Shown piece after piece: positions 1-49,978 of a stretch of 49,978 nt of DNA. Source of the DNA: Plectonema cf. radiosum LEGE 06105. GTDB lineage: Bacteria > Cyanobacteriota > Cyanobacteriia > Cyanobacteriales > Nostocaceae. The stretch's first letter is position 1; the number at the start of each line of letters is the position of its first letter. The notes under the pieces were generated by a model that saw nothing but the letters and a program-made list of their open reading frames with translations, had not been told where the DNA came from and did no database searches. A program made the position numbers and the translations under genes. The stretch spans positions 1-49,978 of the forward strand of contig NZ_JADEWL010000036.1 in NCBI RefSeq assembly GCF_015207665.1, given 5' to 3'.

Positions 1-27
1 TCCCCCCATCCCCCCATCCCCCCATCC
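1..27. repeat. C-rich tandem repeat at left end
   Basis: Three copies of an 8-base unit, CCCCCCAT, open the window. The same motif on the other strand (GATGGGGGGA) appears about 30 bases from the right end, so both ends fall in low-complexity repeat, as expected where an assembly breaks. Confidence 0.7.
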
Positions 28-30
28 TAA

Positions 31-792
31 TTACTGGGCGTTTTTCAAATTCTCGGCACCTTTAGTAACTTCAGCCTTTTCGATTTTGTCACCTTGCTGA
101 ATTTTGTTTACGATGTCCATTCCTTCGGTGACATTACCAAATACTGCGTAGTTACCATCTAAGAAAGGTAGGTTTGCCAATGTAAAGTAAAACTGCGAGG
201 AAGCAGAGTTGGGCGATTGCGATCGCGCCATTGCTACGGCACCTGCTTTATGTTGTAATTCTGGGGGCTTACTAACATTTGCCATCTCAAGAGTTTTACC
301 ATAAATCGGTTCGCTTGCCCCTTGTGGCTTAATCTCTAAAGGGATAGTACGTTCGCTACCAGTTTGTTTATCTACATAACCACCAGTTCCGTTACCTTTG
401 GGGTCACCACCTTGAGCTACAAATGGTTGGGGATCGCGTACTACTCTATGGAAAGTTAAGCCATCATATACGCCTTTTTGGACTAAATCTACAAAATTAC
501 CGGCGCTAATCGGAGCATTCGTTCCGTCTACTTCAATCGTGACTGGCGAACCATTAACAGTCATTACTACAGTAGCTTTGCCTTCTAGTCTCGGTAAATC
601 ATTCATTCCTGGAAAAGCCTCATTCTTTACTTCAGATGCAAGAGTCGCTTGTGCGGTTGTATCGTTGTCTGCTGCTGCCACTGTCGAGTCTGGAGAAGTA
701 GAAACTGCTTCATTACCAGAACATCCGTTTAACATCAAAGCACCAACAATCAAAAGTGTAACCAAAAAATATTTAGGAGCCTTTAACAGCAT
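31..792 (-). CDS. cyclophilin-type peptidyl-prolyl isomerase, lipoprotein
   Basis: Peptidyl-prolyl cis-trans isomerase of the cyclophilin family, probably anchored in a membrane facing the periplasm or thylakoid lumen and helping proteins fold. The N-terminus has two lysines, a hydrophobic stretch and the lipobox LNGC (Cys 24 from the ATG used here). The cyclophilin core follows: FHRVV, the [11 protein letters not shown] loop, the SSQFYFTL segment and [13 protein letters not shown] start at the ATG at 792, which gives 253 residues and a compact lipoprotein signal. An in-frame TTG at 810 would add six residues and has no clear ribosome site. A tandem-repeat gap separates it from ycf4 on the same strand. 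The family call is secure; substrate proteins are unknown. Confidence 0.9.
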
Positions 793-920
793 TTTTAATA
801 CAAAACTCAACCCAAGTATCTTAGCCTTTATAGTAATTTAGGCAACAGTTACTCGATTTTGGAGTTAGGATTTGTCCTACCGACACGCTACGCGAATGGA
901 TTTTGGATTGCAAGAGTAAT

Positions 921-966
921 AGTTTGGAGTTTGGAGTTTGGAGTTTGGAGTTTGGAATTTGGAGTT
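921..966. repeat. heptamer tandem repeat (TTTGGAG)n
   Basis: About six copies of TTTGGAG, the last ones imperfect, lie between the cyclophilin gene and ycf4. This is a short tandemly repeated repetitive sequence of the kind common between genes in heterocystous cyanobacteria. No gene is visible in 841-997. Confidence 0.8.
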
Positions 967-997
967 AATAATTGCGTTGGCGCAGCCTTTGACCTTA

Positions 998-1567
998 TTA
1001 AAGTCCTTCAAGCGGTACTCCCAAAAATTTCGCCAACTGAGCGCCTTGAGTTTCTAATTCTTTTAAGGACAAGGGTTGACCGACTCTTGTTAAAGGAATG
1101 TCTCGGCGACCTTTGACGCGCAAGTAAAGGGCGCGACGGGGGTTGATTCCTTCTTTGATGTCCACTCTTACCGATTGCGCGTCTTGAGTGGGACAGTCGA
1201 TTTCAATGCGACGATTTTTACCTGGAAATCCCCAACGGAAAATCTTAATCTGACCTGTTTCCCTATTGAATTCGTTGTATCCGCCTCCTAAGTCCCATAA
1301 AATTGCTAACCACAAATATGAAGACAACAGCAAACCGGCAATGCCGTACAACCCCATTACTAAACCTTGAGGGAAGAATATCAACTGAGTTGCATCTGTG
1401 ACTAAAAGTAAATTTTTGTGAAAATAACTGGACAAACCGGCTAGCAAGAAGCCCGTAGCTCCTAAAAAAACAACTGTTGCCCACCAGTAATTGCTAAATC
1501 TCCGAGAACCCAGAACCTTCTGTGTGAGGACATTACTGCCTTGAGAAATGATTGTTGATGCCGTCAT
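998..1567 (-). CDS. ycf4: photosystem I assembly protein Ycf4
   Basis: Ycf4 is a thylakoid membrane factor that helps assemble photosystem I. The 189-residue product has the usual length. The N-terminal third holds two membrane segments (about residues 27-47 and 68-92), followed by the family-typical LWDLGGGYNEFNRE and the soluble C-terminal domain with IKIFRWGFPGKNRRIE. The gene is divergent from psbD, a common arrangement in cyanobacteria, with a 448-base shared upstream region. The ATG start is unambiguous. Confidence 0.95.
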   Translation of the reverse strand: MTASTIISQGSNVLTQKVLGSRRFSNYWWATVVFLGATGFLLAGLSSYFHKNLLLVTDATQLIFFPQGLVMGLYGIAGLLLSSYLWLAILWDLGGGYNEFNRETGQIKIFRWGFPGKNRRIEIDCPTQDAQSVRVDIKEGINPRRALYLRVKGRRDIPLTRVGQPLSLKELETQGAQLAKFLGVPLEGL

Positions 1568-2015
1568 GTCATTAATTTCGGTTTAAAGGTTATGAAAAAT
1601 TCTCTATTACTACAAGTTTGCCACTGTCGCGATTAGCGAAGCTAGATGCCTTCAGCATATCGCTATTCTCATTTCTTTAGATTTTCTCACAAATTTAAGC
1701 TTTCTGAGAAAAGTTATGTCAAATTGTAAAAATTCTGATATTGATATATGTAGCAGGTTTACACTTAATGCTTGATTTTTGAGTGTAAATTAAGTACAAA
1801 AACTTGATTAATGTGATAAGTTAAGAATTATTAAGCAATCAAAGTCTGTGAATACAGTCTGTGATTGGGGTTTGGCACAACCCTGAGAAATAACTGCTCT
1901 TATGGTGGTATTTTCTCATAAAATTGACAGTATTAAAACTGTTGAGAGTGTCCAGATAAAAATGTCGTTTGCGTGGTAAACGTTGCAATTTTAGTAAAAG
2001 AGGATTTTTGTCCAA
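1568..2015. promoter_or_regulatory. ycf4/psbD divergent control region
   Basis: No coding sequence is seen in this 448-base gap. It contains an inverted repeat, TTTACACT (1758-1765) and AGTGTAAA (1782-1789), separated by 16 bases, that could be an operator or a hairpin in a long psbD leader. A TTGACA hexamer lies at 1923-1928 without a convincing -10 partner. AAAGAGGA (1997-2004) is the probable psbD ribosome site. The promoters themselves cannot be placed by eye. Confidence 0.45.
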
Positions 2016-3074
2016 ATGACTATCGCAGTTGGACGCGCCCCTAGTAGTAGAGGCTGGTTTGACGTACTCGATGACTGGTTAAAGCGAGATAGATTCGTAT
2101 TTATCGGTTGGTCGGGTCTATTACTATTCCCCTGTGCCTACATGGCTCTAGGTGGATGGCTCACAGGTACAACTTTTGTATCGAGTTGGTATACCCACGG
2201 TTTAGCATCTTCCTACTTGGAAGGCTGTAACTTCTTGACCGTAGCAGTATCGACACCCGCAGACAGCATGGGACATTCTCTGTTGTTATTATGGGGTCCA
2301 GAAGCTCAAGGTGACTTTACCCGTTGGTGTCAATTGGGCGGTTTATGGCCGTTTGTGGCATTACACGGAGCCTTTGGTTTGATAGGCTTCATGTTGCGAC
2401 AGTTCGAGATTTCCCGCTTGGTGGGAATTCGTCCTTACAACGCCATCGCATTTTCTGCACCAATTGCAGTATTTGTTAGCGTATTTTTGATGTACCCCTT
2501 GGGTCAATCTTCTTGGTTTTTTGCACCCAGCTTTGGAGTAGCAGCAATCTTCCGTTTCTTACTGTTTTTCCAAGGTTTCCATAACTGGACTTTGAATCCC
2601 TTCCACATGATGGGAGTAGCAGGAGTATTGGGTGGTGCGTTGTTGTGTGCAATTCACGGAGCCACCGTGGAAAACACCTTGTTTGAAGACGGAGACGGTT
2701 CTAACACCTTCCGTGCATTTGAACCAACCCAAGCAGAAGAAACCTATTCGATGGTGACAGCAAACCGTTTCTGGTCTCAGATTTTCGGTATTGCTTTCTC
2801 CAACAAACGCTGGTTACACTTCTTCATGTTGTTTGTACCAGTAACTGGGTTATGGATGAGCGCAGTAGGTGTAGTCGGTTTAGCGCTGAACCTACGTGCT
2901 TATGACTTCGTATCTCAAGAATTGAGAGCCGCAGAAGACCCAGAGTTTGAAACTTTCTATACGAAAAACATTTTGCTCAACGAGGGTATCCGCGCTTGGA
3001 TGGCTCCTCAAGACCAACCCCACGAACAGTTTATATTCCCCGAGGAGGTATTGCCACGTGGTAACGCTCTCTAA
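2016..3074 (+). CDS. psbD: photosystem II reaction centre protein D2
   Basis: D2 pairs with D1 to form the photosystem II core, binding P680 chlorophylls, pheophytin and the plastoquinone QA. The product is 352 residues, the standard length. It starts MTIAVGRAP and carries the near-invariant D2 blocks [34 protein letters not shown] (with the QA/iron histidine), [13 protein letters not shown] and the C-terminal [12 protein letters not shown]. These match the housekeeping form, and the ycf4 neighbour fits that too. The end overlaps the psbC start by 17 bases, so the two genes are almost certainly cotranscribed and translationally coupled. Confidence 0.98.
3042..3048 (+). promoter_or_regulatory. 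ribosome binding site for psbC inside psbD
   Basis: GAGGAGG sits nine bases upstream of the GTG at 3058, inside the last codons of psbD. It is the strongest ribosome site noticed in the window and decides the psbC start in favour of this GTG. Confidence 0.85.
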
Positions 3075-4449
3075 TAGACAAATGGTAATGGGAGCGGGCG
3101 GACGCGACCAACAAAGCACTGGCTTTGCTTGGTGGTCTGGTAACGCTCGTTTGATTAATCTTTCCGGTAAACTACTGGGCGCTCATGTTGCTCACGCTGG
3201 TTTAATCGTTTTCTGGGCTGGAGCAATGACCTTGTTTGAGGTTGCTCACTTCATTCCTGAAAAGCCGATGTACGAGCAGGGTTTAATTTTGCTACCTCAC
3301 CTAGCAACTCTTGGTTGGGGTGTTGGTGCTGGTGGTGAAGTTATTGACACCTTTCCCTACTTTGTTGTTGGTGTACTCCACTTAATTTCTTCCGCAGTAT
3401 TAGGTTTCGGCGGTATTTATCACGCCGTTCGCGGTCCAGAAACCTTAGAAGAATACTCTTCTTTCTTTGGTTATGACTGGAAAGATAAAAACAAAATGAC
3501 CAACATCATTGGGTTCCATCTAATCATCTTGGGATGCGGTGCCTTGTTGTTGGTACTTAAAGCAATGTTCTTTGGTGGCTTGTACGATACTTGGGCACCC
3601 GGTGGTGGTGATGTCCGCGTCGTTACTAACCCAACCTTGAATCCGGCGACAATCTTCGGTTACTTGCTCAAGTCTCCCTTCGGTGGTGAAGGTTGGATAG
3701 TCAGCGTTGACAACCTTGAAGATATTGTTGGTGGTCATATTTGGGTTGCCATCATGTGTATTTTTGGTGGTATCTTCCACATTCTGACTAAGCCTTTCGG
3801 TTGGGCTCGTCGTGCTTTCATCTGGTCTGGTGAAGCATATCTATCTTACAGTTTGGGTGCTTTATCCTTAATGGGCTTTATCGCTTCCATTATGGTTTGG
3901 TACAACAATACTGCTTACCCCAGCGAATTCTTTGGTCCTACAGGTCCTGAAGCTTCTCAAGCTCAAGCTTTGACCTTCTTGATTCGCGACCAACGTTTGG
4001 GTGCAAACGTCGGTTCTGCTCAAGGTCCTACAGGTCTAGGTAAATACTTGATGCGTTCTCCTAGTGGTGAAATCATCTTTGGTGGTGAAACCATGCGCTT
4101 CTGGGATTTCCGTGGTCCTTGGTTAGAGCCTCTACGCGGTCCTAACGGTCTTGACTTAGAAAAAGTTAAAAATGACATTCAGCCTTGGCAGGCTCGTCGT
4201 GCTGCTGAATACATGACCCACGCACCTTTGGGTTCATTGAACTCTGTAGGTGGTGTTGCGACCGAGATTAACTCCTTTAACTACGTATCTCCTCGTGCGT
4301 GGTTGTCTACATCTCACTTCGTATTAGGTTTCTTCTTCCTAATCGGTCACTTATGGCACGCAGGTCGCGCTCGTGCGGCTGCTGGTGGTTTTGAGAAAGG
4401 TATTGACCGCGAAAGCGAACCAGTAATGTTTATGCCAAATCTAGACTAG
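3058..4449 (+). CDS. psbC: photosystem II CP43 chlorophyll-binding protein
   Basis: CP43 is an inner antenna of photosystem II, with six membrane helices, and donates a ligand to the manganese cluster. I start at GTG 3058, giving MVTLSN and 463 residues, because of the GAGGAGG site at 3042; the reading frame stays open upstream only because it runs through psbD. Diagnostic blocks include [36 protein letters not shown], the lumenal loop [31 protein letters not shown] and [20 protein letters not shown]. The N-terminus seems a few residues longer than in some relatives (RQMVMGAGG between SN and RDQQ). A hairpin terminator lies 40 bases downstream. Confidence 0.97.
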
Positions 4450-4489
4450 TTTACCTAGTTTTAGAAGTTTAGTTACATGACAATCAGTT

Positions 4490-4517
4490 GCTCCCGTATA
4501 AAAGCGGGGGCTTTTTT
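4490..4517 (+). terminator. rho-independent terminator of psbDC
   Basis: GCTCCCG pairs with CGGGGGC (seven pairs, one G-U) around a short A/T-rich loop and is followed by six T residues. It lies 40 bases after the psbC stop. Confidence 0.85.
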
Positions 4518-4617
4518 AATTTTGGATTTTGGATACATTCGCGAGGCGAAGGTACAAGCTTTAGATTTTAGATTTTGGATTTTACAGGTTGTTTGAAAAG
4601 TATAAATTCAAGAAAAT

Positions 4618-4917
4618 CTAATTACCCCATTCCAAAGTAATTTCGATATTACCTGTAGAAGCATCCTTGACAAGCAAAGGTGTGAGTTTACCGGATTCAA
4701 TACTAACGTCTATCCCAAATCTGACACGAGCTTTATCAGGTTTTATCTTTTGTACGGTTTCGGCAATTTCTTTTGTTAGAGATTCTATCGCGCCAGTTAT
4801 TTCGCTAAATGGTCGAGTTTGAAAAGTTAATTTACGTTCTCCAATAAGAGTAGCTTCAACTCTTACACTTGTACCATCACTCAATTCTACAGTAATAATT
4901 TTGTTTTGAAGTTCCAT
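4618..4917 (-). CDS. small protein, Trypco1-like (CU044_2847 family)
   Basis: A 99-residue soluble protein without signal or membrane segment. It has a beta-rich N-terminal third (ITVELSDGTSVRVEA), a central helix (SEITGAIESLTKEIAETVQKI), then RVRFGIDVSIESGKLTPLL and a final strand ending ITLEWGN. From memory this pattern matches the trypsin-co-occurring domain 1 (Trypco1/CU044_2847) family, often found beside trypsin-like proteases or STAND ATPases in predicted conflict systems. No such protease is adjacent here. The biochemical role is unknown. It is probably a single-gene unit. Confidence 0.7.
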   Translation of the reverse strand: MELQNKIITVELSDGTSVRVEATLIGERKLTFQTRPFSEITGAIESLTKEIAETVQKIKPDKARVRFGIDVSIESGKLTPLLVKDASTGNIEITLEWGN

Positions 4918-5128
4918 TCTTGTTTAACTGCATAGCCCTATGACAATAAAATATCAGTTATCAGTTATCAATTACTAATTATTAGTTAAAAGTTATATCG
5001 AAACCTACTTCAATATTTTCTAAGAATACAAAATAATTAATATTTTTTTAATCCAGGAAATAATGGTAATATAAAATAATTACCAAAAATATCACTGTTT
5101 GTTCATTGCTAATTGGTAATTATTCACT

Positions 5129-5962
5129 TCATCCAACATTCATTGCAGCTAAAAATGCTTTCTGACTAGCATCTTTGTATAATAAATTAAGATATTTCAT
5201 GACAATATCTGTAGAATTTAAATTTGCTTGCTTGTCATCTTCTTTTGCTAAAGGAATTGAACCTAAAACATCTAGAACTGTTTCGCTAGTTGATGGTGCA
5301 ATAACTACTAGAGAAGATTCTAATGGCTGATTATATTGCCAAAAATTCTCTAATTCTAAGGGAGTTTGTGTTTGATTAATTGATTCTTCAACTTGTGAAG
5401 TTTCTACTTCTGCATCTGTAACTTTAGCACTACGTAATTTACGTAAATCGCTGATAATTTGCTGTTTAGTGCGTCCTCGTAATTGAAATAATACAAATGG
5501 ATCTTCACTAAAACGGTCGGCTAATTGATAATAAATCGCACCGATATGTTTGCAGGGGTTAGCTTTATCAGGACAAGAACATTTACTATGAACTTCGGAC
5601 AAGGTAAAAGGAAATAGAGATAAGCCATTTGCTGTAAATACTTCTTCGATATTTTGCGGCATTTCTCCTGCTAATAATTTAGCCGCAAATATTGATTTTT
5701 GTGACATTGATTCCACAATAAAACCCCATTCTTCGTTGCTAAAGGAATCAAGAGAAAGAGAAACATTATAAGGTTCTGGTTCGCTTCCTTGTACATCAGC
5801 TAAGACTTTGGCATTCTCAAATTTTATGCTCAGGATATTTCCTTGACGTGCATAATTTCTAGCACGTTCTAAGCGCTTTTTAAAACGGTAAGAATCTAAT
5901 AATTCTAACCATTTTTGCGACCACCATTCTCTTGATGCTTGAAAATCGTAATTTGCTTGCAT
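5129..5962 (-). CDS. SWIM zinc-finger domain protein
   Basis: A 277-residue protein with a SWIM-type zinc finger near residues 128-140: CSCPDKANPCKH, spaced C-x-C-x7-C-x-H. SWIM domains bind DNA or proteins. In bacteria they often occur in a protein encoded next to a SNF2 helicase, as here: the gene lies 85 bases downstream of the SNF2 gene on the same strand. The region before the finger (YNVSLSLDSFSNEEWGFIVESM) and the FQLRGRTKQQIISDLRK segment after it are typical of this partner family. It probably acts with the helicase on DNA or nucleoprotein; the exact role is unknown. Confidence 0.85.
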   Translation of the reverse strand: MQANYDFQASREWWSQKWLELLDSYRFKKRLERARNYARQGNILSIKFENAKVLADVQGSEPEPYNVSLSLDSFSNEEWGFIVESMSQKSIFAAKLLAGEMPQNIEEVFTANGLSLFPFTLSEVHSKCSCPDKANPCKHIGAIYYQLADRFSEDPFVLFQLRGRTKQQIISDLRKLRSAKVTDAEVETSQVEESINQTQTPLELENFWQYNQPLESSLVVIAPSTSETVLDVLGSIPLAKEDDKQANLNSTDIVMKYLNLLYKDASQKAFLAAMNVG

Positions 5963-6009
5963 GATAGGTTAAAAGGTCTGCATGTCAAAGGTTTAAGGTC
6001 AACAACCAT

Positions 6010-6047
6010 CAACTGTCAACTGTCAACTGTCAACTGTCAACTGTCAA
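6010..6047. repeat. heptamer tandem repeat (CAACTGT)n
   Basis: Five tandem CAACTGT units run up to the stop codon of the SNF2 gene. They occupy most of the gap to the SWIM gene. Confidence 0.85.
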
Positions 6048-9000
6048 CTAACTATCTTCCTCAATAACTGCATCGCGGTCAAGTATTAATAAATTGCGGA
6101 GTTGGTCGGTATCCATTTCGGTTAACCATTCTTCACCTGCACCTACAACTTGTTCTGCTAATTGTTTCTTACTTTCAATCATGTCGTGAATTTTTTCTTC
6201 TAAAGTACCAGTACAAACAAATTTATGTACCTGTACATTTTTTGTTTGACCGATACGAAATACCCTGTCTGTAGCTTGATTTTCTACTGCGGGATTCCAC
6301 CATCTATCAAAGTGAAATACATGATTTGCACGGGTTAAATTTAAGCCGACACCACCTGCTTTTAAGGAAAGAATCATTACTTGGGGACCTTGGGGATCTT
6401 GTTGAAAACGGTCTACCATTTCATCGCGTTGTTTTTTGCTTGTACTACCATATAAAAATAATGTTTCTCGGTTAAAATGCTTTTCTAGATAGGGTTTAAG
6501 CAACTTACCCCACTCTGCAAACTGAGTGAAAATTAAAGCGCGATCGCCATTTAATATTACTTCTTCTAACATCTCTTCAAGACGCTGGAGTTTTACAGAA
6601 TCATGGTGTTCTAATTTATCTTTTTTCAAGTATTGGGCTGGATGATTACAAATTTGTTTCAACTTCACAAGTAAGCCTAAAATCATTCCTCGACGTTGCA
6701 ATCCTTCTGCATCATCAATTTGGCTTAAGGAATCTTCTACTACTTGTTGATAAAGCGTTGCTTGTTCGGGAGTTAAACCACAAAAAACAGTCATTTCCTG
6801 TTTTTCTGGTAAGTCTTGAATGATATCGCGGTCTGTTTTTAAGCGACGTAAAATAAAAGGTTGAACTAAGGAACGCAATTGTGATAAAGAAGAAGTATCA
6901 CCATATTTTTCAATTGGCATGGCAAAACGTCGCTGAAAAAATTGTCGATTACCTAAATATCCGGGATTTAAAAAATCCATAATCGACCACAATTCCTGTA
7001 GTCTATTTTCTACTGGTGTACCCGTTAAAGCAATCCTAAATTCTGGTTCTAACTGTCGTACTGCTTGAGACTGTTTTGCTTCTGGATTCTTAATATTTTG
7101 AGCTTCATCTAAAGCAATTATCTGCCAAGGTACATCTTGTAATGACTTTAAATCGCGATGAACTAATGAGTAGCTGGTAATTACGATATTTGTGTTTTTG
7201 ACAGCATTTTGAAATGTCTTTCCTTTGGGACGTTTATCACCGTGGTATTGTAAAACTTTGAGGTTTGGGGCAAACTTTTTGACTTCCCGTTCCCAGTTTC
7301 CTAATACGGAAGTCGGACAAACTAATAATATGGGATTTTCTAAGGCTGATTGTTCTTGTAAGTGCAGTAAAAAAGCGATGAATTGCACGGTTTTTCCCAA
7401 ACCCATATCATCTGCTAAACAAGCACCTAAACCCCAACGTTCCAAAAATGACAGCCAAGACATTCCTCGTCGTTGATATGGTCGCAGTTCACCGCGAAAA
7501 TTCGTAGGTGTTGGTAGCGATTCTATCTCTTGGTTATCTGTAAGATTTGTAATTAATTCCTGCAATGCTCCAGATGCTTCAAAGCTGACTACGGGTAATT
7601 TTTCAATAGTCTGGGTATCTCCGGAACCCAATCGCAGTGCATCTTCTAAGGAGAGTGCCATTTTATCTTTTCTGTCAGCAAAGAATGTCTGTGCTGTTTT
7701 GATATCTTGGGGGCGCAATTCTACCCACTCACCGTTGATTTCTACTAAGGGACTGTTTAAGGCTACAAGTTTGTCAAACTGCTGTTTGGAAAGAGTTTGT
7801 CCCCCGATTGCTAATTCCCATTGGAAATTAAGCAAACTTTGTAAACCCAAACGTTCGGTTTTTTTCGGCGTTTGAGCGCTGACTTTTAAACCTAAACGAT
7901 TCGCCCAGCCATCGCGGTTTGCTAAGCTTGGAGGTAATACTACACCTAAACCGTTATCTTCAAACCGCCAAGTTACCGACTTAATAAAATCATATGCTTG
8001 CATCGGTTCGAGACGACAAAATTGAGGTAATGCTGTATCTAAACTGGGTGCAACGATTGGATAAAGCCGCGAAGCTAAACCTAAACCTCGTAAAAATGTT
8101 TCTTGGGGCTTGTCAATAATACGATTTTGATAAACTAACCGTTCAACCGGATGATTCCAAATGGTTTGTGCATCTAATAAAAATTTTTCATCATCAATCG
8201 CTTGCAGATAATACTCTAATAACCACTCAGTTTCCCCTGCTTCTGGAGTCCGCAATACAAAACAAGTGCGGAAAAGGCTTCTTTGTCCGAGTTGGTTTTG
8301 TAAAGGCATTGTCCAAGCATTCAGCGCTGCTTCTAGCCTTTCAACTTCGGAGGTATCTGCACTAATTGAGTTTTTATCGCTAGTCAATGCATATAACCAT
8401 TGTCGGACTACAGATGGTACAGATGCTAGCAATCGAGTTTCTGCTGATGAAAGAGAATTTACCATGGTTCGCACTTGAGCATCTATGGTTTGATTCAGAA
8501 AATCTAGCAGTAGTTGTTCGGATTCCGGTGGTAAATTAATTGATGGGTAATCATCTGAATTATCTACTTGATATACCCGACATGACAAAGGCATCCCTCG
8601 CGAATATTTATCCAACCGACTTCCGTCAACGGCACTATCTAGAAGTGCTTCCCAACTAGCAATTTTAGACTTCTCGGTAGAATTATCTACATTCTCAATT
8701 TTGGGCAAAAATTTACATCTAGCAATTAAATCTAAACTCCAGCGAGCAACTTGCGACCAAAAACGTAAGTCTCCCCCGACAAAAGTTTGCTCATCATCGG
8801 CAACATTCATCGGTAAGGAAGTTAAAAATTTTATCGTCTCCCTGGGGTTCAAACAAAAACCATTCACTTGCCAAGGTTGTAAATATTGCGGCTTCCCTAT
8901 TTCTCCTTGATTAACTCCCGAATGTAGGGGGTATATAAAATCAATATCCTGCTTTTTTTTCTTTTTCTTTTCTTGTTGAGGAATATGACTCGGTAAAGCA

Positions 9001-9296
9001 ACCACAATAGACGATGCAGGCAAAGTTAGATCATCAGTAGCTGTAGCTTTGGTTTTTTTACCTGACTTGACCTTTGAATTTTCAGTTTTAGTTTGTACCC
9101 ATTCTGTAGGAATTGCAAGATTACGAGAACGCAATAACTCTAATAATTCTAAGGGTGTCATAGCTCCATGATGAGACCGTACCCCCATTAATTCATCTTG
9201 ATTAGAATTGGTATCTATAGAACGCCAAGTTTCTCCCCATACAAAAAAACAGCTACCTTGACCTTGTAGTAACCAACTACCGTGTAAAATTGCCAT
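6048..9296 (-). CDS. SNF2/Rad54-family DEAD-like helicase
   Basis: A 1082-residue SNF2-family ATPase that probably translocates along double-stranded DNA and remodels protein-DNA complexes. The N-terminal half is the bacterial SNF2-associated region, with a lysine-rich linker near residues 105-115 (QQEKKKKKKQ). The ATPase core starts near residue 600: RPYQRRGMSWL, Walker A DDMGLGKT near residue 628, Walker B DEAQ near 728, and TGTPVENRLQELW. The C-terminal lobe has SLKAGGVGLNLT, FDRWWNPAVENQATDRVFRIGQ and the arginine-finger region. It sits just upstream of the SWIM-finger gene on the same strand, so the two probably form an operon. The ATG start is followed by a typical MAILHGSW opening. Confidence 0.95.
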   Translation of the reverse strand: MAILHGSWLLQGQGSCFFVWGETWRSIDTNSNQDELMGVRSHHGAMTPLELLELLRSRNLAIPTEWVQTKTENSKVKSGKKTKATATDDLTLPASSIVVALPSHIPQQEKKKKKKQDIDFIYPLHSGVNQGEIGKPQYLQPWQVNGFCLNPRETIKFLTSLPMNVADDEQTFVGGDLRFWSQVARWSLDLIARCKFLPKIENVDNSTEKSKIASWEALLDSAVDGSRLDKYSRGMPLSCRVYQVDNSDDYPSINLPPESEQLLLDFLNQTIDAQVRTMVNSLSSAETRLLASVPSVVRQWLYALTSDKNSISADTSEVERLEAALNAWTMPLQNQLGQRSLFRTCFVLRTPEAGETEWLLEYYLQAIDDEKFLLDAQTIWNHPVERLVYQNRIIDKPQETFLRGLGLASRLYPIVAPSLDTALPQFCRLEPMQAYDFIKSVTWRFEDNGLGVVLPPSLANRDGWANRLGLKVSAQTPKKTERLGLQSLLNFQWELAIGGQTLSKQQFDKLVALNSPLVEINGEWVELRPQDIKTAQTFFADRKDKMALSLEDALRLGSGDTQTIEKLPVVSFEASGALQELITNLTDNQEIESLPTPTNFRGELRPYQRRGMSWLSFLERWGLGACLADDMGLGKTVQFIAFLLHLQEQSALENPILLVCPTSVLGNWEREVKKFAPNLKVLQYHGDKRPKGKTFQNAVKNTNIVITSYSLVHRDLKSLQDVPWQIIALDEAQNIKNPEAKQSQAVRQLEPEFRIALTGTPVENRLQELWSIMDFLNPGYLGNRQFFQRRFAMPIEKYGDTSSLSQLRSLVQPFILRRLKTDRDIIQDLPEKQEMTVFCGLTPEQATLYQQVVEDSLSQIDDAEGLQRRGMILGLLVKLKQICNHPAQYLKKDKLEHHDSVKLQRLEEMLEEVILNGDRALIFTQFAEWGKLLKPYLEKHFNRETLFLYGSTSKKQRDEMVDRFQQDPQGPQVMILSLKAGGVGLNLTRANHVFHFDRWWNPAVENQATDRVFRIGQTKNVQVHKFVCTGTLEEKIHDMIESKKQLAEQVVGAGEEWLTEMDTDQLRNLLILDRDAVIEEDS

Positions 9297-10003
9297 ATGC
9301 CAATAACAGTCAAATTATTGTAGAACTAATACTTTTAACCAATTGATTCTGATGATTCTCAAAAAAATGTGATTTTTTAGTTGATATTCTCAGGCTATAT
9401 CAGAGCTGATAAAAACTTATTAAATACAAAATAAATCAATATTCCTGGCGACTAGAAGTCGCGGCTACACAAACAAAACCCACCTGCGTGGGTTTAGAAT
9501 CTGCCTTTGGGGACGAAAGCTTGTGTAGTCGCGTTCACTGAGCTTGTTCCGCAGGATATATTATATTCATTCGTCTATAGCATAGCGTGGCTTTAGCCAT
9601 AAACTTTTAAAACATCCTCTAAGATACAATCAAACTCAATATTTATTTTCGCGATCGCAACAAACAATCCCTGATCTCAAATAATAATCTTAGCTAATGA
9701 GTGCAAAGTTTAACCTCATCCGATTTGATTTTTCTGGCGCTTATTTGTATAACATACATCAAAAAGCTATTTTTTCTGTTCAATTTAAGCCTACCGTTGT
9801 ACAGCATAACTTGATCGAGGTTAACAAAAATGGATTACCCCTAGGAGTGAAGAGCGAATACTCAAACAAAGTAAAAAAACGATATATTGATGTATACTCG
9901 TCCATCAAGGCAACTGATTTATAAGTTACTGCGGCAAGCAAGAGAGCATAAATGTTAGGATTGCCACTGAGAGCGAATAGTGCATAGAAGGAAAAAAAAC
10001 TGA
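9297..10003. other. non-coding gap between SNF2 gene and pnp
   Basis: Divergent intergenic region of about 700 bases. It holds the imperfect inverted repeat described at 9461-9532 and an isolated GCGATCGC site at about 9651. The sequence just before pnp contains GAAGGAAAA, a plausible ribosome site. The open frames here (9697-9924 and the opposite strand of 9780-10148) have no ribosome site or recognisable motif and I do not call them. Confidence 0.5.
9461..9532. repeat. MITE-like inverted repeat with inner hairpin
   Basis: GCGGCTACACAA (9461-9472) is matched by TTGTGTAGTCGC (9521-9532) with one mismatch. Inside, AAACCCAC and GTGGGTTT form a perfect 8-bp stem with loop CTGC (9476-9495). From memory this layout recurs in Nostocales genomes as a dispersed non-coding repeat. 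Confidence 0.65.
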
Positions 10004-12157
10004 ATGGAAGAATTTGAAAAGTCAATATCCTTTGACGGACGGGATATTCGGCTGAAAGTTGGCTTGTTAGCTCCCCAGGCTGGCGGGTCTGTAATGATAC
10101 AATCTGGGGATACAGCAGTATTAGTGACAGCGACGCGATCGCAAGCAAGACAAGGAATTGATTTTCTACCTTTAACTGTAGATTACGAAGAAAGATTATA
10201 TTCAGCGGGTAGAATTCCTGGAGGTATTCTCAGAAGAGAAGGAAGACCTCCAGAAAAAGCAACTCTTACCAGTCGTTTGATTGACCGTCCTTTACGTCCT
10301 TTGTTCCCTTCTTGGTTACGAGATGACTTGCAAGTTATAGCAGTCACTCTTTCGGTAGATGAGCAAGTACCGCCGGATGTGCTAGCAGTTACTGGTGCAA
10401 GTATTGCGACCTTATTAGCAAAAATTCCCTTCAACGGACCGATGGCTGCGGTACGGGTTGGTTTGGTAGGAGATGATTTTGTGATTAATCCTACCTATGC
10501 AGAAGCTAGTGCTGGAGATTTGGATTTAATTGTCGCAGGTTCCCCCGATGGTGTAATTATGGTGGAAGCGGGAGCCAATCAGTTACCAGAACAAGATATT
10601 ATCGAGGCAATTGAATTTGGTTACGAAGCCGTACAAGATTTAATCCAAGCACAACTTGATTTACTAGCAGAACTAGGTATCGAAATTATTAGTGAAGAAC
10701 GACCCGAAGTAGACACCACTTTAGAAACATTTATTCGGGATCGTGCTACTGATAGTATCAAAAAAATTCTCTCACAATTCGATTTTACTAAAACTGAACG
10801 TGATCAAGCTTTGGATGTGGTAAAAGCTGAAATTTCCTCTTCAATTGAGGAGTTACCAGAGGAAGACTCGATTCGAGTTGCAGCAACCGAAGATAGTAAA
10901 GCACTCGATAATACCTTTAAAGCCATAACTAAAAAGTTGATGCGCCGTCAAATCGTTGAAGATAATGTTCGCGTTGATGGTCGTAAACTCGATCAAGTTC
11001 GTCCGGTATCGTGTCAAGTAGATATTTTGCCAAAACGAGTTCACGGTAGCGGTTTATTTAACCGAGGACTCACCCAAGTCTTATCTATTTGTACCTTGGG
11101 AACGCCCGGAGATGCTCAAAACTTAAACGACGACTTGCAACCAGATCAGCAAAAGCATTACCTACACCATTATAACTTCCCACCATTTTCTGTTGGGGAA
11201 ACCAAACCTTTACGTCCCCCTGGACGAAGAGAAATTGGTCACGGTGCCCTAGCAGAACGGGCTTTATTGCCTGTATTACCACCAAAGAATGAATTTCCTT
11301 ACGTACTTCGAGTAGTATCCGAGGTGCTTTCTTCTAACGGTTCAACATCAATGGGTTCGGTGTGTGCTTCAACTTTAGCCTTAATGGATGCAGGAGTACC
11401 TATTAGTAAACCCGTCAGTGGTGCAGCGATGGGTTTAATAAAAGAAGAAGATGGCTTCCGCGTTTTAACAGATATTCAGGGTATAGAAGATTTCTTAGGT
11501 GACATGGATTTTAAAGTCGCCGGTACCGATACTGGTATTACCGCACTGCAAATGGACATGAAAATTTCTGGTTTATCTCTGGAGATTATCGCTCAAGCCA
11601 TTCATCAAGCCAAAAGTGCGCGATTGCACATTTTGGAAAAAATGCTTGTCTGTATCGATAAACCGCGTGAAGAAATGTCACCCTTTGCTCCACGGTTATT
11701 AACCATCAAGATTGATTCAGATATGATCGGTTTGGTGATTGGTCCTGGAGGTAAAACCATCAAGGGAATTACTGAAGAAACAGGTGCCACAATCGACATA
11801 CAAGACGATGGTACCGTGACAATTGCTGCCGTGGATGAGAATAAAGCGAAAAAGGCTCGCTTGATCATTCAATCAATGACGCGCAAGCTCAATGAAGGCG
11901 ATGTTTACGCTGGTAGAGTAACTCGAATTATCCCAATTGGTGCCTTTGTCGAGTTTTTACCCGGTAAAGAAGGGATGATTCACATTTCCCAACTAGCCGA
12001 CTACCGAGTTGGAAAAGTTGAAGATGAAGTTGCTGTTGGCGATGAAGTAATTGTCAAAGTTAGGGAACTTGACAGCAAAGGAAGGATAAATCTTACCCGC
12101 TTAGGCATTCATCCAGAACAAGCCGCTGCGGCGCGAGAAGCAGCCGCTAACGCTTAA
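10004..12157 (+). CDS. pnp: polyribonucleotide nucleotidyltransferase (PNPase)
   Basis: PNPase degrades RNA 3' to 5' by phosphorolysis and can also add 3' tails, a notable role in cyanobacteria, which lack poly(A) polymerase. The 717-residue product has the full architecture: RNase PH domain 1 ([20 protein letters not shown]), the central helical linker, RNase PH domain 2 with the active site ([25 protein letters not shown]), a KH domain ([20 protein letters not shown], about residue 575) and a C-terminal S1 domain ([15 protein letters not shown] ... ISQLADYRV). It is preceded by GAAGGAAAA and starts [17 protein letters not shown]. Confidence 0.97.
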
Positions 12158-12181
12158 ATCAGTTATCAGTTACCAGTATCA

Positions 12182-12272
12182 CTATTGAGCGACTTATGGT
12201 GGCAGATTTAAATCCGCTACCAACGCATACCACCTTATTAATGGGAAACGCGGGGCTTTTCCGGCTCAATAG
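12182..12272. other. structured 91-nt element downstream of pnp
   Basis: CTATTGAGC (12182-12190) and GCTCAATAG (12264-12272) form a perfect 9-bp outer stem. Between them are further pairing segments, GGTGGC with GCTACC and GGTGG with CCACC. The element begins 25 bases after the pnp stop. It may be a structured 3' UTR, a small RNA or a mobile repeat. There is no long T-run directly after it, so it is not a simple terminator. Confidence 0.5.
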
Positions 12273-12556
12273 ATTATTGTTTACTGTCCACTGTTAAAAG
12301 TTCGGGATTTTAGATTTTAAGGACAATTGTACTAAGTGTCCGGAATCATAAATCTAAAATCCGCGCTGTAATTTGCAAGAAAACATTAGGCAGAGTCCTC
12401 ACCTACAATGAAGTTTAGGTGGGGTAAGCCAGAAAAATGATTGAGTGATTACATCAAAAAAATTTTGCCATTTTAAATTTACTTCATAAATTTTTAAAAG
12501 CCATTTATACTTTAGATTTAAGTTATGTTAACTATAGGATTTAGACAACATTAGTC

Positions 12557-12595
12557 AAAAATCCCCCTAACCCTGCTTGAAAAATGGGGGCTTTG
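12557..12595 (+). terminator. terminator-like hairpin
   Basis: CCCCC (12563-12567) pairs with GGGGG (12586-12590), extended by flanking A and T residues and followed by CTTTG. The loop is 18 bases. It is the only such signal between pnp and the next gene. The rest of 12273-12647 shows no gene; a second hairpin lies near 12398-12421 (CTCACCTA with TAGGTGGG). Confidence 0.4.
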
Positions 12596-12647
12596 TGTAA
12601 ATCCTTTTATAGTAAAAATTATTAACCAGTCAATATTGCAATCAATC

Positions 12648-12911
12648 GTGAGTTCTAAACGACTACCGAAAACTACAGCCCACGTGCGAATTACCCGACA
12701 ATCGTGGCAAAACAGTCTATTAGAAGGTGAAGTAAAAGCAGGTGAGTTTGAATGGCAATTTCAATGGCATTTTAGTCAAGCTGAGTTGTCAATTACACCT
12801 TCTCAAGGTCGAGCATTAATCAAAGAACCTCTCAGCCGCTTTTTAGAACAAAAAGATTATCAACTCGAACCGGGAGGAGATTACGTTTTTACAATTCGCT
12901 CTGAAATTTAA
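12648..12911 (+). CDS. small conserved cyanobacterial protein, perhaps DUF3146
   Basis: An 87-residue soluble protein read from GTG at 12648, giving MSSKRLPKTTAHVRITRQSW; an in-frame TTG at 12636 would add four residues and looks less likely. The middle, WQNSLLEGEVKAGEFEWQFQ and WHFSQAELSITPSQGRALI, predicts alternating beta strands. The end is PLSRFLEQKDYQLEPGGDYVFTIRSEI. I recall this pattern in a cyanobacteria-specific family of unknown function, possibly DUF3146, but cannot verify it. There is no signal peptide and no clear ribosome site. It stands alone between pnp and a tandem repeat. Confidence 0.65.
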   Translation: MSSKRLPKTTAHVRITRQSWQNSLLEGEVKAGEFEWQFQWHFSQAELSITPSQGRALIKEPLSRFLEQKDYQLEPGGDYVFTIRSEI

Positions 12912-12966
12912 ATCAATCAAAAATCAACAACGATCAATTATTGATTAGAAGTTTTAAATTCATAAT

Positions 12967-13077
12967 TCTTAACTCCTAACTCATAACTCCTAACTCCCAA
13001 CTCCTAACTCCCAACTCCTAACTCCTAACTCCTAACTCCCAACTCCTAACTCCCAACTCCTAACTCCTAACTTTTAA
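12967..13077. repeat. heptamer tandem repeat (TAACTCC/CAACTCC)n
   Basis: About 15 heptamers alternating TAACTCC and CAACTCC fill the gap between two convergent genes and reach the stop codon of the YqgF-like gene. Confidence 0.9.
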
Positions 13078-13078
13078 T

Positions 13079-13513
13079 CTACTCAGTCAAGCGATTAAGA
13101 TATCTTTCAATTAGCAAAATAGCAACAATATCATCTATGGGACGTGGTGGAGTTCGCATTCCCTTGGGTAATAGTTTGGTTAATCCTTTGGGTGGGTACA
13201 TCAACCAATAGCGATCGCGTGCTTCCAAACTTGTATAGCGCTCGTCTACTAAAATAATATTTACCGTCGGAGATAAATTTTCTTGTATTTGTTGTTTCCA
13301 AAGTTTTGCTGTAGTTTGGTCTCCCATAACTAACAAAGAAATTGGATATTTCTGATACAAACTTTTAATAGTGGCGATCGCTGTTGATGATGATACAACT
13401 TCGTGATATTGTAGTTGTCTATCAAGTCCCATCACGGCTACACCGCACTTATCTCTACCGGGATCAAAACCCAAAATCACCGAATCGGAAGGTGAAAATT
13501 TACGGGAATTCAT
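13079..13513 (-). CDS. YqgF/RuvX-like RNase H-fold protein
   Basis: A 144-residue protein with the RNase H-like fold of the YqgF/RuvX group (pre-16S rRNA nuclease or putative resolvase). Motifs in order: ILGFDPGRDKCGVAV with the first catalytic Asp (about residue 17), the beta-strand LLVMGDQTT, ILVDERYTSLEAR with the acidic DE pair, and RPIDDIVAILLIERYL with the last acidic residues. Cyanobacteria usually carry a canonical RuvX elsewhere and this second, more divergent homologue, so I give no symbol. It lies between two heptamer repeat arrays, downstream of the DUF3084 gene on the same strand. Confidence 0.8.
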   Translation of the reverse strand: MNSRKFSPSDSVILGFDPGRDKCGVAVMGLDRQLQYHEVVSSSTAIATIKSLYQKYPISLLVMGDQTTAKLWKQQIQENLSPTVNIILVDERYTSLEARDRYWLMYPPKGLTKLLPKGMRTPPRPIDDIVAILLIERYLNRLTE

Positions 13514-13525
13514 AGAAAATCAGGC

Positions 13526-13665
13526 TTAAGGTTTAAGGTCTAAGGTTTAAGGTCTAAGGTCAAAGGTTTAAGGTCAAAGGTCAAAGGTCAAAGGTTTAAG
13601 GTCTAAGGTCAAAGGTCTAAGGTTTAAGGTTTAAGGTCTAAGGTCTAAGGTTTAAGGTCTAAGGT
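13526..13665. repeat. heptamer tandem repeat (GGTTTAA/GGTCTAA/GGTCAAA)n
   Basis: About 20 heptamers of three variants, GGTTTAA, GGTCTAA and GGTCAAA, in irregular order. This is the longest simple array in the window and lies just upstream of the YqgF-like gene. Confidence 0.9.
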
Positions 13666-13736
13666 TTTAACTGGCTATTGCCTACTCCCTATTCCCTAGT
13701 CTCTATCAAAAACCAAATTTTGAGATTATTTTGATT

Positions 13737-15248
13737 TTAAGTACTAAATATTATTTGCCCATTTAAAATTGCCACTAGTTTAACTTTTAATGGTCCGGCT
13801 CTGTAAGTATCTTGAGCGGCAACGGCTTTAATATCTAATGATTGATTGTACTGCCGTAATAAAGCTACAAATCGAATAAAAGTACCTTCTATTTGAATAT
13901 TTTCTAAAATACCCGCATTACGGGCGCGAAATTGGGAGGCTGAAATTAATAACTCTAGTCGCTGTCTGACCTGATCTGGTGTCATAGTTTGCGGATCTGC
14001 TGTTGTAGTAGCTAGCACTTCACCTCTTTGAAATACTATTTCGTTAGTTGCTGCATCTGCAAAGAATTCGATGCGCTTTTCTCCTCTGACATAGTTACCT
14101 GCGGAAAAAATTCGCACCACGTATTCTCTACCGTCATCAATCTGCTTGCTCAATTGCTGAATTTGTTTTGCAGTAGCAAATAAAATTGATTGCTGATCGT
14201 TTTTGCCAGAGTTACTTCCGGGTTCGCTTAATTGTTGGACAGCTGAACGGTTGGCTTCTTGCAATAACTTAATTACCGCTTGCTCTGCTGCATCGGGTTT
14301 TTCGACACTAACTACTGCTTCAGCAATAACTTGTCCGCGTACCAAAGCCAATTTACCCAACCGCAAATCGCGATTGGATTGACCCAATTTTGTCAGTTGC
14401 TGTTCTAAAGAAGCTTGCTGTCTTTCTAAATCCGAAAGACGAGCTTGCTTTTCGTTTATGACTATTTGACGCTGAGCAATCATTTTCTCCCGTGAAGCGA
14501 TTTCTGAATTTCGCTCTTGGATTTGCTTATCAAGCTGAGCAATTTTTTGATCGCGCTTTTCAATGGCTTCTTGACGTTTATCTAATTCGCGATCGCGTTT
14601 GTTGATGGCAGTTTCTGCTTGCTCTAAGGCAAGTTTCGCTTCTAAATATAATCGCCGTCTTTCTGCCCTTAACTGCTTGATTTCCTTGATTTGGTTGTTT
14701 CTTTCATCAATAATGCTTTGCAGTTCTTCAATGGCTTTTTTGTAGCGAATTGCAACTTGATTTAGTTTCGACTGAGTACCTTGCAATAAAGCTTGAGTAC
14801 GGGCTTGCTGCTTGAGGGTTTCATTGAGTTGGGCTTGAGTTTGACGTTGCTTGGTATTTGCAGCTTGCAGAGAACGGTTAATTATCTGCAAATCTTGTTC
14901 GGCTTGCGCTTGCTGCTTCCTAGCTTGTTCTAACTCATTTTTAGTAATTTCTAAATTACTCGTCGTACCTTCAAGTTGTTCTCGCTTCAGTCTCAAATCT
15001 CTTTGGATGTCCTCAAGCTCAAACACTCCCTTACGCAATCCTTCGTCAACCAAAAATAAACTCGCTAAAGTCGATGCCGAAATACCTATTCCCGTAAGAA
15101 TTGTCACTAAAACCGCAGTCCTTTTAGGACGCAGGTTGAACAGTGAGAGCCGTTTTTTGCCTACCCGTGTGCCAATGCGATCGCCGACGGTGGCAATTAC
15201 TCCTCCCAAAATCAAAATTGCCGTTATGAGGATAAACGCGGTGGTCAT
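13737..15248 (-). CDS. DUF3084 membrane coiled-coil protein
   Basis: A 503-residue protein of the cyanobacterial DUF3084 family, function unknown. Two N-terminal membrane segments (about residues 3-22 and 45-67) enclose a short basic loop, GDRIGTRVGKKRLSLFNLRPKR. A long coiled coil follows (about residues 75-300) rich in Gln, Glu, Lys and Arg, for example RREQL-type heptads and KRQEAIEKRDQKIAQLDKQI. The C-terminal domain (about 310-503) is globular, with VRGQVIAEAVVSVEKPDAAEQ and GREYVVRIFSAGNYVRGEKR. The layout suggests a membrane-anchored scaffold or structural protein. ATG start; no operon partner is evident. Confidence 0.85.
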   Translation of the reverse strand: MTTAFILITAILILGGVIATVGDRIGTRVGKKRLSLFNLRPKRTAVLVTILTGIGISASTLASLFLVDEGLRKGVFELEDIQRDLRLKREQLEGTTSNLEITKNELEQARKQQAQAEQDLQIINRSLQAANTKQRQTQAQLNETLKQQARTQALLQGTQSKLNQVAIRYKKAIEELQSIIDERNNQIKEIKQLRAERRRLYLEAKLALEQAETAINKRDRELDKRQEAIEKRDQKIAQLDKQIQERNSEIASREKMIAQRQIVINEKQARLSDLERQQASLEQQLTKLGQSNRDLRLGKLALVRGQVIAEAVVSVEKPDAAEQAVIKLLQEANRSAVQQLSEPGSNSGKNDQQSILFATAKQIQQLSKQIDDGREYVVRIFSAGNYVRGEKRIEFFADAATNEIVFQRGEVLATTTADPQTMTPDQVRQRLELLISASQFRARNAGILENIQIEGTFIRFVALLRQYNQSLDIKAVAAQDTYRAGPLKVKLVAILNGQIIFST

Positions 15249-15632
15249 ATAATAATCGTGCCGAATTCATCCTTCCACATACAAGCCTACTACTTCCAGT
15301 TATTGTGTGTGAGCAAAGGCAAATAAGGCAAGAGCTGAATATACTTTATTTTCAGGTTGACCTGATTTTTATTGCCAAAAGTCTCCAAACACCTCTGGAA
15401 ATTTATCGGAAAATACAATTAAAAATTTTCAATAAATTGGTAGCAGACTCAATTATCATTCATCTGCTACCAAAATAAAAGCATCTGTAATCTCAACTGG
15501 ATAATTTAGTAGTTGTTGGTAAGATTATTTCAGATGTTTTTTTCACAATCAAATCAAGTTTACGGCGGAATATACCGCACTATTAATACCTCCGATTAAC
15601 CTTTATTAGACGTTCAAGGGCATCAAGCTGCT
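15249..15632. other. gap between DUF3084 gene and ntcA
   Basis: No gene is visible. The notable feature is the 11-bp stem at 15437-15473. A shorter GCGG/CCGC hairpin lies near 15572. Confidence 0.4.
15437..15473 (-). terminator. strong hairpin, possible ntcA terminator
   Basis: TTGGTAGCAGA and TCTGCTACCAA form a perfect 11-bp stem with a 15-base loop. Read on the minus strand it is followed by TTTATTG. It lies 160 bases beyond the ntcA stop, so it may end ntcA transcripts. Confidence 0.5.
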
Positions 15633-16304
15633 TTAAGTAAATTGCCGACTTAAAGTAACTGGCTTATGTACAGTGATTTTCTTTTTGTGTATTGAAATCA
15701 TCTTCTTTTCTCGTAAATCGCCTAACAATCTTGTAACGGTAACGCGAGTAGAACCAATTGCTTCGGCAATCGCTTGATGAGATAACTTTAAATCTATTGT
15801 TATGCCATCAGCACAAGGAACTCCAAAATCTCGACACAGAATTAGTAAAAAACTCACTAATCTCGAACCCATATCTCGGTGAGCAAGAGTTTCAATCATC
15901 ATCTCTGTCTGTAATATCCGCGAAGAAAGTCCTCGCAGCATCAACATCGATAATTCCGGATTCTCTTTGAGTGCTTGCTCTACTTGTTCGATTGGAGCCG
16001 AGAGTAATTCTACTGGCGTGAATGCTACTGAATGATAAAACCGATCTGATTTGTTTCCCGTCAATAAAGACAAAACTCCGAAAACGCTATTTTCTCGTAG
16101 TAGCGCCACCGTTATTTCTTCTCCTGCCTCGTACACCCTGGAGAGCTTCACGGCACCTTTAAGAAGAAAATAAACTCGTTCGGCTGGATCGCCGGGAAAA
16201 AATATAGTTTTATTGCGTTCAAAGGTTTCTACAACTGGTGGAAAAGCTCCAGTTGCCATTTGACGAAACACATTTGCGAGGGCTTTATCTTGCGTCACAA
16301 TCAT
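15633..16304 (-). CDS. ntcA: global nitrogen regulator NtcA
   Basis: NtcA is the CRP-family activator that senses 2-oxoglutarate and controls nitrogen assimilation and heterocyst differentiation by binding GTA-N8-TAC sites. I start at ATG 16304, giving [15 protein letters not shown] and 223 residues, the standard length; the frame opens at a TTG six codons earlier (LGRGRE), but GGGGAAGGGAG directly before the ATG is a good ribosome site. The N-terminal cyclic-nucleotide-like beta barrel ([31 protein letters not shown]) is followed by the dimer helix and the C-terminal HTH ([24 protein letters not shown]). Order next to fabI matches other Nostocales from memory. Confidence 0.98.
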
Positions 16305-16391
16305 CTCCCTTCCCCTACCCAATGCCGGAAAAATAAAACAGATTACCGTATATTACACCTGAAAAATCAATATTGCATTGTTAACCTTTTT

Positions 16392-16405
16392 GTACTTTCC
16401 TATAC
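16392..16405 (-). promoter_or_regulatory. NtcA binding site upstream of ntcA
   Basis: A perfect GTA-N8-TAC palindrome (GTACTTTCCTATAC on the plus strand) lies 88 bases upstream of the ntcA ATG, consistent with autoregulation. A good TAN3T -10 at the usual 22-base spacing is not obvious, so the transcription start is uncertain. The remaining sequence to fabI (to 16679) is A/T-rich with no gene. Confidence 0.75.
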
Positions 16406-16679
16406 TTAACCTTAGAAACTCATTACCATTTGTTCATCATAATACATAATTTCTAGCTCTTGGATCTACTAATTTTTAAGAGTTATTTAGCTAGTTGATA
16501 GAAGTAAATATTTTTGATGAAGAAATATTTAAAATATCATAAAAAATCAGCAGCGTTCAAATCAGCATACTTTTAATAACATTGATTGCAACATCGGATA
16601 AATTGAATTTAGAAGTAAGAATTATCGGTCTAATATCTAGTATGCTCAACCATGAACCATTATTAAATAGGTAACTTTT

Positions 16680-17456
16680 ATGCTGGATCTAACTGGGAAA
16701 AACGCGCTGGTTACAGGTATTGCTAATAACCGTTCTATCGCTTGGGGTATTGCCCAACAATTACATAAAGCAGGAGCAAATATTGGTATTACCTACTTAC
16801 CTGATGAAAAAGGCAAAATGGAAAAAAAAGTTGCGGATTTAGTCGAGCCGCTTTCTCCTAGCCTGTTTTTACCGTGTAATGTCCAAGATGATCAGCAAGT
16901 AAAATCGACTTTTGATACCATCAAGGAAAAATGGGGTTCTTTGGATATTTTGATTCATTGTCTTGCTTTCGCGAAAAAAGACGACTTAACCGGAGGATTT
17001 AGCGAAACTTCTCGTGCAGGGTTTAATTTAGCTTTGGAAATCAGTTCTTATTCTCTAGCGCAATTAGCTGGTGCAGCTAAACCTTTAATGTCCCAAGGAG
17101 GAAGTATTGTCACTCTTACCTATTTGGGTGGTGTCAGAGCAATTCCTAATTACAATGTCATGGGTGTTGCTAAAGCAGCTTTAGAATCTAGTGTGCGTTA
17201 CCTTGCTGCGGAATTGGGAGAGCAAAATATTCGCGTCAATGCAATTTCCGCTGGTCCCATCCGTACTTTAGCTTCTAGCGCGGTCGGCGGTATTTTAGAT
17301 ATGATTCATCATGTAGAGCAAGTTGCTCCCCTGAAGCGTACTGTGACTCAGCTAGAAGTGGGTAATGCCGCTGCTTTCTTATCTAGCGATTTAGCAAGTG
17401 GTATCACTGGTCAAGTTTTGTATGTAGATGCAGGTTACGAAATCATGGGGATGTAA
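16680..17456 (+). CDS. fabI: enoyl-[acyl-carrier-protein] reductase (NADH)
   Basis: FabI reduces trans-2-enoyl-ACP to acyl-ACP, the last step of each fatty acid elongation cycle. The 258-residue product is a short-chain dehydrogenase/reductase with the FabI-type nucleotide motif LVTGIANNRSIAWGIA at the N-terminus, HCLAFAKKDDLTGGF, and the catalytic Tyr-x6-Lys variant Y-N-V-M-G-V-A-K (NYNVMGVAKAALE). SAGPIRTLASSAVG and the C-terminal VLYVDAGYEIMGM complete the family pattern. It is divergent from ntcA and followed by hisB on the same strand after 345 bases, too far for certain cotranscription. Confidence 0.97.
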   Translation: MLDLTGKNALVTGIANNRSIAWGIAQQLHKAGANIGITYLPDEKGKMEKKVADLVEPLSPSLFLPCNVQDDQQVKSTFDTIKEKWGSLDILIHCLAFAKKDDLTGGFSETSRAGFNLALEISSYSLAQLAGAAKPLMSQGGSIVTLTYLGGVRAIPNYNVMGVAKAALESSVRYLAAELGEQNIRVNAISAGPIRTLASSAVGGILDMIHHVEQVAPLKRTVTQLEVGNAAAFLSSDLASGITGQVLYVDAGYEIMGM

Positions 17457-17552
17457 TTGCGATCGCGCTTACATTTTGAGAATATCTTTAGTTTGTAGGT
17501 TGTAGTAATCCAAAATCCAAAACTTGTGCTGAACTGTAGTGCTGAACTGTAG

Positions 17553-17618
17553 GTTGGGTTAGACGCACGAAAAATACTGGTTTTCAACTAGAAATTATCT
17601 GAAGCGTCGTAACCCAAC
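17553..17618. repeat. inverted repeat GTTGGGTTA ... TAACCCAAC
   Basis: A perfect 9-bp inverted repeat separated by 48 bases, preceded by TGTAG. The GTAGGTTGGGTT motif recurs at 27469, so it is part of a dispersed non-coding repeat. The rest of the gap 17457-17801 shows no gene. Confidence 0.6.
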
Positions 17619-17801
17619 ATTTTATTTATTAGTTAGCTATTAAGTCTGAGATGTTGGGCTAAAAGCCCACCTTAATCTGAAGATAAACCATAATTTACTC
17701 CTGCGCTTTTAACTTAATCTACGAATTAGTTAATATCTAAAATTCAAAATTAATTTAATCGAGGGATAATATATCTACAGTTTTTGATATGTACGGCTAC
17801 T

Positions 17802-18449
17802 ATGCGCTCAATTGAACATACCCCTATCACACCAGATCGCGATCGCAATATTAATAATAATCCTCGAACTGCCACCGTTTCTCGTACTACTGGGGAAACA
17901 GATGTGCAAGTAACCGTCAATTTGGATGGTACGGGTAATTGTAACGCTCAAACCGGCATTCCGTTTTTAGACCATATGTTACATCAAATATCTTCCCACG
18001 GACTGATTGACTTGGAAGTCATAGCTAAGGGAGATTGGGAAATTGACGACCATCACACTAATGAAGATGTCGGTATTACATTAGGAAAAGCTATCTTCAA
18101 AGCACTTGGCGATCGCAAAGGTATTGTCCGTTTCGGTCATTTTGTCGCTCCCCTTGATGAAGCTTTAGTTCAGGTCGCTTTAGACTTTTCGGGAAGACCT
18201 CATTTAACTTACGGTTTACAAATTCCTACCCCAAGAGTCGGAAATTACGACACTCAATTAGTAAGGGAATTTTTTGTCGCGATCGCAAACAATAGCCAAA
18301 TGACGCTGCATATTCGTCAACTTGATGGTATCAATTCTCATCATATTATCGAAGCAACATTTAAAGCTTTTGCTAGAGCAATGCGAATGGCTACAGAAAT
18401 CGATGAACGACGTGCAAGTACTATTCCCAGTTCTAAGGGAGTTTTATAA
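17802..18449 (+). CDS. hisB: imidazoleglycerol-phosphate dehydratase
   Basis: HisB removes water from imidazoleglycerol phosphate to give imidazoleacetol phosphate in histidine synthesis; it is a manganese enzyme. I start at ATG 17802 ([10 protein letters not shown], 215 residues); a TTG at 17784 would add six residues without support. Metal-binding and catalytic blocks are all present: [51 protein letters not shown] and [19 protein letters not shown]. The N-terminal 25 residues are variable, as usual. It is a monofunctional dehydratase without a phosphatase domain. Confidence 0.97.
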
Positions 18450-18465
18450 TTCCTGCTTAAAAGTC

Positions 18466-18498
18466 TTGACAAAAATATCTACCTAATTTAAGTTAGGT
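18466..18498 (+). promoter_or_regulatory. tetR promoter and overlapping operator
   Basis: TTGACA (18466-18471) is followed after 17 bases by TAAGTT (18489-18494). The -10 lies inside a perfect palindrome, ACCTAA-N6-TTAGGT (18481-18498), whose core CCTAA-N6-TTAGG recurs at 19101. A repressor here would block RNA polymerase. The ATG at 18502 is so close that the mRNA would be nearly leaderless if this promoter is used. Confidence 0.7.
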
Positions 18499-18501
18499 GA
18501 C

Positions 18502-19083
18502 ATGGGTAAAGAGGTAAGTAAAAATTCATCGAGAGAAGCGGTTATCAACGTGGCTCAAGAATTGTTTGTAGCACGTGGGTATACCTCTGTCACCCTAAAG
18601 GATATTGCCGAACGGCTTGGTATCAAACAAGCGTCACTGTATTATTACTTTCCCGGAGGTAAGGAGGATTTGTTTGTGGAAGTTACCATACATCACCTCG
18701 AACAGCGACGACAAGGGTTAGAACAAGTTATTGCGAAGGTATCTTCCCTAGAATTGGAAGATTGCCTAAATCAGTTAGCGAAATGGCTTTTAACTCAACC
18801 TCCACTCCATGTGAGTCGTCTAGTTGATTCGGATTTACCTGCACTCCCCAAGGAAAAAGCAGCCCAAATAGAATCGGTAATGGATCGATCTGTGATTCCT
18901 GCGATCGCAGAATTATTTTCTCGCTACCATCACGGTTTGCGAGCCGAGCCATTCTATATAGCAGCTACATTTTTAGCTGTGATCGAACCAATCCGGACTT
19001 TTAAACAATACAGTCCCAACGGTGAACAACAGATGATTGCTAAGTCGATTAATTTATTTCTCCACGGTGTAGTTGAGAAATAA
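18502..19083 (+). CDS. TetR/AcrR-family transcriptional regulator
   Basis: A 193-residue TetR-family repressor. The N-terminal DNA-binding domain is clear: AQELFVARGYTSVTLKDIAE, then the HTH turn RLGIKQASLYYYFPGGKEDLFVEV (residues about 15-60). The C-terminal helical ligand domain (about 65-193) has no recognisable ligand signature. Matching palindromes occur over its own -10 (18481-18498) and before the next gene (19101-19116), so it probably represses both itself and the alpha/beta-hydrolase-fold gene 76 bases downstream. The inducing signal is unknown. Confidence 0.93.
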   Translation: MGKEVSKNSSREAVINVAQELFVARGYTSVTLKDIAERLGIKQASLYYYFPGGKEDLFVEVTIHHLEQRRQGLEQVIAKVSSLELEDCLNQLAKWLLTQPPLHVSRLVDSDLPALPKEKAAQIESVMDRSVIPAIAELFSRYHHGLRAEPFYIAATFLAVIEPIRTFKQYSPNGEQQMIAKSINLFLHGVVEK

Positions 19084-19100
19084 TTTTTTTTGCAATTTTG

Positions 19101-19116
19101 CCTAACTAATATTAGG
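19101..19116 (+). promoter_or_regulatory. second TetR operator, before the hydrolase-fold gene
   Basis: CCTAA-CTAATA-TTAGG shares both 5-base arms and the 6-base spacer length with the operator over the tetR promoter. It lies 44 bases before the ATG of the next gene. TTGCAA at 19090-19095 may be a -35 element. Confidence 0.65.
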
Positions 19117-19159
19117 TAGATTGAACGATTAAATTAAATTCAATGATGGGTTGCGATTC

Positions 19160-20251
19160 ATGAAAATAAAAACCATATTGACTTGTTTGACGCTCACAGT
19201 TTTGAGCGTTCTGATGACGGTTGTGACACCTGTAATGGCACAACAGCCTCCAGATATAGATATACCGGGTGCAACTTCAATTGTCACTGAAGAAGATAAT
19301 CAAATTCTCGCAAGGGTAACTTCTCAAGAAGGGATACCCACTTCACCAGAATTAAAATCCGTATTAAATCAAACAGTAGAACTGAAAGATTTTGGAACCA
19401 TTGCTTTTAGAAGTCCGCTAAAATCCAGTTCAAAAAAGGCGACACCCGTTGTGTTGTTTCATGGTATTTTCGGGGGAGTTAGTCACCGACAATTTCGCCA
19501 ACTCCGAGCCTCTTTAGATCAAGCAGGTGTCCCAGTTTACATTATGGATTTGCCGGGAGTAGGTCGTTCAGCAAAGCCCAAAACGACCTATAATTTGGAA
19601 AAAATCGACCAGTTTATCAGCGAATTTCTCAGAGAAGTTGTAGGTCGTCCCGCAAACGTAGTCACAACAGATACTACAACCCTGAGTGGATTGCAAGTTG
19701 CAGCACAAAATCCCGATTTAGTCAAGTCATTAGTAATCATCTCTCCCTATGGGATTAACAATCTTGCATCACCACCGACAGAAAGTCAAAATAAGGGATA
19801 TCAGCAAACATTAGAAACCGATGATGCAGCCATATGGGTTAATTTGTTGTTACCAGACAACATCAGACCATTTAACCAAGCTGGATTTTCCCAGCCATCT
19901 TTTTTAGAGAAAAACGGTGATATTCTCATTGAAGAAGCATTGATTGAGCGTCCTAACATTGAACAACGCTGGATAAGCTATGCATTTATTTTTGGTCAAT
20001 TTTTTCGTACCTTTGCTGAAGCTAGTAAGGACGTGAAAGTTCCGGTGTTGGCAATTTTTGGTGCAGATTACAAACCAATACCAGGGAATCCTCCCATTGA
20101 ACCCGATCGAGCAGAGCAGTTTCGACAAATTCGTCCTGACTTTAAATATTTAGAAATTCCCCAAGGAAGTACATTAGTAGCAATAGAGCAACCGGATGTG
20201 GTAGCTAAAGCGATTATGGAGTTTTCTTGTGGTAGAAATTGTTCTGAATAG
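19160..20251 (+). CDS. secreted alpha/beta-hydrolase-fold protein with altered triad
   Basis: A 363-residue exported protein read from ATG 19160 (a TTG three codons upstream is in frame). Residues 1-29 are a signal peptide ending TPVMA-QQ. The fold is clear from the oxyanion region VVLFHGIFGG, YIMDLPGVGRS and the strand VKSLVIISPYG. The usual G-x-S-x-G nucleophile elbow is replaced by VVTTDTTTLSG, which puts Asp where Ser is expected. The acid is probably the Asp of IFGADYKP. The catalytic His position (IPQGSTLVAIEQP) appears to be Thr. It may therefore be catalytically inactive or use different chemistry. It is probably controlled by the adjacent TetR regulator. Confidence 0.85.
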   Translation: MKIKTILTCLTLTVLSVLMTVVTPVMAQQPPDIDIPGATSIVTEEDNQILARVTSQEGIPTSPELKSVLNQTVELKDFGTIAFRSPLKSSSKKATPVVLFHGIFGGVSHRQFRQLRASLDQAGVPVYIMDLPGVGRSAKPKTTYNLEKIDQFISEFLREVVGRPANVVTTDTTTLSGLQVAAQNPDLVKSLVIISPYGINNLASPPTESQNKGYQQTLETDDAAIWVNLLLPDNIRPFNQAGFSQPSFLEKNGDILIEEALIERPNIEQRWISYAFIFGQFFRTFAEASKDVKVPVLAIFGADYKPIPGNPPIEPDRAEQFRQIRPDFKYLEIPQGSTLVAIEQPDVVAKAIMEFSCGRNCSE

Positions 20252-20292
20252 GGAATAGGGTTGGGGGGAATAGTCAACACAGCCCTGGGGTA

Positions 20293-20356
20293 AGAAGTCG
20301 GGTTTCTATAAGGATTGTCTGTTAATACTGATATTTATCCTAAAAACCCGACTTCT
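20293..20356. repeat. AAGTCGGG inverted repeat, copy 1
   Basis: AGAAGTCGGGTTT (20293-20305) and AAACCCGACTTCT (20344-20356) are perfect 13-base inverted ends around a 38-base core. Similar elements occur at 21032-21092 and 26976-27038. It lies 42 bases after the hydrolase-fold gene. The rest of 20252-20428 has no gene. Confidence 0.75.
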
Positions 20357-20428
20357 GCAATTATTCTCTTAGCGAATGCTGGAACGCAGGTTACTCAGAT
20401 TAGAGAAATATTTTTGACTTTTATTTTT

Positions 20429-20555
20429 ACCTGATTTTTCCCTATATTTAATACTATCTGCCTCACTTTTGATTATATAAAATAGCTGATTTTTTCCTGT
20501 TGGTATTGAGATTTATGTGAGCCATTATTTGGATACAAAGCAAATTAGTTTTGCT
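20429..20555 (+). promoter_or_regulatory. control region of secreted protein gene 1
   Basis: Contains ACCTGATTTTTCCCTAT (20429-20445), a related AGCTGATTTTTTCCTGT (20484-20500) and the inverted repeat AGCAAATTAGTTTTGCT (20539-20555), 41 bases before the ATG. All three have counterparts at the same relative distances upstream of the gene at 24844. They are probably binding sites of a shared regulator. Confidence 0.65.
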
Positions 20556-20596
20556 TTTAAATACCACATTAATTATCAAATCAAGAGGTAATAAAT

Positions 20597-20986
20597 ATGC
20601 AAGTTAAATCAGTTGTATCTACAGCTTTAATACTCGGTGTTGTTGCTTTATCACCAGTGGTAAATACCAATCCCGCGACAGCATCATCCTCTAATAGACC
20701 TTATTGTACAGCAACATCGAATCAAGGTTATACTTGGTGGACATGGACTGTTGATAGTGTGGAGAAAGCTTGTTTTATTGCTTTTACTAAAATTTTAAAT
20801 TCTGGTCAAAGTGTGGATAAAGCAGAATGGGGAGATTACAAAGTAAATGGTTTGAATAAAGGAAAACTTACTTGTAAACAAGGAAGTAAAAATGTCACGG
20901 GAACAGGAAGTACAGTTTTTGAAAATGGTTTGAATATGGGTAAAACTTTGGGTTGGGGTAGCTGTACGATGAAAATTACAAATTAA
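20597..20986 (+). CDS. small secreted four-cysteine protein
   Basis: A 129-residue protein I do not recognise. Residues 1-29 form a signal peptide (MQVKSVVSTALILGVV ... PATA). The mature part of about 100 residues has four Cys (PYC, KACF, LTCK, GSCT), enough for two disulfides, and is rich in Trp, Lys, Gly and Asn (GYTWWTWT, NGLNKGKLTCKQGSKN, NGLNMGKTLGWG). Two NGLN-x-GK segments look like an internal repeat. AAGAGGT ten bases upstream is a good ribosome site. Its signal peptide and promoter resemble those of the gene at 24844, though the mature sequences differ. It lies between two AAGTCGGG inverted repeats. Function unknown. Confidence 0.75.
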   Translation: MQVKSVVSTALILGVVALSPVVNTNPATASSSNRPYCTATSNQGYTWWTWTVDSVEKACFIAFTKILNSGQSVDKAEWGDYKVNGLNKGKLTCKQGSKNVTGTGSTVFENGLNMGKTLGWGSCTMKITN

Positions 20987-21031
20987 TAATAATTAACTTG
21001 AGTTCGATGCAATTAAGTTGCAATCATTATC

Positions 21032-21092
21032 AAGTCGGGTTTTACGATAATTATCTGTAATACATTTACAAGTTTGATAAAAACTCGACTTT
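21032..21092. repeat. AAGTCGGG inverted repeat, copy 2
   Basis: AAGTCGGGTTTTA (21032-21044) is matched by TAAAAACTCGACTT (21079-21092) with one mismatch. It lies between the convergent stops of the secreted protein gene and the WD40 gene and is followed by T residues on the plus strand, so it may also terminate transcription. Confidence 0.65.
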
Positions 21093-21104
21093 TTTACCAT
21101 TAAA

Positions 21105-24100
21105 TTAAGGTTGATTGCAGATTGTTTTTAATTCTTGTTCTTGAGGATGAATTGCTAAATAATCTTGTAACCAGTTGCAACCTATTTTGATTGAATCATC
21201 TAAAGATAAATCTACTTTCCATAGCTTAACGGTACCGTCTCTATTTGCAGAAGCTATGGTTTTTCCATCTGGACTAAAGCTTATACTTGTTACCCATACC
21301 CCACTTCGATGACTTTCAAAGGTTTGTATTAGATTACCATCATCGACGTTCCACAAATTTATCGTACTGTCAAGACTTGCAGAAGCAAGGGTTTTACCAT
21401 TAGGACTAAATCTAACGTTAGTAACCCAGTTACTATGTTTTTTAAGGGTATTTATTAACTTACCATCTTTGACACGCCATAATTTAACTGTATTATCTGC
21501 ACTTGCTGAAGCAATTAGCTGACCATTTGGATTAAAATTAACACTTGTGATGCGATCGCTATGAGCTTTGGGAAAAGTTTTTGCTAAATTACCATTCTCT
21601 ACATTCCACAGCTTGATGGCTGGTTCATCACTTACCGAAGCAATAATTTTACCATCCGGACTGAAACTGATACCAGTCAATCTATTACCTGTGAGCATAT
21701 TATTATCAGCTTTGAAAGTTTGCAATACTGTTCCATTAAAAGGGTTCCACAATCTTGCAATTCCATTATCACCAGCAGAAGCGAGAATTTCACCATCTGG
21801 GCTGAAATTTACTCTTGATAGTCGCTCATCATGACGTTTAAAAGTTTGCAGCTTGCTATTGTTAAAATGCCATAGTTTAATAAATCCATCATCGCTGCTC
21901 AAAGCTAGAGTTTTACCGTTAGGATTAAAACTAATACTCCTGACTTGTTCGTGATTATTTACAGTTTGTAGGAGGGATTTTTTCAGATTCCATAGTTTAA
22001 CAGTTTTATCTGCACTTGTAGAGACTAAAGTTTTACCATCTGGACTAAAAATCACATCCCAAACTTCAGCACTATGGTTTTCTAATGTTTGGGGTTCAAT
22101 ACCATGAATATTCCAAAGTCGGATGGTAGAATCACTGCTAGTAGAAGCTAAAGTTTTACCGTCAGGACTAAAAACCACATTCAAAACATGACCATTATGA
22201 CCTTTGAAAGTTTGTGGTTTGATTTGTGTTTGATTTAAATTCCACAGTTTTATCGTGCCATCTTCGCTAGATGATATAATTTTTCTTCCATTAGGACTAA
22301 AGGTAACGCTGTGAACTGGAGCAATATGATCTGTAAAAGTGTGAATCAAAGTACCATCTGATACATTCCACAACTTAATGGTATTATCAAAACTTGCGGT
22401 AGCTAGCAATTTACCGTCAGGACTAAAATTAACGCTGGCAATTTTATTAGTATGACCTTTAAAGGTTTTGATTAAAGTATTATCAGAGATATTCCATAAT
22501 TTAACGGTACGGTCAAGACTTGCAGTAGCTAGCAGATTATCAGGACTCAAATCTACGCTCCATACTGGCTGAGTATGTCCGTCGATAATCTTAATTAAAC
22601 TACCATTGTCAATATCAAAAAGTCCGACTTTTCCGTTTGCTGCGCCAACAGCTAGAATTTTACCATCAAAGCTGAAACTAACGTCTAATAATATGGAATT
22701 ATGACCTTTAAGAGTTTTGATTAAAGTCCCATTCACATTCCACAGCTTGATTGTGCCATCGCTAGCAGTAGAAGCGATAATTTGACCATCCGGACTAAAA
22801 CTGACACTCCAGACACTGTTAGTATGACCAATTAGCGATCGCAATAAAGCACCATTTTTTGCATTCCACAGTTTAACGGTATTGTCTGCACTAGCTGAAG
22901 CAATTATTTTACCATCCGGACTGAAATTAATACCTCTTATTTTGTCATGATGTCCTTCTAAGCGATTTTTTTCTCTAATGCTATAAATTGCTTGTTGTAA
23001 AGCAGAAAGTACTGAAGAGCGCGTTTGTTGGTTAACTGAAGATAATTTTGCTAAATTTTGCAATTTGCTTGCTGCTTTCAATCCTTGAAGCAATGCTTGA
23101 AAAGGACTTGTATCAAAAGCTCTTTGTGAATAAACACTTGTTAAAAGTATATCGGCTTCTGCTTGTTCTAGCCTTGCTTTACTAAGCTGTACATTTGTAA
23201 ATAATGCTGCAACAAAAGAAATAACTAAAAATATGCTACCTAAAGATATAATCTTTATAGCTTTTTTATGGGCTTGAGTTAATATTTGACTTTCCTTTTC
23301 TTTGATTGCTAAATTATATTTGACTTCACGCTGTTCCAATTCTTGACTAGCAGTTAAAAAGCGATAATCTAAAGAACTTAAGTTGTGATTGTTTGCCCAT
23401 AATAGAACATCTTGTAATGCTTGACCTCGTAAAAGTCTAGATTCATCTTGATAATGAGAATTAACCCAAATATTAAAATTTTGAGAGTACGGACGTAAAT
23501 TTATTAATTGTTTTTCAACCCATATTTTATTAAAAACTTGTTTGTAAATCCGATTATATATTCGTAATTTACCTTGTTGTTGCACAACTAAACCAGATAA
23601 ACGTAAATCTGTTTGTTCCAGGCTTCCATCTGCAATTAATTCTCCTTGGTGTAAAATTTTTTGATAAATTACTAATAATCTTCCGGCTTTTTGTTCATTT
23701 CGCAATATTCTATCTCGAATCGTCTTTAAATGTTCTGGTTCGTCTTGGGCTTGCCAATTTTCAATAATCAATTTTTGTACTATGTCTTCAATTAATTGAG
23801 TTGCAACTAGATGATTTTTATTTGTTTTACTAATCACTAATTGACATAACTTTTGTGTGAGAAAAGGTTGTCCCCCTGTCCAATTTAATATCTCCTGAAT
23901 TACAGCTTGGGGATTATCTACTTTTCTTTCTAATCCTTTAACTAATGGTTGTACTTCATCAACTTTAAAACCATGTAATTCTATGGCTTTACCAATATTA
24001 AAAGGTGTTTGAGTTTTATCTGCAATTAAATCACTAGGGGTTGCTACTCCCAAAAGTGCAAAAGTTAAACGTTTGTATGTTTGATTATCAACTCGTTTGT

Positions 24101-24608
24101 TATAAAAAAATCGAATTAAAGCAAAAAAATCATCGAGAGAAAAAGTTTGACTCAAAACTCTATCAATTTCATCGACAAAAATAATAATTTTTTGTTGAAT
24201 TTCAACTAATAATACTTCATCAATAAATAAATTAAATCGCTGTACTGGTGAAAGTAAATCTCGTCTTTCTTTCCACCATATTCGCCAATTTATCTTTTTA
24301 GTTAGCTGACAACTACTAACTAAAGATTGGACAATTCCAGCGTACCATTTTTCCGCAGTTACATCTTCTTTTCCAATGCCAGTTAAATCGATAAAAGCAC
24401 ACACTATACCATTTGCTTGCAATTTTTGCATAGTTTGAACTCGCAAACTAGATTTACCCATCTGTCGCGAATTTAGTACATAACAAAATTCACCGGCTTT
24501 TAAAGCTTGATAAAATTCCGCATCAGCTTGACGAGTTACATAACTCGATGCGTTAACAGAAAGACTTCCACCAATTTGATATTCATAGTGAGATGGTGAT
24601 TCAGTCAT
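21105..24608 (-). CDS. AAA-like (STAND-type) ATPase with 14 WD40 repeats
   Basis: A 1167-residue signalling-type ATPase. Residues about 10-365 form the AAA-like domain seen in many cyanobacterial regulators: Walker A-type LNSRQMGKSSL (45-55), Walker B IIIFVDEID (141-149) and the sensor segment GGQPFLTQKLCQL. A membrane helix follows (about 452-475). Residues about 553-1130 hold 14 WD40 repeats, enough for two seven-bladed propellers, most ending KLWN and containing FSPDGK. The tail is GCNWLQDYLAIHP. It probably senses a ligand or stress through the propellers and oligomerises through the ATPase. Small secreted protein genes with matching promoters lie on both sides on the other strand. Its target is unknown. 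Confidence 0.92.
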   Translation of the reverse strand: MTESPSHYEYQIGGSLSVNASSYVTRQADAEFYQALKAGEFCYVLNSRQMGKSSLRVQTMQKLQANGIVCAFIDLTGIGKEDVTAEKWYAGIVQSLVSSCQLTKKINWRIWWKERRDLLSPVQRFNLFIDEVLLVEIQQKIIIFVDEIDRVLSQTFSLDDFFALIRFFYNKRVDNQTYKRLTFALLGVATPSDLIADKTQTPFNIGKAIELHGFKVDEVQPLVKGLERKVDNPQAVIQEILNWTGGQPFLTQKLCQLVISKTNKNHLVATQLIEDIVQKLIIENWQAQDEPEHLKTIRDRILRNEQKAGRLLVIYQKILHQGELIADGSLEQTDLRLSGLVVQQQGKLRIYNRIYKQVFNKIWVEKQLINLRPYSQNFNIWVNSHYQDESRLLRGQALQDVLLWANNHNLSSLDYRFLTASQELEQREVKYNLAIKEKESQILTQAHKKAIKIISLGSIFLVISFVAALFTNVQLSKARLEQAEADILLTSVYSQRAFDTSPFQALLQGLKAASKLQNLAKLSSVNQQTRSSVLSALQQAIYSIREKNRLEGHHDKIRGINFSPDGKIIASASADNTVKLWNAKNGALLRSLIGHTNSVWSVSFSPDGQIIASTASDGTIKLWNVNGTLIKTLKGHNSILLDVSFSFDGKILAVGAANGKVGLFDIDNGSLIKIIDGHTQPVWSVDLSPDNLLATASLDRTVKLWNISDNTLIKTFKGHTNKIASVNFSPDGKLLATASFDNTIKLWNVSDGTLIHTFTDHIAPVHSVTFSPNGRKIISSSEDGTIKLWNLNQTQIKPQTFKGHNGHVLNVVFSPDGKTLASTSSDSTIRLWNIHGIEPQTLENHSAEVWDVIFSPDGKTLVSTSADKTVKLWNLKKSLLQTVNNHEQVRSISFNPNGKTLALSSDDGFIKLWHFNNSKLQTFKRHDERLSRVNFSPDGEILASAGDNGIARLWNPFNGTVLQTFKADNNMLTGNRLTGISFSPDGKIIASVSDEPAIKLWNVENGNLAKTFPKAHSDRITSVNFNPNGQLIASASADNTVKLWRVKDGKLINTLKKHSNWVTNVRFSPNGKTLASASLDSTINLWNVDDGNLIQTFESHRSGVWVTSISFSPDGKTIASANRDGTVKLWKVDLSLDDSIKIGCNWLQDYLAIHPQEQELKTICNQP

Positions 24609-24676
24609 GATGACAGAGCTATAACTTGTTATTAATATATTATTTCTATAATGGAATATTTTAATTATAAATTAGT

Positions 24677-24803
24677 ACCTGATTTTTCCCTATTTTTAAT
24701 ATTCATAGACCTGATTTTTAGTCTTTGAAAATACCTGATTTATTCCTATTGGTGTATTTTAGTATTTAGGTAATGATTTGCATATATAGCAAATAAGTTT
24801 GCT
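24677..24803 (+). promoter_or_regulatory. control region of secreted protein gene 2 (and WD40 gene)
   Basis: ACCTGATTTTTCCCTAT (24677-24693) matches 20429-20445 exactly. ACCTGATTTATTCCTAT follows at 24733, with a shorter ACCTGATTTTTA at 24709. AGCAAATAAGTTTGCT (24788-24803) is an inverted repeat 40 bases before the ATG. The region is divergent, so it may also act on the WD40 ATPase gene starting at 24608. Confidence 0.65.
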
Positions 24804-24843
24804 GTGATATACCAAATAAATCATTCAAGGAAGAACAATTTAC

Positions 24844-25269
24844 ATGAAATTAACATCAATTTTATCTATGGCATTTGTGCTTGGTTGCATCACTTTTTCA
24901 CAAGCTGTACAGGTAAAAAAAACTGTCGCTGAAACCTCGAAATACTCTGATTCTACATTAGCATCAAATCAAGGTTCTACTGTTGCTAGAAAGCTAAAAT
25001 TTTCACTAACAAATTTAAAACAGGGTATCAATCGTCTACCAATAAATTCACGCGAGTGGGTTGAAATGAAAGTAAAAGGTGATTATGTGACTGAGATGAT
25101 TCTGAAAACACAAAACGGAAGTTCTTCTAAGTTAAGAATTAAGCAGGATCGTTTAGGAGGTTCCAATACTACTGGCGAAGGATCTTGGTATTTCAAGTCT
25201 AATGGTTGTATGTGCTGGGAGGATGAAGAAGGTCAACAAAGTGTCTGTACTGAAGAATGCTTTAATTAG
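24844..25269 (+). CDS. small secreted protein with Cys-rich C-terminus
   Basis: A 141-residue protein I do not recognise. The N-terminus (MKLTSILSMAFVLGCITFSQA) is a signal peptide resembling that of the gene at 20597. The mature part has a beta-rich middle (WVEMKVKGDYVTEMILKTQNG) and ends with four Cys in about 18 residues (CMCWEDEEGQQSVC, then EECFN), suggesting two disulfides or metal binding. AAGGAAGA is a good ribosome site. It is divergent from the WD40 ATPase gene and convergent with the second AAA-like ATPase gene. Function unknown; a secreted effector or sensor ligand is possible. Confidence 0.75.
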   Translation: MKLTSILSMAFVLGCITFSQAVQVKKTVAETSKYSDSTLASNQGSTVARKLKFSLTNLKQGINRLPINSREWVEMKVKGDYVTEMILKTQNGSSSKLRIKQDRLGGSNTTGEGSWYFKSNGCMCWEDEEGQQSVCTEECFN

Positions 25270-25353
25270 GTAAATCTCTTAACTGCATTGAATAAAGTGG
25301 GAATATATTATACTCCAGCAACTATCCCCGCTTTTCTTAAGCTTACAGTATTT

Positions 25354-26754
25354 TTAACCCAAAACTCTTTGAAAATACTCCCGATATAAATTACAGCTAG
25401 GTATTACACAATTATGCAGTATTTTTATTAAACCCATACTGTGTAATTTATAAATCTGGATTGAATCTAATTCCACTGGTTCGGGTGAATTAACTACAAG
25501 TTTTAAAGCCTGAGCCAGTTTTGGACATTTTTGCAATACTTCTAAATATCCTCGTAAATGATTACTATAAACACCTGCTTCTGTGGAAGCTTCTTGTAAA
25601 AATTGTTCTAAATTTAAGTTTTTGTAACTCACTTCATACATTGCTAATCTGACTAAAAAGGGATGTCCTCCAACTAATTGCATTAATTGTTTTATTTCTA
25701 TTTCACCCCAATTCAGCCCATGAATTGCAACTAATTGTTTTATTTGTTGGCTATCAAATTCCACTAATTCTACAGGTACACCAGCATTAAATGGTGATTG
25801 ATTTATATCTAAAGGAACATAAACTTCGGTAGAATGTGCTAATACTAAGCGTAGTTTTTGCCAAAGGTCAGAAATTTTACCTCTTTCGTGCCAGCTTCGT
25901 AGCATTCCAAAAAAGTCTTCAATAATTTCTGCATAAGAAAAAATCTTATCTATGTTATCTAATGCTAATACTATAGGAGAATCTATTTCTGTAAGTAAAT
26001 ATTCTTCAAAATAAACTGTACAGTTATCATTACTACCCAAAATTTCAGCATCCCAATACTCATTTAATTGATTTTCTAAGTTTAATTGTTTCCCAACCAT
26101 ACAACTTAACCAGCGAAGAAATTTATCTAAATTAGTTAAAATTCTTCCTTCAACACTACTTAAATCTAAATAAATAGTTCGATAATTATCACGAGTAGCA
26201 TCTGCAATAATTCTTTTGATTAAAGAAGTTTTACCCATGAGTTTCGGTGCTTTAATCCGAATTAAAGAGCCGGGCTTGATAATTGTTTCATAACAGAGAT
26301 TTTCTAGATTATTCCGCTCAATGTAAAAAGCCGAATTTGGTGTTACGAAACTCTCAGGAAAAGGTATATTGGGAATTTTTGTATAAACTTGTAATTCGGA
26401 ATTTTCAGTAATCGATAATAAGTTATTTTGTTTTTGCCATGCTCTTTTTAGTGCTGCTTTAAAATTCTTCTTAGTAACTTTTTCTTCTAAAGCTTGAGAT
26501 AGTTTATGCCATAATTTATTTCCGACATCTTTATTTATATACTCAGCACTATAACCGTAAGTTATTGCTATTTCATCATAGGTTTTCTCTGACCATGAAG
26601 CTTGAAATACTTTAATTTCAATATCGCTTAAATATTTTCCTGTAGTTTTAAACAAAGCAAAATCAGCAACTTCTTTTGCATGATTACAAGAGAATATAGA
26701 TTTGGAATCTATATTAATTTGTAAATCGTATAAATCATCAGTCATTTGTAGCAT
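25354..26754 (-). CDS. AAA-like ATPase with vMAP-type N-terminal HTH
   Basis: A 466-residue protein. Residues about 25-110 resemble the N-terminal helix-turn-helix of vWA-MoxR-associated (vMAP) proteins (ALFKTTGKYLSDIEIKVFQ, YDEIAITYGYSAEYINKDVG, LWHKLSQAL). Residues about 140-460 are an AAA-like ATPase domain of the same class as in the WD40 protein: Walker A APKLMGKTSL (169-178), Walker B IVLALDNID (261-269), FNAGVPVELVEF and GGHPFLVRLA. There are no C-terminal sensor repeats, so it may be a truncated or minimal member that partners another protein. vMAP-related proteins are proposed parts of cyanobacterial conflict or stress systems; the role here is inference. Confidence 0.82.
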   Translation of the reverse strand: MLQMTDDLYDLQINIDSKSIFSCNHAKEVADFALFKTTGKYLSDIEIKVFQASWSEKTYDEIAITYGYSAEYINKDVGNKLWHKLSQALEEKVTKKNFKAALKRAWQKQNNLLSITENSELQVYTKIPNIPFPESFVTPNSAFYIERNNLENLCYETIIKPGSLIRIKAPKLMGKTSLIKRIIADATRDNYRTIYLDLSSVEGRILTNLDKFLRWLSCMVGKQLNLENQLNEYWDAEILGSNDNCTVYFEEYLLTEIDSPIVLALDNIDKIFSYAEIIEDFFGMLRSWHERGKISDLWQKLRLVLAHSTEVYVPLDINQSPFNAGVPVELVEFDSQQIKQLVAIHGLNWGEIEIKQLMQLVGGHPFLVRLAMYEVSYKNLNLEQFLQEASTEAGVYSNHLRGYLEVLQKCPKLAQALKLVVNSPEPVELDSIQIYKLHSMGLIKILHNCVIPSCNLYREYFQRVLG

Positions 26755-26784
26755 AATTGCATCCCTAAGTAAGTCGCAATGTAT

Positions 26785-26878
26785 TAGGACTTACGCAATA
26801 TATGACTGAAAAAGTGATTCTTGCCTAGTGGTAATTCATGAATTACCACTACTTCTGTTAGGTTTTGCGTAAGTCCTA
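26785..26878. repeat. 94-bp MITE-like element, copy A
   Basis: Ends are perfect inverted repeats, TAGGACTTACGCAA (26785-26798) and TTGCGTAAGTCCTA (26865-26878). At the centre is a perfect 26-base palindrome (26826-26851) whose arms read TAGTGGTAATTCA. Copy B has the same ends and length but different arm bases. Confidence 0.85.
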
Positions 26879-26975
26879 TGTATTTACATTCAAGATAAAG
26901 CTTTAACATTCCGGTATTTGAGTAATACCGAAATTTTTATTCGCAAAATAATAAACCTAGATTTTTCGTGAGATA

Positions 26976-27038
26976 AGAAGTCAGATTTTTACTTGAAATA
27001 TCTTTAATATAAAAGAATCGTTCTAAAAACCCGACTTC
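26976..27038. repeat. AAGTCGGG inverted repeat, copy 3
   Basis: AGAAGTCAGATTTTT at the left is matched by AAAAACCCGACTTCT at the right with mismatches. Same family as the copies at 20293 and 21032. Confidence 0.6.
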
Positions 27039-27155
27039 TGTCGTTTGCTCGAATTCACTTATCTACAATTTGTATACGTTTTGCGATTGCTATTTATGCC
27101 AAAAAATACAAAATTTTTAATAATTCTGATTTGATAATCCGTCAGGGGACTGTAA

Positions 27156-27249
27156 TAGGACTTACGCAAAACCGAGCGAGAGTAGGGGTAATTCATGAAT
27201 TACCCCGAAGCAAAAATAACTGTTTGAGCTACATATTGCGTAAGTCCTA
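27156..27249. repeat. 94-bp MITE-like element, copy B
   Basis: Perfect 14-base inverted ends (27156-27169 and 27236-27249), identical to copy A. The central perfect palindrome (27185-27206) has arms GGGGTAATTCA in place of GTGGTAATTCA, so both arms changed together. Confidence 0.85.
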
Positions 27250-27300
27250 TGTAAGTTGAATGACATGAACCACTAGTGGTCTGTCCCATAAGTTCCGAAG

Positions 27301-27385
27301 GGTTAAGGTAGTGCGTTGGCGTAGCCTGCCCCGAAGGGGCATACCGGAAAGCTCGCTATTGGCTAGCGAGCTAGAAGCTCCCACT
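27301..27385. repeat. composite repeat with two hairpins
   Basis: Contains GCGTTGGCGTAGCCT, a GCCCC-GAA-GGGGC hairpin (27328-27340) and AGCTCGCTA paired with TAGCGAGCT (27350-27372). The GCGTTGGCG-AGCCT core recurs at 27484, so it is a dispersed repeat. Confidence 0.6.
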
Positions 27386-27395
27386 ACGAATAAAT

Positions 27396-27456
27396 TACCC
27401 CACATAATTAATGTGGTGGAGTACTAGTACTCCGCCACATTAATTTTGAGGAGTTA
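27396..27456. repeat. ACTAG-centred palindrome, copy 1
   Basis: Imperfect palindrome of about 60 bases; the central 16 bases, GGAGTACTAGTACTCC (27418-27433), are perfect, flanked by ATGTGG and CCACAT. It is the most symmetric centre of the five copies. Confidence 0.8.
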
Positions 27457-27468
27457 AAATACCTCTTC

Positions 27469-27559
27469 GTAGGTTGGGTTAAGCGTTGGCGAAGCCTGTC
27501 CGACAGGACATAGCGCAACCCAACGCGGGTGTTGGGCTGAACGTAGTTCAGCCCAACCT
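27469..27559. repeat. GTAGGTTGGGTT composite repeat
   Basis: GTTGGGTT (27473-27480) pairs with AACCCAAC (27517-27524), enclosing a CCTGTC/GACAGG hairpin (27495-27507). Directly after it, GTTGGGCTGAAC and GTTCAGCCCAAC form a perfect 12-bp stem with loop GTA (27531-27557). Confidence 0.7.
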
Positions 27560-27575
27560 ACAATATTACATTGAT

Positions 27576-27635
27576 TACCCCTCATAACTTATGTGGCGGA
27601 CCACTAGTAGTTCACCACATTAATTATGAGGGGTA
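27576..27635. repeat. ACTAG-centred palindrome, copy 2
   Basis: Sixty bases, with left end TACCCCTCATAA and right end TTATGAGGGGTA matching perfectly. Confidence 0.8.
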
Positions 27636-27642
27636 TTATTTC

Positions 27643-27698
27643 AGTCCTATTTATAGGACTTATGCTATAAGAGCGGGGAATTTCATTCCCTGGCGGAT
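27643..27698. repeat. AGTCCTA hairpin unit, copy 1
   Basis: AGTCCTA-TTTA-TAGGACT (27643-27660) is followed by TATGCTAT and a degenerate second hairpin (GGGGAAT, ATTCCC). Confidence 0.7.
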
Positions 27699-27707
27699 TG
27701 GATACTC

Positions 27708-27765
27708 ACCCATCAAAATTAACGTGGTCAAGTACTAGTAGTCCGCCACATTAATTATGATGGGT
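27708..27765. repeat. ACTAG-centred palindrome, copy 3
   Basis: Fifty-eight bases, left ACCCATCAAAATTAA, right TTAATTATGATGGGT. The outer bases differ from copy 2 (CCCAT in place of CCCCT) but both arms changed together. Confidence 0.8.
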
Positions 27766-27796
27766 ACTCGACCAATCTAATCTGATTAATTTTTTT

Positions 27797-27859
27797 AGTC
27801 CTATTTATAGGACTTATGCTATCAGACCGGGAATCAAATTCCCGGTCTGATAGCATAAG
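27797..27859. repeat. AGTCCTA hairpin unit, copy 2
   Basis: AGTCCTA-TTTA-TAGGACT (27797-27814) overlaps by two bases a perfect 22-bp stem with a CAA loop (27813-27859), whose inner part is GACCGGGAAT/ATTCCCGGTC. This is the longest perfect hairpin noticed in the window. Confidence 0.8.
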
Positions 27860-27920
27860 AACCCATCAAAATTAATGTGGTGGAGTACTAGTAGTCTGCC
27901 ACATTAATTTTGAATGGTTA
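27860..27920. repeat. ACTAG-centred palindrome, copy 4
   Basis: Left AACCCATCAAAATTAATG and right CATTAATTTTGAATGGTT pair over nearly the full arm. Confidence 0.8.
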
Positions 27921-27938
27921 GTTTTTGCCAAAATTGTC

Positions 27939-27964
27939 TAGAGACGTTATGTATAACGTCTCTA
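27939..27964. repeat. GAGACGT palindrome, copy 1
   Basis: TAGAGACGTTAT and ATAACGTCTCTA pair perfectly around GT. First of five dispersed copies (others at 31088, 31304, 36729 and 37566). Confidence 0.75.
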
Positions 27965-27986
27965 CAGCACGTCGGTAGACGAACAA

Positions 27987-28040
27987 ACCCCTCAAAACTT
28001 CTGTGGTGGAAAGTAGTCCGCCACATTAATTCTCATGGGT
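27987..28040. repeat. ACTAG-centred palindrome, copy 5 (degenerate centre)
   Basis: The copy keeps GTGGTGGA and CCGCCACATTAAT but has lost the ACTAG centre by a short deletion. Its right flank (TGGGTACTCGACCAATC) repeats that of copy 3. Confidence 0.75.
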
Positions 28041-28070
28041 ACTCGACCAATCTAATCTGATTAATTTTTT

Positions 28071-28121
28071 AGTCCTATTTATAGGACTTATGCTATTAGA
28101 CCGGGAATTTGATTCCCGGTC
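28071..28121. repeat. AGTCCTA hairpin unit, copy 3
   Basis: AGTCCTA-TTTA-TAGGACT (28071-28088) then GACCGGGAAT-TTG-ATTCCCGGTC (28099-28121). The loop TTG is the reverse complement of the CAA loop in copy 2. With its left flank it forms a duplicate of about 90 bases with 27760-27848. Confidence 0.75.
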
Positions 28122-28262
28122 GGGTGACGATAAAAACCATCACAATTCATCAAATGCAGTACTTGGTTTAATTTACAACATTGCTGATTTATCTATAAAA
28201 AATTGTTATTCTCAACACACAACTGGGTATCTTGTAATTAGTTTACTGTTTTGTGTGTTTTC

Positions 28263-29231
28263 ATGAAGTCTGTTGAAGAGGCTGCGTTTTCTCTTGATAC
28301 AACTCAAAATCCCCCAGTAGTTCTTACTTCGGAATTACGAAAGGTTTACCGTACTGGTTTTTGGATGAATCAAAAAGTTATATCTCTCAAAAGCTGTTCT
28401 TTGAAAGTTCAACGGGGAGAGACTTTTGGATTGCTCGGACAAAATGGTGCTGGTAAAACCACTCTACTCAAATTATTGCTGGGAATTATCCGTCCTACTT
28501 CCGGAAGAGGTTTATTATTGGGTAAGCCACTTGGCGATCGCCAAACTAAGCAACATATTGGTTACTTACCTGAAAATGCCTATCTCTACGACTTCCTGAC
28601 TGGTTGGGAATTTTTGGTTGGGAGTGCAAATTTATTTCAAATTCCCCAAAATATTCAACAGCAACGCATTCCTCAATTACTAGACTTGGTTGGGTTATCT
28701 AAATTTGATGCTCGTAAAAAACAAATGCGCCGCTATTCTAAGGGAATGTTACAGCGGGTTGCAATGGCACAAACTTTAATTAATGACCCAGATTTAATCT
28801 TTTTGGATGAACCAATGTCTGGTTTAGATCCTATGGGACGTTATCAGATGCGCGAAATTATTTTAAACCTTAAGCAGCAAGGAAAAACTATTTTTTTCAA
28901 CAGTCATGTTCTTAATGAAGTCGAATTAATTTGCGATCGCATTGCAATCCTTAACAAAGGTGAATTAATCTGTTCTGGTAATGTCACTCAATTATTAGGG
29001 ACACAAAGCACATATCGAGTCAAAGGTCAAGGTGGTAATTGGGAAACTTTACAACAATGGATTCCGAATCTTGCATCTTTATCTGATGGCTGTTGGCAAG
29101 GTGAATTACAAGGAGAAATGTATGATTTTATTGCAAGTCTTCGATTGATGGGAGGATATCTGATTTCTATTAACGCTTATCGTCCTTCTTTAGAAGAGTT
29201 TTTTATGGAGAAAATTCAAGGAAAGATGTAG
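28263..29231 (+). CDS. ABC transporter ATP-binding protein
   Basis: A 322-residue ATPase subunit of the ABC-2 exporter type. I use ATG 28263; a TTG four codons upstream is in frame. Motifs: Walker A GLLGQNGAGKTTLLK (about residues 59-73), the Q-loop region HIGYLPENAYLYDFLTGWEF, signature YSKGMLQRVAMAQ, Walker B LIFLDEPMSGLDP and the switch His in FFNSHVLNEVE. The C-terminal 90 residues are an accessory domain. No permease gene lies beside it, so the partner must be encoded elsewhere and the substrate cannot be guessed. The promoter region borders the palindrome island. Confidence 0.92.
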   Translation: MKSVEEAAFSLDTTQNPPVVLTSELRKVYRTGFWMNQKVISLKSCSLKVQRGETFGLLGQNGAGKTTLLKLLLGIIRPTSGRGLLLGKPLGDRQTKQHIGYLPENAYLYDFLTGWEFLVGSANLFQIPQNIQQQRIPQLLDLVGLSKFDARKKQMRRYSKGMLQRVAMAQTLINDPDLIFLDEPMSGLDPMGRYQMREIILNLKQQGKTIFFNSHVLNEVELICDRIAILNKGELICSGNVTQLLGTQSTYRVKGQGGNWETLQQWIPNLASLSDGCWQGELQGEMYDFIASLRLMGGYLISINAYRPSLEEFFMEKIQGKM

Positions 29232-29622
29232 AAAAGTATACTTTATTTCCAGATTTTAAACTCTATGATTGCAGAACAAAGTAATAATTGGAAATTGGAT
29301 TGATTTAATCTGATTATTTTATCTTAATGAAGAAATTAAGAAGGTAATTGGGAAAGCTGGATTTTTTGTAAAAAATAGGAAAACGTTGGATTAATCTCAA
29401 ACAAATAAAATGTGTTGATTATGACTTAGTAATAATTATTCTAAATGCCGAGGGATTAAGCTTTACAGCAACTTTATTAAAAATTTAAACTTAATAAATA
29501 ATTTATTGCTATCAACTTCCGGTTATTTTAGAAAATAAAAGTGTAATGGAACTTGAACACTTACGTATAGTCAAGAATAAAATGTTAAGACAGTGCTTAA
29601 CAAATCTGAATCTCAGGTAAAT
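29232..29622. other. gap upstream of the export protein gene
   Basis: A/T-rich, with no gene, palindrome or tandem repeat that I can support. The export gene frame opens at GTG 29593, inside this stretch. Confidence 0.4.
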
Positions 29623-31062
29623 ATGCTTAACACAAATCTATTAAAATTGTTTGCCCGGCCATTGCTGGGTGTAATGTTATTAACTGCCGTTACCGTTGCT
29701 TTGGAACCAGTTAATCCAGTTTTCGCACAACAAGCTGCTCGAATTCGTTCAAATTACGCATTGGGTGGTGGCGATCGCATCAGAGTAAATGTGTTTGAAG
29801 TGCCAGAGTATTCAGGTGATTACGTAATTCCTCCTGGTGGAGCCGTGAACCTACCTTTAGTTGGTAGCGTGTCCATTGAGGGGTTGACAACGGAACAAGC
29901 CGCTGATGCAATTGCCAGAAGATACGCTCGTTTTCTCAGACGACCGATTATTTCAGTCAATTTATTATCTCCCCGTCCGATCAACGTATTTGTAGCTGGG
30001 GAAGTAACCCGTCCAGGGGCTTATACTCTAAGTTTAGAAGGTGGTGCGGGTCAAGACCCAGGTATTCAATACCCAACGGTTTTAGCAGCTTTAACAACTG
30101 CTCAGGGAGTAACTCTGAGTGCTGATATCACCCAAGTGCAGTTACGTCGTCAGCTGGGGAATGGAAGACAACAAACAGTCAATCTTGATTTAGATGACCT
30201 AATCAAAACAGGTAGAAGTTTTCAAGATATTACTTTGCGCGATGGTGACACCGTTTATGTCCCAACTAGTAGAAACTTTAACGTTGCAACAGCGCGTAAT
30301 ATTGCAGCAGCCAACTTTGCGGCTGACCCCACTAGACCCCGTACAGTAGCGGTAGTTGGTGAAGTTATTCGTCCGGGTTCATATTTGGTAACTTCAGGAG
30401 CGACAGAAGGTGGTGGAAACAACCAGAATGGTGCGCCAAATATCAGTGGTCAGCCTACCATAACGCGAGCGTTACAACAAGCTGGGGGAATTACACCACA
30501 AGCTAACGTTCGTAACGTCATAATTAGACGACCGACAAGAACGGGTACCGAACAAATCATCAATGTAGATTTGTGGCGGTTGTTAACAAGCGGTGATGTT
30601 AACCAAGACGTAGTTGTCCAAGATGGAGATACAATCATATTCCCCACCGCAACTGAGGTCAACCCAGCAGAAGCTACACAGTTGGCTACAACTACTTTGT
30701 CTCCTTCACAAATGGAAGTGAGTGTGGTAGGGGAAGTTAAAAGACCAGGACCAGTACAAATTAGACCGAATAGTTCTCTTAACCAAGCTTTGCTCGCAGC
30801 AGGTGGATTTAACGATGCTAGAGCTAGCAGCGGTAAAATTGACTTGATTCGTTTGAATCCCGATGGTTCGGTGACCAAGCGTTTGGTAGAAGTGGATTTG
30901 AAAGCGGGAATCAACGAGAAAACTAATCCGATTCTTCGTAGTAATGATGTATTGTTAGTCAGCCGTTCTGGTATAGCCAAAACTGGTGACACCATCAATC
31001 AAATTGGTGGACCTTTAGGTAGTATTTTAGGTGTTCTGAGATTCTTCGGAATCGGTTTTTAG
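29623..31062 (+). CDS. polysaccharide export protein (Wza-like, SLBB domains)
   Basis: A 479-residue outer-membrane polysaccharide export protein. I start at ATG 29623, which has AGGT seven bases upstream; GTG 29593 would add ten residues. Residues 1-36 form a signal peptide ending NPVFA-QQ. A Poly_export domain follows (YALGGGDRIRVNVFEVPEYSG ... GAVNLPLVGSVSIEGLT ... PIISVNLLSPRPINVFVAGEV). Three SLBB-type regions come next, each marked by VxGEVxRPGxY/V: VFVAGEVTRPGAY, VAVVGEVIRPGSY and VSVVGEVKRPGPV. The C-terminus is hydrophobic (GPLGSILGVLRFFGIGF). It lacks the lipobox of classical Wza. Probably exports capsule, slime or heterocyst-envelope polysaccharide; the polymer is unknown. No glycosyltransferases adjoin it. 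Confidence 0.9.
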   Translation: MLNTNLLKLFARPLLGVMLLTAVTVALEPVNPVFAQQAARIRSNYALGGGDRIRVNVFEVPEYSGDYVIPPGGAVNLPLVGSVSIEGLTTEQAADAIARRYARFLRRPIISVNLLSPRPINVFVAGEVTRPGAYTLSLEGGAGQDPGIQYPTVLAALTTAQGVTLSADITQVQLRRQLGNGRQQTVNLDLDDLIKTGRSFQDITLRDGDTVYVPTSRNFNVATARNIAAANFAADPTRPRTVAVVGEVIRPGSYLVTSGATEGGGNNQNGAPNISGQPTITRALQQAGGITPQANVRNVIIRRPTRTGTEQIINVDLWRLLTSGDVNQDVVVQDGDTIIFPTATEVNPAEATQLATTTLSPSQMEVSVVGEVKRPGPVQIRPNSSLNQALLAAGGFNDARASSGKIDLIRLNPDGSVTKRLVEVDLKAGINEKTNPILRSNDVLLVSRSGIAKTGDTINQIGGPLGSILGVLRFFGIGF

Positions 31063-31087
31063 ATCAATAGACATCTCCGAAAAAGAA

Positions 31088-31117
31088 TGTAGAGACGCGA
31101 AATTTCGCGTCTCTACA
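31088..31117. repeat. GAGACGT palindrome, copy 2
   Basis: A perfect 30-base palindrome with half-site TGTAGAGACGCGAAA. It starts 26 bases after the export gene stop. Confidence 0.8.
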
Positions 31118-31303
31118 AGGTTTCTGGATGACGCATAATTAATTTCCACCAGATGTCTTATCAATTTGGGATTTTGGATACATTCGCTTCCCTCAGTACA
31201 AGCTTTAGATTTTGGATTCACCCCATAAATAAATTTAGGGGTTTCTAGAATTTATTTTTTCATCCAAAATTTATTTTTTTTTGCTTAACAAAGGAAAAAT
31301 GTA

Positions 31304-31326
31304 AAGACGTTGCATTGCAACGTCTT
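31304..31326. repeat. GAGACGT palindrome, copy 3
   Basis: AAGACGTTGCA and TGCAACGTCTT around a single T. The inner bases differ from the other copies but still pair. Confidence 0.75.
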
Positions 31327-31476
31327 ATTTATTGGTGTTTCTTCAGAGTTGATTTATCTGTTGATCGGACAAAAATAAATTTAAATTAATCAAAAAAACG
31401 ATAGTCTTGAGTGCTGAGTGGGAAAACTAATACTCAGTTACTCAGGACTTTTATTTTTTTCTAGGAGTAATACCTT

Positions 31477-31572
31477 ATGGGAGGTGCTTTTTCTAGTTAC
31501 CAGTATTTGAGGAAATGGTTTTCCAAGTCCAAAAAACTGAAGTTAATCGTAAATTTCCTTGGACAGGGGTAA
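31477..31572 (+). CDS. possible 31-residue small protein or leader peptide
   Basis: ATG at 31477 has a textbook ribosome site, AGGAG, nine bases upstream. The frame runs 31 codons to TAA and encodes MGGAFSSYQYLRKWFSKSKK and a hydrophobic end (LKLIVNFLGQG). The peptide is basic and amphipathic. It ends 19 bases before the ATG of the large transporter gene, which itself has no visible ribosome site, so translational coupling or a regulatory leader is plausible. I do not recognise the sequence. Confidence 0.4.
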   Translation: MGGAFSSYQYLRKWFSKSKKLKLIVNFLGQG

Positions 31573-31591
31573 CTATAACAGATTAAACCAG

Positions 31592-34500
31592 ATGCAATTA
31601 AAAAATCAACACCTAGGTGCCTATAAAAATATTTTACTACGAGTACTCCGCTGGGTAAATCTCCGACCGGAAGAAGGTTCTCGAACATTACTGATGTTTG
31701 CTTTTTACGCCACAACATCAGTTGGATTGCGATGGGTAGAAGATAGCAGCATTGCTTTATTTCTGGATAAATACGGTGCTAGCTCTCTACCGCTGATTTA
31801 TATTGCGAGTGCAGTAGTTGGAATTGCCTTGGTTTTTCTGTACTCTTGGCTGCAAAAGATTTTTCCTCTGCGATGGGTAATTGTAGCTGCTTTACCTTGC
31901 ATGGTGATACCTTTAATTTTATTGCCTATAGGTTTACAAATTACCTTATCTACAAATTTGCAGCTTTCGAGCTTGGCATTATTCAGCGTATTTTTACTGC
32001 GATTGTGGGTTGACGCGCTCTATGTTATCAATCAACTCAACACTTCTATTGCAGCAAACCAATTATTTAATATTCAGGAGATTAAGCGCACTTATCCTTT
32101 AGTAAGTAGTGGAATTTTAGTTGCTGATGTCATAGGTGGATTTAGTTTACCGACTTTAGTTCGATTTCTCAAGCTAGATAAAGTCATTTTAATTGGGGCT
32201 TTGGTTATAGTTTTAGGAACTGCAATTCTGTTGCATTTGAGCAAGAAATATCCTCAAGCTTTTTCCGATGTTCCGCAACGAAAAATCAAGCAACCGCAAG
32301 TTTACCACGCTCGTCGTCTTTCGGCTCCTTTGAAGAATTATGCTTTACGATTATTTGCCTTCGGATTGTTAATTCAGACAATCGGATTGTTAGTAGATTT
32401 TCAGTATTTAACTCAGTTAGAATCAACCTTTCAAGGTCAAGAAATTACCAGTTTTTTAGGTGTATTTGGCGGAATCCTCGGATTATTTGAACTTACAACT
32501 CAGTTATTTGTCTCTAGCCGTGTAATCGAACGTTTAGGAGTGTTTTTTACTACGGCAATTTTACCTGTTGGTATTGGAACTTTATTGGCAGGGATGGCTA
32601 TGATATCGTCATTGTCAATGACTTCAGCCTTGTTTGGCTTGAAAATACCTGCTTTGTCATTGCTATGGGGTTTAACGCTGATTAAGTTTTTAGATGAACT
32701 TTTGCGTTATACTTTCGTAGCTAATACTAGTACATTACTGTTTCAACCAATACCTGAGAAAGTTAGAAGTCGTGTACAAATATTATCTGGAGGCTTTGCA
32801 GAAACTGCCGCTGCGGGTTTTACCGGATTTATTATTTTAATTACTCAGTGGCTAACCAAGAATTTTATAACTGTAAATTGGCAACATTTAGTCCTAATTA
32901 TCGAAACTGCCATTGTTGCGATTATATGTGTAGGAGTCATTTGGGTATTGCGATCGCAGTATGTGGATTTATTAGTTTTGAGTGCTGAAAGGGGACAATT
33001 AAGCGTGACAAATGTGGATCTACCTTTTTTCAAGCGTGCTGTAATCAAAGCTTTACGAGAAAAAGGCAGCGAAGCGGATAAACATTCTTGTATCGAACTT
33101 TTATCGCAAATCGATCCCCAAGGGGCTGGGGAAATTTTAGCACCAGAATTACTAACACTTACTCCTACTTTGCAATCTCGAAGTTTGGAAGTAATGCTTG
33201 AATCTGATGTCAATCCCGCTTTTTTACCTCAAGTACGCACTTTATTAGAAAATCCTCAAACTATTTTAAATCCCAATATATTTGCTTTAGCATTGCGTTA
33301 CGTTTCTCTTGCCGAAGCTTCTCCAAATTTAAATCAATTAGAAGAATATCTTAATCCCGAACAACACTCTGTAATTAAAGGTACTGCTGCGGCTTTATTA
33401 TTAACTTATGGTACAACAAAGCAAAAAGTAGCAGCAACTAAAACTCTAGGATGGATGCTGACTAATAAAGAAGAAGAAATACGAGTTAATGGGGTTAAAT
33501 CTCTTGCTGAAGCATCTTATTTACAAGCACTGCGGATTCATATTCCCTCTTTATTAGAAGATAAATCTTTGAAGGTACGAAGTATAGTTTTAGAAATGAT
33601 TGCGGCAAATAATTTAGAAGAATATTATTCAGCATTAATAGTAGGACTTCACCATAAATCTACCCGTTTAGTAGCGATGAATGGTTTAGTAAAACTCGGA
33701 AATGAAGTCTTACCAATGCTGTCACGTTTAGCAATAGATAACTACGAACCAGAAATAACAAGAGTATATGCTTTGCGAACAATTGGTCAAATTGATACCT
33801 TAAAAGCAGTCGATATTTTATGGCATCATTTAGAAATATCCAAAGGTTCAATTAAATGTCATATACTGCGTACTTTAATTAAAAGACATCAGCAACAGGG
33901 AATTTTGATTTTGGTGGATAGGTCTTATGAAACTAGAATTCAAAAATTAATTGAACAAGAGTTAAAGTTGTTAGGTGAAATATATGCTGCATCTGTAGAT
34001 TTCAAAAATCAAGGTGAAATATATGCTGCTTATATAGAATTTAAAACTGGAGAAACTTTACAAAATTTTCATTCTAAAAAGAAAGTTGTAGCTTTATGTC
34101 GGTTAGTACAAAAAGCGTTATCAGAATTAGAAATTGATATAAAAGAACGTTTATTTTTACTTTTAAAATTCCTTTATCCCTTAGAAAAAGTTAACGCTGC
34201 TGTATTCAATATTAATTCCGAATCCCAAGTAAATTTAGCAGTAGGATTAGAAATTTTAGAACATACTATAAATTTACCTAGCAAAACTATATTACTCAAT
34301 ATTTTTGATAGAAGGCCACCTTATGAAAAATTACAAAAACTTGTAGAAGCAGGATTATCACAATACGAACAAATGGCAGTAAACGAACGGACTCGAACAT
34401 TATTAGAGTTAGAAAACTCACTTTCTGATTGGTGTTGGGCTTGCTGCATTCATTTTGCTCAAGTTGCTCGGATTAAGCTTAAAAAATCACAACTGAAAGC

Positions 34501-34669
34501 AAGTTTACGTCATCCTTGTGGTTTCGTTAGAGAAGCCGTTGTCGCTTATTTAAGTATTGCATCTCCCCGCTTATTTATAAAAATTTTACCCCAGTTAAAA
34601 AAGGATTCACATCCTTTAGTAATAGCTCAAGTCAAGGAATTTATAGAAAAGCATAAAGTTAAAAGATAG
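31592..34669 (+). CDS. MFS/nucleotide-translocase-like transporter fused to HEAT repeats
   Basis: A protein of 1025 residues from ATG 31592; TTG 31559 would add eleven. The N-terminal 430 residues hold about 12 membrane segments and resemble the major-facilitator branch related to ATP/ADP translocases (LMFAFYATTSVGLRWVEDSS, FLRLWVDALYVINQLNTS, LLWGLTLIKFLDELLRYTF, SRVQILSGGFAETAAAGF). The remainder is soluble, with HEAT-like helical repeats (LLTYGTTKQKVAATKTLGWML, IRVNGVKSLAEASYL, VRSIVLEMIAANNLEEY, ALRTIGQIDTLKAVDILWHHL). A cyclic-nucleotide-binding gene follows 74 bases downstream. The pairing suggests regulated transport or signalling; the substrate is unknown. Confidence 0.85.
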   Translation: MQLKNQHLGAYKNILLRVLRWVNLRPEEGSRTLLMFAFYATTSVGLRWVEDSSIALFLDKYGASSLPLIYIASAVVGIALVFLYSWLQKIFPLRWVIVAALPCMVIPLILLPIGLQITLSTNLQLSSLALFSVFLLRLWVDALYVINQLNTSIAANQLFNIQEIKRTYPLVSSGILVADVIGGFSLPTLVRFLKLDKVILIGALVIVLGTAILLHLSKKYPQAFSDVPQRKIKQPQVYHARRLSAPLKNYALRLFAFGLLIQTIGLLVDFQYLTQLESTFQGQEITSFLGVFGGILGLFELTTQLFVSSRVIERLGVFFTTAILPVGIGTLLAGMAMISSLSMTSALFGLKIPALSLLWGLTLIKFLDELLRYTFVANTSTLLFQPIPEKVRSRVQILSGGFAETAAAGFTGFIILITQWLTKNFITVNWQHLVLIIETAIVAIICVGVIWVLRSQYVDLLVLSAERGQLSVTNVDLPFFKRAVIKALREKGSEADKHSCIELLSQIDPQGAGEILAPELLTLTPTLQSRSLEVMLESDVNPAFLPQVRTLLENPQTILNPNIFALALRYVSLAEASPNLNQLEEYLNPEQHSVIKGTAAALLLTYGTTKQKVAATKTLGWMLTNKEEEIRVNGVKSLAEASYLQALRIHIPSLLEDKSLKVRSIVLEMIAANNLEEYYSALIVGLHHKSTRLVAMNGLVKLGNEVLPMLSRLAIDNYEPEITRVYALRTIGQIDTLKAVDILWHHLEISKGSIKCHILRTLIKRHQQQGILILVDRSYETRIQKLIEQELKLLGEIYAASVDFKNQGEIYAAYIEFKTGETLQNFHSKKKVVALCRLVQKALSELEIDIKERLFLLLKFLYPLEKVNAAVFNINSESQVNLAVGLEILEHTINLPSKTILLNIFDRRPPYEKLQKLVEAGLSQYEQMAVNERTRTLLELENSLSDWCWACCIHFAQVARIKLKKSQLKASLRHPCGFVREAVVAYLSIASPRLFIKILPQLKKDSHPLVIAQVKEFIEKHKVKR

Positions 34670-34743
34670 TTGATGGTGGATAACCATCCACTAACAACTA
34701 TCAACCATCCACTAACAACCATCAACCATCCACTAACTCTTCT

Positions 34744-35175
34744 ATGCTAACTAGCGTTGATCGTTTATTATTTGTACGTCAAGTTCCAATATTCAAAGAA
34801 TTGCGAGATGATTTTATAGTTCGGTTAGCTTCTGCGATGAACGAACTGTGGTTTCCCCCAAATTGCAGTATATTTCGAGAAGGAGAGCAAGGACAATCTC
34901 TTTATATTGTAGTTTCAGGAAAAGTCAAAATTCATTTGGATAATCGAACGCTTGCAGTTATGTCACAAGGAAAATACTTTGGGGAAATGGCGGTATTTGA
35001 TACCCAACCACGTTCGGCTTCTGCTACTACAATAGATGCTTGTGAATGTTTGGAATTAACTCAAGAACAGCTTGATGATGCTATTGAAGAAACTCCCGAA
35101 ATTGCTGTGAATATCATTCGTGAATTATCACGTTTAATTCGTAAATTAAATAAAGATGTAAGTATGATGGGTTGA
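34744..35175 (+). CDS. cyclic nucleotide-binding domain protein
   Basis: A 143-residue single-domain protein. The CNB fold spans about residues 14-130: PIFKELRDDFIVRLASAMNE, FREGEQGQSLYIVVSGKVKI, GKYFGEMAVFDTQPRSASATT and the C-terminal helix. The phosphate-binding cassette (FGEMAVFDTQPRSASAT) keeps the Glu and Arg needed for cyclic nucleotide binding. There is no HTH, so it is not a CRP-type regulator. It follows the transporter-HEAT gene and probably works with it. The stop is directly adjacent to the stop of the convergent cobyrinate synthase gene, with no bases between. Confidence 0.9.
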   Translation: MLTSVDRLLFVRQVPIFKELRDDFIVRLASAMNELWFPPNCSIFREGEQGQSLYIVVSGKVKIHLDNRTLAVMSQGKYFGEMAVFDTQPRSASATTIDACECLELTQEQLDDAIEETPEIAVNIIRELSRLIRKLNKDVSMMG

Positions 35176-36567
35176 TTAGAAAATAAGAGTATTAAAAATC
35201 CGACATTGGCTTAAAAATCTTTGCGGAATTTCTAGACTATTTCCCCAATGCATATGAATATAAGAAGCGTGGAGATTCAAAGGTGAAACCCATCCTTCTT
35301 TTCCCATGAATTCATCACAATCGTATCTATAAGTTTCAAATAAGGGATTATTAGAATCGGATATTAAACGGGAACGATGAAACTCATGTCCGTAAATTGT
35401 TGTTCCTGCATCTATTAATAAACTATCTTGTAGAGCTATAGCGCGACGATATCCTAAAGTTAAATGTTTATCCATTACTGCTGTTGTAGATAATACTCCC
35501 ACCATTTCCCAAGATTTACCCGTCATATCTACAATTTGCTCAGCACAATACATTAAACCACCACACTCGGCTATTGTGGGTATTCCTGATAAAATAGCGG
35601 CTTTTACAGCATTTCTTGTACGGGTATTTTCTGCTAATTTTTCAGCGAAAACTTCTGGAAAACCTCCTCCGAAATACATTCCTTTAATATCTTTGGGTAA
35701 TTCAGTATCTTCTAAAGGACTCCAAAAAACCAATTCTGCACCCAAACTTTGCAACAAGTCGAGATTATCTTGGTAGTAAAAATTGAAAGCTTTGTCGTAT
35801 GCTATGGCGATTTTTATTGGTGAAGAAGGGTAAGTAGAAGAAGCGGAGATGGGGGGAATAATAACTGAGGAAGAAAATTCTTGATTTGCTTTTTCTGTCT
35901 TTCGCAAAAGTGGTAATAAACTTTCCCAGTCAAAGCAACTTTCACCGAGATTTACAAGTTGATCTATTAGTTCATTTAATTCTGGAAGTTCTGTTGTTGG
36001 TACTAAACCCAAATGGCGATCGCGAATTGTAATATTATCTTGACGCTTTATTACACCAAAAAGGGGAATTTGTAAAGGTGCTAGAGAATTTTTGAGCAGA
36101 GATAAATGGCGATCGCTACCGACACGATTTAAGATTACTCCAGCAATGTTAACTTGTTGATCAAAGGAGCAATAACCGTGGACAATTGCAGCGACAGAAC
36201 CAGATAAACGACTGCAATCAACTACTAATAAAACGGGTAAATTTAATAACTTAGCAACATGAGCCGTACTAGCGTAATTACCATTTACCCCATCAAATAA
36301 ACCCATTACTCCTTCAATTAGGGAATATTCACATAAATTAGAGTAATGATAAAAGCATTCTTTTAGATAATTTTCAGAAGTTAAAACGGGGTCTAAATTA
36401 CGACAAGCATGACCTGTAACGTGTTTATGAAACATCGGGTCAATGTAATCAGGCCCCACTTTAAAAGATTGTACTTGCAAACCGCGCCGAGACAAACACG
36501 ATAACAGCATGAGTGTCACCGTAGTTTTGCCCACACCGCTACGTTCTCCAGCAATAATTAAAGCCAT
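35176..36567 (-). CDS. cbiA: cobyrinate a,c-diamide synthase
   Basis: CbiA/CobB amidates the a and c side chains of cobyrinate with glutamine and ATP in B12 synthesis. The 463-residue product has the N-terminal dethiobiotin-synthetase-like P-loop domain (IIAGERSGVGKTTVTLMLL, FKVGPDYIDPMFH, EGVMGLFDGV) and the C-terminal glutamine amidotransferase domain with nucleophile Cys in IPTIAECGGLMY and the terminal His in NLHASYIHMHWG. The middle linker (about residues 225-245) is Ser/Pro-rich. The length is normal. Its B12 product is the cofactor class needed by the nrdJ enzyme at the right end of the window. ATG start, single gene. Confidence 0.95.
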   Translation of the reverse strand: MALIIAGERSGVGKTTVTLMLLSCLSRRGLQVQSFKVGPDYIDPMFHKHVTGHACRNLDPVLTSENYLKECFYHYSNLCEYSLIEGVMGLFDGVNGNYASTAHVAKLLNLPVLLVVDCSRLSGSVAAIVHGYCSFDQQVNIAGVILNRVGSDRHLSLLKNSLAPLQIPLFGVIKRQDNITIRDRHLGLVPTTELPELNELIDQLVNLGESCFDWESLLPLLRKTEKANQEFSSSVIIPPISASSTYPSSPIKIAIAYDKAFNFYYQDNLDLLQSLGAELVFWSPLEDTELPKDIKGMYFGGGFPEVFAEKLAENTRTRNAVKAAILSGIPTIAECGGLMYCAEQIVDMTGKSWEMVGVLSTTAVMDKHLTLGYRRAIALQDSLLIDAGTTIYGHEFHRSRLISDSNNPLFETYRYDCDEFMGKEGWVSPLNLHASYIHMHWGNSLEIPQRFLSQCRIFNTLIF

Positions 36568-36672
36568 GAAGTGAAAGTTAGGAGTTAGGAGTTATGAATT
36601 ATGAATTATATAAGTATTTATGCTTGTAATTATTTTGAATTTATATATTACACTATTCTCAACAAAATTAAG

Positions 36673-36785
36673 GGCGTTGCCCCCTAATAAGTATGAATCA
36701 AATTTTATTGATAACCGAAATTTCTGTAGAGACGTTACAGTGTAACGTCTCAAAATCTAAATTCATACCCGAATTCTCCAACGCC
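36673..36785. repeat. nested inverted repeats around GAGACGT palindrome copy 4
   Basis: Outer GGCGTTG/CAACGCC (36673-36679, 36779-36785) encloses GTATGAAT/ATTCATAC (36691-36698, 36761-36768), which encloses GAGACGTTAC paired with GTAACGTCTC (36729-36751). The nesting suggests one repeat inserted into another. The gap 36568-36672 holds a TTAGGAG-type short repeat near 36576. Confidence 0.6.
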
Positions 36786-36871
36786 AAATTAAGAATAATT
36801 TAATATGTCGGTTTAATACATATATTGGTTGGTAGGCTGTATTTTTATTTGAAGGTAAGAGATAATAGGGA

Positions 36872-36988
36872 ATGTTAAGCAAAGACATATCACAGTTTTT
36901 GATTGATTTTAGGGCTTGGATGTATAGAGGAAAATATCGCCCACGCACAACAATATTAGGTCAATGTGATTTGTGTCATGAATTTTAG
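36872..36988 (+). CDS. possible 38-residue small protein with C-terminal CxxC
   Basis: The frame encodes MLSKDISQFLIDFRAWMYRG, then KYRPRTTILGQCDLCHEF and stop. It has a normal-looking composition, a basic centre and a C-x-x-C pair near the end, which could bind zinc or haem (CDLCH fits a CxxCH pattern). AGGG is close to the ATG and AAGG lies further upstream, so the ribosome site is weak. No family is recognised. It lies in an otherwise empty 590-base gap. Confidence 0.35.
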   Translation: MLSKDISQFLIDFRAWMYRGKYRPRTTILGQCDLCHEF

Positions 36989-37157
36989 TAATTACAATCA
37001 TAGATTTTAGTGGCTATGATCATTGATTTTTATCACTAAATTTATCAAGCATCAAAACTCAACATATTATTTAATTGTTAATTATTCATTTGTTAATAAA
37101 CCGGAACTTATTCTTTATTAATTACGGTCAATTATTAAGTATTTTTAATTGTAAAGT

Positions 37158-37478
37158 ATGAACGCTAATTATTATCAAAGTTGGACTATTGAAATTGCTA
37201 AAAACTTTAAAAACGAATTGCCAATATTGGGATTAGGGCTTTGTGAAGAATCGGGAGAAGTAGCACGAATATTAAAGCGTTACTGTAGAAATGACCGAAA
37301 TTTAGATAAATGTGAAATTGAGGAAATTAATAAATCGATGAAAAACGAGTTAGGAGATGTGTTGTATTTTGTAGCTTTTCTTGCGTCACAATTCAATCTA
37401 AGCTTAGAAGAATTGATGCTAGGAAATATGCAGAAACTTGAACAAAGAATGTGTCACGGAAAACTTTTAGACCGTTAA
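37158..37478 (+). CDS. MazG-like nucleotide pyrophosphohydrolase
   Basis: A 106-residue all-alpha NTP pyrophosphatase of the MazG-like group, which hydrolyses (d)NTPs or modified nucleotides to monophosphates. The magnesium-binding motifs are present: GLCEESGEVARILKR (E-x-x-E type, about residues 28-42) and MKNELGDVLYFVAFLASQF (E-x-x-D, about 61-79). KLEQRMCHGKLLDR ends the domain. It is a single-domain form, shorter than the two-domain E. coli MazG. It lies alone, with palindromic and heptamer repeats downstream. The substrate cannot be predicted. Confidence 0.85.
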   Translation: MNANYYQSWTIEIAKNFKNELPILGLGLCEESGEVARILKRYCRNDRNLDKCEIEEINKSMKNELGDVLYFVAFLASQFNLSLEELMLGNMQKLEQRMCHGKLLDR

Positions 37479-37565
37479 TTTTTATCTTTTGATCTAAATG
37501 CATAGGATACAGAAGTTTGCAAATAAATGATGCTTCTGAACTTAGTGCCATTCATACATACAAAA

Positions 37566-37586
37566 AGACGTAGCAATGCTACGTCT
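37566..37586. repeat. GAGACGT palindrome, copy 5
   Basis: AGACGTAGC and GCTACGTCT around AAT. Another arm variant that keeps full pairing. Confidence 0.75.
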
Positions 37587-37626
37587 CTACACAATTAATA
37601 TGTATCACCATTAAAGTGAAATGGTA

Positions 37627-37669
37627 TAACTCCTAACTCCTAACTCCTAACTCCTAACTCCTAACTCTT
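37627..37669. repeat. heptamer tandem repeat (TAACTCC)n
   Basis: Six TAACTCC units end within the opcA stop region. Same family as the array at 12967. Confidence 0.85.
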
Positions 37670-39043
37670 ATTAGCTAATTGAATTAATTGTGCTGTAACT
37701 TTCAAACTTTCTTCAAAAAGTGCTTCCTTACCCCAACGTTGTACTTGTTGAGAAAGTAAAGCTTCGGCTTTTTGCTCGGAAAGCGAGGTTATTTGTTGAA
37801 ATACCCCAGTAGATTGAGCGCCACCTTGGGTTTCCATCCGCATACAGCCGCCGGTTTCGGAACAAATCAAGGTACCGCAGTTTGCTTCTGGATTAGTAGA
37901 ACTTAAACGTATAGCAATTAAATCGCCGGGAATATCACCCACATCACCGACTGGAACTCCTGCTAATTCGGCGTGTATTTCCCTTTGGTTGTCCCCCATG
38001 AATTTAAAGCTTTTAATAATGTAGTCGCCGAGTTGTTGTTCAAAGGAAACCGCACGCCAATTTAAACGACTTGCTAACCAACCCAAAAATAGTAATGCTT
38101 GAGCAGAATTGCCTTTTTCATAGTCGATATTAACTCGATCTACTTCCATTAAACCTTTACGTCGTGCTGGTGCATCGTAAGCTTCTGCTGTTAATTCTTG
38201 CCATCCTCCCACACGTCGCCAGTTTAAATCAGCTAGCGGTATGCCATTTTCAATCAATTCTTGCAGCCTGAGTAAATCGTTTTCTGGCTCATTAAAATTA
38301 CAAGAATCAACAATAACGTTATCGCATACAGTGGAAAGTCTCTTGAATAAAGGATTGTTCGGATCTGGTGTTGCTTTCCACCAAATAAACTTGGGTAAAC
38401 CACCAATTAATAACTCCGGAAGCATACCACCAATACGTTCTAAAGCTACGGCAGTTCCAGTTAAAGTAATATACTCGCAACAAACCAGGGAAGAAGATGA
38501 TTGCTTTTGAATCGGACAATAAGCAGAAACTTGCGCCTTAACACCTTCATCTTCACCAACTACGGGTATCAAACTAATAATACGACAAGGATTACGCAAA
38601 GCAATTTCGTCAGCAATTCTAGCGCTAGCTGCATCTGGAGTGTACTGAGCAGCATTATTACCATTATCATCTGTGGTGTTACCACCGCCGTAAAGTTTAG
38701 CAAGTTCTTCCCGCAGTCGTGTTAACATTTGCGGACTAGTTTTACCAGTTCGTTCCAAACCAAGAGCTTTTTGTGCATCTCGTAGAGCCGATACAGTTTG
38801 TGGTCCGAGGATACCATCAATTGGGCCTTTGTAAAATCCTAAAGCAGCCAACAAATACTGGGTTTGTTCTGGTTCGTAAATTACCAAAGTAAATGTAGTT
38901 GCTCGCGTAGCCGCAGGAAGCGCTCCGTCTTCACCACCGATACCGTAACTTTGCCAAATTTTGCTTAATTCGGTTTCAATTTCGTTAAGCGAAACATCCT
39001 TGGGAGCCTGAAGTGAAAAAATAGTGGGTGCTTGGTTCGTCAT
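37661..39043 (-). CDS. opcA: glucose-6-phosphate dehydrogenase assembly protein OpcA
   Basis: OpcA is an allosteric effector that activates glucose-6-phosphate dehydrogenase (Zwf), linking the pentose phosphate pathway to redox state in cyanobacteria. The 460-residue product begins with an APKDVSLNEIETELSKIWQS segment, then a peptidoglycan-binding-like repeat (YEPEQTQYLLAALGFYKGPIDGILGPQTVSALRDAQ, about residues 53-90), and the OpcA domain proper (IRNPCRII-type ALRNPCRIISLIPVVG, SLVCCEYITLTG, PKFIWWKATPDP, VIVDSCNFNEPENDLL). Several Cys are present, consistent with redox control. It is the last gene of the fbp-tal-zwf-opcA cluster, 287 bases after zwf. Confidence 0.95.
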   Translation of the reverse strand: MTNQAPTIFSLQAPKDVSLNEIETELSKIWQSYGIGGEDGALPAATRATTFTLVIYEPEQTQYLLAALGFYKGPIDGILGPQTVSALRDAQKALGLERTGKTSPQMLTRLREELAKLYGGGNTTDDNGNNAAQYTPDAASARIADEIALRNPCRIISLIPVVGEDEGVKAQVSAYCPIQKQSSSSLVCCEYITLTGTAVALERIGGMLPELLIGGLPKFIWWKATPDPNNPLFKRLSTVCDNVIVDSCNFNEPENDLLRLQELIENGIPLADLNWRRVGGWQELTAEAYDAPARRKGLMEVDRVNIDYEKGNSAQALLFLGWLASRLNWRAVSFEQQLGDYIIKSFKFMGDNQREIHAELAGVPVGDVGDIPGDLIAIRLSSTNPEANCGTLICSETGGCMRMETQGGAQSTGVFQQITSLSEQKAEALLSQQVQRWGKEALFEESLKVTAQLIQLANKS

Positions 39044-39082
39044 AAAAATTAAAGAATTTTAGGTTTTGAGTTGTAATTAAAT

Positions 39083-39325
39083 TAAAGTTAGGAGTTGGGA
39101 GTGAGGAGTTAGGAATTATAGAGACGGGATGTATTCCTACATCTGTAGGGGAGTTAGGAATTAGGACTGCCGGAGTTGGTTATAGGAAAATGTTCGATGA
39201 ATAACAATTAACCCAAATATTTATATCCACCAACTAAAAAATTCAAAACTCAAGACCTAAAATTTATAACTCCCCTCCTCCCCTCCTCAAGACCTAAACT
39301 CCTAACTCTTAACTCTTAACTCCTA
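39083..39325. repeat. heptamer-type repeats between zwf and opcA
   Basis: GTTAGGAGTTGGGAGTGAGGA-type units at 39085-39115, and their complements (CTAACTCTTAACTC) at 39298-39325, bracket a degenerate GAGACG repeat (39120-39145). No gene in the gap. Confidence 0.65.
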
Positions 39326-39330
39326 ACTTT

Positions 39331-40860
39331 CTATAGTCTGCGCCAACGGCGGTTGTCTCGGTTGATTAAGAGTTCTGCTTCTACAGGTTCCCAGGTACCA
39401 GCTTCATAGTTCGGAACTGTTGTTGGGTCTGCGGGGGCATCCCAAGCGCTTATAATTGGTGTTACTACCTGCCAAGCAGCTTCTACTTCGTCTCCTCTGG
39501 TGAACAAAGTTTGGTCGCCCATCATACAATCAAGAAATAGCCGGTCATAAGCATCGGATTTTGCTTGTAGACCAAATGAACCGTAAGTAAAGTCCATATC
39601 AACCGAACGAGTACGGAAATTTCCTCCAGGAACTTTCACGTCAAAATGCAAGGAAATTCCTTCATTTGGCTGAATCCGCATGGTTAAAATATTGGCACTT
39701 CTCTGTTGTGCAGCCGATTGAAACATCTGTGAAGGGACTTCGCGGAAGTGGATGGAAATCTCGCTAACTTTTTTCGGCATCCGCTTACCAGTACGCAGGT
39801 AGAAGGGAACTCCTTGCCAGCGCCAGTTATCAACTACAAATTTTGTCGCCACAAATGTCGGTGTTGTAGATTTCGGGTCTACTCCTGGTTCCTCGTGATA
39901 CCCTGGTACAGACTCTCCTTTCATCCACCCAGCGCTATATTGACCGCGCACTGCGGAATTAGCCAAATTTTCTATATCCGCAATTCTAGTAGCACGTAAT
40001 ACTTTTACTTTTTCCGTGCGGATGCTATCAGCATCCATGGCGTTAGGAGCTTCCATTGCGGTGAGACAGAAAAGTTGCATCAAATGGTTTTGCAACATAT
40101 CCCGCAATGCACCGGAGCTTTCATAATACCCGGCTCGGTCTTCAACTCCTACTGTTTCTGCTACTGTTATCTGTACATGGTCTACAAACTGACGATTCCA
40201 CAATGGTTCAAAAATTGCGTTTGCGAAGCGAAAAACTAATAAATTTTGAACCGTTTCTTTACCTAAATAGTGGTCAATTCGATAGACTTGTTCTTCTTTA
40301 CAATATTTTTGTACTGCTGCATTGAGATTTTTGGCAGATGCTAAATCTCGACCAAAAGGTTTTTCAATTACTAAACGGTGTTTTTCGGGGTCTTCAAGCA
40401 TTCCCCCGGAACCCAATTGTTTGATAGCTTCAGGAAAGAACTTGGGAGCAACGGAAAGGTAAAATAATCGATTACCTCTGGTTCCTCGTTTTTCGTCTAA
40501 TTCACCCAGAAGATTATTTAGTTTTTGATAGCTTTCGGGGTTATCTATATCGCCAGAGCAGTAAAAAAGACCGTTAGAAAAGTCTTTCCACAATTCTTCC
40601 GGGCCGACACCACCGTGAGCTTCTTCCATTCCCTTACGCATTTGTTCGCGGAAGTGTTCGTGGCTCCAGTCTCGTCGCGCTACACCAACAATTGTGGTTT
40701 CCGGTGGAATCCGTCTTTCTTGTCGCAATTTGTATAGTGCTGGTACTAATTTGCGCCAGGTTAAATCACCGGAAGCACCAAAAATAACAATTATCTGGGG
40801 TTCAGCCATGCCTTGCTGTTGCAAGCCAACCCGCAGTGGATTTTCTAGCAAACTAACCAT
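39331..40860 (-). CDS. zwf: glucose-6-phosphate 1-dehydrogenase
   Basis: Zwf oxidises glucose-6-phosphate with NADP+, the entry step of the oxidative pentose phosphate pathway and the main reductant source for nitrogenase in heterocysts. The 509-residue product has the NADP-binding [17 protein letters not shown] (about residues 26-44), the substrate motif [21 protein letters not shown] with catalytic His, EKPFGRDL and the C-terminal RPP-type domain. Length and order agree with cyanobacterial homologues. It lies between tal and opcA on the same strand. Its activity depends on OpcA. Confidence 0.98.
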
Positions 40861-40900
40861 AATTTAGATTTGGAATTTTAGATTTACTTTCTTTTGGGTG

Positions 40901-41047
40901 ATGGGTAATTGGTAATTGGTAATTGGTAATTGGTAATGGGTAATGGGTAAGAGGTTAAAAAGTCAAAAGTTGAATTTCTCTTTGTTTCCTTATCTCCTTG
41001 TCTTCCCAATTCCCTATTACCTATTACCTATTACCCATTACCCATTA
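40901..41047. repeat. inverted pair of heptamer arrays between tal and zwf
   Basis: GGTAATT and GGTAATG units (40901-40951) are followed by their complements ATTACC and ATTACCC (41013-41047). Together they could form a long imperfect hairpin in the mRNA between tal and zwf. Confidence 0.75.
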
Positions 41048-41051
41048 ATTA

Positions 41052-42203
41052 TTAAACAGGTGACAAGTGCTTAACTTTGTCTTCCAAGGAACTTATTAAG
41101 GATTCAAAGGGTTTGATAAACTTATCAATTCCTTCGGTAAGCAATTCGTCCATGACTTGATCGAGGTCAATGTTGATTTCGGGATCTTTGAGACTTTCGA
41201 TCAGTTTATATGCTGCTTCTACATCGGTTTCGACTCTTGAATCTACGTCGCAATGGTCAGCACAGGCTTCGATGGTTACTGGTGGTAAGGTATTAACGGT
41301 ATCTTTACCAATTAATTCATCAACGTACATGACATCGCTGTAACTGGGATCTTTAGTACTGGTGCTTGCCCATAATAAACGTTGGACGTTCGCACCTTTT
41401 GCAGCCAAAGCTTGCCAGCGTTCGTCGTTGATAATCTTTTTGTACTCTTGATAAGCAATTTTGGCGTTTGCGATCGCGACTTTTCCTTTTACGGATTTGA
41501 GCTTGGCTTCTAAGTTGATATCGTCAACACCTTGACTTAATTTTTCGTCGATTTTTCCATCAATGTTGGAATCAATACGGCTGAGGAAGAAACTAGCTAC
41601 AGAGGAAATTCTACTAATATCTTTACCTTCTGATACTCGTTTTTCCAAGCCGCGAATGTAAGCCCAAGCGGTATTTACATAACTATCCACGGAAAACAAC
41701 AGTGTAATATTGACGTTCATACCTTCAGATATTACTTGCTCGACAGCTGGTAAACCAGCTTCTGTTCCAGGAATTTTAATCATTAAGTTTTCCCGTCCCA
41801 CTTCTTGAAAGTAGCGTCTAGCTTCTTCAATGGTTTTTTGGGTATCGTGAGCGATAGTTGGCGGTACTTCAATGCTTACATAACCATCCAATCCGTCTGT
41901 TGCTTCGTATACCGGACGTAAAATATCGCAAGCGTAACGAATATCTCCAAAAGCTAAAGATTCGTAAATTTCCTGAGTTGATAATCCCTTACGAATTGCC
42001 GCTTCTATATCTTGATCGTAAATGACATTACCAACCATAGCTTTTTCAAAAATGCTGGGATTGGAGGTAATCCCGCTGATACCTTGGTTTTCCACCAGAT
42101 TTTTTAATTCTCCGGACTGGATAATGTCACGACTTAAATTATCCATCCAAATACTTTGACCGTATTTTTTGATTTCTAATAATTGATTTGTGGTGATGCC
42201 CAT
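41052..42203 (-). CDS. tal: transaldolase
   Basis: Transaldolase moves a dihydroxyacetone unit between sedoheptulose-7-phosphate and glyceraldehyde-3-phosphate. The 383-residue product is of the longer cyanobacterial type. Motifs: SIWMDNLSRDIIQSGEL, GISGITSNPSIFEKAM, the catalytic Lys in ENLMIKIPGTEAGL, and MNVNITLLFSVDSY. The C-terminus ends with an acidic helical tail (LDQVMDELLTEGIDKFIKPFE). It lies 279 bases after fbp and 191 bases before zwf, all on the minus strand. Confidence 0.97.
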   Translation of the reverse strand: MGITTNQLLEIKKYGQSIWMDNLSRDIIQSGELKNLVENQGISGITSNPSIFEKAMVGNVIYDQDIEAAIRKGLSTQEIYESLAFGDIRYACDILRPVYEATDGLDGYVSIEVPPTIAHDTQKTIEEARRYFQEVGRENLMIKIPGTEAGLPAVEQVISEGMNVNITLLFSVDSYVNTAWAYIRGLEKRVSEGKDISRISSVASFFLSRIDSNIDGKIDEKLSQGVDDINLEAKLKSVKGKVAIANAKIAYQEYKKIINDERWQALAAKGANVQRLLWASTSTKDPSYSDVMYVDELIGKDTVNTLPPVTIEACADHCDVDSRVETDVEAAYKLIESLKDPEINIDLDQVMDELLTEGIDKFIKPFESLISSLEDKVKHLSPV

Positions 42204-42339
42204 ATTGGCTATATTTCACTCCGAAATTTATTTTTCTCTCTTTTTCTATTAATGCTTATAGGATTGTCTATTGATTCTCGCTAAAGGAATAATTAACAGT
42301 GGACAGTTGACAGTGGACAGTAAGCACTGAGTAGTGAGC

Positions 42340-42412
42340 GGACTTATGCAATCAGATATGTAAAATTTCCCTACAGGCGAGAACATTGATTTTGCTATCA
42401 GTGCATAAGTCC
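42340..42412. repeat. MITE-like element with GGACTTATGCA ends
   Basis: GGACTTATGCA (42340-42350) and TGCATAAGTCC (42402-42412) are perfect 11-base inverted ends. They resemble the TAGGACTTACGCAA ends at 26785 and the GGACTTATGCT units at 27655, so these families may be related. Confidence 0.75.
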
Positions 42413-42426
42413 CATAAACTAATTAT

Positions 42427-42481
42427 TTTTTACTGTTCCCTACTGCCTACTCCCTACTCCCTACTCCCTACTCCCTACTCA
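42427..42481. repeat. heptamer tandem repeat (CTACTCC)n
   Basis: About six CTACTCC/CTACTGC units run up to the fbp stop codon. GACAGTGGACAGTTGACAGT at 42297-42322 is another short array in the same gap. Confidence 0.8.
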
Positions 42482-42482
42482 T

Positions 42483-43532
42483 TTAGTGACCATTTTGAAT
42501 AAAAGATTCCACCTTTGCGACATTCTCTTTACTACCAATAATTAAAGGTGTACGCTGGTGCAGTTTTTCAGCTACCACATCCAAAATCCTCATTTCACCA
42601 GTGGTAGCGCGACCACCTGCTTGCTCGATTATGTAAGCTAAAGGAGCGGATTCGTACAGTAAGCGTAGTTTCCCTTCTGGTTTTTGTACTGTACCTGGAT
42701 AGAGAAATACGCCACCTTGAACTAATATTCTATGGATGTCGCTGACCATTGCTCCACTGTAGCGAGCGCTATAACCTTCGGTTCGGTGAACGTAGCGGAT
42801 GTATTCTCTAATAGATTCTTCCCACTGCCAAAAATTCCCTTCGTTAACGCTATAAACTGAACCACGATCGGGAATCTTAATGTTTTCTTCCGTAAGTATA
42901 AATTCACCTAAGCTAGGGTCAAGAGTAAAGGAATGAACTCCTTTTCCCATAGTGTAAACTAACATGGTACTCGGTCCGTAAAGGATATATCCGGCTCCAA
43001 TTTGGTTGTTACCCGGAGCAAGTAAATCTTTAGCTTGCCCATCGCTATCTTCTCCAACTTGTTGTCGAATCGCGAAAATCGAACCCAAGCTCAAGTTTGT
43101 GTCTGTATTGGATGAGCCATCAATGGGGTCGTAGAGCAAGGTATATCTACCTATAGGACAGTTTTCCGGAATATAGTACGGTTCATCCATTTCCTCGGAA
43201 GCTAAGCGACATACTAAACCGCTTTGCTTGAAAACTGAGATAAACACATCGTTAGCATAGACATCCATCTTTTTGACGGATTCTCCCTGTACGTTAACTT
43301 CTCCGGTAAACCCAAGAACACCTTCCATTAAACCAGCACGACTGAGACGACGAGCAACTAGTTTACCCGCAAGCCCTATACGATTCATCAGCGCACTTAA
43401 ATCTTGTGCTTGGGCTGAAAAGCCTTGGAATTGCTGCAATACGTGACGGGATAAAGTCGTACAATCTCTATCTAGTCCTTTATCCGTGATGTGTTGAATC
43501 CCTTTGTCTTCGTGTTCTGCTGCTTTTGTCAT
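42483..43532 (-). CDS. fbp: class 1 fructose-1,6-bisphosphatase
   Basis: FBPase releases phosphate from fructose-1,6-bisphosphate, here channelling carbon into the pentose phosphate pathway. The 349-residue product has class 1 motifs: [19 protein letters not shown], the metal-binding [59 protein letters not shown] and [10 protein letters not shown]. It is the first gene of the fbp-tal-zwf-opcA cluster described in heterocystous cyanobacteria. A consensus NtcA-activated promoter lies about 360-400 bases upstream (43894-43936). Confidence 0.97.
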
Positions 43533-44602
43533 AATAATTATCTTCCTATGGTCTCGCTAGCTATGGCTTTTATTTGAGAAGATGCCGTCAGGGTTACAAC
43601 TTATGGTTGCTGCCTCTATATTAGAGAGGTATTTTAGGAACGCAAATGCAATTTTAGATAAAAAACAAATAATCATTTATCCTAAATCGCGCTTTTCTTC
43701 GGTTATTTAAGCATTAAAATCCTGAAAATCAAGATTTTCACTTGGTCTTGCAGCAATTATAAATAAATTTTTAAGTTTTTAAATTTATTTGAATTTTTTC
43801 GCGATTCATATTTATATTTTATAAGTCTATAAGTTAATAAAAATGATTGCTATTTTAACTTTAAACAGATAATAAAAAGTTAATTTAGTTGCAAAAATAA
43901 ATTTATTTGAATTGAGGCGAATGTAATATTCTCTACAAAAGTCTTTAGTGATTGTTCGGGATTTCTCAGCTAAGAAAATTATATTTTTCCCGCTCAGCAA
44001 AATTATTATTGCAAGTGGTGGAATCTCTCTACTGAAAGTTTGTCTGTGTAAAAATTATTATAATTAAATAAATATTATCGAATTTAAAAAAACTTTTTTA
44101 ATTTGTGTTTAATTGATATTTAATTTGTATTTAACTTTTTTAACTTGTGTTTAATTTTGGGAAATTTTCTCTAAAATAGGAAAACCCGACTTTTGATGAT
44201 ATCGTCGGTCGGTATCTTGTCGGGGTTGTTTCTATGAAGTTTTTTTGTGATGTGCGTTATTTTCAGCCCAAACTATAGCTGCTTGTATTGCTCAATTAGC
44301 AAACAGCCACAGTGAAATACTCTACATCAGATTTATGAAATCTAAAGCGAGCAACTTTTGGTAGTTTATTTGTACTTGAAATTTATTGCATTTACTGCAA
44401 ATTATTAATGTACATAATTCCCGTTACAGAATTTTATACTTAAGGAAATAGTCAAAAAAAATTGATTCATCTTGTTTTAAAACCTTAGTTCTACAACTAC
44501 ATGGATTAGTTGTATTAACTAAAGGATTGGTGCAAGATTTATTCCTGTATCAAATAAAAAACGATAACGAGAAATTTTGCGGCTTTATTTTAATAAGAAA
44601 AT
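43533..44602. other. long non-coding region upstream of fbp
   Basis: A/T-rich 1.07 kb without a credible gene. It holds the NtcA-type promoter (43894-43936) and an AACCCGAC/GTCGGGGTT inverted repeat (44183-44227) related to the AAGTCGGG family. The long leader implied upstream of fbp is typical for this operon. Confidence 0.5.
43894..43936 (-). promoter_or_regulatory. NtcA-activated promoter of the fbp operon
   Basis: On the minus strand a perfect GTA-N8-TAC (43923-43936, GTAGAGAATATTAC) is followed after 23 bases by TATTTT (43894-43899), which fits the TAN3T -10 element. This is the canonical geometry of NtcA-activated class II promoters (20-24 bases between box and -10). The fbp ATG is about 360 bases downstream. 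Confidence 0.75.
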
Positions 44603-44899
44603 TTATTGTTCTTGAAAATCTGGCTTTCTCACAAAACCACCACGGGGACGATTATCTTCTTTTGGTTTAGCTTTGTTAACCCGGATTTGACGACCCATCC
44701 ATTCTGCTCCGTCTAGTTCAGAAATGGCATTGTCTTCATTCGCTTCTTCATTGAGGTCAACAAAGGCGAATCCGCGCATTTTACCTGATTCGCGATCGGT
44801 CGGTAAGACAACTCTAGTCACTTCACCGTAATCGGCAAATACTGCTCTCAAGTCTGCTTCTGTAGCCCGATAGGAAAGATTTCCAACGTAAATAGTCAT
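44603..44899 (-). CDS. RRM-type RNA-binding protein
   Basis: A 98-residue single-RRM protein of the cyanobacterial Rbp family, often cold-induced and involved in mRNA handling or localisation. RNP2 is IYVGNLSY (residues 3-10) and RNP1 is RGFAFVDL (about 42-49). The C-terminal tail after residue 80 is short and basic (KPKEDNRPRGGFVRKPDFQEQ) without the long Gly-rich stretch of some paralogues. The upstream gap (44900-45294) is A/T-rich and could encode a long 5' leader, as in cold-regulated rbp genes, but I see no gene or clear motif in it. Confidence 0.93.
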   Translation of the reverse strand: MTIYVGNLSYRATEADLRAVFADYGEVTRVVLPTDRESGKMRGFAFVDLNEEANEDNAISELDGAEWMGRQIRVNKAKPKEDNRPRGGFVRKPDFQEQ

Positions 44900-45294
44900 G
44901 CTTGTTAACGGTTCTAGAAATAGCGAATCGCTCAGCCCCAGGTCAAACTCAGACGATTAGCTTTCTTCTGTTCAGCAAAAAATCTAATTTTATTAATGGT
45001 TAATTATCTAATTAATAATCAGCAATTAGTAGCTGGATTAACTCAAAATAAACCATCCCTAGGACTGAACTCACGAATACGTTTTTATAGTACCTGATGA
45101 CTGCAATTTTTCAAGGTATGATATATCACAAACTTTTACAAGTTAAAATCAGTGTAGCTTATATATACTTCTAATAAGTAAGAAAATAAGGGTTTTATGG
45201 TTGTTTTAGATGTTGTAAAATTCATCACTACTAGTTATGTGAATTAGACTATATTGCTTGATATCAGCAGTAATCTTAACCATTAAATAAACAA

Positions 45295-45321
45295 AAGGTC
45301 TACTGGTTTTCAGCAGACCTT
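45295..45321 (-). terminator. terminator of the 72-residue protein gene
   Basis: AAGGTCT-x-CTG and CAG-x-AGACCTT form a 10-bp stem with one internal mismatch. On the minus strand it is followed by TTGTTTATTT. It lies 49 bases after the gene's stop. Confidence 0.7.
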
Positions 45322-45369
45322 GTTCAATTTAACTATCTATTAACCAAATCTTTCTATTAGCCAAATACT

Positions 45370-45588
45370 TTACTCAATAGAAATACTTTGAGGTCCATTA
45401 TTCTTACCATTGTGGATTGTATTGGCAGAAGTAGGAAAATTTGTTGTATTTGTTTGTTGTGCTAACCAGCTTTTTACTGGGTCATCAGCGAGGTTAAGTC
45501 TGAGTACACCAGATACAAATCCCCCCATAAATGAAGCTGGATGCTGGGTGAATTCTTTAAATAATGGTGCTAGTTCTTCGAGGAACAT
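45370..45588 (-). CDS. small conserved protein of unknown function
   Basis: A 72-residue protein with a good ribosome site (GGAG eight bases before the ATG) and a downstream terminator, so it is very likely a real single-gene unit. The N-terminal two thirds are well ordered: MFLEELAPLFKEFTQHPASF, then MGGFVSGVLRLNLADDPVKS and WLAQQ. The last 25 residues are Asn/Thr/Ser-rich. The GGFVSGVLRLNL-x2-DPVKSWL core looks familiar from other cyanobacterial small proteins, but I know no function. There is one weakly hydrophobic segment and no signal peptide. Confidence 0.75.
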   Translation of the reverse strand: MFLEELAPLFKEFTQHPASFMGGFVSGVLRLNLADDPVKSWLAQQTNTTNFPTSANTIHNGKNNGPQSISIE

Positions 45589-45950
45589 TTTTTTATCTCC
45601 AAAGGGCTAAAAAGAATGAAGTATAAAGAAAAACAAGTCTAGTATTACAGTTCAGAATACTTAATACTTGAGAATTAGTACTTCATCCCTCAATTTTACC
45701 TTTAACAGCAAGAAGGCTCACACTTACCGAGGAAGCGGAAGTGTTGAGATGAATTGCGCGTGAGTTGACGACAGTCCTCTGACCAATACCCTCCGGTGAG
45801 GGAAGAGGAATTGTCGGAAACGAACAAAATATTTTGTTTTTGATAGCACGATTGTCAAAATATATGTTATCATGAAATTGTAAACACGGTAAGGTCGATT
45901 CGCCGCTTTGCGATCGTGACGGAGACCGCCAAGACCTCAAGTGGCTCACC
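45589..45950. other. left flank of the tnpB element
   Basis: No credible gene. A hairpin, CACACTTACC with GGAAGTGTTG (about 45709-45733), closely resembles the right-end hairpin of the tnpB element in the same orientation. It may be the left end, or the right end of a lost older copy. A CCCTC/GAGGG hairpin lies near 45789-45803. GCGATCGTGACGGAGACCGCC just before tnpB belongs to a repeat often seen next to such elements. Confidence 0.5.
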
Positions 45951-47234
45951 ATGTACAGAGCAATTAAAGTTAGAATCTATCCCACCTTGGAGCAAGAATC
46001 TTATTTAGCTCAATGTTTTGGTAATACCCGTTGGCTGTGGAATTATATGCTTAATGCTACAACCACAGCGTACAAAGAAACAGGGAAGGGTCTTTCTAAG
46101 ATTGCAATGGACAAATTGTTGCCAGGATTAAAGAAAGAATATGAATGGTTAGGACTCGCATACAGCCAAGTATTGCAACGAGTAACATTTAATCTTTCTA
46201 GTACCTTTGTCAATTTCTTTGAAGGACGTGCCAAATATCCCAACTTCAAGTCTAAACATGGTAAGCAATCAATTCAGTATCCCCAAAACGTTAAGTTAAT
46301 GTCACAAGATGGTGTAATCAAGTTTCCAGGGTTATTGGGGATGGTTAAAGCTGTGTTTCACAAAGAACTACCAAATGCCAAGTTCACAACTGTAACTATA
46401 TCTAAAAATGCAGATGGTAGGTACTACGCTTCTATCCTGTTTAATCAAGAGGACGAGCCAGTAGTTGCTGTTAACGATGCTATTGGGGTTGACCTCGGAT
46501 TGAAAACCTTTGCTGTCACTTCTTTTGGTTCAAAGTACGACTTGCCTAAGAAGCAATTAGCAAAACTAGAGAAAAATAGGAAGCGTAAACAGAAAAAACT
46601 AGCTAGAAAAAAAGATAAGGCATCTAATAAACGTCAAAAAGCTAAACGCTTAGTAGCTAAAGTCTCTAGCCGTGGGGCTAGAGTCCGTGAAGACTTTCTA
46701 CACAAACTATCTCGCAAAATAGCATACGAAAACCAAGTAATTTGTGTAGAAGACTTGGCAGTTAAAAATATGGTGAAAAATCCTAACTTGGCAAAAGCTA
46801 TTAGTGACTCTTGTTGGGGAATGTTTTTAACCATGTTGAAATACAAAGCTGAAAGATTTGGACACACCTATATTGAAATAGGTCGGTTTTTCCCATCATC
46901 TCAACTTTGCAGCGAAACACTACTACCAATCCCAATATTGCAAAACGGTTATGATTCATTGGGGATTAGATTTGTAGATTGTCCCCACTGCCATAAACAG
47001 CATGATAGAGACGTCAATGCTGCAATAAATATTAAAAATGAAGGTTTGCGATTATGGGCGTTAGGAACTAAAGGCAGCGCGGTCTTGGGGTCTCCCCAAG
47101 GGTCGCTCCTGCCGTGCGCTTCTGCCCAAGGAGGGGATGTAAGACCAAAGACTTCTGGACGTAAAAAATCTACGAAGTCTGAGGCAATCCCCAACGATCT
47201 GGGAAGCCTACACTTACCCGCAAGGGAAGTGTAG
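45951..47234 (+). CDS. tnpB: RNA-guided nuclease TnpB (IS200/IS605 family)
   Basis: TnpB is the RuvC nuclease ancestral to Cas12, guided by an RNA (omega RNA) from the element's right end. The 427-residue product starts MYRAIKVRIYPTLEQE. RuvC residues are Asp181 (GVDLGLKTFAV), Glu267 (ICVEDLAVKNM) and Asp354 (HDRDVNAAINI), all intact. The zinc finger is irregular: the second pair is CPHC, but the first is CSET, so one Cys is missing, and its loop (LLPIPILQNGYDSLGIRF) is longer than usual. Near residues 375-395 an in-frame palindromic repeat adds VLGSPQGSLLPCASAQ before GGDVRPK. The last codons overlap the right-end hairpin. Nuclease activity is likely but unproven. Confidence 0.9.
   Translation: MYRAIKVRIYPTLEQESYLAQCFGNTRWLWNYMLNATTTAYKETGKGLSKIAMDKLLPGLKKEYEWLGLAYSQVLQRVTFNLSSTFVNFFEGRAKYPNFKSKHGKQSIQYPQNVKLMSQDGVIKFPGLLGMVKAVFHKELPNAKFTTVTISKNADGRYYASILFNQEDEPVVAVNDAIGVDLGLKTFAVTSFGSKYDLPKKQLAKLEKNRKRKQKKLARKKDKASNKRQKAKRLVAKVSSRGARVREDFLHKLSRKIAYENQVICVEDLAVKNMVKNPNLAKAISDSCWGMFLTMLKYKAERFGHTYIEIGRFFPSSQLCSETLLPIPILQNGYDSLGIRFVDCPHCHKQHDRDVNAAINIKNEGLRLWALGTKGSAVLGSPQGSLLPCASAQGGDVRPKTSGRKKSTKSEAIPNDLGSLHLPAREV
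47073..47113. repeat. palindromic repeat inside tnpB
   Basis: GGCAG (47073-47077) and CTGCC (47109-47113) enclose CTTGGGG-TCT-CCCCAAG (47084-47100). The sequence keeps the tnpB frame open and accounts for extra residues before GGDVRPK. It resembles small palindromes scattered in cyanobacterial genomes. Confidence 0.65.
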
Positions 47235-47242
47235 GTAGTTCA
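47207..47242 (+). ncRNA. right-end hairpin and probable omega RNA 3' part
   Basis: CCTACACTT and AAGTGTAGG form a perfect 9-bp stem (47207-47215, 47227-47235), followed by TAGTTCAC. In this class the guide RNA covers the end of tnpB and this hairpin, and the guide itself is the flanking DNA just beyond, here the 3' end of nrdJ. The 5' end of the RNA is not visible. Confidence 0.5.
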
Positions 47243-48310
47243 CATGGGTTTATCTTCGGGCATCATACACTTGTCGGAATCGCATCCGGATGGTCCGGCT
47301 TCCATTAATTCACCGAAATCATACCGTTTCAATGCATTGTTAAAATCATTTGTCTCACGACGATTTTCTACTTGTGCCATTAACTCTTCATATTGTTGTT
47401 TATCGATTGGTTCAAATGGTAAGCGAGGAAAGGTTTGATGGTCGTCGAATCTTGCCAAAAGTGCGGCACTAATATAGCCTTCATCGTTTTGAATCGCTTG
47501 GTAGATGCGATTTCCCAATGCTTCTACTTCGTTTTCTCGCACTTCAATAGTGGCTGAAGTGTTGTGAGTAACGTAGAATTGCTGCACCTGCATATAAAAA
47601 TCCATTTGAGCTAAAGCGTTAAATTTATCGATGGCAATTTCATCGGCACCCGGTACATCTGCCCAAGGTACAGCAACGGGAATTTCTACTAACCATTCGG
47701 TACAGCGAGAGTCGAAGGGATCATTTAACAAGTTGCCGTTTTCGTCTTTATCGGCTTGAGAAGGAACCACCGCATAACCGTAATCAATACAAGCTAAGGC
47801 TACCGGGTCATTTTTGCGGAAAGTTATCCGCCGAATAAATCTTTGGGCTTTGGGTGGGTGCCATCCTGGAGAAGCCCCAGTAAGCAAGGATTTAGTACCG
47901 CTGGGTTGCACTGTGGTACAGCGATTTGGGCGTTTTATCTGATGGCGATCGCAATATTCCCAAACTACCCGATGTACGATTTCTTTCCACATACTCAGAT
48001 ATTCTTGTTCGCGACGTTTAAAGGCTAAACCTTCCTGTGTTGCAGGTCTTCCTTCCGTCCACCAATGCAACCAGTCAACCCCAAAAGCACTGACAAAGAA
48101 GTCAAATAAGCCGGTAAAAGATACACCCACAATCGGGTCTAATTCGCGACTATATTGATAACGTGGTTCCAAAAAATGATGATTCAACAACACTGCTACA
48201 GATAAAGCACCGGCTGTAAAAGCTTCTTCTTGTTCTTTGTAATTTTCGGGGTCGATTTGATTTAAGTGAACTTCACTCAGGTTACAGTGAAAATTAGAAC
48301 CAATGATTTC
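47240..48310 (-). CDS. nrdJ: ribonucleotide reductase, class II (NrdJ), exon 2
   Basis: C-terminal 356 residues of the adenosylcobalamin-dependent ribonucleotide reductase, joined in frame after removal of the intron at 48311-48579. The exon begins with Glu (GAA at 48310), the catalytic acid of NPCGE, then IIGSNFHCNLSEVHLN with the second redox Cys. Further blocks are LDPIVGVSFTGLFDF, TVQPSGTKSLLTGASPGWHP and the C-terminal swinging-arm pair CDSDKC (C-x4-C), which is re-reduced by thioredoxin. A TTG at 48313 lets it read as a separate frame, but that codon is inside the intron. The TGA stop touches the right end of the tnpB element, which may have supplied it. Confidence 0.93.
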   Translation of the reverse strand, partial: EIIGSNFHCNLSEVHLNQIDPENYKEQEEAFTAGALSVAVLLNHHFLEPRYQYSRELDPIVGVSFTGLFDFFVSAFGVDWLHWWTEGRPATQEGLAFKRREQEYLSMWKEIVHRVVWEYCDRHQIKRPNRCTTVQPSGTKSLLTGASPGWHPPKAQRFIRRITFRKNDPVALACIDYGYAVVPSQADKDENGNLLNDPFDSRCTEWLVEIPVAVPWADVPGADEIAIDKFNALAQMDFYMQVQQFYVTHNTSATIEVRENEVEALGNRIYQAIQNDEGYISAALLARFDDHQTFPRLPFEPIDKQQYEELMAQVENRRETNDFNNALKRYDFGELMEAGPSGCDSDKCMMPEDKPM

Positions 48311-48579
48311 CAATTGTGTTACCCTAGAGGCTTTTTATCCCCTAGTTCTACTGCTTGATAATTCGCAGTAGTTCCGCGTACATTTTCATCCTCATAAATT
48401 ATGGATGCCCCACACTCTTGGAGATTTATATTCTAAAATGCAACTTTTATTGCAATCTAGTTTCATTCTCTACGCTGTACGGTGTCAAAAGCTCTTTAAT
48501 TCTTTTGATTACCTCGGTATTAGCATTTCAGCTTTCACCGATTTTGCGGGGTTTTTTACGTGAGGCAAAAGTATCAATT
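48311..48579 (-). ncRNA. group I intron in nrdJ (269 nt, no ORF)
   Basis: Self-splicing-type intron between GGT (Gly of NPCG) and GAA (Glu). The 5' exon end CGUGUGGU can pair with GCCUCACG in the intron (48557-48564 region), with the hallmark U-G wobble exactly at the splice site: this is P1 with its internal guide. The intron ends in G (AATTG before GAA). GCGUA and UACGC can form P7. CTAGGGG/CCTCTAG and CTACTGC/GCAGTAG are perfect or nearly perfect terminal hairpins (P9 type). CGGTG/CACCG could be P3 or P4. No endonuclease frame is present. Group I introns and inteins are known to recur in ribonucleotide reductase genes. Confidence 0.85.
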
Positions 48580-49836
48580 ACCACACGGGTTCAAGCCAAA
48601 CCTATTTAGACGATGCTCTATTTCATTGTCATTAAGATGAAAATGCTTTTCTTGGAGCCAATCTTTACCTTTACCTTGTTGATAAGCTTGTAAAAAATCA
48701 GTTTTCAATTCCTGCGTAGTTAGTAAATCAACGTTTGCTCTAGCAACAGCTTCACCAGCCCATTGAATCGCACCCTCACCACTGTAATATTGCTTGCGAA
48801 CTGCATTCACACATTCTTCTAAAGTCGGTTTATGGTGAAATACTCTGCTATGATTCGCCATGCGTAAAGCATCACGTTCTGGATCTATACGCCAATTTCC
48901 ATCTTTATCTTGCTGCCATAAGTTTGCTTTTGCGTCAGCAAAGGCAGTGTCTGTATCAATTCCTTGACGGATACCCGCGCTTCTTCGGATATTGCCTGCC
49001 ACAATTGTAACAGCCGCTTCATCAATTAACAAACAGCATTCAACCGAAGTCAATTTTCTGCCAACAGCTTTATTAAGAATCGCAGCACAACGCTGATAAA
49101 GCTCCGGTAACTTCACCGGATTTGCCATACCACCGAAACCTTGCAACGGTTCCCCAGCTTTACGAATATCATTGATATCAACGATTACTTCAACTTCTTC
49201 GTTAAAACGTTCGTCGCTAGAGAGTTCCAAAAGAGTTTGATAAGACTGAACCCAACCTTGACGGCTATCACCCACATAAATAGTAACGCGATTAGCTTCG
49301 CTAGATGCCGGAGGCATATCGCCATCTATCTTAATTTCCGTAAATTCACGGCGTTCGTTAGCTATAGTTTTACCAATATTTCCTTGTATCGTTACATTTA
49401 AACGATTGCGGATGCATGGTAATTGATTAATATATTTTGGTTCTAAAATCGCTCCTGTACCACAGCCCATCATAGCCAAATCCATCATTAAACCGAAAGC
49501 TTTCCAGTCAATGACATTTGTCGAAGTACAGTTATAAGCCCCCGAAAAATTCTTCGGTTGATTCAACCAATTTGTACCACCTACCCATAACCATCTTCCA
49601 CTCGGTAAAGCCTTCAGATTGCGCTGCATCCGCTCCAAAATTGCAGCTTCATCTCCGTTTAGCTTACCCAACTCAATCAAACCTTGAAGAGTGCGATCGC
49701 AAACCTCTTCCCAAGTTTCTCTAGTTCCTATGGACTGTTGACGACGGCTGTAAGTCCTGAAAAATACAGGGTTTGCCGCAGGGGCTGTTTCTGGAAAGTT
49801 TGCACCCAGGTGTTTCCGTTCAAGCTCTTGAACCAT
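48580..49836 (-). CDS. nrdJ: ribonucleotide reductase, class II (NrdJ), exon 1
   Basis: N-terminal 419 residues of the B12-dependent reductase that converts ribonucleotides to deoxyribonucleotides without oxygen; class II enzymes suit organisms that keep micro-oxic cells. It begins MVQELERKHLGANFPETAP. Redox Cys: FSGAYNCTSTNVIDW. The active-site loop NPCG ends the exon, with Cys 418 the radical-forming thiol. In the unspliced transcript one Asn codon and then TGA follow, giving a dead product lacking the catalytic Glu. Exon 1 plus exon 2 gives 775 residues, a normal intein-free length. No cobalamin riboswitch is visible in the 120 bases of upstream sequence available. Confidence 0.93.
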
Positions 49837-49960
49837 ATTTTTATTGATTTTTATCGCGTCTTTTTTTCTTTCAGATTAAGACTATACGCCAAATAGCAGT
49901 ACAATTAAAGATTGCAAAATTTGGGAATTTACGCTACAGGAATTGAGATGGGGGGACAAG

Positions 49961-49976
49961 CTGTCTCTTATACACA
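49961..49976 (+). other. Tn5/Nextera adapter remnant at contig end
   Basis: CTGTCTCTTATACACA matches the first 16 of 19 bases of the reverse complement of the Tn5 mosaic end used in Nextera libraries. It stands at the last bases of the window, preceded by GATGGGGGGA repeat sequence, so it is library sequence and not genomic DNA. Confidence 0.9.
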
Positions 49977-49978
49977 AC

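Follow-up and report, generated by a model that had tools for sequence, protein, structure and literature searches.

The closest described relative of the element studied here is the group I intron in the ribonucleotide reductase (RNR) gene of Nostoc punctiforme, for which Meng, Zhang and Liu 2007 is cited in the excerpts of PMC1995217 and PMC12702839 and, with regard to cyanobacterial RNR introns, in that of PMC3984707. The intron of strain PCC 73102 (RIR; J Bacteriol 189:2150) resembles ours in that it sits in a related cyanobacterium, interrupts an RNR gene and belongs to the same intron class; going by the title of that paper it holds an insertion sequence, which our copy lacks, and the two insertion sites are compared here at the level of the gene. 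In N. punctiforme NIES-2108 we found a 288-nt intron at exactly the nrdJ junction described below (L111). For phages, the extract of PMC3653736 names RNR as the nucleotide-metabolism gene most often interrupted by group I introns, and that of PMC2795772 puts the group I introns in RNRdb entries at over 100. Given that the N. punctiforme RNR intron was published in 2007, our element is a further case of a known element type and is largely known. Among titles and abstract openings (a scope with subscription journals mostly outside it), we found no paper on the spread of the nrdJ intron and none on several element types at the nrdJ site.

We analysed a stretch of 49,978 nucleotides from Plectonema cf. 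radiosum LEGE 06105 (contig NZ_JADEWL010000036.1, positions 1 to 49,978; henceforth the window), in which a class II (B12-dependent) nrdJ gene lies on the minus strand, split into a first frame at 49836-48580 and a second at 48310-47240. An earlier reading made from the letters alone (the sequence-only reading) had set two nrdJ frames 269 bases apart; we reproduced both coordinates and the length of the gap, which is not a multiple of 3 and falls between the Gly and Glu of NPCGE. In our best explanation, a self-splicing group I intron (IA-type) almost certainly interrupts nrdJ between the Gly and Glu of CGE; we established the sequence, splice boundaries, conserved structure and spread among genomes, and infer the self-splicing chemistry and splicing in the cell. 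The features of the locus are as follows.

48580..49836, minus strand: nrdJ 5' exon, 419 codons, the last completing NPCG; class II B12-dependent RNR (Pfam RNR_Alpha, RNR-II_ins_dom; 1L1L)
47240..48310, minus strand: nrdJ 3' exon, 356 codons plus stop; first residue is the Glu of NPCGE
48311..48579, minus strand: group I intron (almost certain), ORF-less and 269 nt long; runs from A at 48579 to the omega G at 48311
48559..48587, minus strand: P1, in which exon bases 48587-48580 pair with guide 48566-48559 and the splice-site pair is U.G
48308..48310, minus strand: P10 candidate, exon-2 GAA/GAG with UUU/CUU directly 5' of the guide (48569-48567); counts are over related sequences
48546..48551, minus strand: P3 5' strand, pairing with 48413-48408; 5/6 pairs vary on both sides
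48408..48413, minus strand: P3 3' strand, from comparative structure
48514..48541, minus strand: P4 (48541-48537/48518-48514) and P5 (48533-48531/48524-48522)
48481..48513, minus strand: P6 and P6a, from comparative structure
48471..48477, minus strand: P7 5' strand, C[A]GCGUA, bulged A at 48476
48375..48380, minus strand: P7 3' strand, UACGCG
48421..48470, minus strand: P7.1 domain, 48470-48467/48424-48421; 4/4 pairs vary on both sides
48387..48407, minus strand: P8 hairpin; in L089, L098 and L120 the endonuclease ORF begins here, judged by eye
48348..48371, minus strand: P9, from comparative structure
48324..48345, minus strand: P9a; 1/6 pairs varies on both sides

The first frame ends in GLNPCG and, left unspliced, adds a single codon (Asn) before TGA, just as the sequence-only reading had described; the second begins with EIIGSNFHC. 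Joining GGT to GAA mends the frame and yields NPCGEIIGSNFHC, the product expected of the excision proposed there, and the predicted exon-exon junction after removal of the 269 nt would read CCGTGTGGT followed directly by GAAATC. The Pfam matches in exon 1 (RNR-II_ins_dom and RNR_Alpha) are those of a B12-dependent RNR, and the one relative of the joined NrdJ among solved structures (E<=0.001) is 1L1L, a class II reductase. Its residues 408 and 410 are aligned with the Cys and the Glu of our NPCGE; we take the former for the radical Cys and the latter for a catalytic glutamate, so that the split does fall in the catalytic loop, as had been claimed.

Outside nrdJ, the 3' end of a TnpB (IS605 OrfB) gene (window 45951-47234, plus strand) adjoins the nrdJ stop codon. 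Because the stop TGA and the bases that follow it are unlike those of near relatives, the TnpB element appears to have inserted at the extreme 3' end of nrdJ. Elsewhere, the window holds an IsrR antisense RNA (3478-3664; RF01419, 162.8 bits), and its final bases (49960-49978) read ctgtctcttatacacaac, which to our eye resembles the Nextera mosaic end and is probably leftover adapter rather than genome sequence.

To describe the relatives of the intron, we ran BLAST with the 269 nt alone over 100 genomes, 99 of them from relatives and one the window's own, and obtained matches in 36. In 29 of the 30 loci among the matches listed (window included), the intron lies exactly at the Gly/Glu codon junction of NPCGE; this identity of the junction excludes chance and bears out the splice sites first proposed. 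The thirtieth locus (L030, genome G031) is in rtcB, as are L190 (G073) and L191 (G046), and G051 carries the intron at the nrdJ site (L226); the matching genomes left out of the junction check were G028, G039 and G072. Within the window's genus the intron is present in 4 of 8 genomes (G000, G002, G003, G005), with junction and helices in the other three as in the window, while G001, G004 and G007 are uninterrupted and G006 carries an intein inserted two residues upstream, at NP^C. The junction peptide was matched in 80 of the 100 genomes and was in one piece in 26; the interrupted genomes examined comprised 30 with the window-type intron, G064 and G097 with another intron, and G006 and G013 with inteins.

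P1, CGUGUGGU with GCCUCACG, consists of seven pairs including the U.G at the splice site, so the exon-intron pairing of the sequence-only reading was recovered, with a U-U mismatch to be added to it. The U.G at the 5' splice site recurs in 29/29 same-site introns. Because the guide pairing of P1 demands these exon bases, Pro-Cys-Gly is spelled CCG TGT GGT in 29/29 intron-bearing loci, as against 3/26 uninterrupted relatives (L194-L219). At the other end, the terminal G announced for the intron is found at 48311 and is shared by all 69 loci whose end was set by a protein match (11 further ends were located by a pattern that itself requires G). The P10 candidate also varies in a matching way: exon 2 starts with GAG in 7/80 loci, and CUU precedes the guide in 6 of these 7 versus 2 of the 73 with GAA (Fisher p 6e-7, over related loci with a few duplicates). 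An in-frame stop follows the 5' splice site within 7 codons in all 80 same-site loci (51 of which come from scans with a fixed P1 sequence) and stands at codon 2 in 73; in the window, translation into a retained intron would end at the intron's second codon. The longest sense open stretch in the window's 269 nt has 37 codons, and this copy therefore has no homing endonuclease ORF, again in agreement with the earlier reading. The frame running from the first intron base ends in VRGTTANYQAVELGDKKPLG, which resembles the C-termini of the relatives' endonucleases; we rejected it as proof of a lost ORF because in those relatives the ORF overlaps the RNA core.

We then aligned the 29 same-junction introns (A1) and counted pairs over a core that had first been drawn on the window sequence (helices P1, P3, P4, P5, P6/P6a, P7, P7.1, P8, P9 and P9a). 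Standard pairs fill 98.0% of the 1711 cells, and 36 of the 59 pairs vary on both sides (P1 0/7, P3 5/6, P4 4/5, P5 2/3, P6/P6a 7/10, P7 3/6, P7.1 4/4, P8 5/5, P9 5/7, P9a 1/6). With partners slid by 1-3 columns, 34.5-43.6% of cells paired, a comparison in which the real structure has an advantage in cells paired from having been drawn on the window first. The covariation score was 0.475, compared with a shuffle mean of 0.161 and 0.050-0.099 for slid partners, and 0 of 500 shuffles attained the observed pairing and covariation values, a significance that is overstated because the sequences are related. P3 and P7 form a pseudoknotted core with P4-P6 and P8, in which P3, P4, P5, P6/P6a, P7 and P8 each include pairs that vary on both sides. 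P7 has the form C[A]GCGUA/UACGCG, with the variants GCGUA/UACGC, GACUA/UAGUC and GAGUA/UACUC and with C as the bulged base in L029 and L031; by homology, we take the bulged-A P7 of the window intron to be its G-binding site. The group I identity proposed by the sequence-only reading is thus upheld by a shared P1/P3-P9 core, in which P1 is the one helix that does not covary among the 29. A P7.1 (and P7.2) between the P7 5' strand and the P3 3' strand is a hallmark of group IA, and the P7.1 domain, present in the window copy and covarying, points to that subgroup.

Thermodynamic folding of the window RNA is supportive (z -4.62). Its centroid fold, computed without relatives, contains 53/53 of the drawn pairs outside P7, and its minimum-energy fold has neither P3 nor P7.1; since P7 is a pseudoknot, folding alone cannot show it.

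The Rfam group I model RF00028 gave no match to the window copy, even at E<=10. Over 20 loci (the window, 18 same-site relatives and one in rtcB), it picked up four of the same-site relatives, with E from 7.9e-5 to 0.0025 and no score reaching its 50-bit cut-off. Considering these four sisters and the clear comparative structure, the miss looks like a limit of sensitivity, and we rejected RF00028 as a sole test because it is insensitive for these introns. Formally, the blank for the window copy is the outcome that the sequence-only reading had named as refuting it, a covariance search without a group I core. The same genome has another group I intron on contig C319, of the same ribozyme class; unlike the window intron it is recognised by RF00028 (98.8 bits), and it is matched weakly (23.8 bits) by R1, a covariance model of the intron's 5' half that we built from 23 of the 29 introns. 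No group II family was among the 8 Rfam matches at E<=10; SAM_alpha and snoRNA-like matches were all under their cut-offs, and the SAM_alpha match starts with P1 itself. For an intein, no open frame runs through both exons, and the 269 nt have stops in all frames; for an IStron, they contain no transposase and no ORF.

In the mechanism we propose, P1 would place the 5' splice site of the pre-mRNA after U48580, a guanosine bound at P7 would attack it, and the released exon end would attack after the terminal G (48311), with P10 aiding the alignment of exon 2; the ligated mRNA would then encode a full class II ribonucleotide reductase. In its own genome nrdJ exon 2 is present once. A search of that genome, which excluded the small-subunit family of class I, gave no match to PF02867 or NRDD, although the silence of PF02867 is weak evidence against other RNRs because it fails to reach the window's nrdJ too. 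Since no other RNR was found and a retained intron stops translation, splicing is probably essential for dNTP synthesis.

It could be argued that the 269 nt are a decayed intron that no longer splices and that nrdJ is a pseudogene. The miss of RF00028 would fit, but all drawn core helices of the window copy consist of standard pairs, both exons are open, exon 2 is single-copy with no other RNR among the families sought, and the three further genomes of the genus keep the same junction and helices; we therefore regard decay as very improbable. Even less credible, and close to negligible, is an intervening sequence of another kind (group II intron, intein or plain insertion). Inteins do interrupt nrdJ of relatives, at NP^C and 7 codons downstream, but stops in all three frames exclude one here, the search for group II families was empty and the covarying core is that of group I; moreover, 269 nt is short for a group II intron.

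A group I intron that is real but needs host or translational help, so that its splicing efficiency gates the supply of dNTPs, has a better claim than either of these and is still unlikely. It would suit the early stop found in 80/80 copies and the sole RNR found, and an excerpt of the review PMC3984707 links an early in-frame stop to ribosome stalling and intron folding; against it, nothing at the window locus speaks for regulation, and the stop may just reflect A/U-rich intron 5' ends. We thus retain the self-splicing group I intron as the preferred explanation.

Within the family, R1 detects window-type or related introns in 117 of 217 genomes; in a sample of 338 genomes from the class it has matches in 27. 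Both totals include weaker matches elsewhere, in rtcB (5/5 loci checked) and in tRNA genes. Although built without tRNA introns, it detects those in tRNA-Met (L189) and tRNA-Leu (L192), for both of which RF00028 is above its cut-off. A genome pattern scan (80 of 116 stretches among the matches listed) gives no prevalence; its loci outside nrdJ, Bacillaceae included, had no nrdJ match and were taken as chance or other genes. The intron tree and the nrdJ tree reject each other in the AU test (p 8e-60 and 9e-9), and intron and nrdJ distances are weakly correlated (Mantel rho 0.27, 0/999 permutations, 72 loci). These trees come from fixed-length 5' segments in which long P5 loops cause some copies (L004, L028 and others) to be misaligned, and for this reason we make only the weak claim that the intron may have spread non-vertically, not simply tracking its host gene.

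Eight same-site loci (of 80) with a gap of more than 480 nt ending at the start of exon 2 all contain an endonuclease-like ORF; these eight do not include L116, whose long gap is accompanied downstream by an intein-like interruption. The ORFs of L095 and L089 have weak Pfam matches, mostly below cut-offs, to Phage_endo_I (presumably a PD-(D/E)xK fold) and NUMOD3; those of L098, L100, L117, L120 and L147 resemble them by eye, and L076 has a GIY-YIG domain (2.3e-10). In L095, L098 and L120 the endonuclease-like frame crosses the P7 3' strand and P9 nearly to the intron end, so that the ribozyme core doubles as coding sequence. Judged from these sequences, the intron family is patchily distributed; some of its members carry endonuclease-like genes, and the window copy is one without an ORF.

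Related cores also occur in phages. When the intron was compared by blastn with 50,697 phage records, 30 gave a match, 12 of them spanning >=80% of the query, with stretches ~70% identical to the intron core. Three of these elements differ from the window intron in host gene and P1 guide sequence: Bacillus phage PJN02 (core 69.8% identity, R1 86.4 bits; flanked by RecD-like helicase parts and accompanied by an endonuclease), C. difficile phage phiCDIF1296T (71.1%, 74.2 bits; before the tape-measure gene, with neither an intron annotation nor an annotated endonuclease beside it) and crAss-like cr6_1 (76.1%, 67.8 bits; with an intron-encoded endonuclease on one side and an ATPase gene on the other). 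The viral contig L150 (199,763 bp, IMG/VR) carries an nrdJ interrupted at the corresponding site by a 249-nt copy, which falls within the cyanobacterial copies in a midpoint-rooted tree. On another viral contig, L152, positions 9110-9239 show the exon and guide sequence of the window's nrdJ intron with a different intron core.

Cyanobacterial rtcB is split by a related group I-like intron in L188, L193, L030, L190 and L191. By eye the split lies between GSLGGG and NHFIE in L188 and L193, and all 5 loci are interrupted at about that point; the L188 intron has a LAGLIDADG ORF inside. In full-text literature we found no paper title on a group I intron in cyanobacterial rtcB.

The nrdJ loop itself receives other elements. 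In two further genomes (L224, L225) the exact nrdJ junction holds a group I intron of another type, whose P7 sequences are classic; its P1 likewise ends in U.G, whereas its core differs and the exon reads UGCGGU and the guide GCCGC, so exon and guide have changed together and the P1 pairing is kept. Inteins lie at NP^C of the same loop in L227 and L228 and, beside the group I intron, 7 codons downstream in L010, L012, L013 and L014 (LAGLIDADG was found in the L013 intein, the sole one of the four searched). Counting two kinds of group I intron, the intein at NP^C and the other intein 7 codons on, we tentatively put forward a wider reading, possible though on balance somewhat doubtful: unrelated self-splicing elements, spread by PD-(D/E)xK-NUMOD3 and GIY-YIG endonucleases and in part phage-borne, may all use the CGE loop as a landing site, where the intron would fix the synonymous codons of the catalytic Cys and splicing would gate dNTP synthesis in a cell with a sole RNR.

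These results mean that a 'broken', probably essential nrdJ would be whole after splicing, and that the general group I model of Rfam misses an intron family that is common in this cyanobacterial family (117/217 genomes by R1, some at other sites). Guide pairing accounts for the synonymous-codon bias at the catalytic Cys. Given its patchy occurrence within the genus, its endonuclease-bearing relatives and the copy on a viral contig, the nrdJ site lends itself well to following how introns are gained, lost and spread by phages in nature.
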